This document shows, piece after piece, positions 1 through 56,341 of a stretch of DNA of 56,341 nt. Below the pieces are notes generated by a model. The model did no database searches and was not told the DNA's origin. It was given only the letters and a program-made list of their open reading frames with translations. Source of the DNA: Pirellulales bacterium. Lineage in GTDB: Bacteria; Planctomycetota; Planctomycetia; Pirellulales; S012-138. Location: NCBI GenBank assembly GCA_028066245.1, contig JALCBR010000014.1, positions 1 to 56,341 of the forward strand, given 5' to 3'. The first letter of the stretch is position 1; the number at the start of each line of letters is the position of its first letter. Position numbers and translations under genes: made by a program.

Positions 1-119
1 TGGGCGCAGAGTCAGCCAGAAACGGCACAGCAGGTGGCCTGCAACAGAATGCGCGCAGGCGATAGAATGGCTCGCAGCCATGACGACCTCCCTTGTAGGT
101 TCGTTGTGGTTAGAGCCGC

Positions 120-332
120 TTGGGTGTTACAGCACCTGGGCGGCTTGCTTTGTTTCTAGCGAGTGGTGATCAGGATTGCAAGCAAAAGTTGACGCCGGCG
201 GTCCACGCTGCTCTATTCGACTGCTCCCACACCTGGGGCTCCTACGACTTCACAGAGCGCTGCTACGTCTGCACGAAGTGTGGAGTGCGGGACAAGGATG
301 TGTTCGAGTGTCTGGGCGGGGATCCGGGGTAG
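120..332 (+). CDS. possible small zinc-ribbon-like protein
   Basis: A 70-codon open frame starting with TTG. The C-terminal half has a Cys-x2-Cys pair (CYVCTKC) followed by acidic residues and a last Cys, which could be half of a zinc ribbon. The first 30 residues look random, and no good ribosome-binding site precedes the TTG. It may be a remnant or a non-coding frame. The next gene on the same strand, 27 bp downstream, is also a Cys-rich protein, which slightly favours a real accessory gene. The first 119 bases show nothing else that I can support. Confidence 0.25.
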   Translation: MGVTAPGRLALFLASGDQDCKQKLTPAVHAALFDCSHTWGSYDFTERCYVCTKCGVRDKDVFECLGGDPG

Positions 333-359
333 GGCGAATTGTGGCAATGGAGATACACT

Positions 360-893
360 ATGAGTAAAGCAACGACCCAGGCAGAACCAGATGTATTCAT
401 CGTGCGTTGTCCACATTGCAACGCCAATCAAACCGCTCAGTGCTCGACCAAACCGCTCGTTTTTCCGTGCCGGCATTGCGACTTACCGATTCACTGCACA
501 AGGCACTTTCCAAAGCGTTGGGTCCTTACCACGTTGTTCGTGGGCGCCGCCATGTGCTTTCTGACGTCGTTAGCTTTTGGCTCATGGGCATATTTGTCAC
601 ACACGAATGGCAAAGTGTATTGCGTTTATTGCAAAGAGCGACCTGCAACTACGTTTAAGGTCCCGCCGATCGCTTTTAGAAACGGGGAGGCGATTGTCGG
701 AAATCCGACACCACTTTGCGAGGTTTGCGATGCCAAGCGACTTCCTCTCGCTCACACTAGCAAATACGACCTAGTGAACCATGTTCCACCTGTTAGCTAC
801 ATCGGGGCAATCACGGCCTTCCTGGCGGGAGTAGCGCTGCTAATTGGCAGAGCGACGTACGGACAGTCTGTAAGAGTAACCCCGGATACATAG
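360..893 (+). CDS. membrane protein with N-terminal zinc ribbon
   Basis: A 177-residue protein of unknown function. I chose ATG 360 over a TTG seven codons upstream because ATG is the better start and what follows is immediately protein-like. Residues ~16-45 hold CPHC and CRHC pairs plus further Cys, as in a zinc ribbon. A membrane helix follows at ~55-80 (WVLTTLFVGAAMCFLTSLAF). A central loop carries two more CxxC pairs (CVYC, CEVC), and a second helix lies near the C-terminus (YIGAITAFLAGVALLIG). The central loop could be a second zinc site on one face of the membrane. It lies in the accessory island among unrecognised genes, with no operon partner. Function unknown. Confidence 0.6.
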   Translation: MSKATTQAEPDVFIVRCPHCNANQTAQCSTKPLVFPCRHCDLPIHCTRHFPKRWVLTTLFVGAAMCFLTSLAFGSWAYLSHTNGKVYCVYCKERPATTFKVPPIAFRNGEAIVGNPTPLCEVCDAKRLPLAHTSKYDLVNHVPPVSYIGAITAFLAGVALLIGRATYGQSVRVTPDT

Positions 894-1032
894 GATGAAA
901 CCGGCCCTTCGATTCGTCCGACCGGGCGCGGCGATTGTGTGCGATCGAACACACGAGGCAATAACCAGATAGCGAGTCCGCGTGCGGGGCGAGGATGGCC
1001 AAAAAGTGGCAGTCGAGGGCAGACTGCATTAG

Positions 1033-1407
1033 GCTCCGTGCATATCCACTTCCACCAAACTTGATTTCGTTCTAGCGCCGGTACGATGGGCAATTCGATT
1101 TCGGACGGCAATTTGGGTAACGATTGTTTTCATTTTAATAACGTGCCTGTTCCTAGTCGTTTCGACGCTTCCGTTCCTGATTCTTGGTAACGGCTACTTT
1201 ACATCCCTTTTGCCAGAGACGATTACAGCAAACGAACTTGGAGACTCATTTGGGTTTACAAACGCACTGTTTTCCGCCCTTGCATTTGCTGGGGTCATTG
1301 CGACGCTGATTCTTCAGGTGATTGAGTTGAAGGCTCAGCGCAAAGAGATGATCGAAATGCAGCGAGGCCAAATGCTTCAAGCCCAGAAGCCCGTATTCGC
1401 CTCCTAA
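1033..1407 (+). pseudogene. 5'-broken gene for a membrane/coiled-coil protein
   Basis: The open frame runs from a stop at 1030-1032 to TAA at 1405-1407. Two convincing hydrophobic segments lie at ~1111-1180 and ~1261-1320, followed by a charged Lys/Glu/Gln helix. This resembles short anchor proteins with two membrane helices and a cytoplasmic coiled coil. No ATG or GTG, nor any early TTG, exists in this frame before the first hydrophobic segment; the only start-like codon is TTG 1210, which would delete the first helix. The frame also ends abruptly after the coiled coil begins. I read it as a gene that has lost its start and probably its 3' part. A short protein from TTG 1210 (65 residues) remains possible. 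Confidence 0.4.
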
Positions 1408-1471
1408 CGCGTTCTGTCGCCACGCGGGGGCAAACGTCGCGGAAGCGGCTTGGTGATCAGAGCGGGGTTGT

Positions 1472-1618
1472 GGCGATGCGACTGTTAACGTGATTTACAG
1501 CCAAGGAGAGAAATGGCAAGCAGCTCTCTCCCCGAGTACCATCCTGTACTGGGTATTCGTTGTCGGTTGGACTTGTTCGGCAATCTACAGCTTAGCTGGC
1601 ATTCTTGTGCCTAGTTGA
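1472..1618 (+). pseudogene. C-terminal gene fragment with one membrane helix
   Basis: A 48-codon open stretch ending at TGA 1616-1618. It translates into a polar part (VNVIYSQGEKWQAALSP) followed by a clear membrane helix (ILYWVFVVGWTCSAIYSLAGIL). It has no credible start codon or ribosome-binding site, so it looks like the tail of a lost gene, perhaps related to the broken gene just upstream. The rest of 1408-1885 shows no gene that I can support. Confidence 0.25.
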
Positions 1619-1885
1619 ATGGCGCCGCTGTGTACCTTCTGAATCTCAAGTTTTCCAGATTTTCTTATTCCCACTGACATGACCGCCTGAGGCTCTGTAG
1701 GGGCCTCTCTGGCCGTTTAGAAACGCGTGGCGGCGACGTCGAGCCACGCCTAATGTGACGGTTGTAGCTCAAATGGAGCGATTTCAGAGCGTCTCCTCAT
1801 GACCTGTCGCTCGCCCGAAACTTCCTGCTAGCCTGACTTTAGAGATAGCCTTGACTTATCCGATGCTGAATCAATACTGTTGCGA

Positions 1886-2323
1886 ATGAATCGGTGGCAG
1901 TTTCAATTCACGGCAAGACTTCCAAACAACCCCGAAACCCAAACTTGGGAAATCGGGATTTCGCCAAAGAAGATAGAGACGCTGGTCTCAAATGGCGACA
2001 CCGTAATCGTCGCCCGGATTGAACAAGTCGGCGAAGTCTTGGAAGACCCGCTTGCAATCTTCAAGGGTTGGGCACGCCCTGATTGCGAAGACTGCACTGT
2101 CTATGTTGGCCGCCCCTCAAGTGACCGGTTTAGCGCAATTAGTGACAAAAAAGGGTCAATAGAAACGTCGGCGCCTACCGGAATGGTGTTTCTTGTTTTC
2201 GTGTTGCCAGACGGAACGATCGATTTTTGGGGCTGGAGAAAGGAAAGAAAAGCAGATTCGGGACCCCCTCTCGGATTAGACGGTGAACGACTGGGAACAA
2301 TAATATGGACAAAGCAAGCTTAA
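1886..2323 (+). CDS. hypothetical protein, first of a three-gene cluster
   Basis: A 145-residue soluble protein that I do not recognise. ATG 1886 is chosen over TTG 1880. The sequence is mixed alpha/beta-like with a Cys pair (CEDC) near the middle and several aromatic residues at the C-terminus (IDFWGWRKE). There is no signal peptide or membrane helix. Its last 19 bases overlap the start of the next gene, and a third small gene follows after 14 bp, so the three are probably co-transcribed and translationally coupled. Within the tRNA-bounded island they are likely cargo genes. Confidence 0.6.
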   Translation: MNRWQFQFTARLPNNPETQTWEIGISPKKIETLVSNGDTVIVARIEQVGEVLEDPLAIFKGWARPDCEDCTVYVGRPSSDRFSAISDKKGSIETSAPTGMVFLVFVLPDGTIDFWGWRKERKADSGPPLGLDGERLGTIIWTKQA

Positions 2324-2688
2324 GCCAACTCATCGAACGGGCGAACGCAACTGGGTTCACTCCTTACGGGGACTACAGTGAAGAAGCTGATGCGTTCAAC
2401 GTCCGCTTCTTGCCGGATGCTGACTATACTGAACGGCTAACGGACCATGTTACCCTCTTTCGTTCGTTCGAGAATGACAGAATCGTTGGCTGCCGCATAA
2501 AGGGAATATCAGCGATCCTTGAAGATTTGCCAAATTTTGTTCATGTCGATGATGGGCCAAATCAGCTACTCCTTGTCTTCTGGTCCTTCCGTGGTGGTCT
2601 CGAGGGTGAAGAAGCTCGCACCGCGTTCAAGGAGTTGTTCGAACTTGCACAGAAGGATGGGGACAAAGTTAAGCTTCAGGAGGCTTAG
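2305..2688 (+). CDS. hypothetical protein, DUF2283-like
   Basis: A 127-residue protein starting at ATG 2305 inside the 3' end of the upstream gene. The stretch YGDYSEEADAFNVRFLP, then ...FENDRIVGCRIKGIS, resembles the pattern of DUF2283 proteins (YDEEADALYI... then a residue-by-residue 'grading' strand and GIEIL). I make the match by eye and hold it weakly. The C-terminal third is helical and charged. It sits between two unknown genes in a tight cluster, and its role is unknown. Confidence 0.55.
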   Translation: MDKASLSQLIERANATGFTPYGDYSEEADAFNVRFLPDADYTERLTDHVTLFRSFENDRIVGCRIKGISAILEDLPNFVHVDDGPNQLLLVFWSFRGGLEGEEARTAFKELFELAQKDGDKVKLQEA

Positions 2689-2702
2689 AAAGGGATTGGG
2701 GC

Positions 2703-2993
2703 ATGTCAGTTGAAAAGCACCTCGTAGAATTTGAAGTTGATGCCGCTACACTCACCTCTGAGCAGAAGATCTCGGCAGAAGCTGACAAGATCGTACCTCA
2801 ACTTCGGAAGAAACTGGCAGCGGCGGCAGGCTTAGCAACATTCAAGGAACTCAAGAAAGCAGGATTGGCGAAGGCCGCTGATAAACAGAAAATTATTAAT
2901 GAGGCGGTTCGGACCTATAGACCTTCTGCGAGTCTACGACAGGAAGTCGTCAAGTGGCTAAAAGAACTTGCTGCAAAGTCTCGGGGCAACTGA
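2703..2993 (+). CDS. small helical hypothetical protein
   Basis: A 96-residue Lys/Ala/Glu-rich protein predicted by composition to be nearly all helical. It begins 14 bp after the stop of the previous gene, and GGGATTGGGGC precedes the ATG as a weak ribosome-binding region. No cysteine, signal peptide or membrane helix is seen. It is the last gene of the three-gene cluster; beyond it the strand switches to the convergent phage-tail-like module. Small size and the end-of-cluster position would fit an accessory or modulator subunit, but that is a guess. Confidence 0.55.
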   Translation: MSVEKHLVEFEVDAATLTSEQKISAEADKIVPQLRKKLAAAAGLATFKELKKAGLAKAADKQKIINEAVRTYRPSASLRQEVVKWLKELAAKSRGN

Positions 2994-3092
2994 TCCAGCA
3001 ATCAACCCCGGCAGTGATTGCCTTTCGCCCGCCGGGGCACCGTGATGTCAAAGAACTACTGCCGGCGTTTGCCAGCATTCACAGGGCCGGGG

Positions 3093-4511
3093 TTAACGTG
3101 CCCCTTCGGCTTGGGTGCCTAGTGCAGGTTGACTCTGCTGCTGTCGTCTGAGCAGCTCTGCGATTTCTCGAATGCCACGGATCATCTCATTAGCAGCTTG
3201 TTTCTGCTCTGCCGTGCGATCGAAGAGGATGGGATTATCAACCTCTGTCCTGATGGATTGGATGAGGTCGTTGAGCGGGTCTTGGTCACTGAAAAAGCGG
3301 CGGGTGCGAAAATCCATTCCAAGACTGAAAGAATTGATGCCCAGCTTCTGGGCGATGTCTGGGATGGCGTTCGTTACGGCCCCCTCGGTCCCGGATTCCA
3401 GGAACGAAATCAAGCTGCGGTTTCCCGCTGTCTTCAATCTCCGATCAACGGCTGCCGCAACCTGTAACGGATCGGTTTGAAAATCACCGATCAGATCGTT
3501 AACCAGTGCGGTCGGGTCTGATGCCCTGATCTTCTGAACCTGGCTGGCCAACAACTCACCGGCGCCGCGATCGTTCTTGCCGACAAGCTGCCTGATGGGT
3601 TCGGCGAACACTTTCTCAAACGACGCACCCGCCAGGAACTGTTCTCGCAGTTGTGCGTTCTGTCTCAGTGTTTCGATTTGCTGAATGGGCCCACGGCCAG
3701 GAATCTTTGCCTGCGTCAGTTGCTCGACGAGTGACGCGGTTGCTGTTCCTGATGTGGCACCTTCCGGATCGATGCCAAGGAAGCCGAGAGTTGTGGTGAG
3801 TGCCGCGCCTTCTTCGAAGGTCGCGCCACCACCCACTGCCGCCTGAATGCCACGCAATTGGAATCGTGCGACTTTCGACAGGTCCGTTGAGCGTGAGTTA
3901 GCGGCTACGGCTTGCAGACGTCCTAAGTTCAATCGTGGATTTTCGGATTTCGTAATCCTCGCCGTGTCCAAAATGCCCTGACCGATCGATCGCGCAGCGT
4001 CCACCGATTCAGGCGCGACCTGGAAGGACAGATCAGCGGCTTGAATTGCACCCCCTAGAGAGATATTCCCCTTGGCGGAAATGATGTCGCTGAGGACCTC
4101 TGCAACTCCGCCAACTTCCTGGCTGCGCTTCTCGGCGATTGTGTCTCGGGCCGTCAAGACTTGGTGCTTCTCGGAGGGGGTCAGCGAGGCGATGTTGCGG
4201 AGAAGGTTTGCGGATCGATCACCGGCTGAGATCTGTAGCTGGCTGATGCTCTTGAGAAACCCCTCGTGTTGTTCGACGAGTTGATTGGCAACGCGGATGG
4301 CGCCTTGCACAGAGACCCAACTTGCTACCATGGAGCCCACTGCTGCCACGCCAGTTGCGATCGTTTTATTGAATCCCTCTTGGCCCTGTTTGCCGCTCTC
4401 GCTGGCTTTCTTGAGCTGCTCGCCCATCTGGACGATTTTTCGTTGCAGTTGGGCAATGTCGCGCTGAGCTTGCTTGGAATCGGAAACGATTTTCTGTTCG
4501 ATCCTACCCAC
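3093..4511 (-). CDS. phage tail tape-measure-like protein
   Basis: About 472 residues from GTG 4511, which gives the natural N-terminus VGRIEQKIVSDSKQAQRDI; the longer in-frame version from 4565 overlaps the upstream gene fully. The GTG overlaps the upstream stop by 8 bp. A long coiled coil covers ~1-50, then a hydrophobic segment (TGVAAVGSMVASWVSVQGAI), then a long Ala/Gln/Leu-rich helical region with repeated 'L...A' patterns. This layout, plus the small genes upstream, is that of tape-measure proteins that span the phage tail lumen. It is short for the class, so it belongs to a short tail or a decayed prophage. The match is structural, not to a named family. Confidence 0.5.
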   Translation of the reverse strand: MGRIEQKIVSDSKQAQRDIAQLQRKIVQMGEQLKKASESGKQGQEGFNKTIATGVAAVGSMVASWVSVQGAIRVANQLVEQHEGFLKSISQLQISAGDRSANLLRNIASLTPSEKHQVLTARDTIAEKRSQEVGGVAEVLSDIISAKGNISLGGAIQAADLSFQVAPESVDAARSIGQGILDTARITKSENPRLNLGRLQAVAANSRSTDLSKVARFQLRGIQAAVGGGATFEEGAALTTTLGFLGIDPEGATSGTATASLVEQLTQAKIPGRGPIQQIETLRQNAQLREQFLAGASFEKVFAEPIRQLVGKNDRGAGELLASQVQKIRASDPTALVNDLIGDFQTDPLQVAAAVDRRLKTAGNRSLISFLESGTEGAVTNAIPDIAQKLGINSFSLGMDFRTRRFFSDQDPLNDLIQSIRTEVDNPILFDRTAEQKQAANEMIRGIREIAELLRRQQQSQPALGTQAEGAR

Positions 4512-4758
4512 TTTGTATCTCCTCAATTTGTGATTGTGCGATAAAGCTCGCGCGGCCGGAGTCATCTATAGTGCACACACAAACCACCTGCCCATCGTCG
4601 TTGAACATCGTCATTGACGGTCCAACGTCCGGGAGGTTTGAGAACGTGCACCGCGGCTTGCCCGTCTCTGGGTCATAGATCGCCGCGGGGTTTTGCGGGT
4701 TGTCGAAGACCCGTCCCCAAAGTCGTCCGTTATCGTCAGTGAATTCTGTGGTCATCAT
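4504..4758 (-). CDS. small phage-like protein between tail chaperone and tape measure
   Basis: An 84-residue protein starting at one of two consecutive ATGs (4758 or 4755). The ATG overlaps the TGA of the preceding frame in an ATGATGA arrangement, and its own stop overlaps the GTG of the tape-measure-like gene. The sequence is acidic and beta-like (DDNGRLWGRVFDN, IYDPETGKPRC, MFNDDGQVVCVC) with three Cys. Family not recognised. Tight coupling on both sides makes it part of the tail module. Confidence 0.5.
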   Translation of the reverse strand: MMTTEFTDDNGRLWGRVFDNPQNPAAIYDPETGKPRCTFSNLPDVGPSMTMFNDDGQVVCVCTIDDSGRASFIAQSQIEEIQSG

Positions 4759-4955
4759 TGTTGTGAGGTTCCCATCGCCGCCGCGATACTTTGAAAGACA
4801 TGGCTGGCTTGTTCATTAGCTTCTGTGCGATCAAGAATGGTCATCATCATCAGGTCAGCACGGCTTGGTCGGTAGTTTGCGACGAGCCCTCTGCGCCAGG
4901 CGTGGAACTCATGGGTTCGTTGGTCGGGCCATTGTCCGTGCTTTTTTTTGGGCAT
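4755..4955 (-). CDS. downstream half of a probable tail assembly chaperone (frameshift product)
   Basis: A 66-codon frame whose only early ATG (4955) lies inside the 3' end of the 182-residue gene, with no ribosome-binding sequence in front (TTCGCGGCCG). It begins directly at a run of eight adenines on the coding strand (4949-4942). Its end overlaps the start of the next gene, so the reading frame is under selection. In many tailed phages the gene before the tape measure is followed by an overlapping second frame reached by programmed frameshift (lambda G/GT). That arrangement is seen here, so I read this as the extension domain, not an independent gene. Independent coupled initiation at 4955 is the alternative. 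Confidence 0.45.
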   Translation of the reverse strand: MPKKKHGQWPDQRTHEFHAWRRGLVANYRPSRADLMMMTILDRTEANEQASHVFQSIAAAMGTSQQ

Positions 4956-5457
4956 CGGCCGCGAACTTGGGAAAGTCTGCGAGCGCGGACAAGATTGCCG
5001 GATAGGTCTGAGAGTTGGCCAGGCTCAGGAGGTTCTGCTCTGCAATCCCGTAGCGATAGTTCAGCCCCAATGCTCGCACGCACAGATGGATGGCCGGCCC
5101 CATTGGCGGGACTGTTGGCGGGTCGTGGTTGAACCCTTCCAACCAGTCGATCGCTTCTGCCGTGTCTGCCCAAATCTCCTCATATTCAGCGGCGATCGTT
5201 TCCGTCGCCTGCTTTGGGTTTGCAAAATCAAGTTTCATGTCCCGCGGCAGCGATGTCGTTCCATCCGGGCGGCGAATGACGGGAATCTGCCATTGTTGAC
5301 CCTTCAGGGGAAGCAGATAGCCATCGTGAAGCGTTGGACGTGCCATATCTTCTGGCTTTGGCGGCCTTTGTGGATCAATGCCGATGAAGTATTGGGGGTT
5401 CTCGGCATCGGGAATGGCGGTCCATTCTTGCTGGTCTGGAAAGTAACCGCAGCGCAC
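4909..5457 (-). CDS. probable phage tail assembly chaperone (upstream frame)
   Basis: 182 residues from GTG 5457, the only start in a frame open to a TAG at 5497-5499. N-terminal aromatic/proline-rich part (CGYFPDQQEW, DGYLLPL), then a helical C-terminal half ending ADAQKKARTMARPTNP. The last codons contain the A8 run shared with the overlapping 66-codon frame. Position (first gene before the small gene and tape measure) and the frame overlap suggest the tail assembly chaperone role. The absence of a ribosome-binding site and the lack of other structural phage genes upstream (the neighbour is a regulator) suggest the module may be cut at its 5' side. Family not recognised. Confidence 0.45.
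   Translation of the reverse strand: MRCGYFPDQQEWTAIPDAENPQYFIGIDPQRPPKPEDMARPTLHDGYLLPLKGQQWQIPVIRRPDGTTSLPRDMKLDFANPKQATETIAAEYEEIWADTAEAIDWLEGFNHDPPTVPPMGPAIHLCVRALGLNYRYGIAEQNLLSLANSQTYPAILSALADFPKFAADAQKKARTMARPTNP
4942..4949 (-). promoter_or_regulatory. candidate programmed frameshift site (A8 run)
   Basis: Coding strand reads GCC CAA AAA AAA GCA in the upstream frame and CCC AAA AAA AAG CAC in the downstream frame. A -1 slip gives only 31 further codons (stop at 4850). A +1 or -2 slip enters the frame that stays open to 4755 and couples to the next gene. Homopolymeric A runs are classical slippery sites. No stable downstream hairpin was obvious by eye. Confidence 0.4.
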
Positions 5458-5568
5458 GTCATCCGTTTCCGGGGATTGGTATGCGTTTGGAAACGACTAA
5501 CAACACTGACTGAGCGTATAAACGAACAATTGATTAAATGCAGAATTATTTATTCGGTCGCGGCCAAT

Positions 5569-5594
5569 GAAAAACGCCCCGCGAAATACGGGGC
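5569..5594 (-). terminator. intrinsic terminator of the island regulator gene
   Basis: On the minus strand GCCCCG, a 7-nt loop and CGGGGC form a 6-bp GC stem followed by GTTTTTC. It lies 88 bp past the stop of the 5682-6362 gene and before the tail-like module, so the two are separate transcription units. Confidence 0.7.
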
Positions 5595-5681
5595 GGAAAG
5601 CAAGGAATTCTTTGAGATTTATTTGCCGGATCGATTTGTTCGGTCGTTGGCTTTTTTGTTTTTCGGGCAGGTCAGTGCTGG

Positions 5682-6362
5682 TTACAACTCTTTTGCCTGT
5701 GTCAACTGGGTTTGAAGCGTGCTTTTAGGAATCCCCTTGTCTCTGGCAAATGCCGCTTGGCTCATTCCACTACCTTCAAAGTCTATCCGTAGTTTCTGCA
5801 GGTAGTTTTTTTTCAAACGTGGGCGTCCGCGGGGTCGTTTCTGCTGCTCTCCGGTTGAGACTACCTCAACCGGCACTTGGTGTGTTCCATCGGGTGGAAC
5901 GAAAAGCAGATATTCACGGTCTGTCCATTGCGTGATTTCATCTACGGTTTCGTTGTCAATTGTCTCAGCGACTAGATCATGCATAAGACAGAATTGCGTG
6001 AGCATCTTATTGCGTGTGACGCAATATGGGTGATGCGCCAGCATCGCAGTGCAAATCGACTTCCCGGCATCCACGGTGAGTTCAGCATAAGACAGCCCTC
6101 GAAACTTCCCGATTCGCAACGGTTCTGAGTAGTTGCTCGCCAATTTTCTGCACAATTCTTCATCGGCTGCAATGATTTCCATTGCCACGCGCAGGCCGTC
6201 GCGGAGCTTGCAAAGACCTGCTAGAGCAACTTTGGTATCTAAGCTTGTCCAATCATTCGGCGGCTTCCGCAGAGAACACGACACTAATTCCATGCCATGT
6301 AGGAGTCTCCTAATTGCCGGAAACAGCTCTACCCGCGCAACTGCCGCAGTTCGTTCGTCCAT
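5682..6362 (-). CDS. DNA-binding regulator-like protein (AT-hook plus helix-turn-helix)
   Basis: 226 residues from ATG 6362 (MDERTAAVARVELF); the frame extends upstream but that part (Arg/Pro-rich) looks non-coding. The N-terminal ~170 residues are helical and unrecognised. Near the C-terminus is an AT-hook-like RPRGRPR followed by a short helix-turn-helix in which Ser-Gln-Ala-Ala-Phe-Ala (SQAAFARDKGIPKSTL) reads as the recognition motif. It is the gene nearest the presumed attachment site and is followed by its own terminator. This would suit an excision or replication regulator of the element. No recombinase signature (R..HxxR..Y or Ser recombinase) is seen. Confidence 0.5.
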   Translation of the reverse strand: MDERTAAVARVELFPAIRRLLHGMELVSCSLRKPPNDWTSLDTKVALAGLCKLRDGLRVAMEIIAADEELCRKLASNYSEPLRIGKFRGLSYAELTVDAGKSICTAMLAHHPYCVTRNKMLTQFCLMHDLVAETIDNETVDEITQWTDREYLLFVPPDGTHQVPVEVVSTGEQQKRPRGRPRLKKNYLQKLRIDFEGSGMSQAAFARDKGIPKSTLQTQLTQAKEL

Positions 6363-6702
6363 TCCGTGACAAATCCCAAGGTAACGCCTTGCCCCACGGC
6401 GCAACCTTGGGGGAGTACGCCGCGGGGTTTCGGCTGTTCTCAATCCGCGGGTGGCCGCCAGCACACGAGAGACCGACAGCTCGCTTCGCCGGGAGCTACC
6501 CGGCCCGCAATTCCATTGTATCAATCAGCGCCCTGAGGCAACCTTGGGCAGCACAACTGACCACTGTTCAGTTTTCTACGTGCCAACGAAAGTGCCAACA
6601 AAACCGCGCCGAGATCACCATTCTCGGACCCGATCGCAAATCAGCAAGTTGCTAAACACACGCAACCAATAGGCAACCGACCCCGTACCAAAATCCTCTC
6701 GT

Positions 6703-6745
6703 GACTCTGGATCAGCTATTCTAGGTTCAAGTCCTAGCGGGCCAG
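6703..6745 (+). other. 3' fragment of tRNA-Gln(CTG), probable attR of the island
   Basis: The sequence from 6703 has the anticodon loop CTCTGGA (anticodon CTG), part of an anticodon stem, then a perfect T arm: stem CTAGG (6721-6725), loop TTCAAGT fitting TTCRANY, stem CCTAG (6733-6737). The 3' acceptor strand CGGGCCA and a G at the discriminator position follow, as expected for tRNA-Gln. The 5' half is missing: no matching TGGCCCG acceptor strand or D arm lies in the preceding 60 bases. Phage-type integrases commonly insert in tRNA 3' halves and leave such a copy, so this marks the right end of an island that starts left of the window. 6363-6702 shows no gene. Confidence 0.65.
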
Positions 6746-6911
6746 TTCCTTTAGAGCATTGATTAGCAACGAGTTACGTCATTCTCTTTGGAACCACAAT
6801 CAGTGGCATTTGGTCAGTGCCAACTCCACCTTTGGCTGCTTCCCAAACGGACCGCTGACCGGTCGGCATCGCTCATTGATCTAACTGCTGACTGGCAGAG
6901 TTGTCCGGCGC

Positions 6912-7211
6912 CTATTCAGTTTCTTCAATCGGCTCTTTGACTGGACGAACGAAGTGCGGCGTGTTCGTTGAGAGCTCCTTGGCTTTCTTCTCGGCTGCTT
7001 TGCGGTCGTGGTACTCATATAGTGCCACGCGCTTGAGTGATTGAGAGAAAACGCCCCAGAACGCTTTCATGCGAACGTCTTCGGTCGCTTTCTTGGCACG
7101 GCTTTTCCGTTTGGCGGTTTTTTTGGCCGCCTTCTTCTTCGTGGTCTTTTTCTTTTCGGCCGCTTCTGACTCCTGACGCAACTCTTTGCGGTTTAGTACT
7201 TTGCGTGCCAT
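6912..7211 (-). CDS. small lysine-rich basic protein
   Basis: 99 residues from ATG 7211 (MARKVLNRKELRQ); an upstream in-frame start would add 16 unlikely residues. Residues ~15-50 are a KKTTKKKAAKK-type tract like histone-H1 tails, followed by a compact domain with aromatic residues (MKAFWGVFSQSLKRVALYEY) and an acidic end. Such small Lys/Ala tracts bind nucleic acid or ribosomes in general; the function here is not known. It is the first gene of the core-like region just outside the island boundary. No clear operon partner. Confidence 0.6.
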   Translation of the reverse strand: MARKVLNRKELRQESEAAEKKKTTKKKAAKKTAKRKSRAKKATEDVRMKAFWGVFSQSLKRVALYEYHDRKAAEKKAKELSTNTPHFVRPVKEPIEETE

Positions 7212-7414
7212 GTTTGATAGATGATAAAATGGGGAAGCGCCTGCTGACGCCACTGTCAAACGGAAATGCCAAGCATGCGTAGCATATCAGTTTTTTTCTC
7301 ATCGGGCTAGCAGCACCAAGCTGGTCGAATCAAGGCAGCGGCAACTTCGTCCGCAAGCTACGATGGATCCCCGGTCTGGGATTTCAGCAATGGACCTGTT
7401 CATTCTTTGCAAGC

Positions 7415-7984
7415 ATGCATGAACCCAACGACCAAGCTCACGCGGAACGCATTCATGGCGGCAAGTTCCTCAGCCTGTTTCGCAGTGGACGATGGGAGTT
7501 CGCTCATCGTGAAAACGCAACAGGTGCGATCGCGATTGTCGCTGTGACACCGGAGGAGAGAATTCTTCTTGTTGAGCAGTACCGCCCGCCAGTCGGCGCG
7601 GCGTGTATTGAGTTGCCAGCGGGATTGGTTGGTGATGAACCGGGCGATTCCAGTGAAGATGTCGTGGCGGCTGCATGCCGCGAGTTGGAAGAAGAAACCG
7701 GTTACCAAGCTGGGAACATGAGCGTTCTGTTGACCGGACCCTCTTCCGCAGGGCTGACGAGTGAAATGATTACGCTGTTGCTGGCCAGTGATTTGCGAAA
7801 AGTTGGACCGGGCGGCGGTGTCGAGCACGAAGAGATTACCGTGCATGAAATTCCAGTTGACGAGACGCCCGATTTCTTACGCCGCCAGGAGTCCGCAGGA
7901 AAACCTGTCGACTTCAAAGTTTATGCCGGGCTGTACTTCCTGGCGGCGCGCGATCAGCCGCATGAGAAAAACGGCGGGCCTTGA
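7415..7984 (+). CDS. NUDIX hydrolase, ADP-ribose pyrophosphatase type
   Basis: 189 residues. NUDIX enzymes cleave nucleoside diphosphate linkages such as ADP-ribose. The box ends in E-x7-REL-x-EETGY (E81 to Y97), with the metal-binding EE pair; the Gly-rich first part (GLVGDEPGDS) has extra residues compared with the G-x5-E rule. The preceding LLVEQYRPPVGAACIELPAG is typical of the NudF/ADP-ribose branch, where R-Q-Y/R and ELPAG line the substrate pocket. No signal peptide, so cytoplasmic. It stands alone between a convergent peptidase gene and an opposite-strand basic protein. Confidence 0.85.
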   Translation: MHEPNDQAHAERIHGGKFLSLFRSGRWEFAHRENATGAIAIVAVTPEERILLVEQYRPPVGAACIELPAGLVGDEPGDSSEDVVAAACRELEEETGYQAGNMSVLLTGPSSAGLTSEMITLLLASDLRKVGPGGGVEHEEITVHEIPVDETPDFLRRQESAGKPVDFKVYAGLYFLAARDQPHEKNGGP

Positions 7985-8019
7985 GTCCGGTGGTTGCCTC
8001 CATATTCGGCCAGCGATGA

Positions 8020-9060
8020 TCATTCCGCCGGGTCATCCAAGACTCCCGGTAAGAACGTCCATAGGTAGTACGCCTGCGGAGTTGTTGCATTAGTCATCAG
8101 ATCTTGCCAGCTTGGTGTGTGTGCGCTTTTCCCGAGCAGTGAAAATTGGAACATTGAGTTAGGCTGCCGATATTCAACGACGTGGACATCCTCCGCGGTT
8201 GTCCCAGCCAGTTCCGCCGCCCGGGCAACTGCGTCTTCCAGGAAGCCGATCTTGTCGACGAGCCCGTTCTGTAATGCTTGTCTGGCTGTGAACACTTGCC
8301 CGGTGGAGATGTCTTCGATTTGCTCCGCCGTCATCTGTGGTCTTCCTGAAGCGACGATGTTCTTGAATTCCGTGTATGACTCATCGACCAACGCTTGCAA
8401 GATGGCACGTTCCTCCGTGGTCATCTTTCGCGTGACACTGCCAATCCCTTTGAGCGGATGGCTTTTGATCGAGTCTGATTCGATTCCATGCTCAGCGAGC
8501 AAATCAGCGACGTTGTAGTGCGGAATGATCACGCCGATGGACCCCGTCCACGTTGTTGGTTCGGCAAAGATTGCCATTGGCGTGTCTTCCACTGACATCG
8601 CGACGTAGTACCCTCCACTGGCAGCCAGTGACCCCATGCTGACGACAAGCGGGATCTTGTCCGCACCACGAGATGCTTTGAGCTCTTTCAAGTGGTGCAA
8701 CATGTAGTCGCTGCCGGTGACGGTGCCGCCGGGCGAATTGATTCGCAGCACGATAGCTTTGACGTCCGGATCCGCGGCGACACGTTCGATCTGCCGTTTG
8801 AGGTGACCTTCACCAGAGATGATGGTTCCCTCTAAACGGATGATGGCGATCTTGGTGGGCCCATCCCAGCGATCAGAATCAACGCGATGCTCCTCCAGAT
8901 CTGTCGGAGGGTTCAATAGCAGACGCGTTTCATAGAGGAACCAAGCCGAGGCAGCGACTGGAATCGAAAACGCTAACACGATAACAACCGTGCGACCGAC
9001 TCGATTGCCAACACGTCGGCGAAGCTGACTTCCGGCGGCGCACTTTTCGTTTGGTGACAT
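8020..9060 (-). CDS. sppA: signal peptide peptidase SppA-type membrane protease
   Basis: 346 residues from ATG 9060, which has a strong ribosome-binding site (GCAGGAGGGG) 3 nt before it; the frame extends 38 codons upstream without need. One N-terminal membrane helix (VVIVLAFSIPVAASAWFL) anchors the enzyme. The serine/lysine dyad is visible: Ser148 in SLAASGGYYVAM and Lys204 in SHPLKGIGS, in the spacing of the short Bacillus-type SppA. NSPGG and TGSIGV motifs are present. SppA removes leftover signal peptides in the membrane. The gene is convergent with the NUDIX gene and shares the minus strand with the following CBS protein, 270 bp away, so it is probably monocistronic. Confidence 0.9.
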   Translation of the reverse strand: MSPNEKCAAGSQLRRRVGNRVGRTVVIVLAFSIPVAASAWFLYETRLLLNPPTDLEEHRVDSDRWDGPTKIAIIRLEGTIISGEGHLKRQIERVAADPDVKAIVLRINSPGGTVTGSDYMLHHLKELKASRGADKIPLVVSMGSLAASGGYYVAMSVEDTPMAIFAEPTTWTGSIGVIIPHYNVADLLAEHGIESDSIKSHPLKGIGSVTRKMTTEERAILQALVDESYTEFKNIVASGRPQMTAEQIEDISTGQVFTARQALQNGLVDKIGFLEDAVARAAELAGTTAEDVHVVEYRQPNSMFQFSLLGKSAHTPSWQDLMTNATTPQAYYLWTFLPGVLDDPAE

Positions 9061-9330
9061 GTCCCCTCCTGCGCATTGGACTAATGGACGGCCTAACGCC
9101 ATGTATTGTACGCTTTCCGGCGTCGGCAAGTTCCCCATGTCTCCGGGCGATAGCACCGGTTCACGATTGTGCACCGTGACGGGATTCAGGCATGCAGAAC
9201 TCTGGGTTTCCCGTTGACGTCTTGCTGTGAAGCGTGTGGTGGCACAGCAGAGATGCCCAGCAGGTTGATAAACTTTCTCTGCGACCGGCTTCGATCGCGC
9301 TTCGTTCTTCGCGCAGCCCGGCTGTGCGAC

Positions 9331-10083
9331 TCATTGAGCTATGGCGGAAGCTGCTGCGAGATCCTCATCGGGGACAAGCATGCGCAGCATTTCATAAGTT
9401 GCGCGCAGCCCGATGATCAAGTCCGTGGTTGTGATAATTCCACAGGTGAGTTCACCTCGCTTGACCAGCAGGCTATTGAACCCACGGTCAGCCATCAGAT
9501 CGACGGCCTGTTGAATCTTTGCGCCATGGCAAATGGTGACCGGCGCTGGCGTCATGATGTCTTGAGCGTATCCACCTGGCCGTGACGCGAGGTCTCGATC
9601 ACTGATAATGCCTGCGATATGCCCGTACTCGCCGGCTTTGGAAACCGGCAAATGGCGAATGCCTTCTTCCTGCATCAACCTCCGCACTTCGGCCAACTTC
9701 GTGTCGGGCTGGACGGAATGCAGTTCCTCTGACATGAGATGGCGAACCTCAAGCCCGGACGAGAGGATTGCACTCATGTCCTGCATGATCAGGTCATGAA
9801 CTTCCAGTTTGCGGTTGGCAACGCGCTTAGGTGTGACCACGGCTTGCGCGTCAGGTGATGAGGTATCACCAACTTGCTTTGGCGCACTACCGGCTGATCG
9901 TGGAAGCAAAAACCCCGCAGCGCCAACAGTCAACGCCACGAAGCTTGCCAGCGTAAGCTCCAAGCGGCGTTGCGACTTGACGAATTGAATCGCTTGGTCG
10001 AGCGCGTGCTCGTCAAGCAGGAACAATGCCCAAGTAGCGGCCACCGCGGCTCCACTTAGCCAGAAGATCGCATTCTTCAACAC
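9331..10083 (-). CDS. membrane-anchored CBS-domain-pair protein
   Basis: 250 residues. Two N-terminal hydrophobic segments (AIFWLSGAAVAATWALFLL and LTLASFVALTVGAAGFLL) are followed by a linker and two CBS motifs: VRHLMSEELHSVQPDTKLAEVRRLMQ... and QDIMTPAPVTICHGAKIQQAVDLMA.... Each has the HLPV/SLLV core strand and IISDRDL/IITTTDL ending, so both copies are complete. CBS pairs bind adenosyl ligands and regulate an attached or partner protein. Here the only other part is the membrane anchor, so a partner must be elsewhere. ATG 10083 is the natural start. 10084-10311 shows nothing. Confidence 0.8.
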   Translation of the reverse strand: MLKNAIFWLSGAAVAATWALFLLDEHALDQAIQFVKSQRRLELTLASFVALTVGAAGFLLPRSAGSAPKQVGDTSSPDAQAVVTPKRVANRKLEVHDLIMQDMSAILSSGLEVRHLMSEELHSVQPDTKLAEVRRLMQEEGIRHLPVSKAGEYGHIAGIISDRDLASRPGGYAQDIMTPAPVTICHGAKIQQAVDLMADRGFNSLLVKRGELTCGIITTTDLIIGLRATYEMLRMLVPDEDLAAASAIAQ

Positions 10084-10311
10084 GTCGAAATCCCAGAGTC
10101 GCTGATAAGTTATTGCGATGGCGATAGGTTGGTAGCACGTCGCCTCCCCGGTTCAATGCCGCACTCGCAACAATAGCACGCGTTGCTTTTTTACGGTCAG
10201 ATATGGCCGCGCAGCGGTGTGATGCCGCTTACGTGACGCGAAGAATCGGGCCTTAGAAGTCGCAGAATCGATACAGCTTGAATCGGCAAACGCCAATTCG
10301 CTGCTAAGCCA

Positions 10312-10851
10312 TCAGCGGCGGTTCAGATTCTGTAATCGTGGCGATGTTTCCAGCATCAACTGAATCCGCTCGAACTCGTTGAGCCATTCCTGGATGATTG
10401 CCTGGTGCAGCGTCATGCCTTCCGGTAAGCCGAGCGGACGGCCCGCCAGATTGCGGTAGCGACTTAAAGATCGATCTCCAAAGACGCCACAAAAGTAGCC
10501 ATCTTCGCTCAAGAAGATCGTTGTCGGCACGCGTTGTCCACCACAAAGCGTCAGGCTGCCACCGTGGGCTGAAAACTCGTCCCGGTCAAGAAACCGCAGG
10601 TCAATCAACGGGCACACTTGCGCAAACTTCTCCATCACCGGGCATTGTGAGGCACAATCTGGGCACCACGTCCCGGCCAAGCAAAGCACCTTCATTTCCC
10701 GCTGGAAACTCTTGAGGTTTTGTGCCTGGTCGCTCGTCAGCACTGTCTCACTGGAGAACTTTGACCATTGCCGCAGATCACCGGGACTTGCCTGCCGCTC
10801 AAGAAAGTCCGAGTACTTGAGTCCCCGTTCAAAGTGCGTTGAGAAATCCAT
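10312..10851 (-). CDS. thioredoxin-fold protein
   Basis: 179 residues, no signal peptide. Residues ~50-130 form a thioredoxin fold with the redox motif Cys63-Pro-Asp-Cys66 (GTWCPDCASQCP) and the cis-proline loop RVPTTIF. An extra Cys at 70 follows the active site. The N-terminal helix and the ~45-residue C-terminal extension are not part of the fold. Its cytoplasmic location suggests a thiol reductase or sensor for an unknown partner. It is not fused or clearly linked in operon: its start at 10851 lies 222 bp past the stop of the upstream secreted-protein gene. Confidence 0.8.
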   Translation of the reverse strand: MDFSTHFERGLKYSDFLERQASPGDLRQWSKFSSETVLTSDQAQNLKSFQREMKVLCLAGTWCPDCASQCPVMEKFAQVCPLIDLRFLDRDEFSAHGGSLTLCGGQRVPTTIFLSEDGYFCGVFGDRSLSRYRNLAGRPLGLPEGMTLHQAIIQEWLNEFERIQLMLETSPRLQNLNRR

Positions 10852-11072
10852 AACTGGGCAAAAGTCGGCGCGAAGACTTTGAGGCGAGGCGCAATCTGTT
10901 CAAGATTTCTATCTCATGGGACCGGCAACATGCCGTCAGGGTGCAACTTTCGAGCAATCGCCGTTGAAACCGACAGAGACAATATGGGAGCGAAGTGTTC
11001 CGTCCATACCCAGGTGTCGCTAGCTCTGCAAATTCGGTGGACGAGCTCGAAGAAAACAACGCGGCTCGTTTG

Positions 11073-13097
11073 CTAGTTGGATTTGGCCACCCCATCAACA
11101 ACAACCGCATCTGCATCATTCCCTTCGAGTTCCGAACCGCCGGAATCGTGACGGTCTCGAAGCGTGATGCCGATGATGACCCAACCATCAAATCCGTGCT
11201 CCTCCTTTGTCTCCGCGTGGCAAATTTGCCCGGACGGCTGAAGGAAACGGCGGACGATCTGGAAATCCGGCAGCTTTTCGCCATCGAACCACTGCTTGCC
11301 GTCTTCAGCAAGCGTTCCCCCAACAGCGTTACGAATCACTCTCGCCAGGATGCTCTCGCTCTCGTGCAGGCGATTGGTGCGTGCCAGCTCATAGGGCGTG
11401 TGAATCTCTTCTTCGCTGCGGCCAAACCGTTTGAGTGCGACTCCATCCCAACCGCGGGCGTGGACCTCTGCATCAAGGAACTGATTCACATTTTGCAAGA
11501 CGATATCATTGGCCAACTTCCGGCCGCCTTCGAGATCTTTCAACACGTCAACGAGAAAGCTGATGTGTGACGAATAGATCAGCTGGCCTTCGGCAACGCA
11601 AACGGCGGCCGACTCCTGTCGCAACATTGTGGGTGGCTGAACGACGTTGTCCTGCCCGTTGGGACCAGAGACGCTGACAACTGGAATGATCTCCGCCCTG
11701 TGGGTTGGCTCTTCCGTGGCAACGCTCGACTTCTCCGCGAGCAACTCCCAAACTTCGACTCCGGGGACGAGCGTCGTTCGCAACCGGGCGTTTTCTTCAT
11801 CCGGCGCCATCAGGCGGTTCAACGCGTCAGCGACACCGGCCACTTGGCCTTCTTTGATGGGCAGTGCAAGCATGCGCCGCTTACTGTTGACATTGATGGG
11901 CTGCTGGTTGTCTGTGACTAGCGTGACTCGCCCCGTGAACTGGGCCAAAATCTGATCACGAATGTTGACCTGCGGGCCGAGCGGATCTTCCGCGATGCCT
12001 TCGAAGACATCCTCAAATGCGCCGTTGGCGTCGCCCAACGTCGCGTCAAACAGCCATTTGAACGCGTCCCAAGAAGCCACCAAATCAAGGTTGAAGGTGG
12101 AATGCGTTGCGACTTCGCGCTTCACCCAGGGGGAAACGTCATGCTGGGCGACGTTCTGAAGCGTGATCATATTGAGTGATTTCTCCCATGGGCGGGGAGC
12201 GTACACGGCAATCCGGCTCAGCAGGTCATATTGATCCGTCCGCACGGTGACCGTTCCGCCAGCTCCTTTGATTCCGTCAAAGCCGGTCTTGGTGACAATG
12301 TCCAACAGGTTGCGGCTGCGCTTGCCCTCTGGCGGCGCTGGATGATCCAGCTCAATGAGAGTTCGTTGGGCTTTGGCCATGCCGATGACGTTCACAAACC
12401 ACTTCACGTGGGCATCACTTTGCTTGGCTTCCGCATCAGCCGCCAGGCGGTTCTCTACCGCGACGAACGCCTCGTTGTTGGCAAACGAATCTTCTGCCGA
12501 GTTGTCCATCCGATTGATGAGCGATTCGGCAAGCGCTCGGCTATCTGTCGCCATGAGCCATGTGCCGTATTGAAAGTACGTCAGCCGTTCGGCATCGTCC
12601 TTGCTATACACAATCACAATCGTATTGCCGACCGTGAGGTTTCGCGATGTGGCGCCGCGTTTCTTAAGCTCCTCGTCAATGCGACTGATGACCCCTGGGA
12701 CGTTGGCCAGCTTGCCCGTGAAGTCAATCATCGCCAAGTGTGCTGGGCGTTGGTCTTGTTCATGGATCATGGCCACGGCGGTTTCCCCACCGGCCAATGA
12801 CAGCATGTCATCCCAAGTCAGCCCAAAGCCGCGGCGCTGCTCCGATAGCTGAGACTTGAGATCCTCGACAAACTCCTGCATCGCGGGATCAGCTAGCAGT
12901 TGTCCATATTGCGTCTCTTTCAGGTCCGCAGAGAGTTGATTGATATCCGCGATGGAAACCCACGCCACTGTGCTTGGTGGCAAGAGCTGAGCGCTGTTGG
13001 GCGTGCCCGCTGGCTGGGCTTGAACTGTCTGAGAGGACGCGGCCAGGGACGCAATAGCCCCAAATGCAAGCAGCAGCGTCGTGCGCAATCGGATCAT
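11073..13097 (-). CDS. large secreted planctomycete protein, DUF3352-like
   Basis: 674 residues from ATG 13097, chosen because a signal peptide follows at once (IRLRTTLLLAFGAIASLAASS...VQAQ) and GGAGAGGC lies just upstream. Mature N-terminus SAQLLPPSTVAWVSIADINQL is the type seen in planctomycete exported proteins related to DUF3352, where 'LP..T..Y/W' begins a repeat of alpha/beta units. The body is acidic and mixed alpha/beta with no catalytic motif that I recognise. Likely periplasmic. It is 105 bp upstream of nothing obvious on the same strand and may be its own unit. Function unknown. Confidence 0.7.
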   Translation of the reverse strand: MIRLRTTLLLAFGAIASLAASSQTVQAQPAGTPNSAQLLPPSTVAWVSIADINQLSADLKETQYGQLLADPAMQEFVEDLKSQLSEQRRGFGLTWDDMLSLAGGETAVAMIHEQDQRPAHLAMIDFTGKLANVPGVISRIDEELKKRGATSRNLTVGNTIVIVYSKDDAERLTYFQYGTWLMATDSRALAESLINRMDNSAEDSFANNEAFVAVENRLAADAEAKQSDAHVKWFVNVIGMAKAQRTLIELDHPAPPEGKRSRNLLDIVTKTGFDGIKGAGGTVTVRTDQYDLLSRIAVYAPRPWEKSLNMITLQNVAQHDVSPWVKREVATHSTFNLDLVASWDAFKWLFDATLGDANGAFEDVFEGIAEDPLGPQVNIRDQILAQFTGRVTLVTDNQQPINVNSKRRMLALPIKEGQVAGVADALNRLMAPDEENARLRTTLVPGVEVWELLAEKSSVATEEPTHRAEIIPVVSVSGPNGQDNVVQPPTMLRQESAAVCVAEGQLIYSSHISFLVDVLKDLEGGRKLANDIVLQNVNQFLDAEVHARGWDGVALKRFGRSEEEIHTPYELARTNRLHESESILARVIRNAVGGTLAEDGKQWFDGEKLPDFQIVRRFLQPSGQICHAETKEEHGFDGWVIIGITLRDRHDSGGSELEGNDADAVVVDGVAKSN

Positions 13098-13303
13098 CTT
13101 GCCTCTCCTGGGTGTATCTCTCGGCCGGACGAACCGGACCGCGCTTTGGGGGATTCTACTGGGGTCCGGCAAGGGCAACCAGTTGTGTCTGGTTGTTTGG
13201 GGCACTTTTGCGGGTTGCGGAGGCTATTCGCGCACAGAGTCGCCGCGAGAACCGCACACATCAAAGCACATATCGACTTTGGAGCAGTTCATCGTTAGCC
13301 AAG

Positions 13304-13337
13304 TAAAAAACCCCGTACGAGTTTGACTCGTACGGGG
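13304..13337 (-). terminator. intrinsic terminator downstream of the TIGR03000-domain gene
   Basis: A perfect 12-bp inverted repeat (CCCCGTACGAGT / ACTCGTACGGGG) with a 3-nt loop, followed on the minus strand by TTTTTTAC. It lies 95 bp past the stop at 13432. Confidence 0.9.
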
Positions 13338-13431
13338 CTAAACCGTTTCAAATTCAACATTTGCCCAACCAGGCTTCTTCACACCCTACCGAAAGACAGG
13401 ACGGTCCAGTCTGGCTGCGAGGGCATTGATG

Positions 13432-14445
13432 TCAGTCGCGAGCCGCAATCGTGGCCACATCAAAATCGAGTTTGATCTCGCGAACTTCGCCGGCGGCCAA
13501 ATCCACATATTGAGTGGCGACCAAGGTCTGGCCATCGCGCTCAAGTTCGCCACGCACGACGTAGCTTTCCCATGTTTCGCCTTCACGCAGATGCGTGGTT
13601 GTGAACTGCCGACGATCACCGGAACTGTTGGTGTCTTTTCCGGCCAGCATCAACTTGGCGTCCGCTGGCATCGTCACAATCAGCGTGGTGTTCACTGGAA
13701 CCACTTCTTCAACGTTCCCAAGATTGGGATCGAAGGCGATGGCTGTAGAATCGCCAGTGGTCAGGTCAACAACCTTGGTGTCTTCATACTGCTTGCCGTC
13801 ACGGAAGACCTTGGCAGTTACCCGATACGTGTAGTTCTTGCCAGCTTCCAAGCCGCGGGAGATATAGCGGCGCTGTGTGCCAGTGCTGGTTGTGGCAGCG
13901 TCATTGATGTAGACCTCTGCGCCTTCAGGCACGGTCACAGCAATCAATGCAGCGTTGTTACCTTGGAGGTAAGCCGAAGCACCACCGGTTTCACCGGCGG
14001 GCAGGTCAGCCGGACCCGGCTGAGCTGGCGCTGCCGGGGCAGCTTGGTATCCGCCACCGTATGAACCAGAGCTGGCGCCGTGGGAACCCCAACTGGAGTA
14101 GCCGCCGGAGCTATAACCACCAGAGCTGTAACCGCCGGAACTGCCGTATGAAGTGTAGTAATGACGCCGGCGACCGAAAACGGCGCGCAGCAAACCACCT
14201 CCGGAGCTGTGTCCCGAACTGTAACCGCCGGAAGAACCCCTGCTGTATCCACCTGACGAACCACGACTGTAGCCGCCAGAACTATAGCCGCCTGACGAGC
14301 CGTGGCTGTAGCCGCCAGAGCTATACCCTCCCGAGCTGCCGTGCGATCCCCGGCTTCCGTGAGAATGACCAAAGCCATAGGCGTCCGAAGCCCAGGCCAT
14401 GCAGGCGACAAGCGCCAGCGCACCCATGATGTTTTTTCGCAACAT
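13432..14445 (-). CDS. secreted Gly/Ser/Tyr-rich protein with two TIGR03000-type domains
   Basis: 337 residues with an N-terminal signal peptide (MLRKNIMGALALVACMAWASDAYG). Residues ~25-145 are a low-complexity region built of SSGGYSSGGYS-like units, encoded by an imperfect DNA repeat (about 14040-14340). Two related beta domains follow at ~165-240 (VTVPEGAEVYIND...RRYISRGLEAGKNYTYRV) and ~250-335 (IVTMPADAKLMLAG...RRQFTTTHLREGETWESYVV). These match the planctomycete TIGR03000 domain, which occurs in exported proteins. A cell-envelope or adhesive structural role is plausible from composition. The transcript ends at the strong terminator downstream. Confidence 0.85.
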   Translation of the reverse strand: MLRKNIMGALALVACMAWASDAYGFGHSHGSRGSHGSSGGYSSGGYSHGSSGGYSSGGYSRGSSGGYSRGSSGGYSSGHSSGGGLLRAVFGRRRHYYTSYGSSGGYSSGGYSSGGYSSWGSHGASSGSYGGGYQAAPAAPAQPGPADLPAGETGGASAYLQGNNAALIAVTVPEGAEVYINDAATTSTGTQRRYISRGLEAGKNYTYRVTAKVFRDGKQYEDTKVVDLTTGDSTAIAFDPNLGNVEEVVPVNTTLIVTMPADAKLMLAGKDTNSSGDRRQFTTTHLREGETWESYVVRGELERDGQTLVATQYVDLAAGEVREIKLDFDVATIAARD

Positions 14446-14650
14446 TCAGTTTGCTCCCCAGAACAAAGCAAGTCGTGACAACTAACGCACGCGGTTAGAT
14501 GTAAAACATAGCAACACTAGCTCGCGATTCAAGCAAATACAGTGACTTTCCGCTTTTCAGAAATCAGGCTAAATAGTGGCTTTGGGGAATTCCAACGGAA
14601 TTTCCGTGGTCACGTGATCAACTGACAAAGGTCTCCGCGCAGCTTGATTC

Positions 14651-14696
14651 GAAAAACGCAAAGACCGGGCAAGCCCCCTCTGGTACTTGCCCGGTC
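14651..14696 (-). terminator. probable terminator of nrdJ
   Basis: On the minus strand an 11-bp perfect stem (GACCGGGCAAG / CTTGCCCGGTC) with a 12-nt loop is followed by TTTGCGTTTTTC. It lies about 165 bp after the nrdJ stop. Otherwise 14446-14861 holds only two adjacent copies of CAACCCGATGTCACC (around 14758-14790). Confidence 0.7.
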
Positions 14697-14861
14697 CGGC
14701 CACCGAAAAAGTTGGCTGCTCGCGGGGGATCCCTCACCCTTTTTATTCCATGACGAGCAACCCGATGTCACCCAACCCGATGTCACCGACTGCGAACTTC
14801 ACCCAAAGCAAAGTCGCAACCAGTCGGCTTGTTGTTTCCTCTTGCGTCGTGATGCAATGCA

Positions 14862-17800
14862 CTACGAGCATCCCATGCTGTTTCCACAGACATGGCACAA
14901 ATAACAATTCCCGTTGCGAACGGTGATATTTCCACACACGTCACAGGTTGGAGCATCTACTTGGAAGCTGGCGAACTGCTGGTTGTGGCGGTTCAATCGA
15001 CCAGAGCGAATCTTCATTCGGCCGCCTGTCTGCCGCGGCGTTGTAGACTCGGCCTGTTGGGCGTTCCCGTTGGGATTGGAATCAACCAAGCCAGTGGATT
15101 TGCCGTTACCGGCGGGATTGGTCGCCACGGTCTCTTTGCCGGTGTCTGATTTGGAATTGTCGGACACGGCCCTGCCATTGGCTTCAGGTTCGCTCGCTTC
15201 GTTTTGGTCGGCGGAATCGTTCTCGCCTGCGGCAACGTTCTCAGAGTTCGAATGAGCTTCGCGGTATCCCGAGATAAAGGTCAGCCCCATCCAGCGGAAG
15301 ATGTAATCCACCAAGCTCTTGGCGATCCGAATCTCCGCGTTCTTGGTGAAACCCATCGGTTCAAAGCGGGTGAAAGAAAACTTGTTCACCAGCACATCCA
15401 GCGGGACGCCGTATTGCAAGCTCATGCTGATGGCCGTTCCAAAGGAGTCCATCAATCCGCCGATGGTGCTCCCCTCCTTGGCCATGGTGATGAACAATTC
15501 GCCCGGTCGGCCATCGTCATAAAGTCCAACGGTCAGATAGCCTTCATGTCCGGCGACATCAAACTTGTGCGTGACGGAGCTGCGCGTATCAGGCAGTCGC
15601 TCGCGGCGTGGCCCACGAGTTTGAACTTCACCCTCTTCGCCTTGGTCACCTTCAGCGGCGGTGGAAAGTGGCTGACTTTCCTTAGACCCGTCACGATAGA
15701 TGGCCAACGCTTTGAGGCCCAGTTTCCAGCCTTCAAAGTACGCGTCAGCAATGTCCTCGGCAGTTGACTCCCGCGGCATATTCACGGTCTTGGAAATCGC
15801 TCCGGACAGGAACGGCTGGGCCGCGCCCATCATGCGGACATGCGCCTTCCAGGCGATGGATCGCTCACCGTTGCGCGGCTTGAACGCGCAGTCAAAGACC
15901 GGCAAGTGTTCTTCTTTGATGTCTTCTGAACCTTCAATGGTGTCTTGCTGATCAATGTGTTCAACAATGCGATTGATCGTCGGTTCGTCATAGCCAAGCG
16001 TTCGCAAGCCCATATGGACGGTGCGATTGACAATCTTGAGCATGCCGCCGCCGGCCAACTGCTTGTACTTGACCAAAGCGATGTCTGGCTCAATGCCAGT
16101 CGTATCGCAATCCATCAGGAAGCTGATCGTTCCCGTCGGCGCCAAGACGGTCGCTTGAGCATTGCGGAAACCATGTTGGCGACCGTTGTCCAGCACATCG
16201 TTCCACAAACGCCGGGCGGCATTCTTGAGGTAATCCGGGCAAGCGTCATCAATGTTCTCGACAGCATCGCGATGCATCTGCATTACGCCCAGCATCGGTT
16301 CGCGGTTGTTCGCGTAACCCTCAAACGGACCCACGGCGCGGGAAAGCTCCGCGCTGGCCAAGTTAGCAGCTCCATGCAGCAGTGAAGTCATCGCACCGCA
16401 CAGCCCGTAGGCGGCGTCCGAGTCATAAGGGACACCGGCAGACATGATCAAGCTGCCAAGATTGGAATAGCCCAGTCCTAGCGGTCGATAGAGGTGGCTG
16501 TTCTCAGCGATTTGCGCAGTGGGATAGCTGGCGTGATCGACGAGAATCTCCTGCGCGATGAAGAACAACCGGCAAGCGGCCGTGAACCGTTCCACATCGA
16601 ACGAGCCATCCGGCTCGCGGAATTTCATCAAGTTGATGCTGGCCAAGTTGCAGGCCGTGTCATCCAGGAACATGTATTCCGAACACGGATTGCTGGCGTT
16701 GATCCGGCCGGAATTTGGGCATGTATGCCACTGGTTGATTGTCGTGTCGTACTGAACGCCTGGGTCGCCGCAGTACCACGCGCACTCGGCCATCTTGTGC
16801 AACAGTTCCTTAGCCTGAAACGACGGTCCATCCGACTCGGAGCGGACAAACCGCGTCTTCCAAGCGCGGCCTCCCTCAACGGCATCCATGAAGTCATCTG
16901 TGACACGCACGCTCAAGTTCGCGTTTTGGAAGAGAATTGAGCTATACGCTTCCCCGTTGAAGTTAGCGTCATAGCCGCCCTTTTTGATCAGGATGCGAGC
17001 TTTCCGCTCTTCTTTCGCCTTGCACTCAATGAACTCCATGATATCCGGGTGCCAGACCTTGAGCGATTGCATCTTGGCGGCGCGGCGCGTCTTGCCTCCA
17101 CTCTTCACCACGGCGGCGATTTGATCATACACCCGCATGAACGAGAGAGGACCAGATGGCCTTCCGCCACCGGAGAGCTTTTCCCTGTGCGAGCGAATTG
17201 TGGACAGGTCTGTCCCCGTGCCCGAGCCGAACTTGAACAGCATGGCCTCGCTACGAGCGAGATCCATGATGCTTTCCATGTTGTCATCCACGCTTTGGAT
17301 AAAGCACGCGGACGCTTGGGGAAACTCGTAAGGATTCTTGGGTTGCTCAACCTGTTGAGCGGCTTCATTCCAGTGCCAGTTGCAGCGATCTCCCTTCACG
17401 CCGTAACGTTGATAGAGACCTACATTGAACCAAACCGGCGAATTGAAAGCGCCGTGTTGGTGCAGGCAGAGCCAGGTCAGATCTCGGTAGAAGCACTCAG
17501 CGTCATCTCGGCTGGCAAAGTAGCCGTCCGCGAGCCCCCAATCGGCGATCGTTCGTGTGACGCGATGAATCAACTGGCGAACGCTGGATTCACGCTCGGG
17601 TGTCCCATTCTCACCATAGAAATATTTGCTGACGACGACGTTGGTCGCCAATTGGCTCCAATCTTTGGGAATCTCACAACCGTTTTGCTCAAAGAGCTTG
17701 TTCCCCGTATCGTCTTGGATGACCGCTGTCCGAAGTTCCCACTCAGTAGTGTCAAACGGATTGGTGACACCTTCGGGACAAAAAGTTTGTTCGATCTTAA

Positions 17801-17909
17801 GACGATGGTCTGACACGGCGCCGTTGCCTGCGCTATCAGGCTGAGATTGCCCGTTGGATTGAGAGGAGTTGCGAACGTCCAAAGATGATGTCACCGAAGA
17901 CGATGCCAC
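14862..17909 (-). CDS. nrdJ: adenosylcobalamin-dependent (class II) ribonucleoside-diphosphate reductase
   Basis: 1015 residues from GTG 17909, with AAGGAGG about 7 nt upstream. It reduces ribonucleotides to deoxyribonucleotides using a B12 radical. Family motifs in order: [21 protein letters not shown] (first redox Cys), [32 protein letters not shown], and the finger-loop [21 protein letters not shown] (radical Cys). A TSCPD-like domain at ~800-890 ([17 protein letters not shown]) and a Cys-rich tail (CDVCGN...[13 protein letters not shown]) that can re-reduce the active site follow. A low-complexity linker of ~90 residues separates the TSCPD part from the tail. No other reductase genes are nearby, so it is monocistronic, with NrdR boxes upstream and a terminator downstream. 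Confidence 0.95.
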   Translation of the reverse strand: [1015 protein letters not shown]

Positions 17910-18011
17910 AGCGGGCCTCCTTGCTCGATTGGAAGAAGTTCAAGTTGTCAGTAGTGCAGCCAGCCGCTTGGGCGCATTCATTGCTTCAGAAGAGCTGGTG
18001 CATGCGACATA

Positions 18012-18110
18012 TGTACTTTAGTACACTATATCGACGGAGTCCTCAGCCTGCTAGCACCAAAACACTAGAGGGCGAAGCCCGCGTCAAAAATCGCCCGTAA
18101 AATCGGCGAT
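18012..18110 (-). promoter_or_regulatory. nrdJ leader: palindrome, half NrdR box and hairpin
   Basis: 18012-18025 is a perfect TGTAC-TTTA-GTACA palindrome that runs into ACACTATATCGA (18023-18034), which matches the left half of an NrdR box. 18090-18110 can form a 6-bp stem (ATCGCC / GGCGAT, 9-nt loop) followed by TTTT on the minus strand, as in a weak leader terminator. Which of these acts is not known. No B12 box of a cobalamin riboswitch was found between 17910 and 18300. Confidence 0.3.
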
Positions 18111-18134
18111 GCTCTTGGGAAGACTGGCCACGAG

Positions 18135-18181
18135 TCACTATATGTTGTGCTCCGGCCTCTCGGAGACACAATATACAGGAC
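18135..18181 (-). promoter_or_regulatory. tandem NrdR boxes upstream of nrdJ
   Basis: Two sites fit the NrdR consensus acaCwAtATaTwGtgt: 18135-18150 (13 of 16 positions) and 18166-18181 (12 of 16). They start 31 bp apart, with 15 bp between, the three-helical-turn spacing known for cooperative NrdR binding. They lie about 225 bp upstream of the nrdJ start. NrdR represses reductase genes when dATP is high. No nrdR gene is in the window. Confidence 0.65.
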
Positions 18182-18606
18182 CCAGGCGAAGAAGTGTACT
18201 CAGGTTTCCCCAGGCGTCAATCATTTTCTCAAGAATGTCCTAAGCTGCTATCATTCCTTGACTTCTGTTAGACAAGTTACGACTGAGCTATGCCCGACAC
18301 CTGTGTGAATCATCGCTTAAATCCTTGTTAAGAAACAGTTTGTGGGAATCTGACCGGTGGCGTTGTCCACCAGCGAGTTTGAGAAGTGCCATCCACATTG
18401 CTGTCCGAGATCACGTTGACTTGGACGTTTGGGCAATTCGGGCGAGCAAATCGGCCATCCGCACGACGCCTCGAAGGCAAATCCCACCTGCCGGTTGATT
18501 CTCTTTGCGACTTCGGAAGAATGCTCGCAGGCAAGCCGGAGCTGAATTGCTGATTTGCCGATGATGTCCCTGCGCGTCACTCCATGCATGACACCGTTAC
18601 CGATTC
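18182..18606 (+). other. intergenic region without recognised gene
   Basis: Separates the nrdJ promoter region from the UVR-motif gene. No frame with protein-like composition, and no tRNA, repeat or strong hairpin was seen. Confidence 0.5.
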
Positions 18607-19359
18607 ATGGCTTCATCCGATAAACCCGACGACCATATCGACGCACTGCTCAGCAGTTGGGAGTTTCACCCATCGGATATCAAAGCCCGCGTGGTCAAAG
18701 GCGGCGACGGGCGTGAAGTCCTGCAAACGCGCGTGGAGTTGGGTGTCTTGCAGATGGAAGTCAGCGGCCGCCCTGATGGCGAAAAGCCAGGCGGCCAGCA
18801 AACGTACTTGGATTTCCTCATCTCGGAAGAATTCCATCGCGGAGAGTCCTTTGTACTGACGGATGAGGAACGTCTGGAAGTCGACCGCGAATTCATGCAG
18901 TTCTACCAGCGTCGGATTTGCTGGTTAACGCTCAAGAACTACGCCGCCGCGATGTCTGACGCGGATCACACACTGACGCTGATGGATGTGGTGAAGCGCC
19001 ATTCTCCGGACGAAGACTGGACGCTGGCGCACGAACAATACCGGCCGTTTGTGTTGTTTCACCGCACGCAAGCGGCCGCTCTCGCCGCGTTAGAAAACAA
19101 AGAGGCTGAAGACGCCATCAGCGCAATTAACACCGGCCTTGAGCGGATGGAAGAATTCTTTGCCGAGCACGACGCGGCGGAACGATTTGACGACGACGAA
19201 ATGGTCAAACGGCTTCGCGCGCTCCGTGAATCAATGCGTGAGCAATTCAAAGTTGGGAAGACTCTCAACGAGCAACTCGCCGAGGCGGTTGCTTCAGAGG
19301 AATTTGAATTGGCCGCGCGTCTGCGAGATGAAATTCGCAAGCAGCAAGGTCAACTCTAG
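18607..19359 (+). CDS. UVR-motif (UvrB/UvrC-type) protein
   Basis: 250 residues, ATG 18607. The N-terminal part (residues ~1-75) is beta-like and gives VLQTRVELGVLQMEVSGRPDG; the middle is helical (RICWLTLKNYAAAMSDADHTLTLM), possibly TPR-like. The last ~35 residues are a UVR motif (NEQLAEAVASEEFELAARLRDEIRKQ), the helical hairpin by which UvrB contacts UvrC and which also occurs in McsA and ClpC. No nuclease or helicase part is present, so it is not a repair enzyme by itself; it may act as an adaptor. It stands alone on the plus strand. Confidence 0.8.
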   Translation: MASSDKPDDHIDALLSSWEFHPSDIKARVVKGGDGREVLQTRVELGVLQMEVSGRPDGEKPGGQQTYLDFLISEEFHRGESFVLTDEERLEVDREFMQFYQRRICWLTLKNYAAAMSDADHTLTLMDVVKRHSPDEDWTLAHEQYRPFVLFHRTQAAALAALENKEAEDAISAINTGLERMEEFFAEHDAAERFDDDEMVKRLRALRESMREQFKVGKTLNEQLAEAVASEEFELAARLRDEIRKQQGQL

Positions 19360-19680
19360 CCGTCCAGCTGAACGAGCGCCCTTGTTCGTTGGCTTTCTCA
19401 AGCCAGGCGCAAAAGTGGAATCGCGCGCCGTTCGCAATCATATGTTCCCGCACGTTGCGTACTGAGATCACTCTCGGGCATCTTGCATGGCGATTCACGG
19501 TCGCGAACGTGATCGACGTGGGACATAATCCGCAAACGAAATCCGTTACGGACGAACACGCGCGAACGAAATGGCAGGCGCGAGAGAACCATGCCGACGA
19601 ACTCAGACGAAAATGAGGGGCGGCAAAGAGCGAATCGCTCCAGGCATTTTAGCGCACCGACCTCAGGGATCGGTTGCACT

Positions 19681-19764
19681 GTTGGCGCCCCTCTTGGACC
19701 ACCTCCTGGCACAACTGTTAGCGCGCCTGTTGGAACCCTCGTTGGCGCGCCTGTTAGAACTTCC
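19681..19764 (+). repeat. degenerate 12-bp minisatellite, seven units
   Basis: Seven consecutive 12-mers around the consensus GTTGGCGCGCCT fill 19681-19764 exactly. In one plus frame they read as VGAP-like tetrapeptides, in another as LLA/LLE-like tetrapeptides, and the minus strand also stays open (APTxVPTG). None of these frames has a convincing start, ribosome-binding site or flanking domain, so I do not call a gene. The rest of 19360-20055 appears empty. Confidence 0.55.
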
Positions 19765-20055
19765 GCCAAAACCACCCAACCGAGGGGACCCTTTTCGGGT
19801 GGAGAGAGAAGCGAGAAAATGTTCGGAAAGTCGATTCCAAGTTGACCAGTGACAACCGCGCCTCAATTGCCAGGCTTTCGCCACGGCGATCCAGTCCAAT
19901 CTGAGCCATGTGTTGGCGCTGACGAACGGGCTTAAGGCTTTTCCCTCGATGACGGCTTGCAATACCCCTGTCCAGCCTGAGGTCCGCCACCGCTCACGGC
20001 TTCGCGGTTTGCTGAAGTCATACTCGCGAAGAGCCACGTAGAGTTGGCGCAGTTG

Positions 20056-21759
20056 TCAATAGGAGCTGGCACCACTTCGACGAGTCAAATAGCCACCTTC
20101 CGCAATAAGCTTCTTCATGAGCGCCTCCACATCCGAAGGAATGAGCTGTTTGTCGGTTGATGGAAGATGAACTAATGCAAGTAACTCAGCTTTGAGTTCC
20201 GCACGCGATGGACTCCCGTAAAATAGCGCAATAAGGCCATTTTCATCTGCCGAAATCACGCCATCACCGTCGAGGTCATTTCGATCAAATAGCATGTCAC
20301 CTATGTCCTGAATCTTACGAACATCTGATTCAGTCACTTGAGGCATCACCCTTGATTCAACGTCCCATTTGCCAACCCTGCGCATCGACAATGTTCGCAG
20401 TGCTGGCATCCTTAAGATCGTATCAAGCGCACTCCCACGGAACGCATTTCTGGGGATTCCCAAATCCTCCAAGTGAGGAAGTGATCGCAACGACGCGATG
20501 CCATCTGGTGAAACTCGTGTTCCGGAAAGCACGAGTGACTGCAATTGTGAGAGTTCCTTAAGTTGTGGAAGACCAGCATCGCTGATTCTTGTGTCACTTA
20601 GATCCAACTGAGTAAGGCCTTGGCACATCTGTAGTTTTGCCAAACCTTGATCTGTGATCCATGAGTCACTTAGGTCAAGCTCCTCTAGGCTAGGAAACTG
20701 AGCAAGGCATTCGAGTTGTTCGTCGCCGACGTACGGACTGTCAAGGCCTAGCGTGACGATGTTCTGCTGTAGACCAATCGCATCCATGTGAAGGTATTGA
20801 AACCCGCTGACGGCCTTTAGGAGAGTTCCCTCCCCGTCAAGAGGTGGGACAGCTTTGACGTTTCTTTGCAGCGACGAACGGGCCTGCGCCGTGAGCATTT
20901 CTGGAGACGGCATGGAACTCAGCATTGCTTGTATTCCACCGTAGCTCTCAGAATCGAATGAACGCCGGTGATCTGGCTCGGATAACGCCACATCGAAAAA
21001 CTGCCAACCATCGATGATAACACTGCATTCGATTGAAAAGTCATCCAACTGCTGCCATCCCAAATGCGTTACGCGACCATTCGATCCTTCAAAGGTCCGT
21101 AATTGTCTGAGCGACTTGAACATTTTCAGATCTTCATCGCGCAAACAAGTCGAGTTCACTTTCAGCACGCGTAGGTCTTTGAACTGACTAATGCCGGACA
21201 AGCCATCGTCGTCAAGCGGTGTTTGGGAAACATTGAGTTCCCGTAATGGCCATGCCTCCCAACCCTTTGTGGTCGTAATCGCTGTCCCCTCAAGATCAAG
21301 AATCTCGAGATGCTCAAGACCCTTTAACGCAGAGAGACACTCATCCGTCACGGGTTGATTTCGTAATCGAAGAACTCGCAATTTGGAAAACTGGCCGAGT
21401 TCGCAAAACAAACACTGATTGGAGCGTGGATTGTCCCTAACAACCGTAAGGCTTGAAGAAAGATCAATCTCTGTGACGTAAGCTCCATAATCATCTCCAG
21501 TGAACCACTCGATCCAGAATGGTCCGTCTTCCATGCGATAAGACCCCCCGGACGATTCGATATAACTCTTCAGTCTGTCATTTAATCGATAGGGTTGAAT
21601 TCCCCATTTCCAGAAGCCCAGAAAAATGGCAACAGCAGATACGCCAACGAGTAACGCCCGCAAGCTCAACTGAAGCTTACGTGTACGACGAGTGCGAACT
21701 GCAGAGCTTTGTTGGCTGCTCGTCGACAAGTCTTTTGCTTGAGGCGATTCACTTGGCAT
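20056..21759 (-). CDS. leucine-rich-repeat membrane protein with EF-hand
   Basis: 567 residues. Residues ~26-50 are RKLQLSLRALLVGVSAVAIF, the N-terminal membrane helix very common in planctomycete LRR proteins. Two blocks of leucine-rich repeats follow, ~120-220 and ~330-450 (LEELDLSDSWITDQGLAKL, LTQLDLSDTRISDAGLPQL and so on, each ~23 residues). They flank a non-repeat insert. Near residue 510 is one complete EF-hand loop, DRNDLDGDGVISADE, which should bind calcium. It is probably anchored in the membrane with the repeats on one side, for protein binding. ATG 21759 is plausible. Monocistronic. Confidence 0.8.
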   Translation of the reverse strand: MPSESPQAKDLSTSSQQSSAVRTRRTRKLQLSLRALLVGVSAVAIFLGFWKWGIQPYRLNDRLKSYIESSGGSYRMEDGPFWIEWFTGDDYGAYVTEIDLSSSLTVVRDNPRSNQCLFCELGQFSKLRVLRLRNQPVTDECLSALKGLEHLEILDLEGTAITTTKGWEAWPLRELNVSQTPLDDDGLSGISQFKDLRVLKVNSTCLRDEDLKMFKSLRQLRTFEGSNGRVTHLGWQQLDDFSIECSVIIDGWQFFDVALSEPDHRRSFDSESYGGIQAMLSSMPSPEMLTAQARSSLQRNVKAVPPLDGEGTLLKAVSGFQYLHMDAIGLQQNIVTLGLDSPYVGDEQLECLAQFPSLEELDLSDSWITDQGLAKLQMCQGLTQLDLSDTRISDAGLPQLKELSQLQSLVLSGTRVSPDGIASLRSLPHLEDLGIPRNAFRGSALDTILRMPALRTLSMRRVGKWDVESRVMPQVTESDVRKIQDIGDMLFDRNDLDGDGVISADENGLIALFYGSPSRAELKAELLALVHLPSTDKQLIPSDVEALMKKLIAEGGYLTRRSGASSY

Positions 21760-22151
21760 GGCTCTTCGAGTTTCCTGCGTAAACGATACTCAGGATCAGT
21801 TTGCCTTACGCGGGGCAGTGCCGGTTCGATCCACGTTTGGGCGAGTAGAAATCGATGTAGCTTCGTTTACCGAAAATTTGCCAACCCTAAGACAGCAGTG
21901 GCCTCCACGTTGCACCGGCAATTATTCACCGAACGTGCCACTCATTGTCAAGAAACTCAAGACAATGTGATTGATCGTCGAACAGCTCAAACGTTGCCAT
22001 TGCTGCTGCGGAGAAAACTGTACTATCGATCCCTGCGCGGCAAATGAATCTGACACGGTGCCAGCATCGCTCGCGTTTCGCGGAACATCCGTCCAGACGA
22101 GACAGCCAATGGCAGCGCAGTGATCGATATCGAGCGTGTCCACTACCGCCG

Positions 22152-22331
22152 GGGTGCCACTGCTGGCTTGTCCAGCAGTGCTCTTCTTTGGACTTGCCCC
22201 CGTTCACGCGACCTCCTTCAGGATAGGCTCTGCCTCCTTCTGGAAGCTCAGCAAGGTGAGTGACCGACTGTTGGAATGAGGTCAAACCAATTCCCACGGA
22301 GAGCACTGCTGGACAAGCCAGCAGTGGCACC
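22152..22331. repeat. inverted REP doublet (REPIN/MITE-like element)
   Basis: A 32-bp sequence at 22152-22183 recurs as its exact reverse complement at 22300-22331, enclosing 116 bp. Each arm is itself a hairpin: CACTGCTGG, 5 nt, CCAGCAGTG. This is the structure of paired REP sequences. A degenerate single copy lies at 28244-28267. The element is in the 659-bp gene-free stretch between the LRR gene and the next plus-strand gene; the rest of that stretch shows nothing. Confidence 0.85.
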
Positions 22332-22418
22332 CGACAGTTGATGGAGCGGCAGTCGGAATTCGTGGTACAAGCTCAAAGACAACATCTCAGATGTGGATTG
22401 ATATGACCGGGAGGACAC

Positions 22419-23087
22419 ATGATGGACAAAGACCAACAAGCTCAGTCGAGTGCCCCAATTCGGGTCAAGCATTTCGATCATTTGAGTTATGATGACGCAT
22501 GGTATGGCGCAGTCTGGATTGAAGTAGAGGATGCGGATTGCTTTGGCATGCGACTCTCACGCTCCTTTGAAGAAGGATGGGTCGCACTTTTGCCTAGTTC
22601 GTTCTCTATCTCACAACAATCCACGGCGCTCGGGCTCGACCATTTCTTTGTCGGGTGCAGAGTGACCCTTCCTTCGAACCGTGAATATCGAGGGTTGGCG
22701 TACGTCAGAAGCTCCGATAACCAACCGTATCATATTGACATTATACACGGCAACGATCGGTGTTCTCTTCCGTCACTGTCTTCAGAGGCATCGACTGAAG
22801 ACATATTTAAAGCAACAAGAGTGTTGGGCGTCCGAGCAATCTATCCACTTAACGTTGACTACTTCGCATTTCCATCTTCTCCCGCGTTGCCCAAAGTCCA
22901 ATCGATGGCGTCGGCACGAAGAAGTAGTCTTCGCCATTGTTGGTCTGTTGCCAACCTTCGCGACCATCGGCGGGAAGATACTTGTTCTGCATTGCGGCGA
23001 GGTCGGCATACTGATAGCCGACGGTCTCGATGTCGTCGCGGGAAATATGCCCTGGAGCGTAGACGATGCGAAACCGACCTTCGCTAG
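22419..23087 (+). CDS. hypothetical protein, 3' end likely lost
   Basis: Starts at ATG 22419 or 22422. Residues 1 to ~145 look like a real soluble domain (YDDAWYGAVWIEVED, LDHFFVGCRVTLP, EASTEDIFKATRVLGVRAIYPL). From about base 22850 the frame runs antisense through the LarA-like gene, and the translation becomes Arg-rich noise. So either the native stop has been lost, or the gene was truncated when its 3' end was joined to the convergent gene. Real coding is likely only for 22419-22850. Family not recognised. Confidence 0.4.
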   Translation: MMDKDQQAQSSAPIRVKHFDHLSYDDAWYGAVWIEVEDADCFGMRLSRSFEEGWVALLPSSFSISQQSTALGLDHFFVGCRVTLPSNREYRGLAYVRSSDNQPYHIDIIHGNDRCSLPSLSSEASTEDIFKATRVLGVRAIYPLNVDYFAFPSSPALPKVQSMASARRSSLRHCWSVANLRDHRREDTCSALRRGRHTDSRRSRCRRGKYALERRRCETDLR

Positions 23088-24156
23088 AACCATGGTTCAA
23101 GTGCGCGGCGGCGTGGGCCATCTCGCGCAGGTCCGTCCCGGCGGCGCTCTCATAATTCCGCATGGTGTTGGCAGTGCCGCGGTAGCCATACTTGCGGATG
23201 ATTGCTTCGACCTCGGGCTGTTCGCCAAAACGTTTCAACCCAGGGGCGAGAATGATCAACTCGCCACCGTCGGCAATTGCCATTCTCGTACGATACACGG
23301 CTTTATTAGCCACCCACGTGCTGAAGAACTCATCCTCTTGCATCACACACACAACTCGCTCTGCGGGCTGATCCAGGAGCGTGATGTTTTCTGCTTGTGA
23401 CTGCCTTGCAGCCGCTAGGTAGGTCTCCCGGTCATCGCCCACATGCAAACCAGAGTGCACCAAGCGACCGTCGGCCGCTCGTCGCATGACAATCTGCACG
23501 TAAAGGTCAGGCAAGTCACGGAGCAATTCGTTTTCTGCCAAGTCGAACGCGGCGCGCGTAGGTGTGACCAGCGTGCCCAAATTGTTCTCAATTCCGCAAC
23601 AGGCCGCCATCATATGTGAAGTGCAGATAGATTCTTTGCCGCCCAAACCAATGAAGTAGTTCTTGTTGCCGTTGGCAAAGCCCAAAACCTCGTGGGGAAC
23701 AACATGGCCAACATTGATGATCCAATCCCACGCTTCCTGCATTAACATCGTGTTGAGCTCAATCGGGATCGCCCAATCGGCCGCGTCCCCGCTGAGTCGC
23801 TTGACTTCCGCGCTGCTGATTTCGCCAACACGGACACACCCGCCACGCCAATCATGGGCATGAATCCGCTCTTCCGGAATCTCGCCAAACATTTGCCGGT
23901 TCTGTTGGGGCGTGTGCGGAATGTGCTGACCGAGCGTGGGGATGACGTGAACCTCGGCTTCCGCAGCCAGAGCACGATACAGGCGTTCCGTAATCTTGCC
24001 CGCGCCGGAATGCATCCGCGTAATGTCGGGCGGTAACAGGAGGACGCGTTTGGGGGATGGCCCCAATCGTCCACGAGCTTCGGCGATGACGCGACCGAGG
24101 AGTTTATCCACTTCCGGCCAAGAGATCTCTTCGGCGGTGTGAGAGAACCAAAGCAT
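22849..24156 (-). CDS. LarA-like (lactate racemase/DUF2088 family) protein
   Basis: 435 residues. LarA enzymes epimerise 2-hydroxy acids with a pincer-nickel cofactor made by LarB/C/E. The N-terminal half has the DUF2088 pattern, with VLLLPPDITRMHSGAGKIT in place of the DDxTRPTP loop and histidines HIPHTP and GHVVPHEVLG. The C-terminal half has GGELIILAPGLKRFGE. The changed first loop and the absence of larB, larC or larE nearby make the substrate uncertain, so I give no gene symbol. The end overlaps the convergent gene by 239 bp, but this reading frame is protein-like to its stop. Confidence 0.75.
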   Translation of the reverse strand: MLWFSHTAEEISWPEVDKLLGRVIAEARGRLGPSPKRVLLLPPDITRMHSGAGKITERLYRALAAEAEVHVIPTLGQHIPHTPQQNRQMFGEIPEERIHAHDWRGGCVRVGEISSAEVKRLSGDAADWAIPIELNTMLMQEAWDWIINVGHVVPHEVLGFANGNKNYFIGLGGKESICTSHMMAACCGIENNLGTLVTPTRAAFDLAENELLRDLPDLYVQIVMRRAADGRLVHSGLHVGDDRETYLAAARQSQAENITLLDQPAERVVCVMQEDEFFSTWVANKAVYRTRMAIADGGELIILAPGLKRFGEQPEVEAIIRKYGYRGTANTMRNYESAAGTDLREMAHAAAHLNHGSSEGRFRIVYAPGHISRDDIETVGYQYADLAAMQNKYLPADGREGWQQTNNGEDYFFVPTPSIGLWATREKMEMRSSQR

Positions 24157-24488
24157 GAGGCAACGATAAGAGTGTTGGGCAAGCTACAAAGTTATCGCGC
24201 GAGCAGACCGGTCTCGCGCAGTGCGCGTAGGATATCGCTCTCCGCTGCGTGGTGCAAAGTTACTCCTCACCGGAGGTCGCCGCGCATGAAGTTGAGGTGG
24301 CGTAAGATCAAGGCCATGCAACATCGCGCTCAACGACTTCAAGTCGATCGAGCGCACGTTTTTCAGCGAGAAGCCGCTGCGAAAGCATCATCCTGCGAGT
24401 ACTTCACAACATCGATTGCCTTGATCACAGCTTCGCTGGCTGTGAAAGCCCGCCCGCCCGGTCCACGCAATCCGTTGACAGCCGAGCG

Positions 24489-24719
24489 CTAGCGCACGCT
24501 CCCTGCTGGTGCTGTGTTCACAGTGAACGAGGATCCAGGCTGCCAGCTATCCTTGGCCGCCTGGGCGGCGATTTCATCGTCTGACCGGGGACCATTGGTC
24601 CCTGGGGGACCTTCGAATAGCGAACTGCCGCCCGTGAACCGGTTCGCACAACCAACAGAAGAGAGCGTGCCAAACGCGATGACAGCGAGGGCAAAGAAAC
24701 AGCGAGGTGTTGAAGTCAT
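24489..24719 (-). CDS. small putative lipoprotein
   Basis: 76 residues from ATG 24719. Signal peptide with lipobox LSSVGC, then a Gly/Ser/Pro-rich mature part (SLFEGPPGTNGPRSDDEI) with AWEKDS-like helix (AQAAKDSWQPGSS). It is exported and lipidated; function unknown. After the TAG stop the same frame stays open for about 41 codons (to 24363) with protein-like content (TASEAVIKAIDVVKYSQDDA). The stop might therefore be a recent truncation, or the downstream frame a chance. The next gene upstream on this strand is another small lipoprotein, so the two may share a transcript. Confidence 0.6.
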   Translation of the reverse strand: MTSTPRCFFALAVIAFGTLSSVGCANRFTGGSSLFEGPPGTNGPRSDDEIAAQAAKDSWQPGSSFTVNTAPAGSVR

Positions 24720-24871
24720 GAGTGAGAACTTACGGCGTTTGATTGATCGGAGGGTGCCGGATTTGAAATTAATGCAGATGCAGCACTTCTTCCTTGCCGT
24801 CAATGGTCTCTCTTGAGAACAAGCCATCGGATCGTCAGTTGCGGAGAGATCTAGCTGCCGAGAACCGTGCG

Positions 24872-25054
24872 TTATTTCCCCAGGATCCCGTTGCCAGGCC
24901 GATCTTGCCGCATGAATTCCTGCACGGTTTCAGGCTGTTGCGGCTGAGGAGGCAAAAACCAAGAGCATCCCGTCGCGCTAACCATCGTGAACAACAAAAC
25001 GACTACCCACCAAGCGTGAACCAGCGAAGTCGTGCTTTTGGATTCGGTCTTCAT
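24872..25054 (-). CDS. small putative lipoprotein
   Basis: 60 residues from ATG 25054. Membrane-spanning signal (HAWWVVVLLFTMVSATGC) with the lipid-modified Cys in SATGC, followed by a short Pro/Gln-rich mature peptide (FLPPQPQQPETVQEFMRQDRPGNG). The mature motif PETVxEFMxQxRP looks conserved-type for short planctomycete lipoproteins, but I cannot prove it. It lies 102 bp after the SH3b protein gene on the same strand and may be co-transcribed with it and with the next lipoprotein. Confidence 0.6.
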   Translation of the reverse strand: MKTESKSTTSLVHAWWVVVLLFTMVSATGCSWFLPPQPQQPETVQEFMRQDRPGNGILGK

Positions 25055-25155
25055 ATTCAATACTCTAGGCAATGTTCCCTGGGTAACGCTGTGAGCGATG
25101 ATCAGGCGGCGGAGTCTCGCAAAACACGTCTTCTTCGTCCAGGCGAATTCGTGGC

Positions 25156-26409
25156 TTACTCGCGGCGAATGGGCGTATCCAGTGCATGCACTTGACGTGC
25201 TGTCACGTGCCTGGCGTTGAGTTCGGGCGAAAAGCCTCGGCTGCCTGTCACGCCAACATAGCGTCCCTCAAACGCTTGCAAGCGCAGTCCTGGAGCGGCG
25301 GTCAGGTACGATTGCAACTGGCCTGCTTCATCCAACAGCGCGTATTGAGCCGCGGATGTGTTCCGCGAACTTACCGGCGTGAGAATTCCCATGGCGTCGT
25401 AGCGGGGCTCGACACTCCCGGAAACCAGAGTTGCTGGTCCCGTCAATGGTCGCGAGGTCGTTGCTGGATTGTTCTTTCCGGTCCGTCCTCGCTCTCCCGT
25501 TCCTGCAAGGGGTAACGGTTGCGTGGTCGAAGTTCCTTGCCTGCTCGCCACCAACACTCGGCGTTCGAGCCGCTCCTGCCGGCGTGCGAGATCTAGGAAT
25601 GTCTCAATCCTCTCAGCCAGGCGATTCGCAAGGCGAGTTTGCCGGGCATCCTGCGTTTGGTCCAAAACATCAGCCGCTCTGTCCGCTAAGTAAGCAAGGT
25701 CTTCTGACCCGGCTCCGTGGCATACGGCGTCGGAAAGTTCCATATTGATCGCTTCAATCTCTTCAGCGGGCGTGCGCGCTGACCACTGCGAGTGGCCAAA
25801 GCTGGAACGTCGATTGTCGTCTTTGGTGGAAAGACCGGATGTGGCGGAGTCCTCCGTTTCGGCTCGGCGAACATCCGTCGCTCGAATCCAGCGGAATTCG
25901 CCAGCCGGCGGCGCGATCTTTGTCCATTCCGGATCGGACGGACTGTGGCCGAGTACATAGACCTCTTCGTCCCGTTTCAGTTCCACCTGCCAGACGTCCC
26001 GGTCCGGCGTCAGCTGGGAGCCAACTTGCGAGATCACTCCACTCCGACGTACGTAAGCCTTGGCAAGACCACCGCGCTCGTCCGACTGCGTTGCAGCGGT
26101 TTCACGTTGGATATCTTCAGAGCGGAGCCAACTGAAACTCCCCTCCGGCGGCCGGATGGCCAGCCACCCGGACTGTTCGCCAAAGACTTGCACGCGTGCC
26201 CCGTGGCGAATCGGTTGGGTGGCGTAGTACTCGCGGCCAGGACCGCTGCGCACTTCAGCATTCTGGGAAATGACAACCGCCTGATAGGATTGCTCAGATA
26301 CGCTCTGCGCGGTTTCGTCCTGACCGAGAGCGTCTTGAGTTGGCGTCAAGAAAACAGCCAAACTCCACAAGACACAAAACCCAATTGTCAGCAATGCGCG
26401 CAGTGCCAT
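25156..26409 (-). CDS. secreted protein with two SH3b-like domains
   Basis: 417 residues from ATG 26409 (MALRALLTIGFCVLWSLAVFL), chosen to start at the signal peptide. Mature residues ~45-105 form a bacterial SH3 domain (VVISQNAEVRSGPGREYYATQPIRHGARVQVFGEQSGWLAI), and a second lies at ~120-185 (AYVRRSGVISQVGSQLTPDRDVWQVELKRDEEVYVLG). A helical region with coiled-coil character follows, then a Thr/Ser/Pro linker and a C-terminal beta strand domain. SH3b repeats often bind cell-wall peptides. In planctomycetes such proteins are periplasmic, with unknown targets. It heads a possible transcript with the two small lipoprotein genes. Confidence 0.75.
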   Translation of the reverse strand: MALRALLTIGFCVLWSLAVFLTPTQDALGQDETAQSVSEQSYQAVVISQNAEVRSGPGREYYATQPIRHGARVQVFGEQSGWLAIRPPEGSFSWLRSEDIQRETAATQSDERGGLAKAYVRRSGVISQVGSQLTPDRDVWQVELKRDEEVYVLGHSPSDPEWTKIAPPAGEFRWIRATDVRRAETEDSATSGLSTKDDNRRSSFGHSQWSARTPAEEIEAINMELSDAVCHGAGSEDLAYLADRAADVLDQTQDARQTRLANRLAERIETFLDLARRQERLERRVLVASRQGTSTTQPLPLAGTGERGRTGKNNPATTSRPLTGPATLVSGSVEPRYDAMGILTPVSSRNTSAAQYALLDEAGQLQSYLTAAPGLRLQAFEGRYVGVTGSRGFSPELNARHVTARQVHALDTPIRRE

Positions 26410-26668
26410 ACCACATGCCGTCCTTGAGAAGGCCACGTTAAACTCGCGCAGGTTGCGCGCGAAAAGAGAAGACAAGGGCGGCTAATACTCAAATCACCGG
26501 CGTGTGACAAGCTGAATTTGTCCCCGCAAACGAGGCCGAACCCGCCGAGTTCAAAGCGTGTCGTCAATTGCGCCCCATTCACCGTTTCGACCCGGGTTGA
26601 TCTTTGATGGGCCTTGCCCAGGAACCAAGCAGACCGCTATCATCGGAACGTCAGGCACTCGCGCTGAT

Positions 26669-26750
26669 GGAGGGTATGCGAATGGCTAGCGGCCGCACTG
26701 GAAATGCGGTGCCGGGAAACCGGTTGCGGGTTCGACTCCCGTGCCCTCCG
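26669..26750 (+). tRNA. tRNA-Ser(GGA)
   Basis: Acceptor strands GGAGGGT and GCCCTCC pair, with discriminator G at 26750. The anticodon arm CCGCA-CTGGAAA-TGCGG gives anticodon GGA (UCC codons). A long variable arm (CCGG, AAA, CCGG) and a T arm with TTCGACT follow. CCA is not encoded. The D arm is short and the position-8 base looks unusual, so a scan should confirm it. An antisense frame here gives a peptide (VEPATGFPAPHFQCGR) well known as a false gene over tRNA-Ser. Confidence 0.9.
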
Positions 26751-27011
26751 CTTGATAACACACTGCCGTCGAAAATCTTTGGCAGATTAGGATTTGCGCC
26801 GTGCGGAGTCTCCGCAGGGGTGGAAGTGGCTTGGCACTCTTGAGGGGTGAACTTTTCGGAGTTTGCCGAGTGTGGCCTCCAAAGCGGTGACGGTGCGAGC
26901 AGCCGCCGCGCGAAGAAGACTCCTTAGCTTCGCGAATGCCAGTTTGATCGGTTTCAATTCTGATAGAATCGGGAATCGCGCAGGGGCCTCCGTATCTAAT
27001 AAAACAAGCCG

Positions 27012-27683
27012 ATGAAGTATGGAGTCTCGTTCGCAATTCTCGCTGCGCTAATTGCGTATTACTCGATTCGAAGTGGTGGTTGGCTGATCCTATTACTGTG
27101 GCCTGCGGCATCTTTCACGATAATAGCAGTGGCTTACTTCGGCGTTGGGCCTTCAGTGTTTGGCAAGCGTGAAAACGGGACGCTTTCAATCGGACAGGCG
27201 ATCTTGCTCGCACCCTTTCTTGCATATCTCACGGTTGTATGGCATGCGATTCGGTTCGTGTCACGCGAACCTGCTTTCAATCAACTTGTCGACGACGTCT
27301 ATATCGGACGCCGTCTATTATCGCGTGAACGTCCGTCGGATTTCGATCATATCGTCGATCTAACATGTGAATTCGTTGAGCCGGACGCATTACGATCATC
27401 CGGCTATATTTCATTTCCAACATTAGACGGCCACTATCCGGATACCAGCACGCTCTTGGCGCGTGTTGCTCGCGTGGCTGAACTTGACGGCACTGTCTAC
27501 ATTCATTGCGCCCAAGGGCATGGTCGCACCGCAACACTTGCTATTGCCTATTTGATTCGACAGGGGATTTCTTCCACGGTTGATGATGCCGTAGCATATG
27601 TGCTCGAACGCAGGCCGGACGCACACCTCAATCGATCCCAGTACCGAATGCTCTGTTCGGCATATGGATGTGAGAATAAGTAG
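27012..27683 (+). CDS. membrane-anchored dual-specificity protein phosphatase
   Basis: 223 residues. Three or so N-terminal hydrophobic segments (VSFAILAALIAYYSI, WLILLLWPAASFTIIAVAYF, AILLAPFLAYLTVVWHAI) anchor the protein. The catalytic domain (~90-220) has DDVYIGRRL, a general-acid loop near GHYPD, and the P-loop His-Cys-Ala-Gln-Gly-His-Gly-Arg-Thr, matching HCx5R(S/T). It should remove phosphate from Ser/Thr/Tyr proteins or from small phosphorylated compounds. A ribosome-binding site is not evident. It lies just after tRNA-Ser and may be monocistronic; 26751-27011 shows nothing. Confidence 0.85.
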   Translation: MKYGVSFAILAALIAYYSIRSGGWLILLLWPAASFTIIAVAYFGVGPSVFGKRENGTLSIGQAILLAPFLAYLTVVWHAIRFVSREPAFNQLVDDVYIGRRLLSRERPSDFDHIVDLTCEFVEPDALRSSGYISFPTLDGHYPDTSTLLARVARVAELDGTVYIHCAQGHGRTATLAIAYLIRQGISSTVDDAVAYVLERRPDAHLNRSQYRMLCSAYGCENK

Positions 27684-27866
27684 TTCGTGGTGGCCTGACG
27701 ATTTCCCCGCGGATGTCAGTGCTTCTGCTCCCTCGTTCTGTTTGCTTGGGAGCCAATGCTCAACTCGTGGCGAGATCGTTCTGGTGATCAAAGGTGCAAG
27801 AAAGCCTGTGGTTCCCGCGCGTCCGGCATTGCACCGTCCAATTCTCCCGTTTAAGGAACAGTCTCC

Positions 27867-28145
27867 ATGTGTCGAAACATCAAGACGCTCTTCAACTTTG
27901 ATCCGCCGGCGACAGAGGAAGAGATCCGGGCCGCCAGCCTGCAATTCGTTCGCAAGTTGAGTGGTTTCAACAAACCTTCCCAAGCTAACCAACATGTTTT
28001 CGAGGAAGCGATCGAGTCCGTAACCGATGCAGCAAGGCGACTGCTTTCGGCATTGGTCACCAACACCGCGCCCAAGAACCGAGAGGTGGAAGCGGAGAAG
28101 GCTCGCGCACGAACTGCCAAACGATTTGGCGCAAGGGCCTCCTAA
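27867..28145 (+). CDS. DUF2277 family protein
   Basis: 92 residues. The family is short and recognised by its start, MCRNIKTLFNFDPPATEEEI, followed by RAASLQFVRKLSGFNKPSQAN, and later helices with LLSALVTN. All of these are present in order. Cytoplasmic, helical, function unknown. It starts 184 bp after the phosphatase, so linkage is doubtful. The frame 27684-27866 in between shows nothing. Confidence 0.85.
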   Translation: MCRNIKTLFNFDPPATEEEIRAASLQFVRKLSGFNKPSQANQHVFEEAIESVTDAARRLLSALVTNTAPKNREVEAEKARARTAKRFGARAS

Positions 28146-28243
28146 CGCTGGGCCGGTCCGAAGACGAAACCGGCAATACCAATGATGCCCGCGCGCTGCG
28201 ACTCAGCGGCTCCTTCAATGAGCGCGCAGGCTACTGCTCATGG

Positions 28244-28267
28244 CGCACTGCTGGGCAAGCCGGAGTG
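28244..28267. repeat. degenerate single REP copy
   Basis: CGCACTGCTGGGCAAGCC and the following GGAGTG match the REP arm at 22300-22331 except for a few substitutions and small gaps. It lies between DUF2277 and the convergent triple-domain gene. Confidence 0.5.
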
Positions 28268-28302
28268 ACGTCTGACAAAAGCAAGACTCGCTTGATCTAG
28301 TT

Positions 28303-29001
28303 CTAACTTTGTCGCGAGCCGGAACCTTGTCTTGAGCCTGATCCCTGTTGCGATGTGGCTTTCGCCGGAATGGCGTATTTCTTGGGGTTGGCCAGGAACA
28401 TCTTCTGTTGTTCTTCACCGGGAAAGAGATATCGCATTCCGTCGTAGAGCACTGTGAAGTCCGCACTCCCGGCAACGTCCTTTTTCATCTCAATGCGGCA
28501 TACGGAGCAGTTGCCTTCAAAAGCCAGATCCGCGTTGGCATATTTATCTGGGTTGGCCAAGAACTCCTTTTGCAACTCTTCGTTAGGGAAGAGATAGAGT
28601 CGCTTTTCACGCAGCGCGGAGAAGCGAATGTTGCCCGGCACGCGCTTGCCCATGTTGACCATACAGACTGTGCAATCTCCGCCTGCAACAGGTACGTATT
28701 TGGCTGGATCCGCTTTGAACATGTCGAGCTGTTCCTGGCCGGGAAACGCGTATCGCTTCCCGTCGTACGTGGCAACAAATTCACTGGTTCCCTTGACCCA
28801 CTTCTGCATTTCCACGATGCAGACCGGACAATAGCCTTCCAGGCCCCATGGCGCTTGGTTGGTTTGCACAACGCGGGTTCCCGATTGCGGCGGAGCGGCG
28901 CGTCTGCCGGACTGTGCGAAAACGTTAGTGTCTTGCGAGATCACACCGGCCAGCAAAACCGCAGTGATGATGGGGAGCAAACGGCGATGAATGAAAGGCA
29001 T
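28303..29001 (-). CDS. secreted protein with three YHS-like metal-binding repeats
   Basis: 232 residues. Signal peptide MPFIHRRLLPIITAVLLAGVIS. Three tandem repeats of ~57 residues at ~55-110, ~110-165 and ~165-220. Each begins G-x-C-x-VC-x2-[EN]M (CPVCIVEM, CTVCMVNM, CSVCRIEM), then a beta hairpin (RYAFPGQEQLDMF, LYLFPNEELQKEF, RYLFPGEEQQKMF), then a turn (NPxKYA/V). This is a YHS-domain-like fold with two Cys per unit, known to bind metals in several families. It is adjacent to mntR and may store or sense metal in the periplasm. The C-terminus is a Gln/Ser/Gly tail. Start ATG 29001. Confidence 0.75.
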   Translation of the reverse strand: MPFIHRRLLPIITAVLLAGVISQDTNVFAQSGRRAAPPQSGTRVVQTNQAPWGLEGYCPVCIVEMQKWVKGTSEFVATYDGKRYAFPGQEQLDMFKADPAKYVPVAGGDCTVCMVNMGKRVPGNIRFSALREKRLYLFPNEELQKEFLANPDKYANADLAFEGNCSVCRIEMKKDVAGSADFTVLYDGMRYLFPGEEQQKMFLANPKKYAIPAKATSQQGSGSRQGSGSRQS

Positions 29002-29219
29002 GATTGTCTCCTACGCTGTTTCCGGAAGGTGATTCGATCGAAATGAAGTGAGGCACGCTTTGATGACACTCAAGACGGGCTGCGGCCCAATAGCTTACTC
29101 GGAAAAGGCCCGAAGCGAGAGCAATCGCCATCTTGTGTGAGCTAAGCCACGTGCGGCAAAAAAAGCGCTCGCTCAATGTGTCCACGCTCACGCACGGAAA
29201 TCCGTTGATGGAGTTTGTG

Positions 29220-29663
29220 TCAGAGTTTTCGCCCTGCCGTAACTTCCTTGAATCGCCGCAGCGTCGCGGGGCTGACATGATGCTCAATCCCTTCGGCGTC
29301 AATCGCAGCCGTAGCTTCATCAATCCCTAACGAAAGCAGGAACTGGTACACGATTTCGTGTCGCTCCTTGCATTGGGCAGCCAGCCGAGAGCCTTTCCGT
29401 GTGAGCGTAATCGGGCGATAGGGCTGCGTGCGAAGCAAGCCATTTTTCTGCAAACGATCCACAATCCGGTTCACCGTCACGTGGCTTACAGCGAAGCGTT
29501 CGGCCAAGTCCTTGACCCGGCACGTCTCCTGCTGAGCGAGAATGTCGGCCACCGCCTCGACGTAGTCCTCGGCCGTCTCAGAGGCGTGGTCGCTCCGCGT
29601 TCGGCGGTGCGGCTCAGAATTCGTTGCAGTGTTCAATGTCTGTGGCGCCTCGTGCGAGAACAT
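29220..29663 (-). CDS. mntR: MntR, Mn-responsive DtxR-family repressor
   Basis: 147 residues from ATG 29663 (a GTG lies 6 nt upstream). Winged helix-turn-helix then a short dimerization domain, as in MntR, without the SH3 domain of larger DtxR proteins. By eye alignment to Bacillus MntR the metal ligands are present: AEDYVEAV gives D8 and E11, RHEIVYQF gives H77, and AEGIEHH gives E99, E102 and H103. It should repress Mn uptake when Mn is ample. It is divergent from the transporter operon; two palindromes lie between them. This is a free repressor additional to the two domains fused to permeases below. Confidence 0.85.
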   Translation of the reverse strand: MFSHEAPQTLNTATNSEPHRRTRSDHASETAEDYVEAVADILAQQETCRVKDLAERFAVSHVTVNRIVDRLQKNGLLRTQPYRPITLTRKGSRLAAQCKERHEIVYQFLLSLGIDEATAAIDAEGIEHHVSPATLRRFKEVTAGRKL

Positions 29664-29704
29664 CTTCACGTACCCGATTGGCTCATCTTATGGCATTGAC
29701 ACTG

Positions 29705-29751
29705 TTGTAGCAATGGCTACAATACACCATGAATTGTAGCACGTGCTACAT
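29705..29751. promoter_or_regulatory. two MntR-type operators in the mntR/transporter intergenic region
   Basis: TTGTAGC-AATG-GCTACAA (29705-29722) is a perfect 7+4+7 palindrome, and TTGTAGC-ACGT-GCTACAT (29734-29751) differs by one end base. They start 29 bp apart, close to three helical turns. The half-site resembles the known MntR site AACATAGC-N4-GCTATGTT. An ATG at 29729, in frame with the binding-protein gene, lies between and into the operators, which argues against it as the start of that gene. Confidence 0.75.
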
Positions 29752-29788
29752 TCGTGAAGAACCCCTTTGCAGAAATAGGCTTTTAGCC

Positions 29789-30802
29789 ATGAATAGGCTC
29801 ATTGTTGGTTGCTTGATGATCGCGGTTTGCGCGGGATGCAGTTCATCTGACCCTGCTGCGGACTCTTCGTCTGCAGACGGCATGGCAGAGTACAACGGAA
29901 GCTATCCCATCAACGCGATCGCTACGGTGGGCATGGTGGCGGACATCGTGCGCAACGTCGGCGGAGACCACGTCAACGTCAGCCAACTGATGGGGGCTGG
30001 TGTTGATCCGCATCTCTACAAAGCCACACGCGATGATGTGCTTTCCATCATGGACAGTGACATTGTCTTTTATTCGGGGCTGATGCTGGAAGGCAAGATG
30101 GCAGATACATTCATTCGCGTTGGTCGTAGCAAGCCGGTTTATGCGGTGACCGAACTGATTGATGAAACCGATCTGCTGGAGCCCGAGGAGATGGAAGGGC
30201 ATCATGACCCGCACGTATGGATGGACGTTTCCGCCTGGTCAAAATGTGTGGATGCGGTGGCACAATCGCTTGGTGAGTTTGATCCCAGTCATGCGGATGA
30301 CTACGCGAAGAACGCCCGAGCCTATCAGCAACAACTGACCCAGTTGCACGCGTACGGCGTCAAGTCCATTGGCTCCATCCCAACAGGCAAGCGTGTGCTG
30401 GTCACCTCGCATGATGCGTTCAATTATTTCGGCCGTGCCTACGGTCTGGACGTCATGGGGGTTCAGGGGATCTCCACCGAGTCCGAAGCCGGATTGAAAC
30501 GGATCGTTGAACTTGTTGACATGCTGGTCACGCGCGATGTGCGAGCTGTGTTTGTTGAGAGCAGTGTTTCGCGGAAGAGCATTGAATCATTGCTGGAGGG
30601 CGCGGCGGCGCGAGATCACTCAGTTGTTGTCGGTGGCGAGCTCTTTTCCGATGCTATGGGCCCTGCGGGAACTTATGAGGGCACATACATCGGCATGCTC
30701 GACCACAATATCACGCTTGTGACAAGAGCGCTGGGAGGCGACGCCCCCGCTGGCGGCATGCAAGGGAAGCTGACGTCTCATGACATTTCCCCTGCTCAGT
30801 AA
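29789..30802 (+). CDS. Mn/Zn ABC transporter substrate-binding lipoprotein
   Basis: 337 residues from ATG 29789; the in-frame ATG 29729 would put coding sequence over the operators. Signal with lipobox VCAGC, so anchored to the outer leaflet. The cluster A-1 (TroA/ZnuA/PsaA) fold is visible: ATVGMVADIVRNVGGDHVNVSQLMGAGVDPHLYKAT, VFYSGLMLEGKM, HHDPHVWMDV (metal-binding His), VTSHDAFNYFGRAYGL (His/Asp) and ISTESEAG. The His-rich loop between the domains is short (EGHHDPHVW), which favours Mn or Fe over Zn. It is the first gene of the operon, 15 bp before the ATPase gene. Confidence 0.9.
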   Translation: MNRLIVGCLMIAVCAGCSSSDPAADSSSADGMAEYNGSYPINAIATVGMVADIVRNVGGDHVNVSQLMGAGVDPHLYKATRDDVLSIMDSDIVFYSGLMLEGKMADTFIRVGRSKPVYAVTELIDETDLLEPEEMEGHHDPHVWMDVSAWSKCVDAVAQSLGEFDPSHADDYAKNARAYQQQLTQLHAYGVKSIGSIPTGKRVLVTSHDAFNYFGRAYGLDVMGVQGISTESEAGLKRIVELVDMLVTRDVRAVFVESSVSRKSIESLLEGAAARDHSVVVGGELFSDAMGPAGTYEGTYIGMLDHNITLVTRALGGDAPAGGMQGKLTSHDISPAQ

Positions 30803-30817
30803 CTCACCCGCCCGAAC

Positions 30818-31630
30818 ATGGCATCCCCCAGCCAACCATCGACTGAAGTGGCAATACCCGGCGGTGACTCCGTCCCGCTCTCCGTCTACGATCTGACTGT
30901 GGCCTATCACCGCAAGCCAGTGATTTGGGATATCGGATTTGATGTTCCCGCCGGATCGTTGGTTGGTATTGTTGGGCCAAACGGCGCCGGCAAAAGCACA
31001 CTGTTGAAAGCCGTGATGGATTTGATCCCCCGCGCGTCTGGGCGGGTGCGCGTCTTCGGTAAGCCTTATCGCGAGAATCGGCATCGGGTTGGTTACGTTC
31101 CGCAGCGGGAAAGCGTGGATTGGGATTTCCCCGTCGATGCTCTCGATGTCGTCACGATGGGACTATATGGGAAGATCGGCTGGCTACGTCCTGTGGGGAA
31201 GCAGCACCGAGATGCGGCCATGGAAGCGCTCGAACGGGTCGGCATCGCCGAGCTGGCGCATCGCCAGATCAGTCAACTTTCCGGAGGTCAGCAGCAGCGG
31301 GCGTTTCTCGCCCGCGCGCTCGTGCAAGATGCGGACTTGTATTTGATGGATGAGCCCTTTGCTGCCGTTGATGCGGCCACGGAAAAGGCGATCGTCGATA
31401 TTCTCCGCGAGATGAAATCCCGCGGGAAGACGGCCATCGTGATTCACCATGACCTGCAAACGGTGCCTGAGTATTTTGACCATGCCGTGCTGTTGAACAT
31501 GCGAATTGTCGCGCACGGGCCGATGGACGAGGTGTTCACGCAGGAGAATTTGCAGAAGACCTATGGCGGGCGTTTGACGCTATTGGAAGAAGTTTCAGAA
31601 GCGATGCGTCGGCGGGAGCGTTCCCTATGA
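30818..31630 (+). CDS. Mn/Zn ABC transporter ATP-binding protein
   Basis: 270 residues. Walker A GPNGAGKST, Q-loop VPQRESVDWDFP, signature LSGGQQQRAFLARAL, Walker B LYLMDEPFAAVD and H-loop IHHDL are all intact. VDWDFPVDALDVVTMG is typical of the metal-type (MntB/ZnuC/TroB) branch. The stop overlaps the start of the first permease gene (ATGA). It supplies energy to the two permeases that follow. Confidence 0.95.
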   Translation: MASPSQPSTEVAIPGGDSVPLSVYDLTVAYHRKPVIWDIGFDVPAGSLVGIVGPNGAGKSTLLKAVMDLIPRASGRVRVFGKPYRENRHRVGYVPQRESVDWDFPVDALDVVTMGLYGKIGWLRPVGKQHRDAAMEALERVGIAELAHRQISQLSGGQQQRAFLARALVQDADLYLMDEPFAAVDAATEKAIVDILREMKSRGKTAIVIHHDLQTVPEYFDHAVLLNMRIVAHGPMDEVFTQENLQKTYGGRLTLLEEVSEAMRRRERSL

Positions 31631-33099
31631 GTCGAACGCAGTTTTTCGTCGCTGTCTCTTGCACGCTGGCGATTGTGCTCGTCTTGGGAGTATGGCAATT
31701 CATCATGCCGTCCGAATCTGACTCCGGGCGGCCAACGTGGGACGAATGGACCCGTCTGCTGTTGTTGAAAGACTACAACACGCGAGTGGTCACACTGGGA
31801 GCGTCACTGCTGGGTTGCGCTGGCGGAATTGTGGGCAGTTTTACGCTGCTACGGAAGCGTGCCTTGATGGGAGACGCGTTGAGCCATGCCACGCTGCCGG
31901 GGATCGCCTTGGCTTTCATGGCGGCGAATGCACTGGGCATGTCGGGAAAGTCTCTGCCGGTGCTGCTGCTGGGCGCCGTGGCAACGGGACTGTTGGGCGT
32001 GGCCGCCATTCTCCTCATCCGCAATTTGACGCGATTGAAGGAAGACACGGCGTTGGGCGCTGTGCTGAGCGTGTTCTTTGGAGCGGGGGTTTCTCTGTTG
32101 GGAATGATTCAGCAAATGGAAACCGCCGCGGCGGCAGGGTTGAAGGGCTTCATCGATGGGAAAACTGCCTCGATGGGCATGCAGGATACAACGCTGATTA
32201 CAGTGACAGCGATCATCTGTATCGGTTGCTGCGTGGCGTTCTACAAACACTTCAAATTGCTGTGCTTTGACGAAGCGTTTGCGGCCGCGCAGGGATTTCG
32301 CGTGGTGGTTCTTGATATCGCGTTGATGGCCTTGGTGGTTGCCGTGTGCATTGTGGGCCTGCAGGCTGTGGGTTTGATCTTGATGATCGCCTTGTTGGTG
32401 ATTCCGGCGGCGGCGGCCAGGTTTTGGACGCAGCGCATGTCACGGATGGTTGTGATTGCCGCGGTATTGGGTGCCGTGGGCGGAATGGCTGGAGCGGGCG
32501 CTAGTGCTCTCTTCTCAAAGCTTCCCTCCGGCCCGATGATCGTTCTTGTGTACGCCGGGTTCTTTGTGATCAGTATGGTCTTTGGTCCTCAGCGCGGGCT
32601 GCTACTGCGTTGGCGCCGACGGGTACGGCTCAACCGCAGCATTGATCGCCAACACTTACTCCGTGCGATCTATGAAGTCCTCGATCTCTCCGGCCAGCGA
32701 AGCACCAAAGATGCACCGCCGTTTGCTACTGTTGCTCAGCTTCTCCGGCGTCGGAGTTGGTCGCCGTGGCGGCTTAAGCTGGCCATTGCCCGTGCCTGCC
32801 GCGCAGGCGATGTGCAGCAAATTAAAGAGCGAGTTGAATTGACGGAATCTGGGCTGGCAGAAGCCGCACGGTTGACGCGTCAGCATCGGCTCTGGGAGTT
32901 GTATCTGATCAACTACGCAGAGATCGCGCCCAGCCGAGTCGATCAGGATGCCGACGCAATCGAACATGTGCTAGAACCACAGATCGTGGCCCGACTAGAA
33001 TCGCTTCTAGCAAGTTCCCAATCTGAATTCCCAGAAAGCCCTCACGAGTTGGCTCCAGCGGAAAACGCTTTCCTGACGAGGGCCGCGCATGGAGCTTGA
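31627..33099 (+). CDS. ABC-3 metal permease fused to a DtxR-type domain (first)
   Basis: 490 residues. Residues ~1-320 are an ABC-3 family permease with ~9 membrane helices (RKRALMGDALSHATLPGIALAF is the family motif). Residues ~330-475 are cytoplasmic and look like a DtxR repressor: helix 1 RQHLLRAIYEVLDL, a winged helix (VAQLLRRRSWSPWRLKLAIARACRAGDVQQI...VELTESGLAEA), and a dimerization helix RQHRLWELYLINYAEI...DADAIEHVLEP. Of the MntR/DtxR ligands it keeps H420, E424, E446 and H447; the H98 and C102/E99 positions are Asp (D439, D443), and His343 is at the position of DtxR Met10. A ~40-residue tail ends the protein. The 3' end overlaps the next gene by 11 bp. It is a permease-repressor fusion like Chlamydia YtgC-R. 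Confidence 0.85.
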   Translation: MSRTQFFVAVSCTLAIVLVLGVWQFIMPSESDSGRPTWDEWTRLLLLKDYNTRVVTLGASLLGCAGGIVGSFTLLRKRALMGDALSHATLPGIALAFMAANALGMSGKSLPVLLLGAVATGLLGVAAILLIRNLTRLKEDTALGAVLSVFFGAGVSLLGMIQQMETAAAAGLKGFIDGKTASMGMQDTTLITVTAIICIGCCVAFYKHFKLLCFDEAFAAAQGFRVVVLDIALMALVVAVCIVGLQAVGLILMIALLVIPAAAARFWTQRMSRMVVIAAVLGAVGGMAGAGASALFSKLPSGPMIVLVYAGFFVISMVFGPQRGLLLRWRRRVRLNRSIDRQHLLRAIYEVLDLSGQRSTKDAPPFATVAQLLRRRSWSPWRLKLAIARACRAGDVQQIKERVELTESGLAEAARLTRQHRLWELYLINYAEIAPSRVDQDADAIEHVLEPQIVARLESLLASSQSEFPESPHELAPAENAFLTRAAHGA

Positions 33100-34435
33100 A
33101 TTGCTGGGGATCTCGACATGGAGATGGGATTTTGACGGCTGGATTGTGGCCGCAGGCATCCTATGCGCAGTTGCAGCGGCGCTCTTGGGAAATTTCCTCG
33201 TGCTGCGGCGGATGAGCATGTTGGGAGATGCCATCAGCCATGCGGTACTGCCTGGTCTGGCTGCGGCGTTTATCTACACGTCCAGCCGCAACAGCTTGCC
33301 GATGTTCCTGGGCGCGGCAGCCGTGGGCATTCTCACCGCGTTCTTTACAGAGTGGATTCGCGGAGTGGGCAAGGTGGACGAAGGCGCATCGATGGGAGTC
33401 GTTTTCACGTCGCTGTTCGCGTTGGGGTTGGTGATGATCGTCCAAGCCGCAGACCATGTTGACCTTGATCCCGATTGCGTGTTGTACGGCTCGCCGGAAT
33501 ACACGCCTATGAACACGGTTTTCCTTGCAGGGTGGGAGGTGCCCATCTCCGTCATCACGTTGGGGATTGTAGCGACGGTCAACGCGGCCTTTGTGATCTT
33601 CTTCTATAAAGAACTCAAGTTCAGTTCGTTTGACCCGTCACTGTCGACGACGACTGGCTTCAGCGCGACCTTGATGCACTACATGCTGGTGGTGTTGGTT
33701 GCCGTCACGGCGGTCGCCAGTTTCGAGTCGGTTGGCAATATCCTGGTTGTGGCCATGTTCGTCGTCCCGCCTGCGACGGCCTATTTGTTGACGGATCGTT
33801 TGGCGGTGATGATTCTCCTCAGCTTGGTGCTGGCTTGTGTTTCTGCTGTGCTGGGGCATCTCGGCGCAATCGCCGTTCCTCGTTGGTTCGGTTTTGCGAG
33901 CAGCTTGCCGACGGCGGGAATGATGGCTGTCTCTACCGGGTTGATTTTCTCCCTGACTGTCGCCTTCAGCCCTAAACAAGGTGTGTTGGTTAAGTTTGTC
34001 CGCCGGCGAATCTTGGCATGGTCCACGCTTGCGGATGACATTGTCGGCGTGCTCTATCGTCGCGAGGAACGCAGCAAGGATTCGCGGGCGACTCGCGAGA
34101 TCCTGCGCTCACTCCTCTTGGCGGACGCGTTTTCATTGCGGATGGTGCTACGGTGGCTGAGGTTCCGCGGTGAATTGATACGGCATGGAGAACGATACGA
34201 ACTGACGCAACAAGGGAGGGCACGCGCACAGGATCTTGTGCGATCGCACCGACTGTGGGAGCAATACCTGGTCTCACAAGCCGGGTTGGACGAAGACCGA
34301 ATTCACGACAAGGCCGAGAAATGGGAACACGTCACGGATCTTGAGTTGCGTCGCCGACTGCGGGATGAAACGAACGCGCCGCGCATCGACCCCCACGGAA
34401 CTCCAATCCCGGACGAGCGGGCGGAAGCGGAATAG
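33089..34435 (+). CDS. ABC-3 metal permease fused to a MntR-type domain (second)
   Basis: 448 residues. Residues ~1-300 form an ABC-3 permease (GNFLVLRRMSMLGDAISHAVLPGLAAAF motif, 8-9 helices). Residues ~310-448 carry a short DtxR-like module: ADDIVGVLYRR (Asp317 at the MntR D8 position), a winged helix around LADAFSLRMVLRWLRFRGELIRHGERYELTQQGRA, and SHRLWEQYLVSQAGLDEDRIHDKAEKWEHV. By eye H387, E391, H406, E410, E413 and H414 align with the metal ligands of DtxR/MntR, with Glu at the DtxR Cys102 position as in Mn-specific MntR. It ends in DPHGTPIP, like the PHGNPIP of DtxR proteins. It pairs with the first permease to form the channel. Confidence 0.85.
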   Translation: MELELLGISTWRWDFDGWIVAAGILCAVAAALLGNFLVLRRMSMLGDAISHAVLPGLAAAFIYTSSRNSLPMFLGAAAVGILTAFFTEWIRGVGKVDEGASMGVVFTSLFALGLVMIVQAADHVDLDPDCVLYGSPEYTPMNTVFLAGWEVPISVITLGIVATVNAAFVIFFYKELKFSSFDPSLSTTTGFSATLMHYMLVVLVAVTAVASFESVGNILVVAMFVVPPATAYLLTDRLAVMILLSLVLACVSAVLGHLGAIAVPRWFGFASSLPTAGMMAVSTGLIFSLTVAFSPKQGVLVKFVRRRILAWSTLADDIVGVLYRREERSKDSRATREILRSLLLADAFSLRMVLRWLRFRGELIRHGERYELTQQGRARAQDLVRSHRLWEQYLVSQAGLDEDRIHDKAEKWEHVTDLELRRRLRDETNAPRIDPHGTPIPDERAEAE

Positions 34436-34583
34436 CCAGAGTTGTTGGCAGAAACGCTGACGTCACCACCGCGGAGTGTCAGAGCAAACAGAAAAAATTT
34501 CAGGCAACAATTGAAAGCACTCACCGCGACGATCAAGATAACACACTTGGTTGAGGAATGTGCACGTTGTGCATCACCGCTGG
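34325..34583 (+). repeat. diverged direct repeat, copy 1 (intact permease end plus broken barrel-gene start)
   Basis: 34325-34480 (end of the second permease and ~45 bp past its stop) matches 37375-37525. 34499-34583 matches 37739-37824, the region around the start of the outer-membrane barrel gene. In this copy the permease end is intact, but the barrel-like start runs only ~85 bp and then diverges. About 190 bp present in copy 2 are missing between the two blocks. Confidence 0.8.
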
Positions 34584-34663
34584 TGTGATACGGACGACTC
34601 CACCACGGAACTTCAGTCATGATGGACCGTCTACGTCATCCCCTATGCGAACTTGAGGAAAAG

Positions 34664-37300
34664 ATGAGCAACATGTGTGTAAGAGTTCCGAGTGCGCGTG
34701 TTCTTGTGACGCTAATACTGCTGGCCCTTTTCGGCGTCTTCGCTTCACCGGTTCGATCTCAGGATACAGCAACCATCGATGAAGACTGGACCGATGCTTT
34801 TCAGTGGCGATCAATCGGTCCGACAACCGCCGGCGGGCGAATTGTTCGGATTGCCGTTGTCGAAAGCGACCCGAATACATTTTACGTGGCCTCGGCCGGA
34901 GGCGGGCTATGGAAGACGACCAACAACGGGATCACGTTTGAAGGTCTCTTTCAACATGAAAGCACCATCTCCATCGGCGATGTCGTAGTCTCTCCGTCCA
35001 ACCCCGACATCGTTTGGGTGGGTACCGGCGAACACAACCCGCGCAACAGTGTCTCTTGGGGTGACGGGGTCTACAAATCAACCGACGGTGGCAAGACTTG
35101 GAAAAATATGGGGCTGAAAGATTCGTTTCAGATTGGTCGCATGGCCATTCATCCCACCAACCCCGACATTGTTTACGTGGGTGCGCTCGGTCGACTGTGG
35201 GGCCCTAATCGGCAGCGAGGTGTCTTCAAGACCACCGATGGTGGTGAGACCTGGAGGAAGGTGCTGTTTGTCAGTGAAAATACGGGGATCATCGAACTGC
35301 AAATGAACCCGGACGATCCCGATACGCTCTTGGCAGCCGCCTACCAGCGCCGTCGCGACGGGTTCGATGGTGGAGAACCGGCCATTAGTAGCGGACCTGA
35401 AAGCGGCGTTTATAAAACGACCGACGGTGGAAAGAAATGGACTCGATTGTCCAAAGGTCTACCCGAAGGAGACATGGGCCGCACGGGAATCGACTATTAC
35501 CAATCCGATCCGGACATTGTGTATCTGCAAACCGGAGGTTCGCGCGTCCGCGATGGCAGCAACGGTGTGTATCGATCCGAAGACGGGGGCGATAGTTGGA
35601 AAAAGGTCAACGACCTTTCCATACGGCCCATGTATTACAGCCAGATCCGCGTCGATCCTAGCGACGATCAGCGCGTCTACACCATGGCCACTTCCTCGCA
35701 TCGATCGACTGACGGTGGCAAGACGTTCTCCTCTGGGTTTGCCGGTCGTCCGCGCACGCACGAAGATTCCCATGAACTATGGATCGATCCACGTGACGGT
35801 GCTCATATGATCTTGGGTAACGACGGAGGATTGTTTCAAACCTATGATTACGGACGGAACTGGGACTTCATTGGCAACCTCCCCATTGCTCAGTCCTATC
35901 ATGTGGGACTGAGTCCTCAGAGGCGTTACTGGGCCTACACGGGATTGCAGGACAACGGGAATTGGGGAGCTCCCAACCTGATGCGCGGCACTCGTGGTCC
36001 GGGCAATGATGACTGGGTTCGCGTCAGCGGCGCCGACGGGTTTGTTTGCCTCGTCGATCCCAACGATGCCAATACGCTGTACTACGAAACGCAAAACTCC
36101 AACATGCGGCGGATGGATCTTCGCACGGGACGAAGCTCACGCATCCGCCCTCAAGCTGAGAATCAGCGTTGGAATTGGGAGGGACCGCTGTGTATCTCTC
36201 CCCATGATTCGAAAGTTCTTTTCACTGTTGGCAAAAACGTGTTCCGCTTAAGCGATCGTGGCGACGATGCGGACGAGATTTCTGACGACCTCTCGAGCGC
36301 CGAACGCGGTAGTGGGTCGGCGGTCGCGCAATCTCCGATCAATGCAAACGTCATTTACGCTGGCTATACTGACGGAGCCCTGTGGGTCACCCGCGACGGA
36401 GGCAAAGAGTGGAAACGCATTGACACAAACGTTGGCTTACCCGGCCAGCGATGGGTCGATTCGATCGAAGCCAGTCGCTATGAAGAGGGACGAGTTTATG
36501 TCGCCTTTGACGGACACCGGTCTAATGATGACGCGCCTTATGCGTTTGTCAGTGAAGATTACGGAGCCACGTGGCGCAGCATGAATGATGGTCTGCCTGA
36601 AAACGGATCGACGCGGGCGTTACGTGAGGACATCACGAATCCGAATCTGCTTTACTGCGGAACGGAATTCGCGATGTTTGCTTCGATTGATCGGGGACGT
36701 TCCTGGACCAAGATCAACAACAACTTGCCGACAGTAGCGATTCACGAGGTAGCCCTTCACGGCAAGTCCGGTGAAATCGTAGTCGCGTCCCATGGACGTG
36801 GACTATGGGTGCTGGACGTCACGCCGCTTCGTCAGATGACTACCAGAGTGCATCGGAGATCGGCTCATCTTTTCCAGCCGCAACCGGCCATCCTTTGGCA
36901 GCGCGGCGGATTGCCAACCGGCGATCTTTACGGAGGACGACGGTGGTACGGTGAAAACCCGTACCGTGGCGCGGTGATTTACTACTTTCTCCGCCAGTCC
37001 GTGGGCAGTCTTGTTTTGACGATCACCGACGATGAGGGGAATGTCATTCGCACGATGACCGGTGATGCGTTGGGTAAAGACGCGCGCTCGCCTGGCCTGC
37101 ACCGCATTGAGTGGAATACTCGCCGAGACCCCGCCCGGCGGACCACCAACGAGCGGCGTTCCTCACGAGGCGGCCAACAAGGCAATCGTGGCGGATCGGG
37201 TTCTCAAGTTAGTACCGGGACCTATCGGCTGACCTTGACCATTAACGGAGAGCAGCTGACGCAATCGGTTCAGCTGCAATCCGATCCTGGTGACGGTTGA
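34664..37300 (+). CDS. secreted Vps10/sortilin-like Asp-box protein
   Basis: 878 residues from ATG 34664, with GAGGAAAAG just upstream; two alternative starts, 34619 and 34673, exist. Signal peptide VLVTLILLALFGVFASPVRSQ. Residues ~35-700 form beta-propeller blades with at least nine Asp-boxes of type S/T-x-D-x-G-x-T-W (KSTDGGKTWK, KTTDGGETWR, RSEDGGDSWK, SEDYGATWRS and others), as in sortilin/Vps10 and BNR-repeat proteins. The last ~150 residues include a FlgD-like beta part (GSLVLTITDDEGNVIRTMTGDA) common in secreted proteins of this group. It is an extracellular binding or processing scaffold without recognised catalysis. Its codons appear normal. It separates the transporter operon from the barrel gene. 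Confidence 0.8.
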   Translation: MSNMCVRVPSARVLVTLILLALFGVFASPVRSQDTATIDEDWTDAFQWRSIGPTTAGGRIVRIAVVESDPNTFYVASAGGGLWKTTNNGITFEGLFQHESTISIGDVVVSPSNPDIVWVGTGEHNPRNSVSWGDGVYKSTDGGKTWKNMGLKDSFQIGRMAIHPTNPDIVYVGALGRLWGPNRQRGVFKTTDGGETWRKVLFVSENTGIIELQMNPDDPDTLLAAAYQRRRDGFDGGEPAISSGPESGVYKTTDGGKKWTRLSKGLPEGDMGRTGIDYYQSDPDIVYLQTGGSRVRDGSNGVYRSEDGGDSWKKVNDLSIRPMYYSQIRVDPSDDQRVYTMATSSHRSTDGGKTFSSGFAGRPRTHEDSHELWIDPRDGAHMILGNDGGLFQTYDYGRNWDFIGNLPIAQSYHVGLSPQRRYWAYTGLQDNGNWGAPNLMRGTRGPGNDDWVRVSGADGFVCLVDPNDANTLYYETQNSNMRRMDLRTGRSSRIRPQAENQRWNWEGPLCISPHDSKVLFTVGKNVFRLSDRGDDADEISDDLSSAERGSGSAVAQSPINANVIYAGYTDGALWVTRDGGKEWKRIDTNVGLPGQRWVDSIEASRYEEGRVYVAFDGHRSNDDAPYAFVSEDYGATWRSMNDGLPENGSTRALREDITNPNLLYCGTEFAMFASIDRGRSWTKINNNLPTVAIHEVALHGKSGEIVVASHGRGLWVLDVTPLRQMTTRVHRRSAHLFQPQPAILWQRGGLPTGDLYGGRRWYGENPYRGAVIYYFLRQSVGSLVLTITDDEGNVIRTMTGDALGKDARSPGLHRIEWNTRRDPARRTTNERRSSRGGQQGNRGGSGSQVSTGTYRLTLTINGEQLTQSVQLQSDPGDG

Positions 37301-37343
37301 CCAAAGCGGGGGCAACGTTGTTTTAGAACGAGCGACGCGAGGT

Positions 37344-37368
37344 GCCCTCTCGCATCATGCGAGAGGGC
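37344..37368. terminator. perfect 12-bp hairpin after the sortilin-like gene
   Basis: GCCCTCTCGCAT, one base, ATGCGAGAGGGC. It lies 44 bp after the stop at 37300 and just before the duplicated permease fragment. No T-run follows on either strand, so it may be a Rho-dependent or RNA-stabilising hairpin, or an insertion scar. Confidence 0.45.
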
Positions 37369-37374
37369 AATCCC

Positions 37375-37824
37375 GAACACGAGACCTTGTGTTTGCGTTG
37401 GCGGCTGTGGGACGAGATAACTCGCCCCGCATTGATCCGCACGGAACTCCATCCCGGACGAGCGAGCGAAGCGGAATAGCCGGAGCCGTTCGCAAAAGCG
37501 CGCTGACCGTCACAACCGTGACCGTGGTTGTTATCTTCGGCTTAGCTGGGCCAAACCCAGTTCGCACGCACCAGTTGGCACCTGTTGTCCCCTGAAGACG
37601 ATAAGGGGAACCGAATCGGCATGACCCGTCTCGCGGGGTGCGCGTTTCGGCAGACGCCACATTGATTCGCTTGGATTGAAATGTACTCCTTGTCGATACG
37701 TGAATCGGAGTTAGACGTACGTCGAGGCAAGGAAGGAAACCTTCAGGCAGCAGTTGAAAGGACTCACTGTGACGATTAAGACGGAGTTTTTTGGTCGAGG
37801 AATGCGCACGTTGTGCATCGCTCT
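37375..37824 (+). repeat. diverged direct repeat, copy 2 (broken permease end plus intact barrel-gene start)
   Basis: The first block (37375-37525) aligns with the last ~110 bp of the second permease gene plus flank, but with a frame change after a 3-bp and a 1-bp gap, so it is a pseudo-3' end. After a ~210-bp spacer absent from copy 1, the second block (37739-37824) covers the upstream region and start of the barrel gene. The 37301-37801 stretch holds no other gene. Confidence 0.8.
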
Positions 37825-38752
37825 ATTGGCGACGATCATCAGCGCGCAGGCTTGGACCGCGAGTGCAGAGGAGTTCCACGCGGGACGGTTTGATTCCTGC
37901 TGCAAGGACACTTGCTTTGACCCTTGCGAAGATGAGAGTGATCTCATCTGTTCGTATGGTCCCCACCCCTGCGAGCCGCGTGGGACGCTATTGCAGTGGA
38001 GCTACGGAACAAGCTTCTCCGGCGGGCCAGATCGGGATGAGCCGCTCGTGACAGACCGGCCCGATTTCACGGAAGCGGCTTCAACGGTTGGACTGGGCGT
38101 CGCTCAGTTGGAAATGGGGTACACGTACACGTTTGACAATGACGGAACCACAGCGACGAAGACGCATTCCTATCCGGAGACGTTGCTACGGTATGGGATG
38201 TTCGCCGAGTGGTTTGAACTCCGTGTTGCTTGGAACTACGCCGTCCAAGAAACCGGTCAGGTGCGCAGATCGGGAGCGGCGGACTTGTATTTGGGAGTCA
38301 AGTTGGGCCTGACTCCGCAGGAAGGCATCTTACCGGAGATGGCATTGATCCCGCAGATGAATGTCCCCACAGGAGCGCGCGTCTTCACCGCTGATGAGAC
38401 ACAACCCGGTTTGAACTGGAATTATGCCTGGGAGCTCAACGATTGCATTGCGACAGGCGGAAGCACGCAGTTCAATCGCGCATTGGATGAAATGACCGCC
38501 GCGGCGTTCACGGAATGGGCTCAGTCTTGGACAATAGCCTATACGTTGACGGACCGCTTTGGAGCCTACACGGAGTGGTACGCTTTCTTCCCGCATAGCG
38601 CAGATACGGCTTTGCCGGAGCACTACTTCAACGGCGGCTTCACGTATTTGGTTTCCAATGATGTGCAATGGGATATCCGTGCCGGCGTGGGCCTCAATGA
38701 CCGCTCCGATGACTACTTCATCGGTTCGGGGCTTTCCGTTCGCTATTGGTAG
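37802..38752 (+). CDS. outer-membrane beta-barrel protein (PF13557-like)
   Basis: 316 residues from ATG 37802 (MRTLCIALLATIISAQAWTASA signal peptide); GTG 37769 is an alternative start. Mature part begins with a Cys-rich segment (DSCCKDTCFDPCEDES, ICSYGPHPC), then TDRPDFTEAASTVGLGVAQLEMGYTYTFD, the start of the barrel family related to MetA-pathway phenol-degradation proteins. It then has alternating beta strands ending in Trp (LSVRYW), as outer-membrane barrels do. In the ancestral order it followed the Mn transporter permease directly, so it may let metal or a metal complex cross the outer membrane. The Cys-rich segment could bind metal. Confidence 0.75.
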   Translation: MRTLCIALLATIISAQAWTASAEEFHAGRFDSCCKDTCFDPCEDESDLICSYGPHPCEPRGTLLQWSYGTSFSGGPDRDEPLVTDRPDFTEAASTVGLGVAQLEMGYTYTFDNDGTTATKTHSYPETLLRYGMFAEWFELRVAWNYAVQETGQVRRSGAADLYLGVKLGLTPQEGILPEMALIPQMNVPTGARVFTADETQPGLNWNYAWELNDCIATGGSTQFNRALDEMTAAAFTEWAQSWTIAYTLTDRFGAYTEWYAFFPHSADTALPEHYFNGGFTYLVSNDVQWDIRAGVGLNDRSDDYFIGSGLSVRYW

Positions 38753-38953
38753 CTGAAGCGCTCTGTGCTGTGCTGTGCTGCAAATTCGTTCTGCTCACAG
38801 TCTGATGAAACGTTCAATAGGCCGTGAGCAGAACAGGAATCAACAAAGCGTTTGAGACCATCTCCTTGTCTGGTGCTCAGTTCGTCGATATTTCTCAACG
38901 CTTGGCGGACGCGCGATCAAATGGCCGCGACGTTCCGCGCGTCCTGCCTTCAT

Positions 38954-39179
38954 GCGTACGGGCGAAATTGACATTGGTCAAATTTTCCATCCTCCAAGGG
39001 GGGTGGCGCAAACGCTTCACGCCCACGCAATGGACCAGCAACGGGACCGCAAACGTCACCGGCAACCTTGACGTTACGTTCAGTAGCCTGTTAACCGTCA
39101 ACCTCCTATGGCGCTCGGCAGCGCGCAGAAAGGCCGAAAACATCTAAAAATTTGACCAATGTCAATTTCGCCCATACGC
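38954..39179. mobile_element. MITE-like element with 33-bp inverted ends
   Basis: 38954-38986 and 39147-39179 are inverted repeats with a single mismatch in 33 bp, and similarity fades out over ~25 further bp on the outer side. The core (38987-39146) holds no gene that I can support. The frames that span it on both strands are by-products of the symmetry. It sits in the 561-bp gap between the barrel gene and the methylase gene. No target duplication was recognised. Confidence 0.7.
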
Positions 39180-39313
39180 CTGAGAGCAGGGCGTGTGGTA
39201 TCCCATCAGGGATGACTCGACAGCGTTTGTTCGGCGAGCGGGACAGCAATCGGAGAGGTATTCGAGCTCAAGAGAAGCGCTGCGGTGCCGTTCTCTTGAC
39301 AGGCGATAGCGCT

Positions 39314-40225
39314 TCAATACGTCAACAGGAGGCGGTCTGTAACGATCTCCTTCTCCAACGTGCGTCCATTCATTTGGAAGCGCCGCAGCATCGAACGCCC
39401 GCAGTTGACGAGCGCTTCGCGTTGGAAAAGCCCTGGGGGAATCTGCACGTCGCAAAGCACATCGCCAGACTTCTTACTACCGTCAATACTGAGCGCGACA
39501 AAGGCACCACGCCGCTTGCAGTCCGCGATTGCCTCAAACAGGCGTTGCAAACTGAAAGCTTGTGCGCCGTAGAGGATGCTTTGAGAGTGGCGATAGGGAG
39601 GATCGCAATAGATGAGGTCTTCGCGACCGGCTCGGCCCATCGCGGCCTGAAAATCGAGTACGTCAAACTGCGCTCCCATAGTCCGCTGACTCCAAGTCTC
39701 CACGCGTTGCGCAAAGCTCTCCGGTGCGATTGGCTGATGCGGACCGCATGGAGTCGACATGTGCCCGTCTTCTTTGCGAAATCTCATCACACCGCCGTAG
39801 CATGCCCTGCACAGGAAGAGAAGGTCCGCACCGTTGGGTCGCGCGTTGTAAGCGGCCTTCACTTGCTCGTAAGCGGTTGCTTTCCCATGTCGTCCGATCA
39901 TCGCCCAGCGTTCCTGGTACCAGCGCTTGAGTTTGCCAGGATCATTGCGAAGAGTTTGCCAGATCTCGATTAGCGGTGTAAACGCATCCGAGGCCAGCGC
40001 CCGCTGAGGAGCCAGCGTTCCCAAGACCGCGCCGCTGCCAAGAAACGGTTCGTGATACGTCTGAAAACCGCCGGGAAAGTGCGAGATGATTTCGTGAGCG
40101 AAGCGTTGCTTGTTGCCAATCCACTTCAGCAACTGGCTGCGAAACGGCCGAATGATTCCTCCCTGCGATTCTCGTTCAGGAGTCGCTGGCGGCGTATTAT
40201 GCGGGTTCCATCCCTCTTCATGCAT
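39314..40225 (-). CDS. D12-class DNA adenine-N6 methyltransferase, orphan
   Basis: 303 residues. Dam-like architecture: motif X QLLKWIGNKQRFA, motif I FLGSGA (61-66), target-recognition insert with CRACYGGVMRF, and catalytic motif IV DPPY (208-211). It methylates adenine in a short DNA site using S-adenosylmethionine. No restriction gene is beside it, so it may act in regulation or repair, or as a phage-derived guard. Start ATG 40225 lies 16 bp after the stop of the TPR gene on the same strand, so the two are probably co-transcribed. The gene ends close to the MITE-like element. Confidence 0.85.
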   Translation of the reverse strand: MHEEGWNPHNTPPATPERESQGGIIRPFRSQLLKWIGNKQRFAHEIISHFPGGFQTYHEPFLGSGAVLGTLAPQRALASDAFTPLIEIWQTLRNDPGKLKRWYQERWAMIGRHGKATAYEQVKAAYNARPNGADLLFLCRACYGGVMRFRKEDGHMSTPCGPHQPIAPESFAQRVETWSQRTMGAQFDVLDFQAAMGRAGREDLIYCDPPYRHSQSILYGAQAFSLQRLFEAIADCKRRGAFVALSIDGSKKSGDVLCDVQIPPGLFQREALVNCGRSMLRRFQMNGRTLEKEIVTDRLLLTY

Positions 40226-40241
40226 CAGACTTATATCTCGT

Positions 40242-41150
40242 TCACTCCGAGATGCTTGGATCGCGTTTTTCCTCTCCGACCGCGGCGCAGGTCGACGAAG
40301 AACTTTGACTCACTGTTTCTTCGCTCTGCACTGTGGTCAGCTCTTGCGCTACTGACGAGTCAACCGTTGTTGCATGCTCGGAAGTTCCATCCTTTTGATT
40401 GCCAAATCGCAGGAGCCACCACCAGGACTTGATCGCCCAATGGCGGTTGCGGCGTCGCTGAAAGGGGGGAGATTGTCGCAAGGTTGCATTCACATTTCGC
40501 ATGTGGTGGTGGGCTTCCGACCACTGCCCCAAGCTGGAAAGGAGCAGCCCGAAGGAATAGCTCGCTTCTGCATGGCCGGGGTAGAACCGCAGCATCTCGG
40601 CGAAGACTTCGGCAGCTCGGTCATGGTTGTCCAACCGTGCGTGCACTTGGGCAAGACGCAGGTAAGCCATCCCGTAGTCGTAATCCGCCTTCTCGGCATG
40701 CACCTGTTCGAGCCGTTCCATGGCTTGAGTGTGTTCACTCAGGTGGTATTGGCACAGCGCGAGCTTGTATCGTGCTTCGAGCAAAGTCGAATCTCGCTGG
40801 AGGGCTTTTTCATACCAAGGTTTGGCTTTCGAGAATCGTGCTGCCCTCAAGAAGATGTTGCCAAGCTGCACCATATGGTGTGGTTTATCCAGTTGATCAA
40901 TCTTTTGGCGCAGGTCGCTCACTTCCCGGCCGGAAAACCGCTGCCAAAGCGCGCGGGCTTCGTTCGCTAGCGACGGAAACATGCCTGGCGCCATCAAAAA
41001 CGCCACCAGGAAGACCGGGATGATCACAAACAGCGTTGTCTGGAAGACGAATCTCAGGATGGCGCGCGGCATCGGCGGCAGCCATCCACTACTCAACAAG
41101 AGCGCGGCGATGACAAGAGTCAAGGCAACGACAAGAATCCAACGCAGCAT
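40242..41150 (-). CDS. membrane-anchored TPR protein
   Basis: 302 residues from ATG 41150 (MLRWILVVALTLVIAALLLSS). Two N-terminal membrane helices (to ~62), then four or five tetratricopeptide repeats (KPHHMVQLGNIFLRAARFSKAKPWYEKAL, ...ARYKLALCQYHLSEHTQAMERL, ...AYLRLAQVHARLDNHDRAAEVF, ...ASYSFGLLLSSLGQWSEA). An unstructured Ser/Thr/Glu-rich tail follows. It is a scaffold facing the cytoplasm or periplasm. It is followed by the methylase gene (16 bp) and preceded by the SpoU methylase gene (54 bp), all on the minus strand. Confidence 0.75.
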   Translation of the reverse strand: MLRWILVVALTLVIAALLLSSGWLPPMPRAILRFVFQTTLFVIIPVFLVAFLMAPGMFPSLANEARALWQRFSGREVSDLRQKIDQLDKPHHMVQLGNIFLRAARFSKAKPWYEKALQRDSTLLEARYKLALCQYHLSEHTQAMERLEQVHAEKADYDYGMAYLRLAQVHARLDNHDRAAEVFAEMLRFYPGHAEASYSFGLLLSSLGQWSEAHHHMRNVNATLRQSPPFQRRRNRHWAIKSWWWLLRFGNQKDGTSEHATTVDSSVAQELTTVQSEETVSQSSSSTCAAVGEEKRDPSISE

Positions 41151-41204
41151 GCGGCAAGTATAGCCCTTGGCACTCAAATGGCGAACCAGGCAGGCTGAGC
41201 ACGG

Positions 41205-41750
41205 TTAACCGCTTGGATATTGCCGGCAGTATTCGTAAAGCGCCATCGCCGTCGCGTTGGCGACGTTTAAGCTGTGTGGAAGCCCATAGATGGGAATCTC
41301 GACAACATCGTCAAGCATCGCCAGAACATCTTCAGCCAGACCTGTCCTTTCGTTTCCGATCACCAAAGCGGTCTTCCGTGGAAAAGCATACTCCGGCAAA
41401 CATTGAGAACCACTGGCCTGTTCCAGACCGACAAGTCGATATCGCTCCGCGCGCAATGTGTTGAGCACCGGAGGCAAAGACCTCCGGCAGACCAAATCAA
41501 CGGTCTCAGCACCGTCTCGGGCGACGCGAGTTTCGATCTTTGCGTCACCGCAAGCGATCACTCGAGGAACTCCACAGCAGCCTGCCGTGCGAATAATGTT
41601 GGACACGTTGACATTGCTCCGCATCGGCGCGCAAACAAGCACGATCTCCCGCGGGCGCGTCAGTGACGAAGGCGGTTTGTGTCGTGTGTGCTCGAAGGTT
41701 GCCGGTGCCGTTTCATCTGGTCGGGCCGAATCTGAGTCAATGCCTGTCAT
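41205..41750 (-). CDS. SpoU/TrmH-family RNA 2'-O-methyltransferase
   Basis: 181 residues. SPOUT fold with deep-knot motifs: motif 1 NVSNIIRTAGCCGVPRVIACG, motif 2 TALVIGNERTGLAEDVL, motif 3 IPIYGLPHSLNVANATAMALYEY. These match the TrmH/SpoU class that methylates ribose in rRNA or tRNA. It is short, with ~35 extra N-terminal residues of no clear fold. It lacks the N-terminal RNA-binding domain of RlmB, so tRNA is the likelier substrate. Likely first of an operon with the TPR and Dam-like genes. Confidence 0.85.
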   Translation of the reverse strand: MTGIDSDSARPDETAPATFEHTRHKPPSSLTRPREIVLVCAPMRSNVNVSNIIRTAGCCGVPRVIACGDAKIETRVARDGAETVDLVCRRSLPPVLNTLRAERYRLVGLEQASGSQCLPEYAFPRKTALVIGNERTGLAEDVLAMLDDVVEIPIYGLPHSLNVANATAMALYEYCRQYPSG

Positions 41751-41946
41751 TGCATCTGCGTTGCTTTCGGTGGTTCAGCCAAAACAAGCCAAGTCAATTC
41801 TTGTAATGGATCTGTGTTGCTAACCGTTGGAGATTTACTCATCATACGGTGCCATGAATGTTAGCGTACACTGCTGCTTCTTCTTGGCTGCCTTGCGGAT
41901 CCCGCGAGAGCTTTCTTGAACTCCATTCCGGCCTCGACAAGAAAAC

Positions 41947-42831
41947 ATGAATGCGGCCTCAAAAACGCAACGCGGTGATGTGCGTGTGTTGCTGTTTGTA
42001 TTTCTGATTGCGCTCTTTGTGGGGGGAATCTCGGCCTATTACTTGTGGTCAGGACCACAAGAAAACCTTGATGCAGCAAGCGGTGAACGCCAAGACGTTG
42101 GTAAGCAAGAGAGTGGAGACAAAGACACTGGATCGGAAAAAGCGATTGCTGAGAGCGACAAACCGATTGGTCCGTCCTTTGCTGGCCACTGGAAAGATGA
42201 GTTTAGCGGCGCAACCTGCCTCCCGTGGACAGTGGTTCGACCGCTCCAAGGAAGCGTTTCCCTCACGGAGTACCCCGGTCAACTTTCCATTCAAACGGAA
42301 GTTGGCAGCATCTGGGGAAAAAAGCGAGACGATGAGCTTGCCAAGCTTGCCCCGAACCTGCACGTTCTCGCCAATCCTGCAAAATCACACGATTCCTGGC
42401 AGTTGACGACAGAACTGGTTGAGTTTTCACCCAAGGGGCAGTTCCATCAGGCCGGTCTGTTGATCTATCAGGACGATGACAATTACATCAAGTTCGTTAT
42501 TCAGTACAACACCCGCGTTAAGGCGAATTTGGGATTCAGCTATGAACGGGACGGCCAAGCTAAGGCCAATCGGTCCATCTTCGACCTGAAACAGCCACAC
42601 GTTTGGTTGAGGGTGCAACGTCATGCCGAGGTCTACCAGGCATTCGTCAGCTATGACGGCGAGCAGTTTACACCAGTTGGCGAGATCAGCTGGTCAGGAC
42701 AACCGAGCCACGTGGGCTTAATTGCCAAGCAGGGTGATAACTTTCTGCTGGAGAAGATCGCCGCCCGGTTCAACTTCTTCGCGTTCGATGTTTTGGATGA
42801 CGCTACCGCCGAGCCCTCTGGTGGCCAGTAG
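41947..42831 (+). CDS. membrane-anchored concanavalin-like (DUF1349) protein
   Basis: 294 residues. N-terminal anchor VLLFVFLIALFVGGISAYYLW, then a charged linker (~35-75). A beta-jelly-roll domain follows (~78-285): WTVVRPLQGSVSLTEYPGQLSIQTEVGSIWG, FHQAGLLIYQDDDNYIKFVIQYN, HVWLRVQRHAEVYQAFVSYDGEQFTPVG, SHVGLIAKQG. This is the laminin-G/concanavalin-like fold of DUF1349 and of the C-terminal domain of GH43 enzymes, which binds carbohydrate or other ligands. No glycosidase module is attached. Divergent from the SpoU gene. Confidence 0.75.
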   Translation: MNAASKTQRGDVRVLLFVFLIALFVGGISAYYLWSGPQENLDAASGERQDVGKQESGDKDTGSEKAIAESDKPIGPSFAGHWKDEFSGATCLPWTVVRPLQGSVSLTEYPGQLSIQTEVGSIWGKKRDDELAKLAPNLHVLANPAKSHDSWQLTTELVEFSPKGQFHQAGLLIYQDDDNYIKFVIQYNTRVKANLGFSYERDGQAKANRSIFDLKQPHVWLRVQRHAEVYQAFVSYDGEQFTPVGEISWSGQPSHVGLIAKQGDNFLLEKIAARFNFFAFDVLDDATAEPSGGQ

Positions 42832-42932
42832 CTGCAAGCACAGTTGACCATGCCCCAGCTTGTAGCCGGCTAGTCTCCTAATCTTCCCAAATACCGCTCG
42901 GCTGTTGCCAGGTTCATTTCCTTAGCGCACAG

Positions 42933-42967
42933 AAAAACGGCCGCGCGAAATGAATCGCACGGCCGTA
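42933..42967 (-). terminator. intrinsic terminator of the 43024-43413 gene
   Basis: On the minus strand ACGGCCGTGCG and CGCGCGGCCGT pair (10 of 11), with a ~9-nt loop, followed by TTTTT. It lies 57 bp past the stop of the small secreted protein gene. Confidence 0.75.
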
Positions 42968-43023
42968 AGTGATTCGCTATTCGCCCGCGGGCTAGGTTGG
43001 GACCTGCCTGCTGGTTGCTTAGG

Positions 43024-43413
43024 CTACCAAGGGCCTCGTACATAGTAGACGCCCAATTGACGCGTGTCCCACGGCCAACGTGGAGCCTGGTGGTAGGGGC
43101 CTCCCCAATATCCGCCGCCATAGGTCGGTCCGGAAAATTGAGCGTAGTTGGGAACAACTTGAGTTGCGCCAATCCCCCAACCGTAAACTGTTTGGTACTG
43201 CGCGTTGGGCGGAATCACCAACGGCATCGGACGCCCCCACGCGGCATCGGCGTATCCAGCGTGCCACTGAGAATTGCTGGGGTAGTCCACGTAACCCCAC
43301 GGATTGCCGGTGTAATAGCCACCGGAGTACTCAGCATGTTGGGCGAAGGAATCATTCGCCGTCGCTGAGGAAATCAGGCCACAAGCGGCCACAACCAGCG
43401 CCATCCGCTTCAT
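43024..43413 (-). CDS. small secreted Gly/Tyr/Trp-rich protein
   Basis: 129 residues. Signal peptide MKRMALVVAACGLISSATANDSFA, then a mature protein very rich in Gly, Tyr, Pro and Trp (YSGGYYTGNPWGYVDYPSN, YGGGYWGGPYHQAPRWPW). Its composition is like cell-envelope structural peptides. The neighbour on the same strand (43463-43807) has a similar exported, Tyr/Pro-rich design. They may be a pair of envelope components. Terminator downstream. Function unknown. Confidence 0.6.
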   Translation of the reverse strand: MKRMALVVAACGLISSATANDSFAQHAEYSGGYYTGNPWGYVDYPSNSQWHAGYADAAWGRPMPLVIPPNAQYQTVYGWGIGATQVVPNYAQFSGPTYGGGYWGGPYHQAPRWPWDTRQLGVYYVRGPW

Positions 43414-43462
43414 CGTCTGTCCTTTCGTGTTGTATTCGTCCGCTCTTCGTGCTCGCTGCCAG

Positions 43463-43807
43463 TTAGCGCGAGTAGCGGATCGAGGTATTTGTCGAACCGC
43501 CGTTCGGGTGGACGCGAGTGTAGGTGTCTAGGTGCGGCCACAGAAACTGATGCGGCGCGAGACCCGGGTACGTTACATACGTATAGCCCACATATCCGGG
43601 AATCGGCAGCGGCGAGAAGTACATTCGCGCGGGGAGTTCTCCCCCGTAGGCCGGATAATAGTAGTTGTAGCTGACGGGCGGAATGTTGCTGTAGTTGGAG
43701 CCCGTAGCCAATGGAGGCTGGTATCCGATGTCTTGGGCAGCGGCGCTCTGGCTCAACAGGCCCAAAGCCAAGGCCATGACTGCGCTACTGAGGGTCATCC
43801 GAATCAT
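43463..43807 (-). CDS. small secreted Tyr/Pro-rich protein
   Basis: 114 residues from ATG 43807, with AAAGGAGAAACTC before it as a strong ribosome-binding site; the longer frame is rejected. Signal peptide MIRMTLSSAVMALALGLLSQSAAAQ. The mature part is aromatic and Pro-rich (YQPPLATGSNYSNIPPVSYNYYYPAYGG, PIPGYVGYTYVTYPGLAPHQFLWPH) and ends with a Thr/Asn/Ser-rich stretch. Probably exported, with unknown role. It resembles the following small secreted gene in composition but not in an alignable way. Confidence 0.65.
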   Translation of the reverse strand: MIRMTLSSAVMALALGLLSQSAAAQDIGYQPPLATGSNYSNIPPVSYNYYYPAYGGELPARMYFSPLPIPGYVGYTYVTYPGLAPHQFLWPHLDTYTRVHPNGGSTNTSIRYSR

Positions 43808-44146
43808 GAGTTTCTCCTTTGATTCCTCCGGCGTCCGCGCGGCACCAATCGATGACGGCAATTGCCGATGTCTGCTGATCGCCTGGCTGGGGAGCCGGCG
43901 CACAAACGTAGCATCGGTCCACAGGTTGACAGCAATCGAGAGAATCGAAACCAACCCTCCCTATCGGATTCGGCAGCACCATGACGACACGTCAGGCTGG
44001 GCCGGATCGACAAAATCCGTATAATCCCTACGATTCACAAAAGCAACCAATTGCGGTGAAAGTGCCCGAAATCGAGTAAGTTCGACATCGACTCGGATCT
44101 CACAACCTTTGTCTTGAATTGGTCAACCGAATCCACGCGCAACGAT

Positions 44147-46282
44147 ATGTCACGGTCGACAACTTCCCCCAAGAAAACCGCTAAAAGCTCTCGCCGCCCG
44201 AAAGGAACACGCACCGCCAAGCGAACTGTGGCTGAGGGCCAAAACGGGCGTGCTTCTAACGGAAAACAACCAACCGGGAATCGGCATGTGACAACAAACG
44301 GCAAGTCGCCGTCGGCATCAACCAATGGCAAGCGGCGCCGGGCGACGGCAGAGAGTATGGCCGCCGGTCAGCGCGACATCTCCGTCAGCGAATTCTTCGC
44401 CAAGAATCGCCACCTGCTTGGCTTTGACAATCCACGCAAGGCCTTGCTGACAACCGTCAAAGAGGCCGTCGATAATTCGCTCGACGCTTGTGAAGAAGCG
44501 GGGTTGCTGCCGGAAATCTGGGTGCACATTACGGCGCTGGGAAACAATCGCTTCACCGTTGGCGTGCAGGACAATGGGCCTGGCATTCTTCAGAAGCAAA
44601 TTCCGCTGATCTTTGGCAAATTGCTCTATGGTTCCAAGTTTCATCGGTTGCGAATGAGTCGTGGCCAACAAGGAATCGGGATTTCCGCCGCCGGCATGTA
44701 TGGCGTCCTCACCACAGGCAAGCCTGTACGAATTCTTTCTAAGACATCCAAACGCAAGCCGGCGTATTATTACGAAATCCAGATGGACACCAAGAAGAAC
44801 AAGCCGGAGATTCTCAACGGCCACGGCAAAGGAGTTGAGATCCCCAGCGGTGAAAAACTGGTGGACTACCTTGCCAAGCATGGCGTTGAGTGGGAGCCGG
44901 TGGATCATGGCACGCGGGTGACCATCGAATTGGAAGCTCGCTATCAGCGCGGCCGTGGGAGTGTTGATGAGTATCTCCAGCAGACGGCGATCGCGAATCC
45001 CCACGTCACACTGCATTATGTTGATGCCGATGGCAACGCCGTTGACTATCAACGATCGACCGAGGCGTTGCCGGATGAGCCGCACGAGATCAAGCCACAC
45101 CCCTATGGCGTCGAGCTGGGCATCCTGGCAGCCATGCTCAAGGATTCCAAAGGCGAGACTCTCTCGGGATTCTTGACGCAGAGGTTTTCTCGCGTCAGTG
45201 GCGCAGTTGCCAGGAAGATTTGCGAAGCGGCAAAACTCAGCACACGTGCCCGCGCAACGCGCATCGGTCGTCACGAAGTAGACGGACTCTACAAGGCTAT
45301 CCAGCAAACCAAGATTACATCGCCCAGCACGGATTGCTTGAGCCCGATTGGCGAAGAATTACTGCTCTCAGGGTTGCGGCACGTCGTTCCCGGAGAGTTC
45401 TACGCAGCAGCCACGCGTCCTCCGGCCGTTTATCGTGGAAATCCATTTCAAATTGAAGTTGCTCTCGCATTTGGCGGCGCCTCAGCGGCTGAGAAAGTCA
45501 CGCTGGAATCCCTCAAGGAAATGCTGGCTGAGACGGACAGTCGGACCATTCGCCAATTTTTGATCAACGGGTTCTCCGGAATCGGCGCGGACGGTGCCGA
45601 GAAAATCATCAAGGCTTCAAAACTCGGCACCCGCAAGACTCCCGGAAAACTCAAACCGAAGGAAGTGCTGGCCTTGCATGAGGCCATGAAGAACGTCAAC
45701 CTTGATGATGGGCAATCAATGAACGTGCTGCGGTACGCCAACCGCGTTCCGTTGCAGTTCCAGCAGGGTGCCTGCGCTATCACCCAGGCGGTGATGGGCA
45801 CCAATTGGCGTGGCTATGGTCTTAGCCAATCTCGTGGTCAACTTCCCTCCGGGCCGGTCACCGTCATGGTTCACATGGCTAGCGTTTGGGTGCCGTTCAC
45901 AAGCGAAAGTAAGGAGGCGGTTGCCGGATACCCGGAAATTCAGAAAGAGCTACGGCTCGCGCTCCAGTCCGCGGGAAGAAAGTTGGGGATGTACCTGCGT
46001 CGCCGCCAACACGTCAAGCAAGCCGGCGACCGGCGAACCGCGTTTCTCCGCTATTTGGGTGAAGTTGCCCGGGCAGTGCACAAGATTAACGATACTAACA
46101 CAGAGTCGCTCTACGACCGGCTTGTCGCGGTTGCCAAAAAGAAAACAAACGAAGCCGACATTCGCATGAATGATCGCGGGCAACGGGTTTCCGAAGATGA
46201 TTTTGGCGGTGGCGTGTACATCGCAGAGACCGCGAGCCCACCGCTGGTTTCCGAGGAAGCATCCAATGATGCATCGGAATGA
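44147..46282 (+). CDS. top6B: DNA topoisomerase VI subunit B (Top6B), without Top6A in view
   Basis: 711 residues from ATG 44147. Top6 relaxes and decatenates DNA as an A2B2 enzyme; subunit B is the ATPase and transducer. Seen: a Lys/Arg/Ser-rich N-terminal extension of ~80 residues; GHKL/Bergerat ATP site with KEAVDNSLDACEEAG, VQDNGPGI and GQQGIGISAAGMYGVLTTG; an H2TH-like part; and a transducer with the ATP-lid loop MGTNWRGYGLSQSRGQLPSGP. Length exceeds typical archaeal Top6B (~530) mainly through the basic tail and loops. The next gene downstream is a TauE/SafE permease, and no Top6A (Spo11-like, with DRD metal motif) is in the window. Rare in bacteria. Confidence 0.9.
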   Translation: MSRSTTSPKKTAKSSRRPKGTRTAKRTVAEGQNGRASNGKQPTGNRHVTTNGKSPSASTNGKRRRATAESMAAGQRDISVSEFFAKNRHLLGFDNPRKALLTTVKEAVDNSLDACEEAGLLPEIWVHITALGNNRFTVGVQDNGPGILQKQIPLIFGKLLYGSKFHRLRMSRGQQGIGISAAGMYGVLTTGKPVRILSKTSKRKPAYYYEIQMDTKKNKPEILNGHGKGVEIPSGEKLVDYLAKHGVEWEPVDHGTRVTIELEARYQRGRGSVDEYLQQTAIANPHVTLHYVDADGNAVDYQRSTEALPDEPHEIKPHPYGVELGILAAMLKDSKGETLSGFLTQRFSRVSGAVARKICEAAKLSTRARATRIGRHEVDGLYKAIQQTKITSPSTDCLSPIGEELLLSGLRHVVPGEFYAAATRPPAVYRGNPFQIEVALAFGGASAAEKVTLESLKEMLAETDSRTIRQFLINGFSGIGADGAEKIIKASKLGTRKTPGKLKPKEVLALHEAMKNVNLDDGQSMNVLRYANRVPLQFQQGACAITQAVMGTNWRGYGLSQSRGQLPSGPVTVMVHMASVWVPFTSESKEAVAGYPEIQKELRLALQSAGRKLGMYLRRRQHVKQAGDRRTAFLRYLGEVARAVHKINDTNTESLYDRLVAVAKKKTNEADIRMNDRGQRVSEDDFGGGVYIAETASPPLVSEEASNDASE

Positions 46283-46538
46283 AATCATAAAAACATCTTG
46301 ATGATCGACTAAGGTGGCCGCCGTGTTTTGCAACGGAATGATGCAAGGCAACCGTGTTTACTGCACTCATGTGGAGCAGAATTCCAGTAGTTGCAGATGA
46401 CGCTGTTCGCCGATCGCCTGGAAGGCAAACGCGTTTCCTGCTATCACCGGGTTTGTGATGGTGTGAAGCAGGCCGGGTTCGCCATCTGAATTCATGGGAG
46501 ACGCGGCCGAAAACTGATAACAGGAAGGCCGTTGAGTC

Positions 46539-47378
46539 GTGCTGTGGATTATCGTCGGGGCAGTTCTAATTGGAGTGATGGTGGGCCTGCTCGGTTCGGG
46601 CGGGTCAATTCTCACTGTGCCGGTTCTGGTCTACCTGCTCGGACACGAAGAGAAGATTGCGATCTCTGAGTCACTGGCCATTGTGGGCGGCGTGGCATCA
46701 GCAGCCGCGATTCGCTATGCGATTGCTAGAAGTATTGAATGGCGTAGCGTCGTGGTTTTCGGCCTGCCGGCGATGATGGGAACTTATATCGGCGCATGGC
46801 TAGCGCAGTTTGTCTCTGGCACGTTCCAGATGATTTTGTTTGCCGGCGTGATGCTGGTCGCCGCAAGATTCATGTTTGGCCGCAGGCACCAGCCTGCTGC
46901 ACCGTCTGAGGGAGAGGTTCCTCTCGCGTCAGAGAGTGAAGAACCAGGGCATGCCATGTGGAAGATTGTCCTGGAGGGACTGGCGGTTGGCATCTTGACG
47001 GGACTCGTGGGTGTCGGCGGCGGGTTTCTGATCGTCCCGACGCTTGTTCTGCTGGGCAAATTACCAATGCGTCAGGCGATTGGTACGAGCTTGGTGATTG
47101 TTGCGCTCAAATCTGGCACCGGGCTGATCAAGTATTTGGCAATACTTGAAGAACAGGGCGCGGCGATGAATTGGGCGACTGTCGGCTGGTTTTGCCTGTT
47201 TGGTATCGTGGGGAGCTTGGTGGGAAGCTGCGCCGCACGCAGGGTCAACCAACGAATTCTCAGGCGAGTTTTCGCGGCCTTCCTCGTCGTGATGGGAATC
47301 TTCGTGGCTACGATGCAAGTCATCGAACTTCTCGGCGAAAGAGACACGCCGGAAACGCCACGGACGGCGAGCCCATGA
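46539..47378 (+). CDS. TauE/SafE-family sulfite/anion permease
   Basis: 279 residues from GTG 46539, with AGGAAGG upstream. Two halves of four membrane helices each. Each half has the family motif: GLLGSGGSILTVPVLVYLL (first) and GLVGVGGGFLIVPTLVLLG (second). A cytoplasmic loop of ~25 residues (HQPAAPSEGEVPLASESE) lies between them. It exports or imports sulfite, sulfonate or similar anions. It is alone on the plus strand between top6B and the convergent prenyl synthase gene. Confidence 0.9.
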   Translation: MLWIIVGAVLIGVMVGLLGSGGSILTVPVLVYLLGHEEKIAISESLAIVGGVASAAAIRYAIARSIEWRSVVVFGLPAMMGTYIGAWLAQFVSGTFQMILFAGVMLVAARFMFGRRHQPAAPSEGEVPLASESEEPGHAMWKIVLEGLAVGILTGLVGVGGGFLIVPTLVLLGKLPMRQAIGTSLVIVALKSGTGLIKYLAILEEQGAAMNWATVGWFCLFGIVGSLVGSCAARRVNQRILRRVFAAFLVVMGIFVATMQVIELLGERDTPETPRTASP

Positions 47379-47407
47379 GCGGCAAGGCAATGAGAAGGAG
47401 ATGCAGA

Positions 47408-49291
47408 TCAAGCCGGCGGCTCAGTGCTGCTCGCCGGTGGTTCGCCGGCAGTTTGAAGTTCCAGCGAAGGCACAAATACCGCCGGGGCGGCAGCAGCCAC
47501 GTCGCTCCGATCTAAGACCGTATCGACGAGGTAATACAACAGCCTGCGGAGTTCGTCAGGCTCAGCTTCGTCCGCAACCTTTTCAGCTCGATCTTGGTAC
47601 TTGTCGACGAGTGATTCGGCCTGCTCGAACACGCCAGCCTTCTCATACAAGACCTTCACGCGTGCGACTGCATCTGGAGTTGGGTTGGCAACCAATCGCT
47701 CTAACTCCGCTTGGTCCTCTTCGTTCAATCCCTCCAAAGCCAAAGCCCACAGCACCGTTGGGCGTCCGCCCAAGATGTCTCCTGCGGCGGAGAGCTTGTT
47801 GTCGTTGTCTCCTCGCCAGTCCTTGAGGTCATTGAGAATCTGGAAGGCGACTCCCAAATGCCGAGAGAACAGCGTCAGCTTCTCGCTTAGATCGCCCATT
47901 TCGCCGGCCAACCGAGCCCCAGTAAACAACGCAGCCTCGAATGCGGGCGCCGTCTTGAGTGCGTAGATCTTCAACGCATCCAACGGTGAAAGCTTCTTCT
48001 GCAAGGAGTCTCGCCAAAGTAACTCCGCTCCCTGGCCTTCCGAGAGTTTCAAGTGTGCGTCGGCCAGTTTGTCCAACAGGTCCGCAGCCACCGCCGGCGT
48101 GAGCGCCGCAGAGTCACGGCTGATCAATCGGTACCCCAGCCCAATCAAATAGTCGCCCACATTGATGGCAGTGGGGATGCCGTACTTGCGGTGCAGCGTC
48201 TCCTGCCCGTAGCGATACTCGTCATCATCCTCAATGTCATCATGCACGAGTGACGCTTTGTGGAACGTCTCGATGCTCATGGCTGCGCGCTTGACCGCGT
48301 CTGGTAACGCGGCAACGTGCTCTTCACCGCCACTGGCTGTCCCGTTGCCTCCGGTTAGGGCATCATGCACGGCCAGCGTGATGAACGGACGAGAATGCTT
48401 TCCTCCCTTGGAAAGGAAGTCATACGCCAGGGCTTCGGTGGCCGCGATCGGGTCGACATTGGCCAATCCCCGCCCGTTCCGTTCATGCAGATTGATCTCA
48501 CTGCGCGAGCGCGGCGCGAGATTGTTCAACTCTTGCGGCTCAAACATGTTGGCCGCGGCACGCATTAACGGCAGGTAGCTGCGCGTTTGCGTCTGCTGCG
48601 GACGATGTTCGTTGTTGATCATGTCCATGACCCAGTCATCGTCCACGCCAGTGTTGCGGCAGTCACTGGAGAGCAGAGGAATTGCCATGCAGGGGATTCC
48701 CGCCAGCAAGATCTTATCAATCGCTTTTTCCAGCACGTTCAGACAAGCGACACCCGTGATCGCGTCGACATGGCCACTGACGATGATCTTCAAGACGATG
48801 GGGGAACCTTCAGCGACCAGGACTTTGTAGCCCAGGTCTTCCGCGCGGGTGCGGAAGTCGGCAATTGTGCAGGCGCCGCACTTGCGGCAATCCAGACCGA
48901 ATTCGTCATAGTCAGCCGGACAGCCTTCGGCATGTTTCAGACAGTGCGGCAGGAGGAACAAACGGCGATCATACGGCACCGCGGCGACCTGTTCTCGCCA
49001 GAACGCGGTGGCCAACGTGACCATTGACCAGCCAAGAAATCCTTCCGCAAGTCCCGCGTCACTGAGCATTCGCCTGGCGACCTCTTCCATCTCGTCCTTG
49101 GTCAAGGGGCGAGATTTGTCGAGTCTGGCGGCCACGTCCTCGCAACGGGCGCGCAACGCGACTCGTTCTGATTTCGTCTCCGGAACCAGCTTCAAATGAC
49201 TGGTGCTGCGACGCTTGCGCCGGCGCGGAGATTCCCCGGTTTCCGGTGACGGGGTGGAAAGGGATGAATGACCTGGGAGTATGGATGCCAA
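47408..49291 (-). CDS. DUF116-isoprenyl diphosphate synthase fusion
   Basis: 627 residues from TTG 49291. Residues ~75-225 are a DUF116-like domain with a cluster of Cys (HCLKHAEGC, GLDCRKCGACTIADFRTRAEDLGYKVLVAEGSP) and Cys later at 183, 201 and 211. Residues ~285-600 are a trans-isoprenyl diphosphate synthase with GGKHSRP, first Asp motif DDIED (351-355), and a second motif NDLKD (487-491), where the usual first Asp is Asn. It should elongate isoprenoids to C15-C30 products. The gene lies 9 bp downstream of the cyclase-like gene on the same strand, so the two are co-transcribed. The Cys domain may bind an iron-sulfur or zinc centre. Confidence 0.85.
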   Translation of the reverse strand: MASILPGHSSLSTPSPETGESPRRRKRRSTSHLKLVPETKSERVALRARCEDVAARLDKSRPLTKDEMEEVARRMLSDAGLAEGFLGWSMVTLATAFWREQVAAVPYDRRLFLLPHCLKHAEGCPADYDEFGLDCRKCGACTIADFRTRAEDLGYKVLVAEGSPIVLKIIVSGHVDAITGVACLNVLEKAIDKILLAGIPCMAIPLLSSDCRNTGVDDDWVMDMINNEHRPQQTQTRSYLPLMRAAANMFEPQELNNLAPRSRSEINLHERNGRGLANVDPIAATEALAYDFLSKGGKHSRPFITLAVHDALTGGNGTASGGEEHVAALPDAVKRAAMSIETFHKASLVHDDIEDDDEYRYGQETLHRKYGIPTAINVGDYLIGLGYRLISRDSAALTPAVAADLLDKLADAHLKLSEGQGAELLWRDSLQKKLSPLDALKIYALKTAPAFEAALFTGARLAGEMGDLSEKLTLFSRHLGVAFQILNDLKDWRGDNDNKLSAAGDILGGRPTVLWALALEGLNEEDQAELERLVANPTPDAVARVKVLYEKAGVFEQAESLVDKYQDRAEKVADEAEPDELRRLLYYLVDTVLDRSDVAAAAPAVFVPSLELQTAGEPPASSTEPPA

Positions 49292-49300
49292 GGTGAATCC

Positions 49301-51229
49301 TCAAGAGGTCGTGACCGCTACAGGCGAACGCGCGGCCGATTGTTCGGTGGGAAACGCGCTCCTGGACCGGGAAGCGGTCTGAAGCGCGGCGGTGGTGAAG
49401 ATCAGGGGGTACAATTCCTCGTAGTACCACAGTTTGGCGAAATAAAAGCCGATCGGCGAGGGTTTTCGATGACAATTTTCGCGAATCGCGGTAACCAACC
49501 AGTCTAATCCACGGTGCCAGGCGGTTTTTTCGGCCTTACTCAACCCAAGTTTCGCCACATCGGACTCGGCGGATTCGAGATTGAATCCCGAGAGCGCTTC
49601 GACTGCCAGTGCTGTTTCTTCGACTGATGACTGCTGGCCGTCTCCCCCCCAGCCGCCGTCCGTGTTTTGCACTTTTCTGAGCCAAGCTCGCCCCTGCACG
49701 GCCTCAGAGCGATCGCCAAGCCCAAGCTGAGCGAAGGCAAGTAATACCTTCGCTGTCCCATAGACGGGATTTTCTTCCGCTGGGTGATGTTGATTACCAA
49801 ACCACAACGGCATCCAAGACCCGTCAGTCCGTTGACTGGTGGCCAGAAAATGCAGTCCTCGGCGAGTCGCTCGGTCAATGCCAGACGAAAGTCCAGAACT
49901 CTGGTCCAAGATGGGCTTCCAAGCATGCATCGCCCTGATGGAGTGTGCAGTCAGATCCGTAGAGCTACGATCAAACGGCATCGTCCCCCATCCGCGGCAG
50001 AACGTTGGCCATCCTCCATCACGATTTTGAATCTTGATCAGCCAATCGATGCCATGTCTGGCCGCATCGATCAGCCGCTGCTTGTCACGAGAGGCAAATT
50101 GCTGTCCGTTACGAGCCCGCGAAAACCAACGTGCCAGCGCCAGCAGGGCGCCGGATGTATCGTCAACGTCCGGAACTCCGCCGGAGAGATCAGTCCATGC
50201 CCAGCCGCCGGGCGCTGCTCCCGTGTAAGGATGAATTACGCGGTGCTGGCAATCGAGTAGCCACTCAAGCAAACGTGGCTGCATGATCTCGTCATGCGCG
50301 TGGGGTTGGCCTTCGTCTGGTCGTTCGACCTCCGTATCTTCCAGGAGCGCGTTGAGTGCTAATGTTGTGTTCCACGTGGCCAGGTTCGTATCGATTGGCC
50401 AGGATCCATCATCGCGCATGGAAGCCAACAGAAATTCCTCGCCTTGAAGGGCAACAGCGTGATTCGCCTGACCAATGGAAGCCAAGCTCATTGTGACAAA
50501 CGCCGTAAGCGGCGTTGCTTCCAGGAAACCGCCGCTCTCCGGTTGCATTTGTTTCAACACGCGGAGACTTCTTCCGGCTGCCGCTGCGCGGAGGCCCCGC
50601 GTCAATGGGTTTCTCGGTTTGTCATGAAAATACTTGGCCTGACCAATAGCGACTAATGCCGGGATGGCGTAGCTAACCACAGGCAAACGCATGAAGCGGA
50701 AGAAACCTTGCGGCAAAACGGCCAACTCAAACGGCAAGGGTGAAACCTCTCGCCAATCAGTGATGCCTGCTAACGCACAATTCGTCAGAATTGGCACGGC
50801 AAACGTCTTGTCTTTGCCGTATCTGGCACGCAAAGCGGTGATGCCCCCTTGCCGAGAAATATAAGTTTCACATTTATTCAGCAGGCCGTGATAATCTTCC
50901 TCCGCGCCAGCCAACCGGACGGCCGCAGCGATCAACATACTGGTGGCGATGTTTGAGTGACTGAGATCCGTGTCGCCAAAACCACCATCCGCATTTTGTT
51001 GCTTTGCCATCCAGCTCAATCCCGCTTGGATGGCCTGACGCCGCTTCTGGCTGTTCTCTCCCTTAGCGTTCGATTTCTCTTCGAGAATTGCCAAAGCGCT
51101 TACCGCCGTGGCCGTGGAGAGTGCTGAGCTGGCCAACCGGCCTTCCCAATATCCCTTGCATGACCGGGCGGCGAGGAGTTCCTGCCGGACCTTGAAGAGC
51201 GAGTCTCGTATCTGCTGTGCAGTGGGCAT
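49301..51229 (-). CDS. squalene-hopene-cyclase-like terpene cyclase
   Basis: 642 residues. Alpha/alpha-barrel repeats with QW-like motifs (QNADGGFGDTDLS, QPESGGFLEATP, RDDGSWPIDTN, QNRDGGWPTFC, QRTDGSWMPLWFG, QNTDGGWGGDG). The protonating motif DVDD (354-357, in PDVDDTSGALLAL) matches the DxDD of squalene-hopene cyclases. The sequence is too distant from true hopanoid cyclases for a firm substrate. It precedes the prenyl synthase fusion by 9 bp. Together they look like a terpenoid-making unit of unknown product. Confidence 0.85.
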   Translation of the reverse strand: MPTAQQIRDSLFKVRQELLAARSCKGYWEGRLASSALSTATAVSALAILEEKSNAKGENSQKRRQAIQAGLSWMAKQQNADGGFGDTDLSHSNIATSMLIAAAVRLAGAEEDYHGLLNKCETYISRQGGITALRARYGKDKTFAVPILTNCALAGITDWREVSPLPFELAVLPQGFFRFMRLPVVSYAIPALVAIGQAKYFHDKPRNPLTRGLRAAAAGRSLRVLKQMQPESGGFLEATPLTAFVTMSLASIGQANHAVALQGEEFLLASMRDDGSWPIDTNLATWNTTLALNALLEDTEVERPDEGQPHAHDEIMQPRLLEWLLDCQHRVIHPYTGAAPGGWAWTDLSGGVPDVDDTSGALLALARWFSRARNGQQFASRDKQRLIDAARHGIDWLIKIQNRDGGWPTFCRGWGTMPFDRSSTDLTAHSIRAMHAWKPILDQSSGLSSGIDRATRRGLHFLATSQRTDGSWMPLWFGNQHHPAEENPVYGTAKVLLAFAQLGLGDRSEAVQGRAWLRKVQNTDGGWGGDGQQSSVEETALAVEALSGFNLESAESDVAKLGLSKAEKTAWHRGLDWLVTAIRENCHRKPSPIGFYFAKLWYYEELYPLIFTTAALQTASRSRSAFPTEQSAARSPVAVTTS

Positions 51230-51595
51230 CGCTGGGCAGGTTTGGGAGGGCGAGAGACTGCAATTAAAGTATCTGCGGGGCTGGATAGGACGCGCGGCCT
51301 CGGTAGTTCTTATCTCGGTGTGCTTGTTGGCCGGATCTTGAATTGTTAACCGAGCGTCTTTGACTCAGTTAACCAAAATTATTGGGCGTGCCGAATCAGA
51401 ACCGTGCACAAGTATCGTCCGTGAAGACTTGTCAGTCAGTACTGCATTGCACGAATCAGTCTAGGCTCCACAAATTACGATGTCGAGAAGCGATCTCAGG
51501 GACGGAAGGTCGTACAGGGCAACGAATTCCGCTAGGATCGGGGTGATCGAAATCCAACATCCGGTCTTGGTCATCGATAGAATTGGTGACGAGTT
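51230..51595 (+). other. intergenic region upstream of the cyclase and the nucleotidyltransferase pair
   Basis: It separates divergent transcription units and should hold both promoters. Two GTTAAC hexamers (near 51345 and 51368) are the only symmetry noted. No gene. Confidence 0.4.
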
Positions 51596-51856
51596 ATGCC
51601 GCATAATCCGTTGGACACCACTCCGGAAGCCTATGCCGTCCAGCAGGAGGTTCTCCGCAAGCTCGGTGGCAGTCGCCGCGCGGAGTTGGCATTAGAATGG
51701 TCAGCCAAAATACGAGAAACCGCCATGGCTGGAATTCGTAGCCGTAATCCGCATTATTCGTCTCGGCAGGTCGTCCTGGCTTATGCTCGGATGACGCTGG
51801 GCGAGAAGCTCTTTCGCGAGGCGTTTGCCGACGAGATTGCGTTGATTGACAAATGA
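51596..51856 (+). CDS. small protein paired with a nucleotidyltransferase
   Basis: 86 residues, ATG 51596. Helical, with Arg/Glu/Ala-rich composition (EVLRKLGGSRRAELALEWSAKIRETAMAGIRSR and RQVVLAYARMTLGEKLFREAF). It overlaps the next gene by 4 bp (ATGA), so expression is coupled. The pattern of a small helical protein with a nucleotidyltransferase recalls antitoxin/toxin or HEPN/MNT pairs, but it lacks the HEPN Rx4-6H motif and I cannot place it. Confidence 0.55.
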   Translation: MPHNPLDTTPEAYAVQQEVLRKLGGSRRAELALEWSAKIRETAMAGIRSRNPHYSSRQVVLAYARMTLGEKLFREAFADEIALIDK

Positions 51857-52416
51857 GCGAAGGAGATTTTTTTCGATATCTGATTGCGCAACTAGAGCGA
51901 CATCGGCTTGCGTATATGGTGTCTGGTTCCGTCGCCAGTAGTTTTCACGGAGAGCCGCGGACCAGCTTTGACATCGACATCGTTGTCGAGGGAACCGTTG
52001 ACCAGATTGCCGGTCTGTGTCGGGAGCTTGACGCGCGATGTTACGTATCGCCCAACGCTGCCCAAACGGCCGTTCGAGAGCATGGCATGTTCAACGTCAT
52101 TGACTCACAATCTGGCATCAAAGCAGATTTGATCTTGCGAAAAGATCGCCCATTCAGCGAGATGGAATTCCAACGCCGTCAGCAGGTCGAGATTTGCGGA
52201 GTTTCGGCCTTTCTGGTTTCCGCGGAGGACTCAATCTTGAGTAAACTGGAGTGGGCGAACTTCGGCGAATCGGACCGTCAGTATCGCGACGCACTGAACA
52301 TTGCCACCGGGGAGAGCAAAACTCAACTCGATTTGTCCTACCTGCGGCATTGGGCGGAACAGCTAAACGTTGCCGACGCACTTGCCCGGTTGATCAAAGA
52401 GTCAGGTCTACGCTGA
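51853..52416 (+). CDS. nucleotidyltransferase of the MNT/AbiEii type
   Basis: 187 residues. The nucleotidyltransferase core begins MVSGSVASSFHGEPRTSFDIDIVVEGT: the GS pair and DxD (FDIDIV) bind NTP and metal. DLILRKD provides the third acidic residue, and SAEDSILSKLEWA is the common later helix of AbiEii-like proteins. It could add a nucleotide to a tRNA or protein acceptor. It is translationally coupled to the 86-residue protein upstream. The downstream gene uppS starts 56 bp later in a different context. Confidence 0.75.
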   Translation: MSEGDFFRYLIAQLERHRLAYMVSGSVASSFHGEPRTSFDIDIVVEGTVDQIAGLCRELDARCYVSPNAAQTAVREHGMFNVIDSQSGIKADLILRKDRPFSEMEFQRRQQVEICGVSAFLVSAEDSILSKLEWANFGESDRQYRDALNIATGESKTQLDLSYLRHWAEQLNVADALARLIKESGLR

Positions 52417-52472
52417 AGTCGCCAGCGCTTTACGGCTAGGCGGACCAAACTCTTGCAAAACCAGAGAATTCC

Positions 52473-53237
52473 TTGGCAACCTCCACTCAAACCACTGATC
52501 TTCCGGAGATCTCCGCTCCTCACGAGCGTTGGCCGCGCCATATCGCCATTATTATGGATGGGAATGGCCGCTGGGCGCAACGCCAAGGGTTGCCGCGAAT
52601 TGAGGGACATCGGCATGGCGTCGCCAGTGTTCGCCGCATCACAGAAGAAAGTGCTCGACTCAAGATTGGTCAGCTCACGCTCTATTGCCTATCCAGCGAA
52701 AACTGGAAGCGGCCGCAGCATGAACTCGATTTTCTCATGCATTTGCTGGAGCAATTCCTGATTGAAGAGCGGACTAAGATCATGGATGAGGGCATCAGGC
52801 TAGACGTCATTGGCCGTCGAGAAGGAATTCCCGACTCCGTTCAGCGTGAGATGGACAAGACGATTGAACTTAGCCGGAACAACCCTGGCATGAGATTGTG
52901 CCTGGCCGTGAACTACGGCGCTCGGGCGGAGATTGTTGATGCCATGCAAGAGATCGCCCGAAACGTCCAGGCGGGCGAATTACGGCCCGAAAACATCAGC
53001 GAAGCGACAATTGACAGTAGCCTGAACACAGTCGGGATGGTTGATCCGGACCTAGTCGTGCGGACTGCAGGCGAAATGCGGATTAGCAACTTCCTGCTGT
53101 GGCAAATCAGCTATGCGGAGATTTGGGTTACACCGCGCTGTTGGCCGGAATTTCGCGAGGCCGACCTACACGCTGCGATCCAGGATTTCGCAGCCCGCGA
53201 CCGCCGTTTCGGCGGGCTCAACCTGGATGCCGACTGA
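52473..53237 (+). CDS. uppS: undecaprenyl diphosphate synthase
   Basis: 254 residues, TTG 52473. It makes the C55 lipid carrier for cell-wall and polysaccharide synthesis by cis-condensing isopentenyl units. Signature HIAIIMDGNGRWAQRQGLPRIEGHRHG (catalytic Asp in MDGNGRW), LTLYCLSSENWKRP, LCLAVNYGARAEIVDA, and the terminal motif RTAGEMRISNFLLWQISYAEIWVT, where the usual RTSGE-R has Ala in place of Ser. Length is normal. It is near but not in operon with the trans-prenyl synthase on the other strand. Confidence 0.95.
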   Translation: MATSTQTTDLPEISAPHERWPRHIAIIMDGNGRWAQRQGLPRIEGHRHGVASVRRITEESARLKIGQLTLYCLSSENWKRPQHELDFLMHLLEQFLIEERTKIMDEGIRLDVIGRREGIPDSVQREMDKTIELSRNNPGMRLCLAVNYGARAEIVDAMQEIARNVQAGELRPENISEATIDSSLNTVGMVDPDLVVRTAGEMRISNFLLWQISYAEIWVTPRCWPEFREADLHAAIQDFAARDRRFGGLNLDAD

Positions 53238-53411
53238 CATCACCTGGCCTGCATTTTGCCGGGCAGGGGCGTTCTGGGTTTACGCCCGGCAGCAACTCGC
53301 CACAATGAAATGTCCGTTGCACCCTTCGACGTTTGAATCTCTTCGAGTCAACAGGATGCCTGTCCGTTGCTCGAAGTCTCGATTGTTGAGTATCCATTGG
53401 GTCATTACTGA

Positions 53412-54539
53412 ATGTCATTGACTTCTTTGCCATCCCGATCACGAACCGTGGAGAACTCGAGTTCTCTTGAAAGCTCAAGCGCGATCGCTCTTCCCGATCT
53501 GCGAATCGGCAATGTGCATATCGGGTTTCCTGTCGTACAGGCAGCGCTTTCCGGCTATAGCGATATGGCGATGCGAGTGATCGCCCGCAGGTTGGGGGCG
53601 TCTTACGCTCTCTGCGAAGTCGTGCTCGACAAGATGGTGTTGCAAACGCGCGGTCGGCGAACGGCCCGTTGGGCTGCGGTGCACGATGATGAACATCCTG
53701 TGGGCGGGCAATTGATGGGGGCTGACCCGGAGATGTTCGGCGAGGCAACCACTGGACTTGTGGGCGCCGGATTTGACGTGATCGATATTAACTTTGGCTG
53801 CCCGGTGAAGAAGGTGTTAGGCCGATGCCGGGGTGGCTTTCACCTCAGCCAACCGGAGACGGCGTTAGAGATCGTCTCGCGCGTCCGAGAAGCCGCACCT
53901 GCACACGTGCCGGTTTCAGTGAAGATGAGGCGAGGCATTGATGATACTGCGGAGAGCCGTGATAAGTTTTTTCAGATTCTGGATGGCGCCTTCGCCCGCG
54001 GTGTGGCAGCGGTCACCGTGCATGGACGAACGGTCGAACAGCGCTACAACGGACCCAGCCGCTGGGGATTCCTTCGCCAGGTCAAGCAGCACGTGGGCGA
54101 CCATACGATCCTGGGAAGCGGCGATCTTTTCGACGCGCAAGCGTGCCTGGACATGATTTGCGAGACGGGCGTGGATGGAGTGACTGTCGCCCGAGGTGCA
54201 ATCGGTAATCCTTGGGTTTTTGAACAGGCGCGGGCACTGGCAGCGGGAAAACCGCTGCCACCACCACCCAGCATTCACCAGCAGCGAAACGTGATCGCTG
54301 AGCACTACCAACTTGCTGACGAAATCTATGGGGAAGAAACGTGCTGTCGGCAGATGCGCAAATTCGGTATTAAGTACTCTCGGCTGCACCCACAGGCAAA
54401 TGCCGTCCGCGATGCATTCGTCGGCATCAAACGTCCGGGACAATGGCAGCAAGTGCTGGGCCATTGGTATGCGGAGGATGGGCCCGGGCAATACCCAGCC
54501 GCCGAAGCGGAGCAAAACGGCAACTGCGGGAATGAGTAG
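53412..54539 (+). CDS. tRNA-dihydrouridine synthase
   Basis: 375 residues, ATG 53412. An FMN TIM barrel with FPVVQAALSGYSDMAMR, DVIDINFGCPVKKVL (active Cys loop is shifted: the Cys of the NxGCP motif is present), VSVKMRRGI, VTVHGRTVEQRY, GSGDLFD, and GVTVARGAIGNPWVF. These are Dus motifs; DusB is the nearest branch by eye. A C-terminal helical tRNA-binding part follows. The ~25 N-terminal Ser-rich residues may be a late start choice. 53238-53411 is not coding. Confidence 0.9.
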   Translation: MSLTSLPSRSRTVENSSSLESSSAIALPDLRIGNVHIGFPVVQAALSGYSDMAMRVIARRLGASYALCEVVLDKMVLQTRGRRTARWAAVHDDEHPVGGQLMGADPEMFGEATTGLVGAGFDVIDINFGCPVKKVLGRCRGGFHLSQPETALEIVSRVREAAPAHVPVSVKMRRGIDDTAESRDKFFQILDGAFARGVAAVTVHGRTVEQRYNGPSRWGFLRQVKQHVGDHTILGSGDLFDAQACLDMICETGVDGVTVARGAIGNPWVFEQARALAAGKPLPPPPSIHQQRNVIAEHYQLADEIYGEETCCRQMRKFGIKYSRLHPQANAVRDAFVGIKRPGQWQQVLGHWYAEDGPGQYPAAEAEQNGNCGNE

Positions 54540-54639
54540 CGCGAGTTATCCGATTCCAACAAGGGCTTCGTTTGACGCGCTCCTTCCACTGCTGTGCAAC
54601 GCAGACTCAACGTCACGTTAACGCTCTGGGCGGGACACC

Positions 54640-55524
54640 ATGTCGAATCTAGCGTCGAACCCGACCATCCGCGTCGCCCTCGTGCAGATGACCTGCTCGG
54701 AGGATAAAGCCAGTAATTTAGACAAAGCGGCTGCGCGCGTGGCGGAAGCCGCCAGCATGGGGGCGAGCGTTATCTGCCTGGAAGAGTTGTTCGCCACACG
54801 GTATCCCTGCCAAAGCGAAGATCACGATCGTTTCTCTTGGGCGGAACCAATTCCTGGACCGGCCACAGAGCAACTCGCTGATTTGGCCAAGCAACATACC
54901 GTCACGATCGTGGGATCAATCTTTGAGCGGCGCGCTGCTGGGTTGTATCACAACACGGCAGTGTTCTTGAATCCGCGAGGCGAAATCGCCGGGAGGTATC
55001 GAAAGATGCACATTCCCGATGATCCGCTCTATTACGAGAAGTTCTATTTCACACCAGGCGATCTCGGTTTTCAGGCGTTTGATACAGGAGCAGGCACCAA
55101 GCTGGCGGCTTGCGTATGCTGGGATCAGTGGTACCCGGAAGCCGCGCGATTGACAGCGTTGGGTGGAGCCGGGGTCATTTTCTATCCCACGGCCATTGGC
55201 TGGTTGCCAGAAGAGAAAGAAACCTATGGCCAAAGCCAGCATTCCGCCTGGGAAACAATGATGAGGAGCCACGCGATCGCCAACGGTGTTTTTGTGGCCG
55301 CACCCAACCGCGTTGGCACAGAGGGTGGAATCGAGTTCTGGGGCGGATCTTTCATCGCTGATCCTTACGGGAACGTGCTCGCTAAGGCATCGCATGATGC
55401 TGAAGAGGTCGTCATCGCGGACTGTGATATAACGCTCATCGAAACGGCACGCACGCATTGGCCATTCCTGCGCGACCGCCGGATTGACGCTTATGAGGAC
55501 TTGACGAAAAGATACTGTGATTAG
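54640..55524 (+). CDS. aguB: N-carbamoylputrescine amidohydrolase
   Basis: 294 residues. Nitrilase superfamily: catalytic Glu (E49 in CLEELF), Lys (K122 in RYRKMHIPDD) and Cys (C160 in CVCWDQWYPEAARL). The HIPDDPLYYEKFYFTPGDLGF segment and the WDQWYPE context match AguB, which splits N-carbamoylputrescine to putrescine, CO2 and ammonia. The gene that follows is agmatine deiminase, the enzyme making its substrate, which confirms the pathway. Start ATG 54640; the aguA start lies 44 bp downstream, consistent with an operon. Confidence 0.95.
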   Translation: MSNLASNPTIRVALVQMTCSEDKASNLDKAAARVAEAASMGASVICLEELFATRYPCQSEDHDRFSWAEPIPGPATEQLADLAKQHTVTIVGSIFERRAAGLYHNTAVFLNPRGEIAGRYRKMHIPDDPLYYEKFYFTPGDLGFQAFDTGAGTKLAACVCWDQWYPEAARLTALGGAGVIFYPTAIGWLPEEKETYGQSQHSAWETMMRSHAIANGVFVAAPNRVGTEGGIEFWGGSFIADPYGNVLAKASHDAEEVVIADCDITLIETARTHWPFLRDRRIDAYEDLTKRYCD

Positions 55525-55568
55525 CAGGTCCACGGCTGGCCCGCCACTGTTCTCCGCTGTTGGTTTCG

Positions 55569-56341
55569 ATGTATTGTCTTCCTGCAGAATGGTCGCCCCA
55601 TGCCGCGACGTGGCTGGCCTGGCCGCACAATCGCGAGACCTGGCCCGGCAAATTTGAGCCGATCCCCGGCCTATTTACGGAATTGATCAAGGCCATCGCG
55701 CGTTTTGAACCTGTGCACGTTCTTTGTGGAGGGAAGGGAGCTAGCTCGCGACCGTTGGCCGATGAAGCACGTGAACTTTTGGGCGATAGTCTGACCGATA
55801 GCCGGTTTGCAATCACGCTGCATGCGGACATTCCCACCAATGATGCCTGGGTGCGCGACTACGGTCCGATGTTCGTACGGGGGCCTGCCGGATCACCGCT
55901 GTGGCTAATCAGTTGGGGATACAACGCCTGGGGCAGGAAATATCCCCCGTTTGACGCGGATAACCGCGTGCCGTCGCTCATCGCCGAAAAATTGAGCATG
56001 ACGGAAATCAAGCCGGGCATCGTGTTGGAAGGTGGCGCGATCGATACCAACGGTCAGGGAGTTTTTCTGGTCGGCGAACGGTGCTTACTTGATCCGCGAC
56101 GCAATTCAGACTTTTCGAAATCCGCGGCTGAAGATGCACTGAGTCAACATTGCGGCGCAGAGGAAGTCATCTGGTTGCCGGGCGAGATCGCCGGAGATGA
56201 TACGGATGGGCATGCCGATCAAGTGGCGAGGTTTGTCTCCCCAGGAGCCATCCTGGCGGCCGTTGAAGGGGACCGCAGAGATGAGAACTACGAGCCGCTA
56301 CAGCGAAACCTGCGGGTGCTCCAACATGCGCGCGACCAACA
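55569..56341 (+). CDS. aguA: agmatine deiminase, cut by the window end
   Basis: 257 codons are visible, starting at ATG 55569; the frame is open to the end. It converts agmatine to N-carbamoylputrescine. Visible: MYCLPAEWSPHAATWLAWPHNRETWP (the start of the peptidylarginine-deiminase family), NDAWVRDYGPMF, SWGYNAWGRKYPPFDADN, VLEGGAIDTNGQG, and DDTDGHADQVARF (catalytic His/Asp). The active-site Cys near the C-terminus is outside the window. Paired with aguB just upstream. Confidence 0.95.
   Translation, partial: MYCLPAEWSPHAATWLAWPHNRETWPGKFEPIPGLFTELIKAIARFEPVHVLCGGKGASSRPLADEARELLGDSLTDSRFAITLHADIPTNDAWVRDYGPMFVRGPAGSPLWLISWGYNAWGRKYPPFDADNRVPSLIAEKLSMTEIKPGIVLEGGAIDTNGQGVFLVGERCLLDPRRNSDFSKSAAEDALSQHCGAEEVIWLPGEIAGDDTDGHADQVARFVSPGAILAAVEGDRRDENYEPLQRNLRVLQHARDQ

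Follow-up and report, generated by a model that had tools for sequence, protein, structure and literature searches.

The window studied here is a contig (C7) of 56,341 nucleotides (56 kb), analysed in its entirety, from a Pirellulales genome of 4.94 Mb (186 contigs, 97.5% complete). It encodes the B subunit (Top6B) of a topoisomerase VI (Topo VI) whose transducer almost certainly contains a second H2TH domain. This domain derives from a Top6B H2TH; it was previously described only as an unexplained helical bundle, which very probably receives its identity here. Taken as a whole, and leaving aside any contact of the copy with DNA, the picture of a normal Topo VI encoded by split genes, having a second H2TH domain duplicated in the order and acting as a decatenase, is likely correct.

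How Topo VI detects DNA crossings and ties the transported segment to ATP use is a question still under study, and an H2TH domain copied to a new place in the same enzyme is a natural experiment on Topo VI. Moreover, Topo VI appears to do in this order what Topo IV does in most bacteria, and a branch of the order seems to have switched back; the exchange of decatenases can be studied within the order.

The Top6B Gene and Its Parts

The open frame on the + strand covers 44114-46282. An in-frame ATG at 44147 gives a Top6B of 711 aa, the start being ambiguous between this ATG and a TTG at 44114. The Top6B gene that the initial annotation had placed at 44147-46282 is real. Its product matches the Pfam families Topo-VIb_trans (1.3e-52, in two stretches) and HATPase_c (GHKL ATPase, 5.7e-10), and among PDB proteins its sequence is closest to the Top6B of Methanosarcina mazei (7.3e-138). 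The model of the full protein has a mean pLDDT of 82.9 and a pTM of 0.81, and in a Foldseek search of the PDB with this model the first 16 rows are Top6B chains. An Rfam scan of the whole window gave nothing above the gathering score. The parts of the gene are the following:

44147..46282, + strand: Top6B, topoisomerase VI subunit B (Pfam, PDB sequence matches, model, Foldseek)
44147..44341, + strand: Lys/Arg-rich N-terminal extension, predicted disordered, variable among relatives (model pLDDT, alignment, composition)
44342..45085, + strand: GHKL ATPase region (Pfam, M. mazei alignment, motifs)
45086..45340, + strand: canonical H2TH domain, aa 314-398 (alignment to M. mazei H2TH)
45341..45478, + strand: transducer, first part, within Topo-VIb_trans positions 1-57 (Pfam)
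45479..45721, + strand: transducer insert (aa 445-525), almost certainly a second H2TH domain copied from a Top6B H2TH (profiles, model, Foldseek)
45722..46150, + strand: transducer, second part (Pfam, motifs, model)

The GHKL motifs are the N-box EAVDNSLDA (aa 106), DNGPGI (aa 142), and RGQQGIGIS (aa 172). Residues E106, N110, D142, G144, G146, G176, and G178 are invariant in 60 Top6B sequences, and the N-box and glycine motifs of the GHKL/Bergerat fold are present. An RGRG cavity loop (aa 268) stands at the place of KGRR of M. mazei, and alignment with the latter protein locates the canonical H2TH domain between the ATPase and the transducer. The second part of the transducer carries N-W-R-x-Y (aa 553-557; M. 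mazei counterpart WKxY) and S-E-S-K-E-A-V, which contains Lys589; K589, W554, and Y557 are invariant in the 60 sequences. Lys589 is the transducer switch lysine. A role of the switch lysine is mentioned for Topo VI (PMC13040014, accessible part). Finally, aa 596-648 form a long helix corresponding to the stalk towards Top6A, intact in the model.

A Lys/Arg-rich extension had also been pointed out as a possible DNA-binding tail. The rich extension does exist, with 25% Lys+Arg in the first 63 residues vs. a median of 13% (range 5-42%) in 41 relatives. It is a variable tail, predicted to be disordered: residues 1-70 have a pLDDT of about 36-45 in the model, and conservation is poor, with a mean pairwise identity of 0.15. 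The conserved oddity of this Top6B sits outside the tail, elsewhere in the protein.

A Second H2TH Domain in the Transducer

The Pfam transducer match of the window Top6B is broken in two by aa 445-525, and about 70 extra residues sit in the transducer. Against Pfam, this insert gives NFACT_N (0.0018) and S13 (0.051), both H2TH-containing families and both below the curated cut-offs; the canonical H2TH domain of the same protein gives NFACT_N at 0.0012, likewise below the cut-off. A profile of the insert was built from 46 proteins of the window's order. When it is compared using hhalign with whole insert-free Top6B proteins of other planctomycetes, one significant place is found, the canonical H2TH domain (70 columns, E 9e-12); against the canonical H2TH of the order itself, the E-value is 1.6e-18. 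The corresponding HMM matches the canonical H2TH in 77 of 81 insert-free bacterial Top6B proteins with 12.7-47.4 bits, the best score on 835 shuffled sequences being 4.9 bits. The four others (G002, G034, G095, G038) have no match above 8.3 bits, not far from the shuffled maximum.

The AlphaFold model of the insert alone has a pLDDT of 86, and in the full Top6B model the block means over the insert are 90-98. Foldseek with the insert alone returns Top6B chains in the first 14 PDB rows, the best being the M. mazei H2TH (E 4.7e-5, TM 0.83, rmsd 0.9, 34% identity). Later rows, all with E above 0.1, are mainly Fpg/MutM, Nei, sIHF, and ribosomal small-subunit chains; we take the latter to be S13. 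VIA places the insert on residues 236-315 of 9o0g_B, that is on the H2TH domain, with a Z-score of 14.0 and an rmsd of 3.0 over 80 residues. Hence, the insert shows both profile homology and a fold match to solved H2TH domains. An origin from another H2TH protein, such as S13 or Fpg, is disfavoured because the H2TH of Top6B is the best match in sequence as well as in structure. Mean scores of the insert HMM on canonical H2TH domains are 37 bits in the order, 33 and 28 bits in other bacteria having a Top6A of type J or type S, respectively (see below), and 22 bits in four archaea; since the bit ranges overlap, these sequence scores do not tell which Top6B H2TH was copied.

In the Topo VI of Pirellula staleyi, a 2024 paper describes a “unique alpha-helical bundle” that juts out into the cavity at the centre (PMC11302465, accessible part). 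This published description matches the second H2TH domain, and the bundle is very probably the same element. We found no paper naming the P. staleyi bundle an H2TH domain in the open-licence PMC literature, exclusive of supplements.

Where the Second H2TH Domain Occurs

The insert is present in all 46 full-length Top6B proteins examined from the order (45 fetched plus that of the window). Its length is nearly constant, with one single-residue indel in 46 rows, and eight residues are invariant. This count omits 21 Top6B frames that are partial because the locus ended within them and that were the only row fetched for 13 genomes; 17 of these 21 span the site, all with the insert, thereby adding nine genomes. 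As for the remaining ones, G181 starts inside the insert, G143 and G191 start behind it, and G198, a contig-end fragment from another order of the same class, has no insert. In a 77-genome sample, the broken Pfam match is seen in 71 of 73 order genomes with Top6B, and in the two others (G125 and G147) Top6B runs into a contig end.

A wider collection contains 167 Top6B and 140 Top6A rows covering most of the protein, archaea included, with 114 pairs where both are available. In this set, 82 Top6B proteins carry the insert, 46 from the order and 36 from named records, some of which are perhaps from the same species as our genomes; the other 85, including the four archaeal ones, do not. One carrier, L190, lies outside the motif filter yet scores 110 bits with the insert HMM and was counted. 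Named carriers include Lacipirellula limnantheis and Aeoliella straminimaris, both Pirellulales, and a few titled Deltaproteobacteria or Acidobacteria are taken for misnamed MAGs.

A split Pfam match is by itself misleading as a sign of the H2TH copy, and the count was therefore restricted to sequences that had been aligned or that had been scored with the insert HMM. G076 and G110, from outside the class, have matches split by charged low-complexity loops. A haloarchaeal Top6B of 821 aa was also considered as a carrier and set aside, its extra piece lying, as judged by eye, inside the canonical H2TH domain and not in the transducer. Among planctomycetes outside the order, the loop is filled in L064, L065, L066, and L068-L072 by unrelated, mostly charged low-complexity inserts.

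The latter loops bear on the possibility that the insert is merely a tolerated spacer, the loop accepting inserts in planctomycetes and the H2TH copy being one of them. Indeed, in 12 of 45 non-order planctomycete Top6B proteins the same segment is lengthened to 37-75 aa including flanks, mostly by charged low-complexity sequence (in the remaining 33 it is 22-23 aa long), and conservation of the insert is below that of the remaining Top6B core: within the order, the mean pairwise identity is 0.53 for the copy, 0.60 for the canonical H2TH, 0.80 for the GHKL region, and 0.78 for the transducer behind the insert. Against this reading, the order shows one fold, a near-constant length, and eight invariant residues, and the identity of the insert is close to that of the canonical H2TH and far above the 0.15 of the disordered tail. 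We therefore regard a spacer as improbable. As judged from its distribution, the H2TH domain would have been duplicated at the base of Pirellulales, and the copy placed in the early transducer loop.

A Split Gene Pair

As the initial annotation had remarked, the window has no Top6A partner. The Top6A family search gives no match in the window and a sole match in the genome, on contig C8 (183,597 bases) at 34135-35343 (G000:C8:34135-35343); Top6B itself lies about 10 kb from the end of contig C7. The C8 protein aligns with Saccharolobus shibatae Top6A over residues 39-401 of 402 (5.7e-78) and matches the Pfam Toprim domain (5.5e-59). Its motifs IRGLYY, FILHVEKD, LLDNDPWG, and KLEVEAL align with the active-site stretches of M. 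mazei, and the catalytic Tyr and the Toprim acids are kept in this alignment (active-site residues as listed in the accessible part of PMC13040014).

The two subunits also co-occur. In a 119-genome sample of the phylum, Top6B is present in 52 genomes, and exactly these give a Top6A match above the cut-off; G078, without Top6B, has a weak Top6A match below it. Among 77 near relatives, Top6B is found in 73, Top6A in 71, and both in 70. Of the three with Top6B only, one (G125) has this match where its contig ends, and the other two, G148 and G151, have completeness values of 81 and 83%, respectively. Where both are present, 48 pairs are within 4 kb, three are on one contig at 51 to 714 kb, and 19 are on different contigs, some perhaps through assembly breaks. 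From these counts, adjacency is the rule in the order and the split occurs in several lineages, of which the window species is one; the split is secondary and the pair is otherwise normal. The gene top6A would have moved away from top6B in an organism with gyrase but without Topo IV.

Two readings had been put forward initially, a lone ATP-driven clamp and a pairing with a distant Top6A. The missing partner and the unrelated downstream neighbour, confirmed here as a TauE/SafE permease gene (46539-47378, +), speak for a Top6B that acts alone on DNA. Against it stand the full Top6A of this genome, the presence of Top6A in all 52 Top6B-bearing genomes of the phylum sample, and the long helix that joins Top6A in known structures, intact in the Top6B model. 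The clamp is accordingly rejected and we give it hardly any credence. The genome search for top6A that had been suggested supports pairing at a distance: top6A lies elsewhere in the genome, which is the positional half of what the initial annotation had set as its refutation, and the split of top6B is therefore ordinary. There is little doubt that the window Top6B is one half of a normal, split Topo VI.

Concerning mobile elements, no phage match was found for Topo VI. Five plasmid records match, all of haloarchaeal genera.

Two Types of Top6A with One Kind of Top6B

Bacterial Top6A proteins are of two types, nearer either S. shibatae (type S, 88 rows) or M. jannaschii (type J, 47 rows). Their Top6B partners are alike, with mean scores to M. 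mazei B of 475 bits (67 S pairs) and 474 bits (43 J pairs). The Top6B tree took 85 of 110 bacterial pairs (all 36 S pairs outside the order, 19 of 31 S pairs in the order, 30 of 43 J pairs). In this phylogeny, also proposed in the initial annotation, bacteria form one group vs. four archaea (SH-aLRT 83), within which the S and J partners branch as sisters of each other (SH-aLRT 86 and 90). In the Top6A tree, type S goes with S. shibatae, opposite a group made up of type J, M. jannaschii, M. mazei, and haloarchaea (99), and constraining the two bacterial types to one group yields a p-AU of 0.032, the groups tested being named from similarity to the same archaea as in the tree. Both trees have four or five archaeal rows and a flagged, very long S. 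shibatae branch, and the join of S with S. shibatae may be false because long branches meet there.

Planctomycete Top6A proteins fall into two widely divergent types that share a single kind of Top6B partner. Exchange of the Top6A subunit would be the simplest reading of the conflict between the two trees, archaeal sampling being thin. With more archaea, two bacterial Top6A clusters were reported, one near Methanococcales and one near some DPANN and Euryarchaeota, and at least two transfers were inferred for each Topo VI subunit (PMC11302465, accessible part). In two planctomycetes of our set, L076 (G054:C116) and L077 (G016:C70) are second Top6A matches apart from the Top6A/Top6B pair; in the match of G016, the reading frame is interrupted by a TAG.

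Type IIA Topoisomerases and Decatenation

The genome has one GyrA/ParC-family match and one GyrB/ParE-family match, and searches with these families give no sign of Topo IV. Therefore, Topo VI is probably the decatenase of the chromosome in this organism, a role to which we attach good confidence; we know of no measured activity of any Pirellulales Topo VI. Among 40 genomes chosen for comparison, a single GyrA/ParC match was found in each of the 16 Pirellulales that carry Top6B and two in each of the 13 f81 family members that lack it. The nine remaining class members devoid of Top6B each show two or three (the three of G199 include one gene that gives two pieces). Two order genomes, G120 and G156, have no Topo VI and a single GyrA/ParC, perhaps as incomplete assemblies. 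These counts overstate the evidence, since on the GyrA tree the two states in the order are explained by two changes. Across the wider phylum, the presence of Topo VI with absence of Topo IV is a tendency only: at least two GyrA/ParC matches were counted by hand, as matches and not as checked genes, in 6 of 52 Topo VI genomes vs. 34 of 67 without Topo VI. In the literature, Topo IV is noted to be absent from bacteria with Topo VI other than Pseudomonadota and Terrabacteria (PMC11302465, accessible part).

The f81 members without Topo VI (L285-L297) carry a second GyrA/ParC. In a tree of 30 rows, three of them from other classes and with the ParC of G171 and G087 excluded (extreme branches, probably wrong frame), this second GyrA/ParC forms one clade, the nearest sampled row of which is outside the class (12 usable order rows). 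This position suggests that Topo IV was regained in f81 and replaced Topo VI.

What the Second H2TH Domain May Do

The residues R466, R469, R496, G478, F471, F476, P499, and Q523 are invariant in all 46 copies, and the hairpin has become Gly-x-Gly (G478 in 46 of 46, G480 in 44 of 46). Gly-x-Gly is a form of nucleic-acid-binding hairpins. The copy has a mean net charge of -0.2, the canonical H2TH one of +3.6. In M. mazei, R263, K268, and K308 are the H2TH residues that touch the bent gate segment, and both strand passage and DNA sensing depend on a cavity loop, KGRR 186-189 (PMC5922973 and PMC13040014, accessible parts); mutants show that both elements matter (PMC5922973, accessible part). The counterparts of R263, K268, and K308 in the copy are not basic in the aligned rows, that of K268 being an invariant Gly. 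This loss of three DNA-contact positions argues against a simple repeat of the known H2TH-DNA contact, and the copy has probably been given a new task.

In the published P. staleyi model (PMC11302465), the corresponding position is in the cavity, where the copy would hang between the ATP gate and the DNA gate. Its R466, R469, and R496 and its Gly-x-Gly hairpin could touch the transported segment or the opposite B subunit, and such a contact would link capture of the transported segment to closure of the ATP gate. That the copy contacts the transported DNA segment has, in our view, an even chance of being true.

Alternatively, the copy may make a protein contact, with its twin across the dyad, with the transducer stalk or with Top6A, that times gate closure. 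The net charge near zero, the loss of the three DNA-contact positions, and the fact that individual residues (D464, R466, R469, Q523) are strongly conserved yet form no basic patch are in line with this possibility, as is the M. mazei cryo-EM work suggesting a coupling between competence for cleavage and inter-transducer status (PMC13040014, accessible part). The three arginines invariant in 46 of 46 copies and the hairpin, now Gly-x-Gly, point the other way, as do the Foldseek neighbours after Top6B, mainly nucleic-acid binders (Fpg/Nei, ribosomal small-subunit, sIHF). We hold a protein contact to be a tentative option, of somewhat less than even probability.

If the copy contacts DNA, one may imagine an order-wide rebuilt strand-passage chamber with four H2TH domains per holoenzyme, two outside that would bend the gate segment and two inside that would capture or check the transported segment. 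To this would be added a mosaic enzyme, with an A subunit of an archaeal type unlike that paired with the same B in sister lineages. This combined picture is speculative, and we would sooner doubt it than accept it.

Comparison with Known Systems

The window Top6B has the GHKL, H2TH, and transducer domains of a Topo VI B subunit, and a Top6A with the catalytic Tyr and Toprim acids is encoded in the genome. From these sequences, Top6B is predicted to be the ATPase subunit of an ordinary A2B2 Topo VI, for which assembly and strand passage are likewise predicted. The GHKL, H2TH, transducer order is common to the Topo VI of M. mazei (2Q2E, 9O0G) and S. shibatae (2ZBK), and the ATPase and Toprim/Tyr motifs on separate A and B chains are as in these enzymes. 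Both are devoid of a second H2TH domain, in contrast to the window Top6B. The window B is nearer M. mazei B and its A is nearer S. shibatae A. M. mazei B has a C-terminal Ig-like domain, which the bacterial Topo VI forms tested do not have (PMC11302465, accessible part). Models of Topo VI from P. staleyi and from the dinoflagellate Cladocopium goreaui are of Pirellulales Topo VI with the helical bundle, and that of C. goreaui is linked to gene transfer; in the accessible part of that source, the bundle is identified neither as H2TH nor as a duplication, and an order-wide survey is not included (PMC11302465).

Two related families were set aside. The meiotic Topo VIB-like proteins have no H2TH domain (PMC11302465, accessible part), and the window Top6B has two.

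Topoisomerase VIII has its A and B parts fused in one chain, and here the two subunits are encoded by distinct genes located on different contigs. It is found in free or integrated plasmids (PMC11302465, accessible part).

Within type II enzymes, a clade-specific extra piece in the ATPase subunit is also known as the GyrB insert of Corynebacteriales (6GAV), which is of other origin and is not known to be an H2TH copy. The Corynebacteriales GyrB belongs to a type IIA enzyme, unlike Topo VI.

Neighbouring Genes

Other genes of the window were noted in passing. Upstream of Top6B, a D12-class adenine DNA methyltransferase is encoded at 39314-40225 (-) (1.6e-25). Downstream, a 627-aa frame at 47408-49291 (-) joins DUF116 (5.8e-37) to a polyprenyl synthetase (1.9e-42) and is adjoined by a squalene-hopene cyclase-like gene at 49301-51229 (-). 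Two overlapping small genes of 86 and 187 aa at 51596-52416 (+) have no Pfam matches at 0.001; the longer one reads as nucleotidyltransferase-like and the pair is possibly toxin-antitoxin-like, which is an impression only. On contig C8, the gene downstream of Top6A, on the opposite strand (L003 2451-3047, -), encodes a NADAR-domain protein (7.1e-41).
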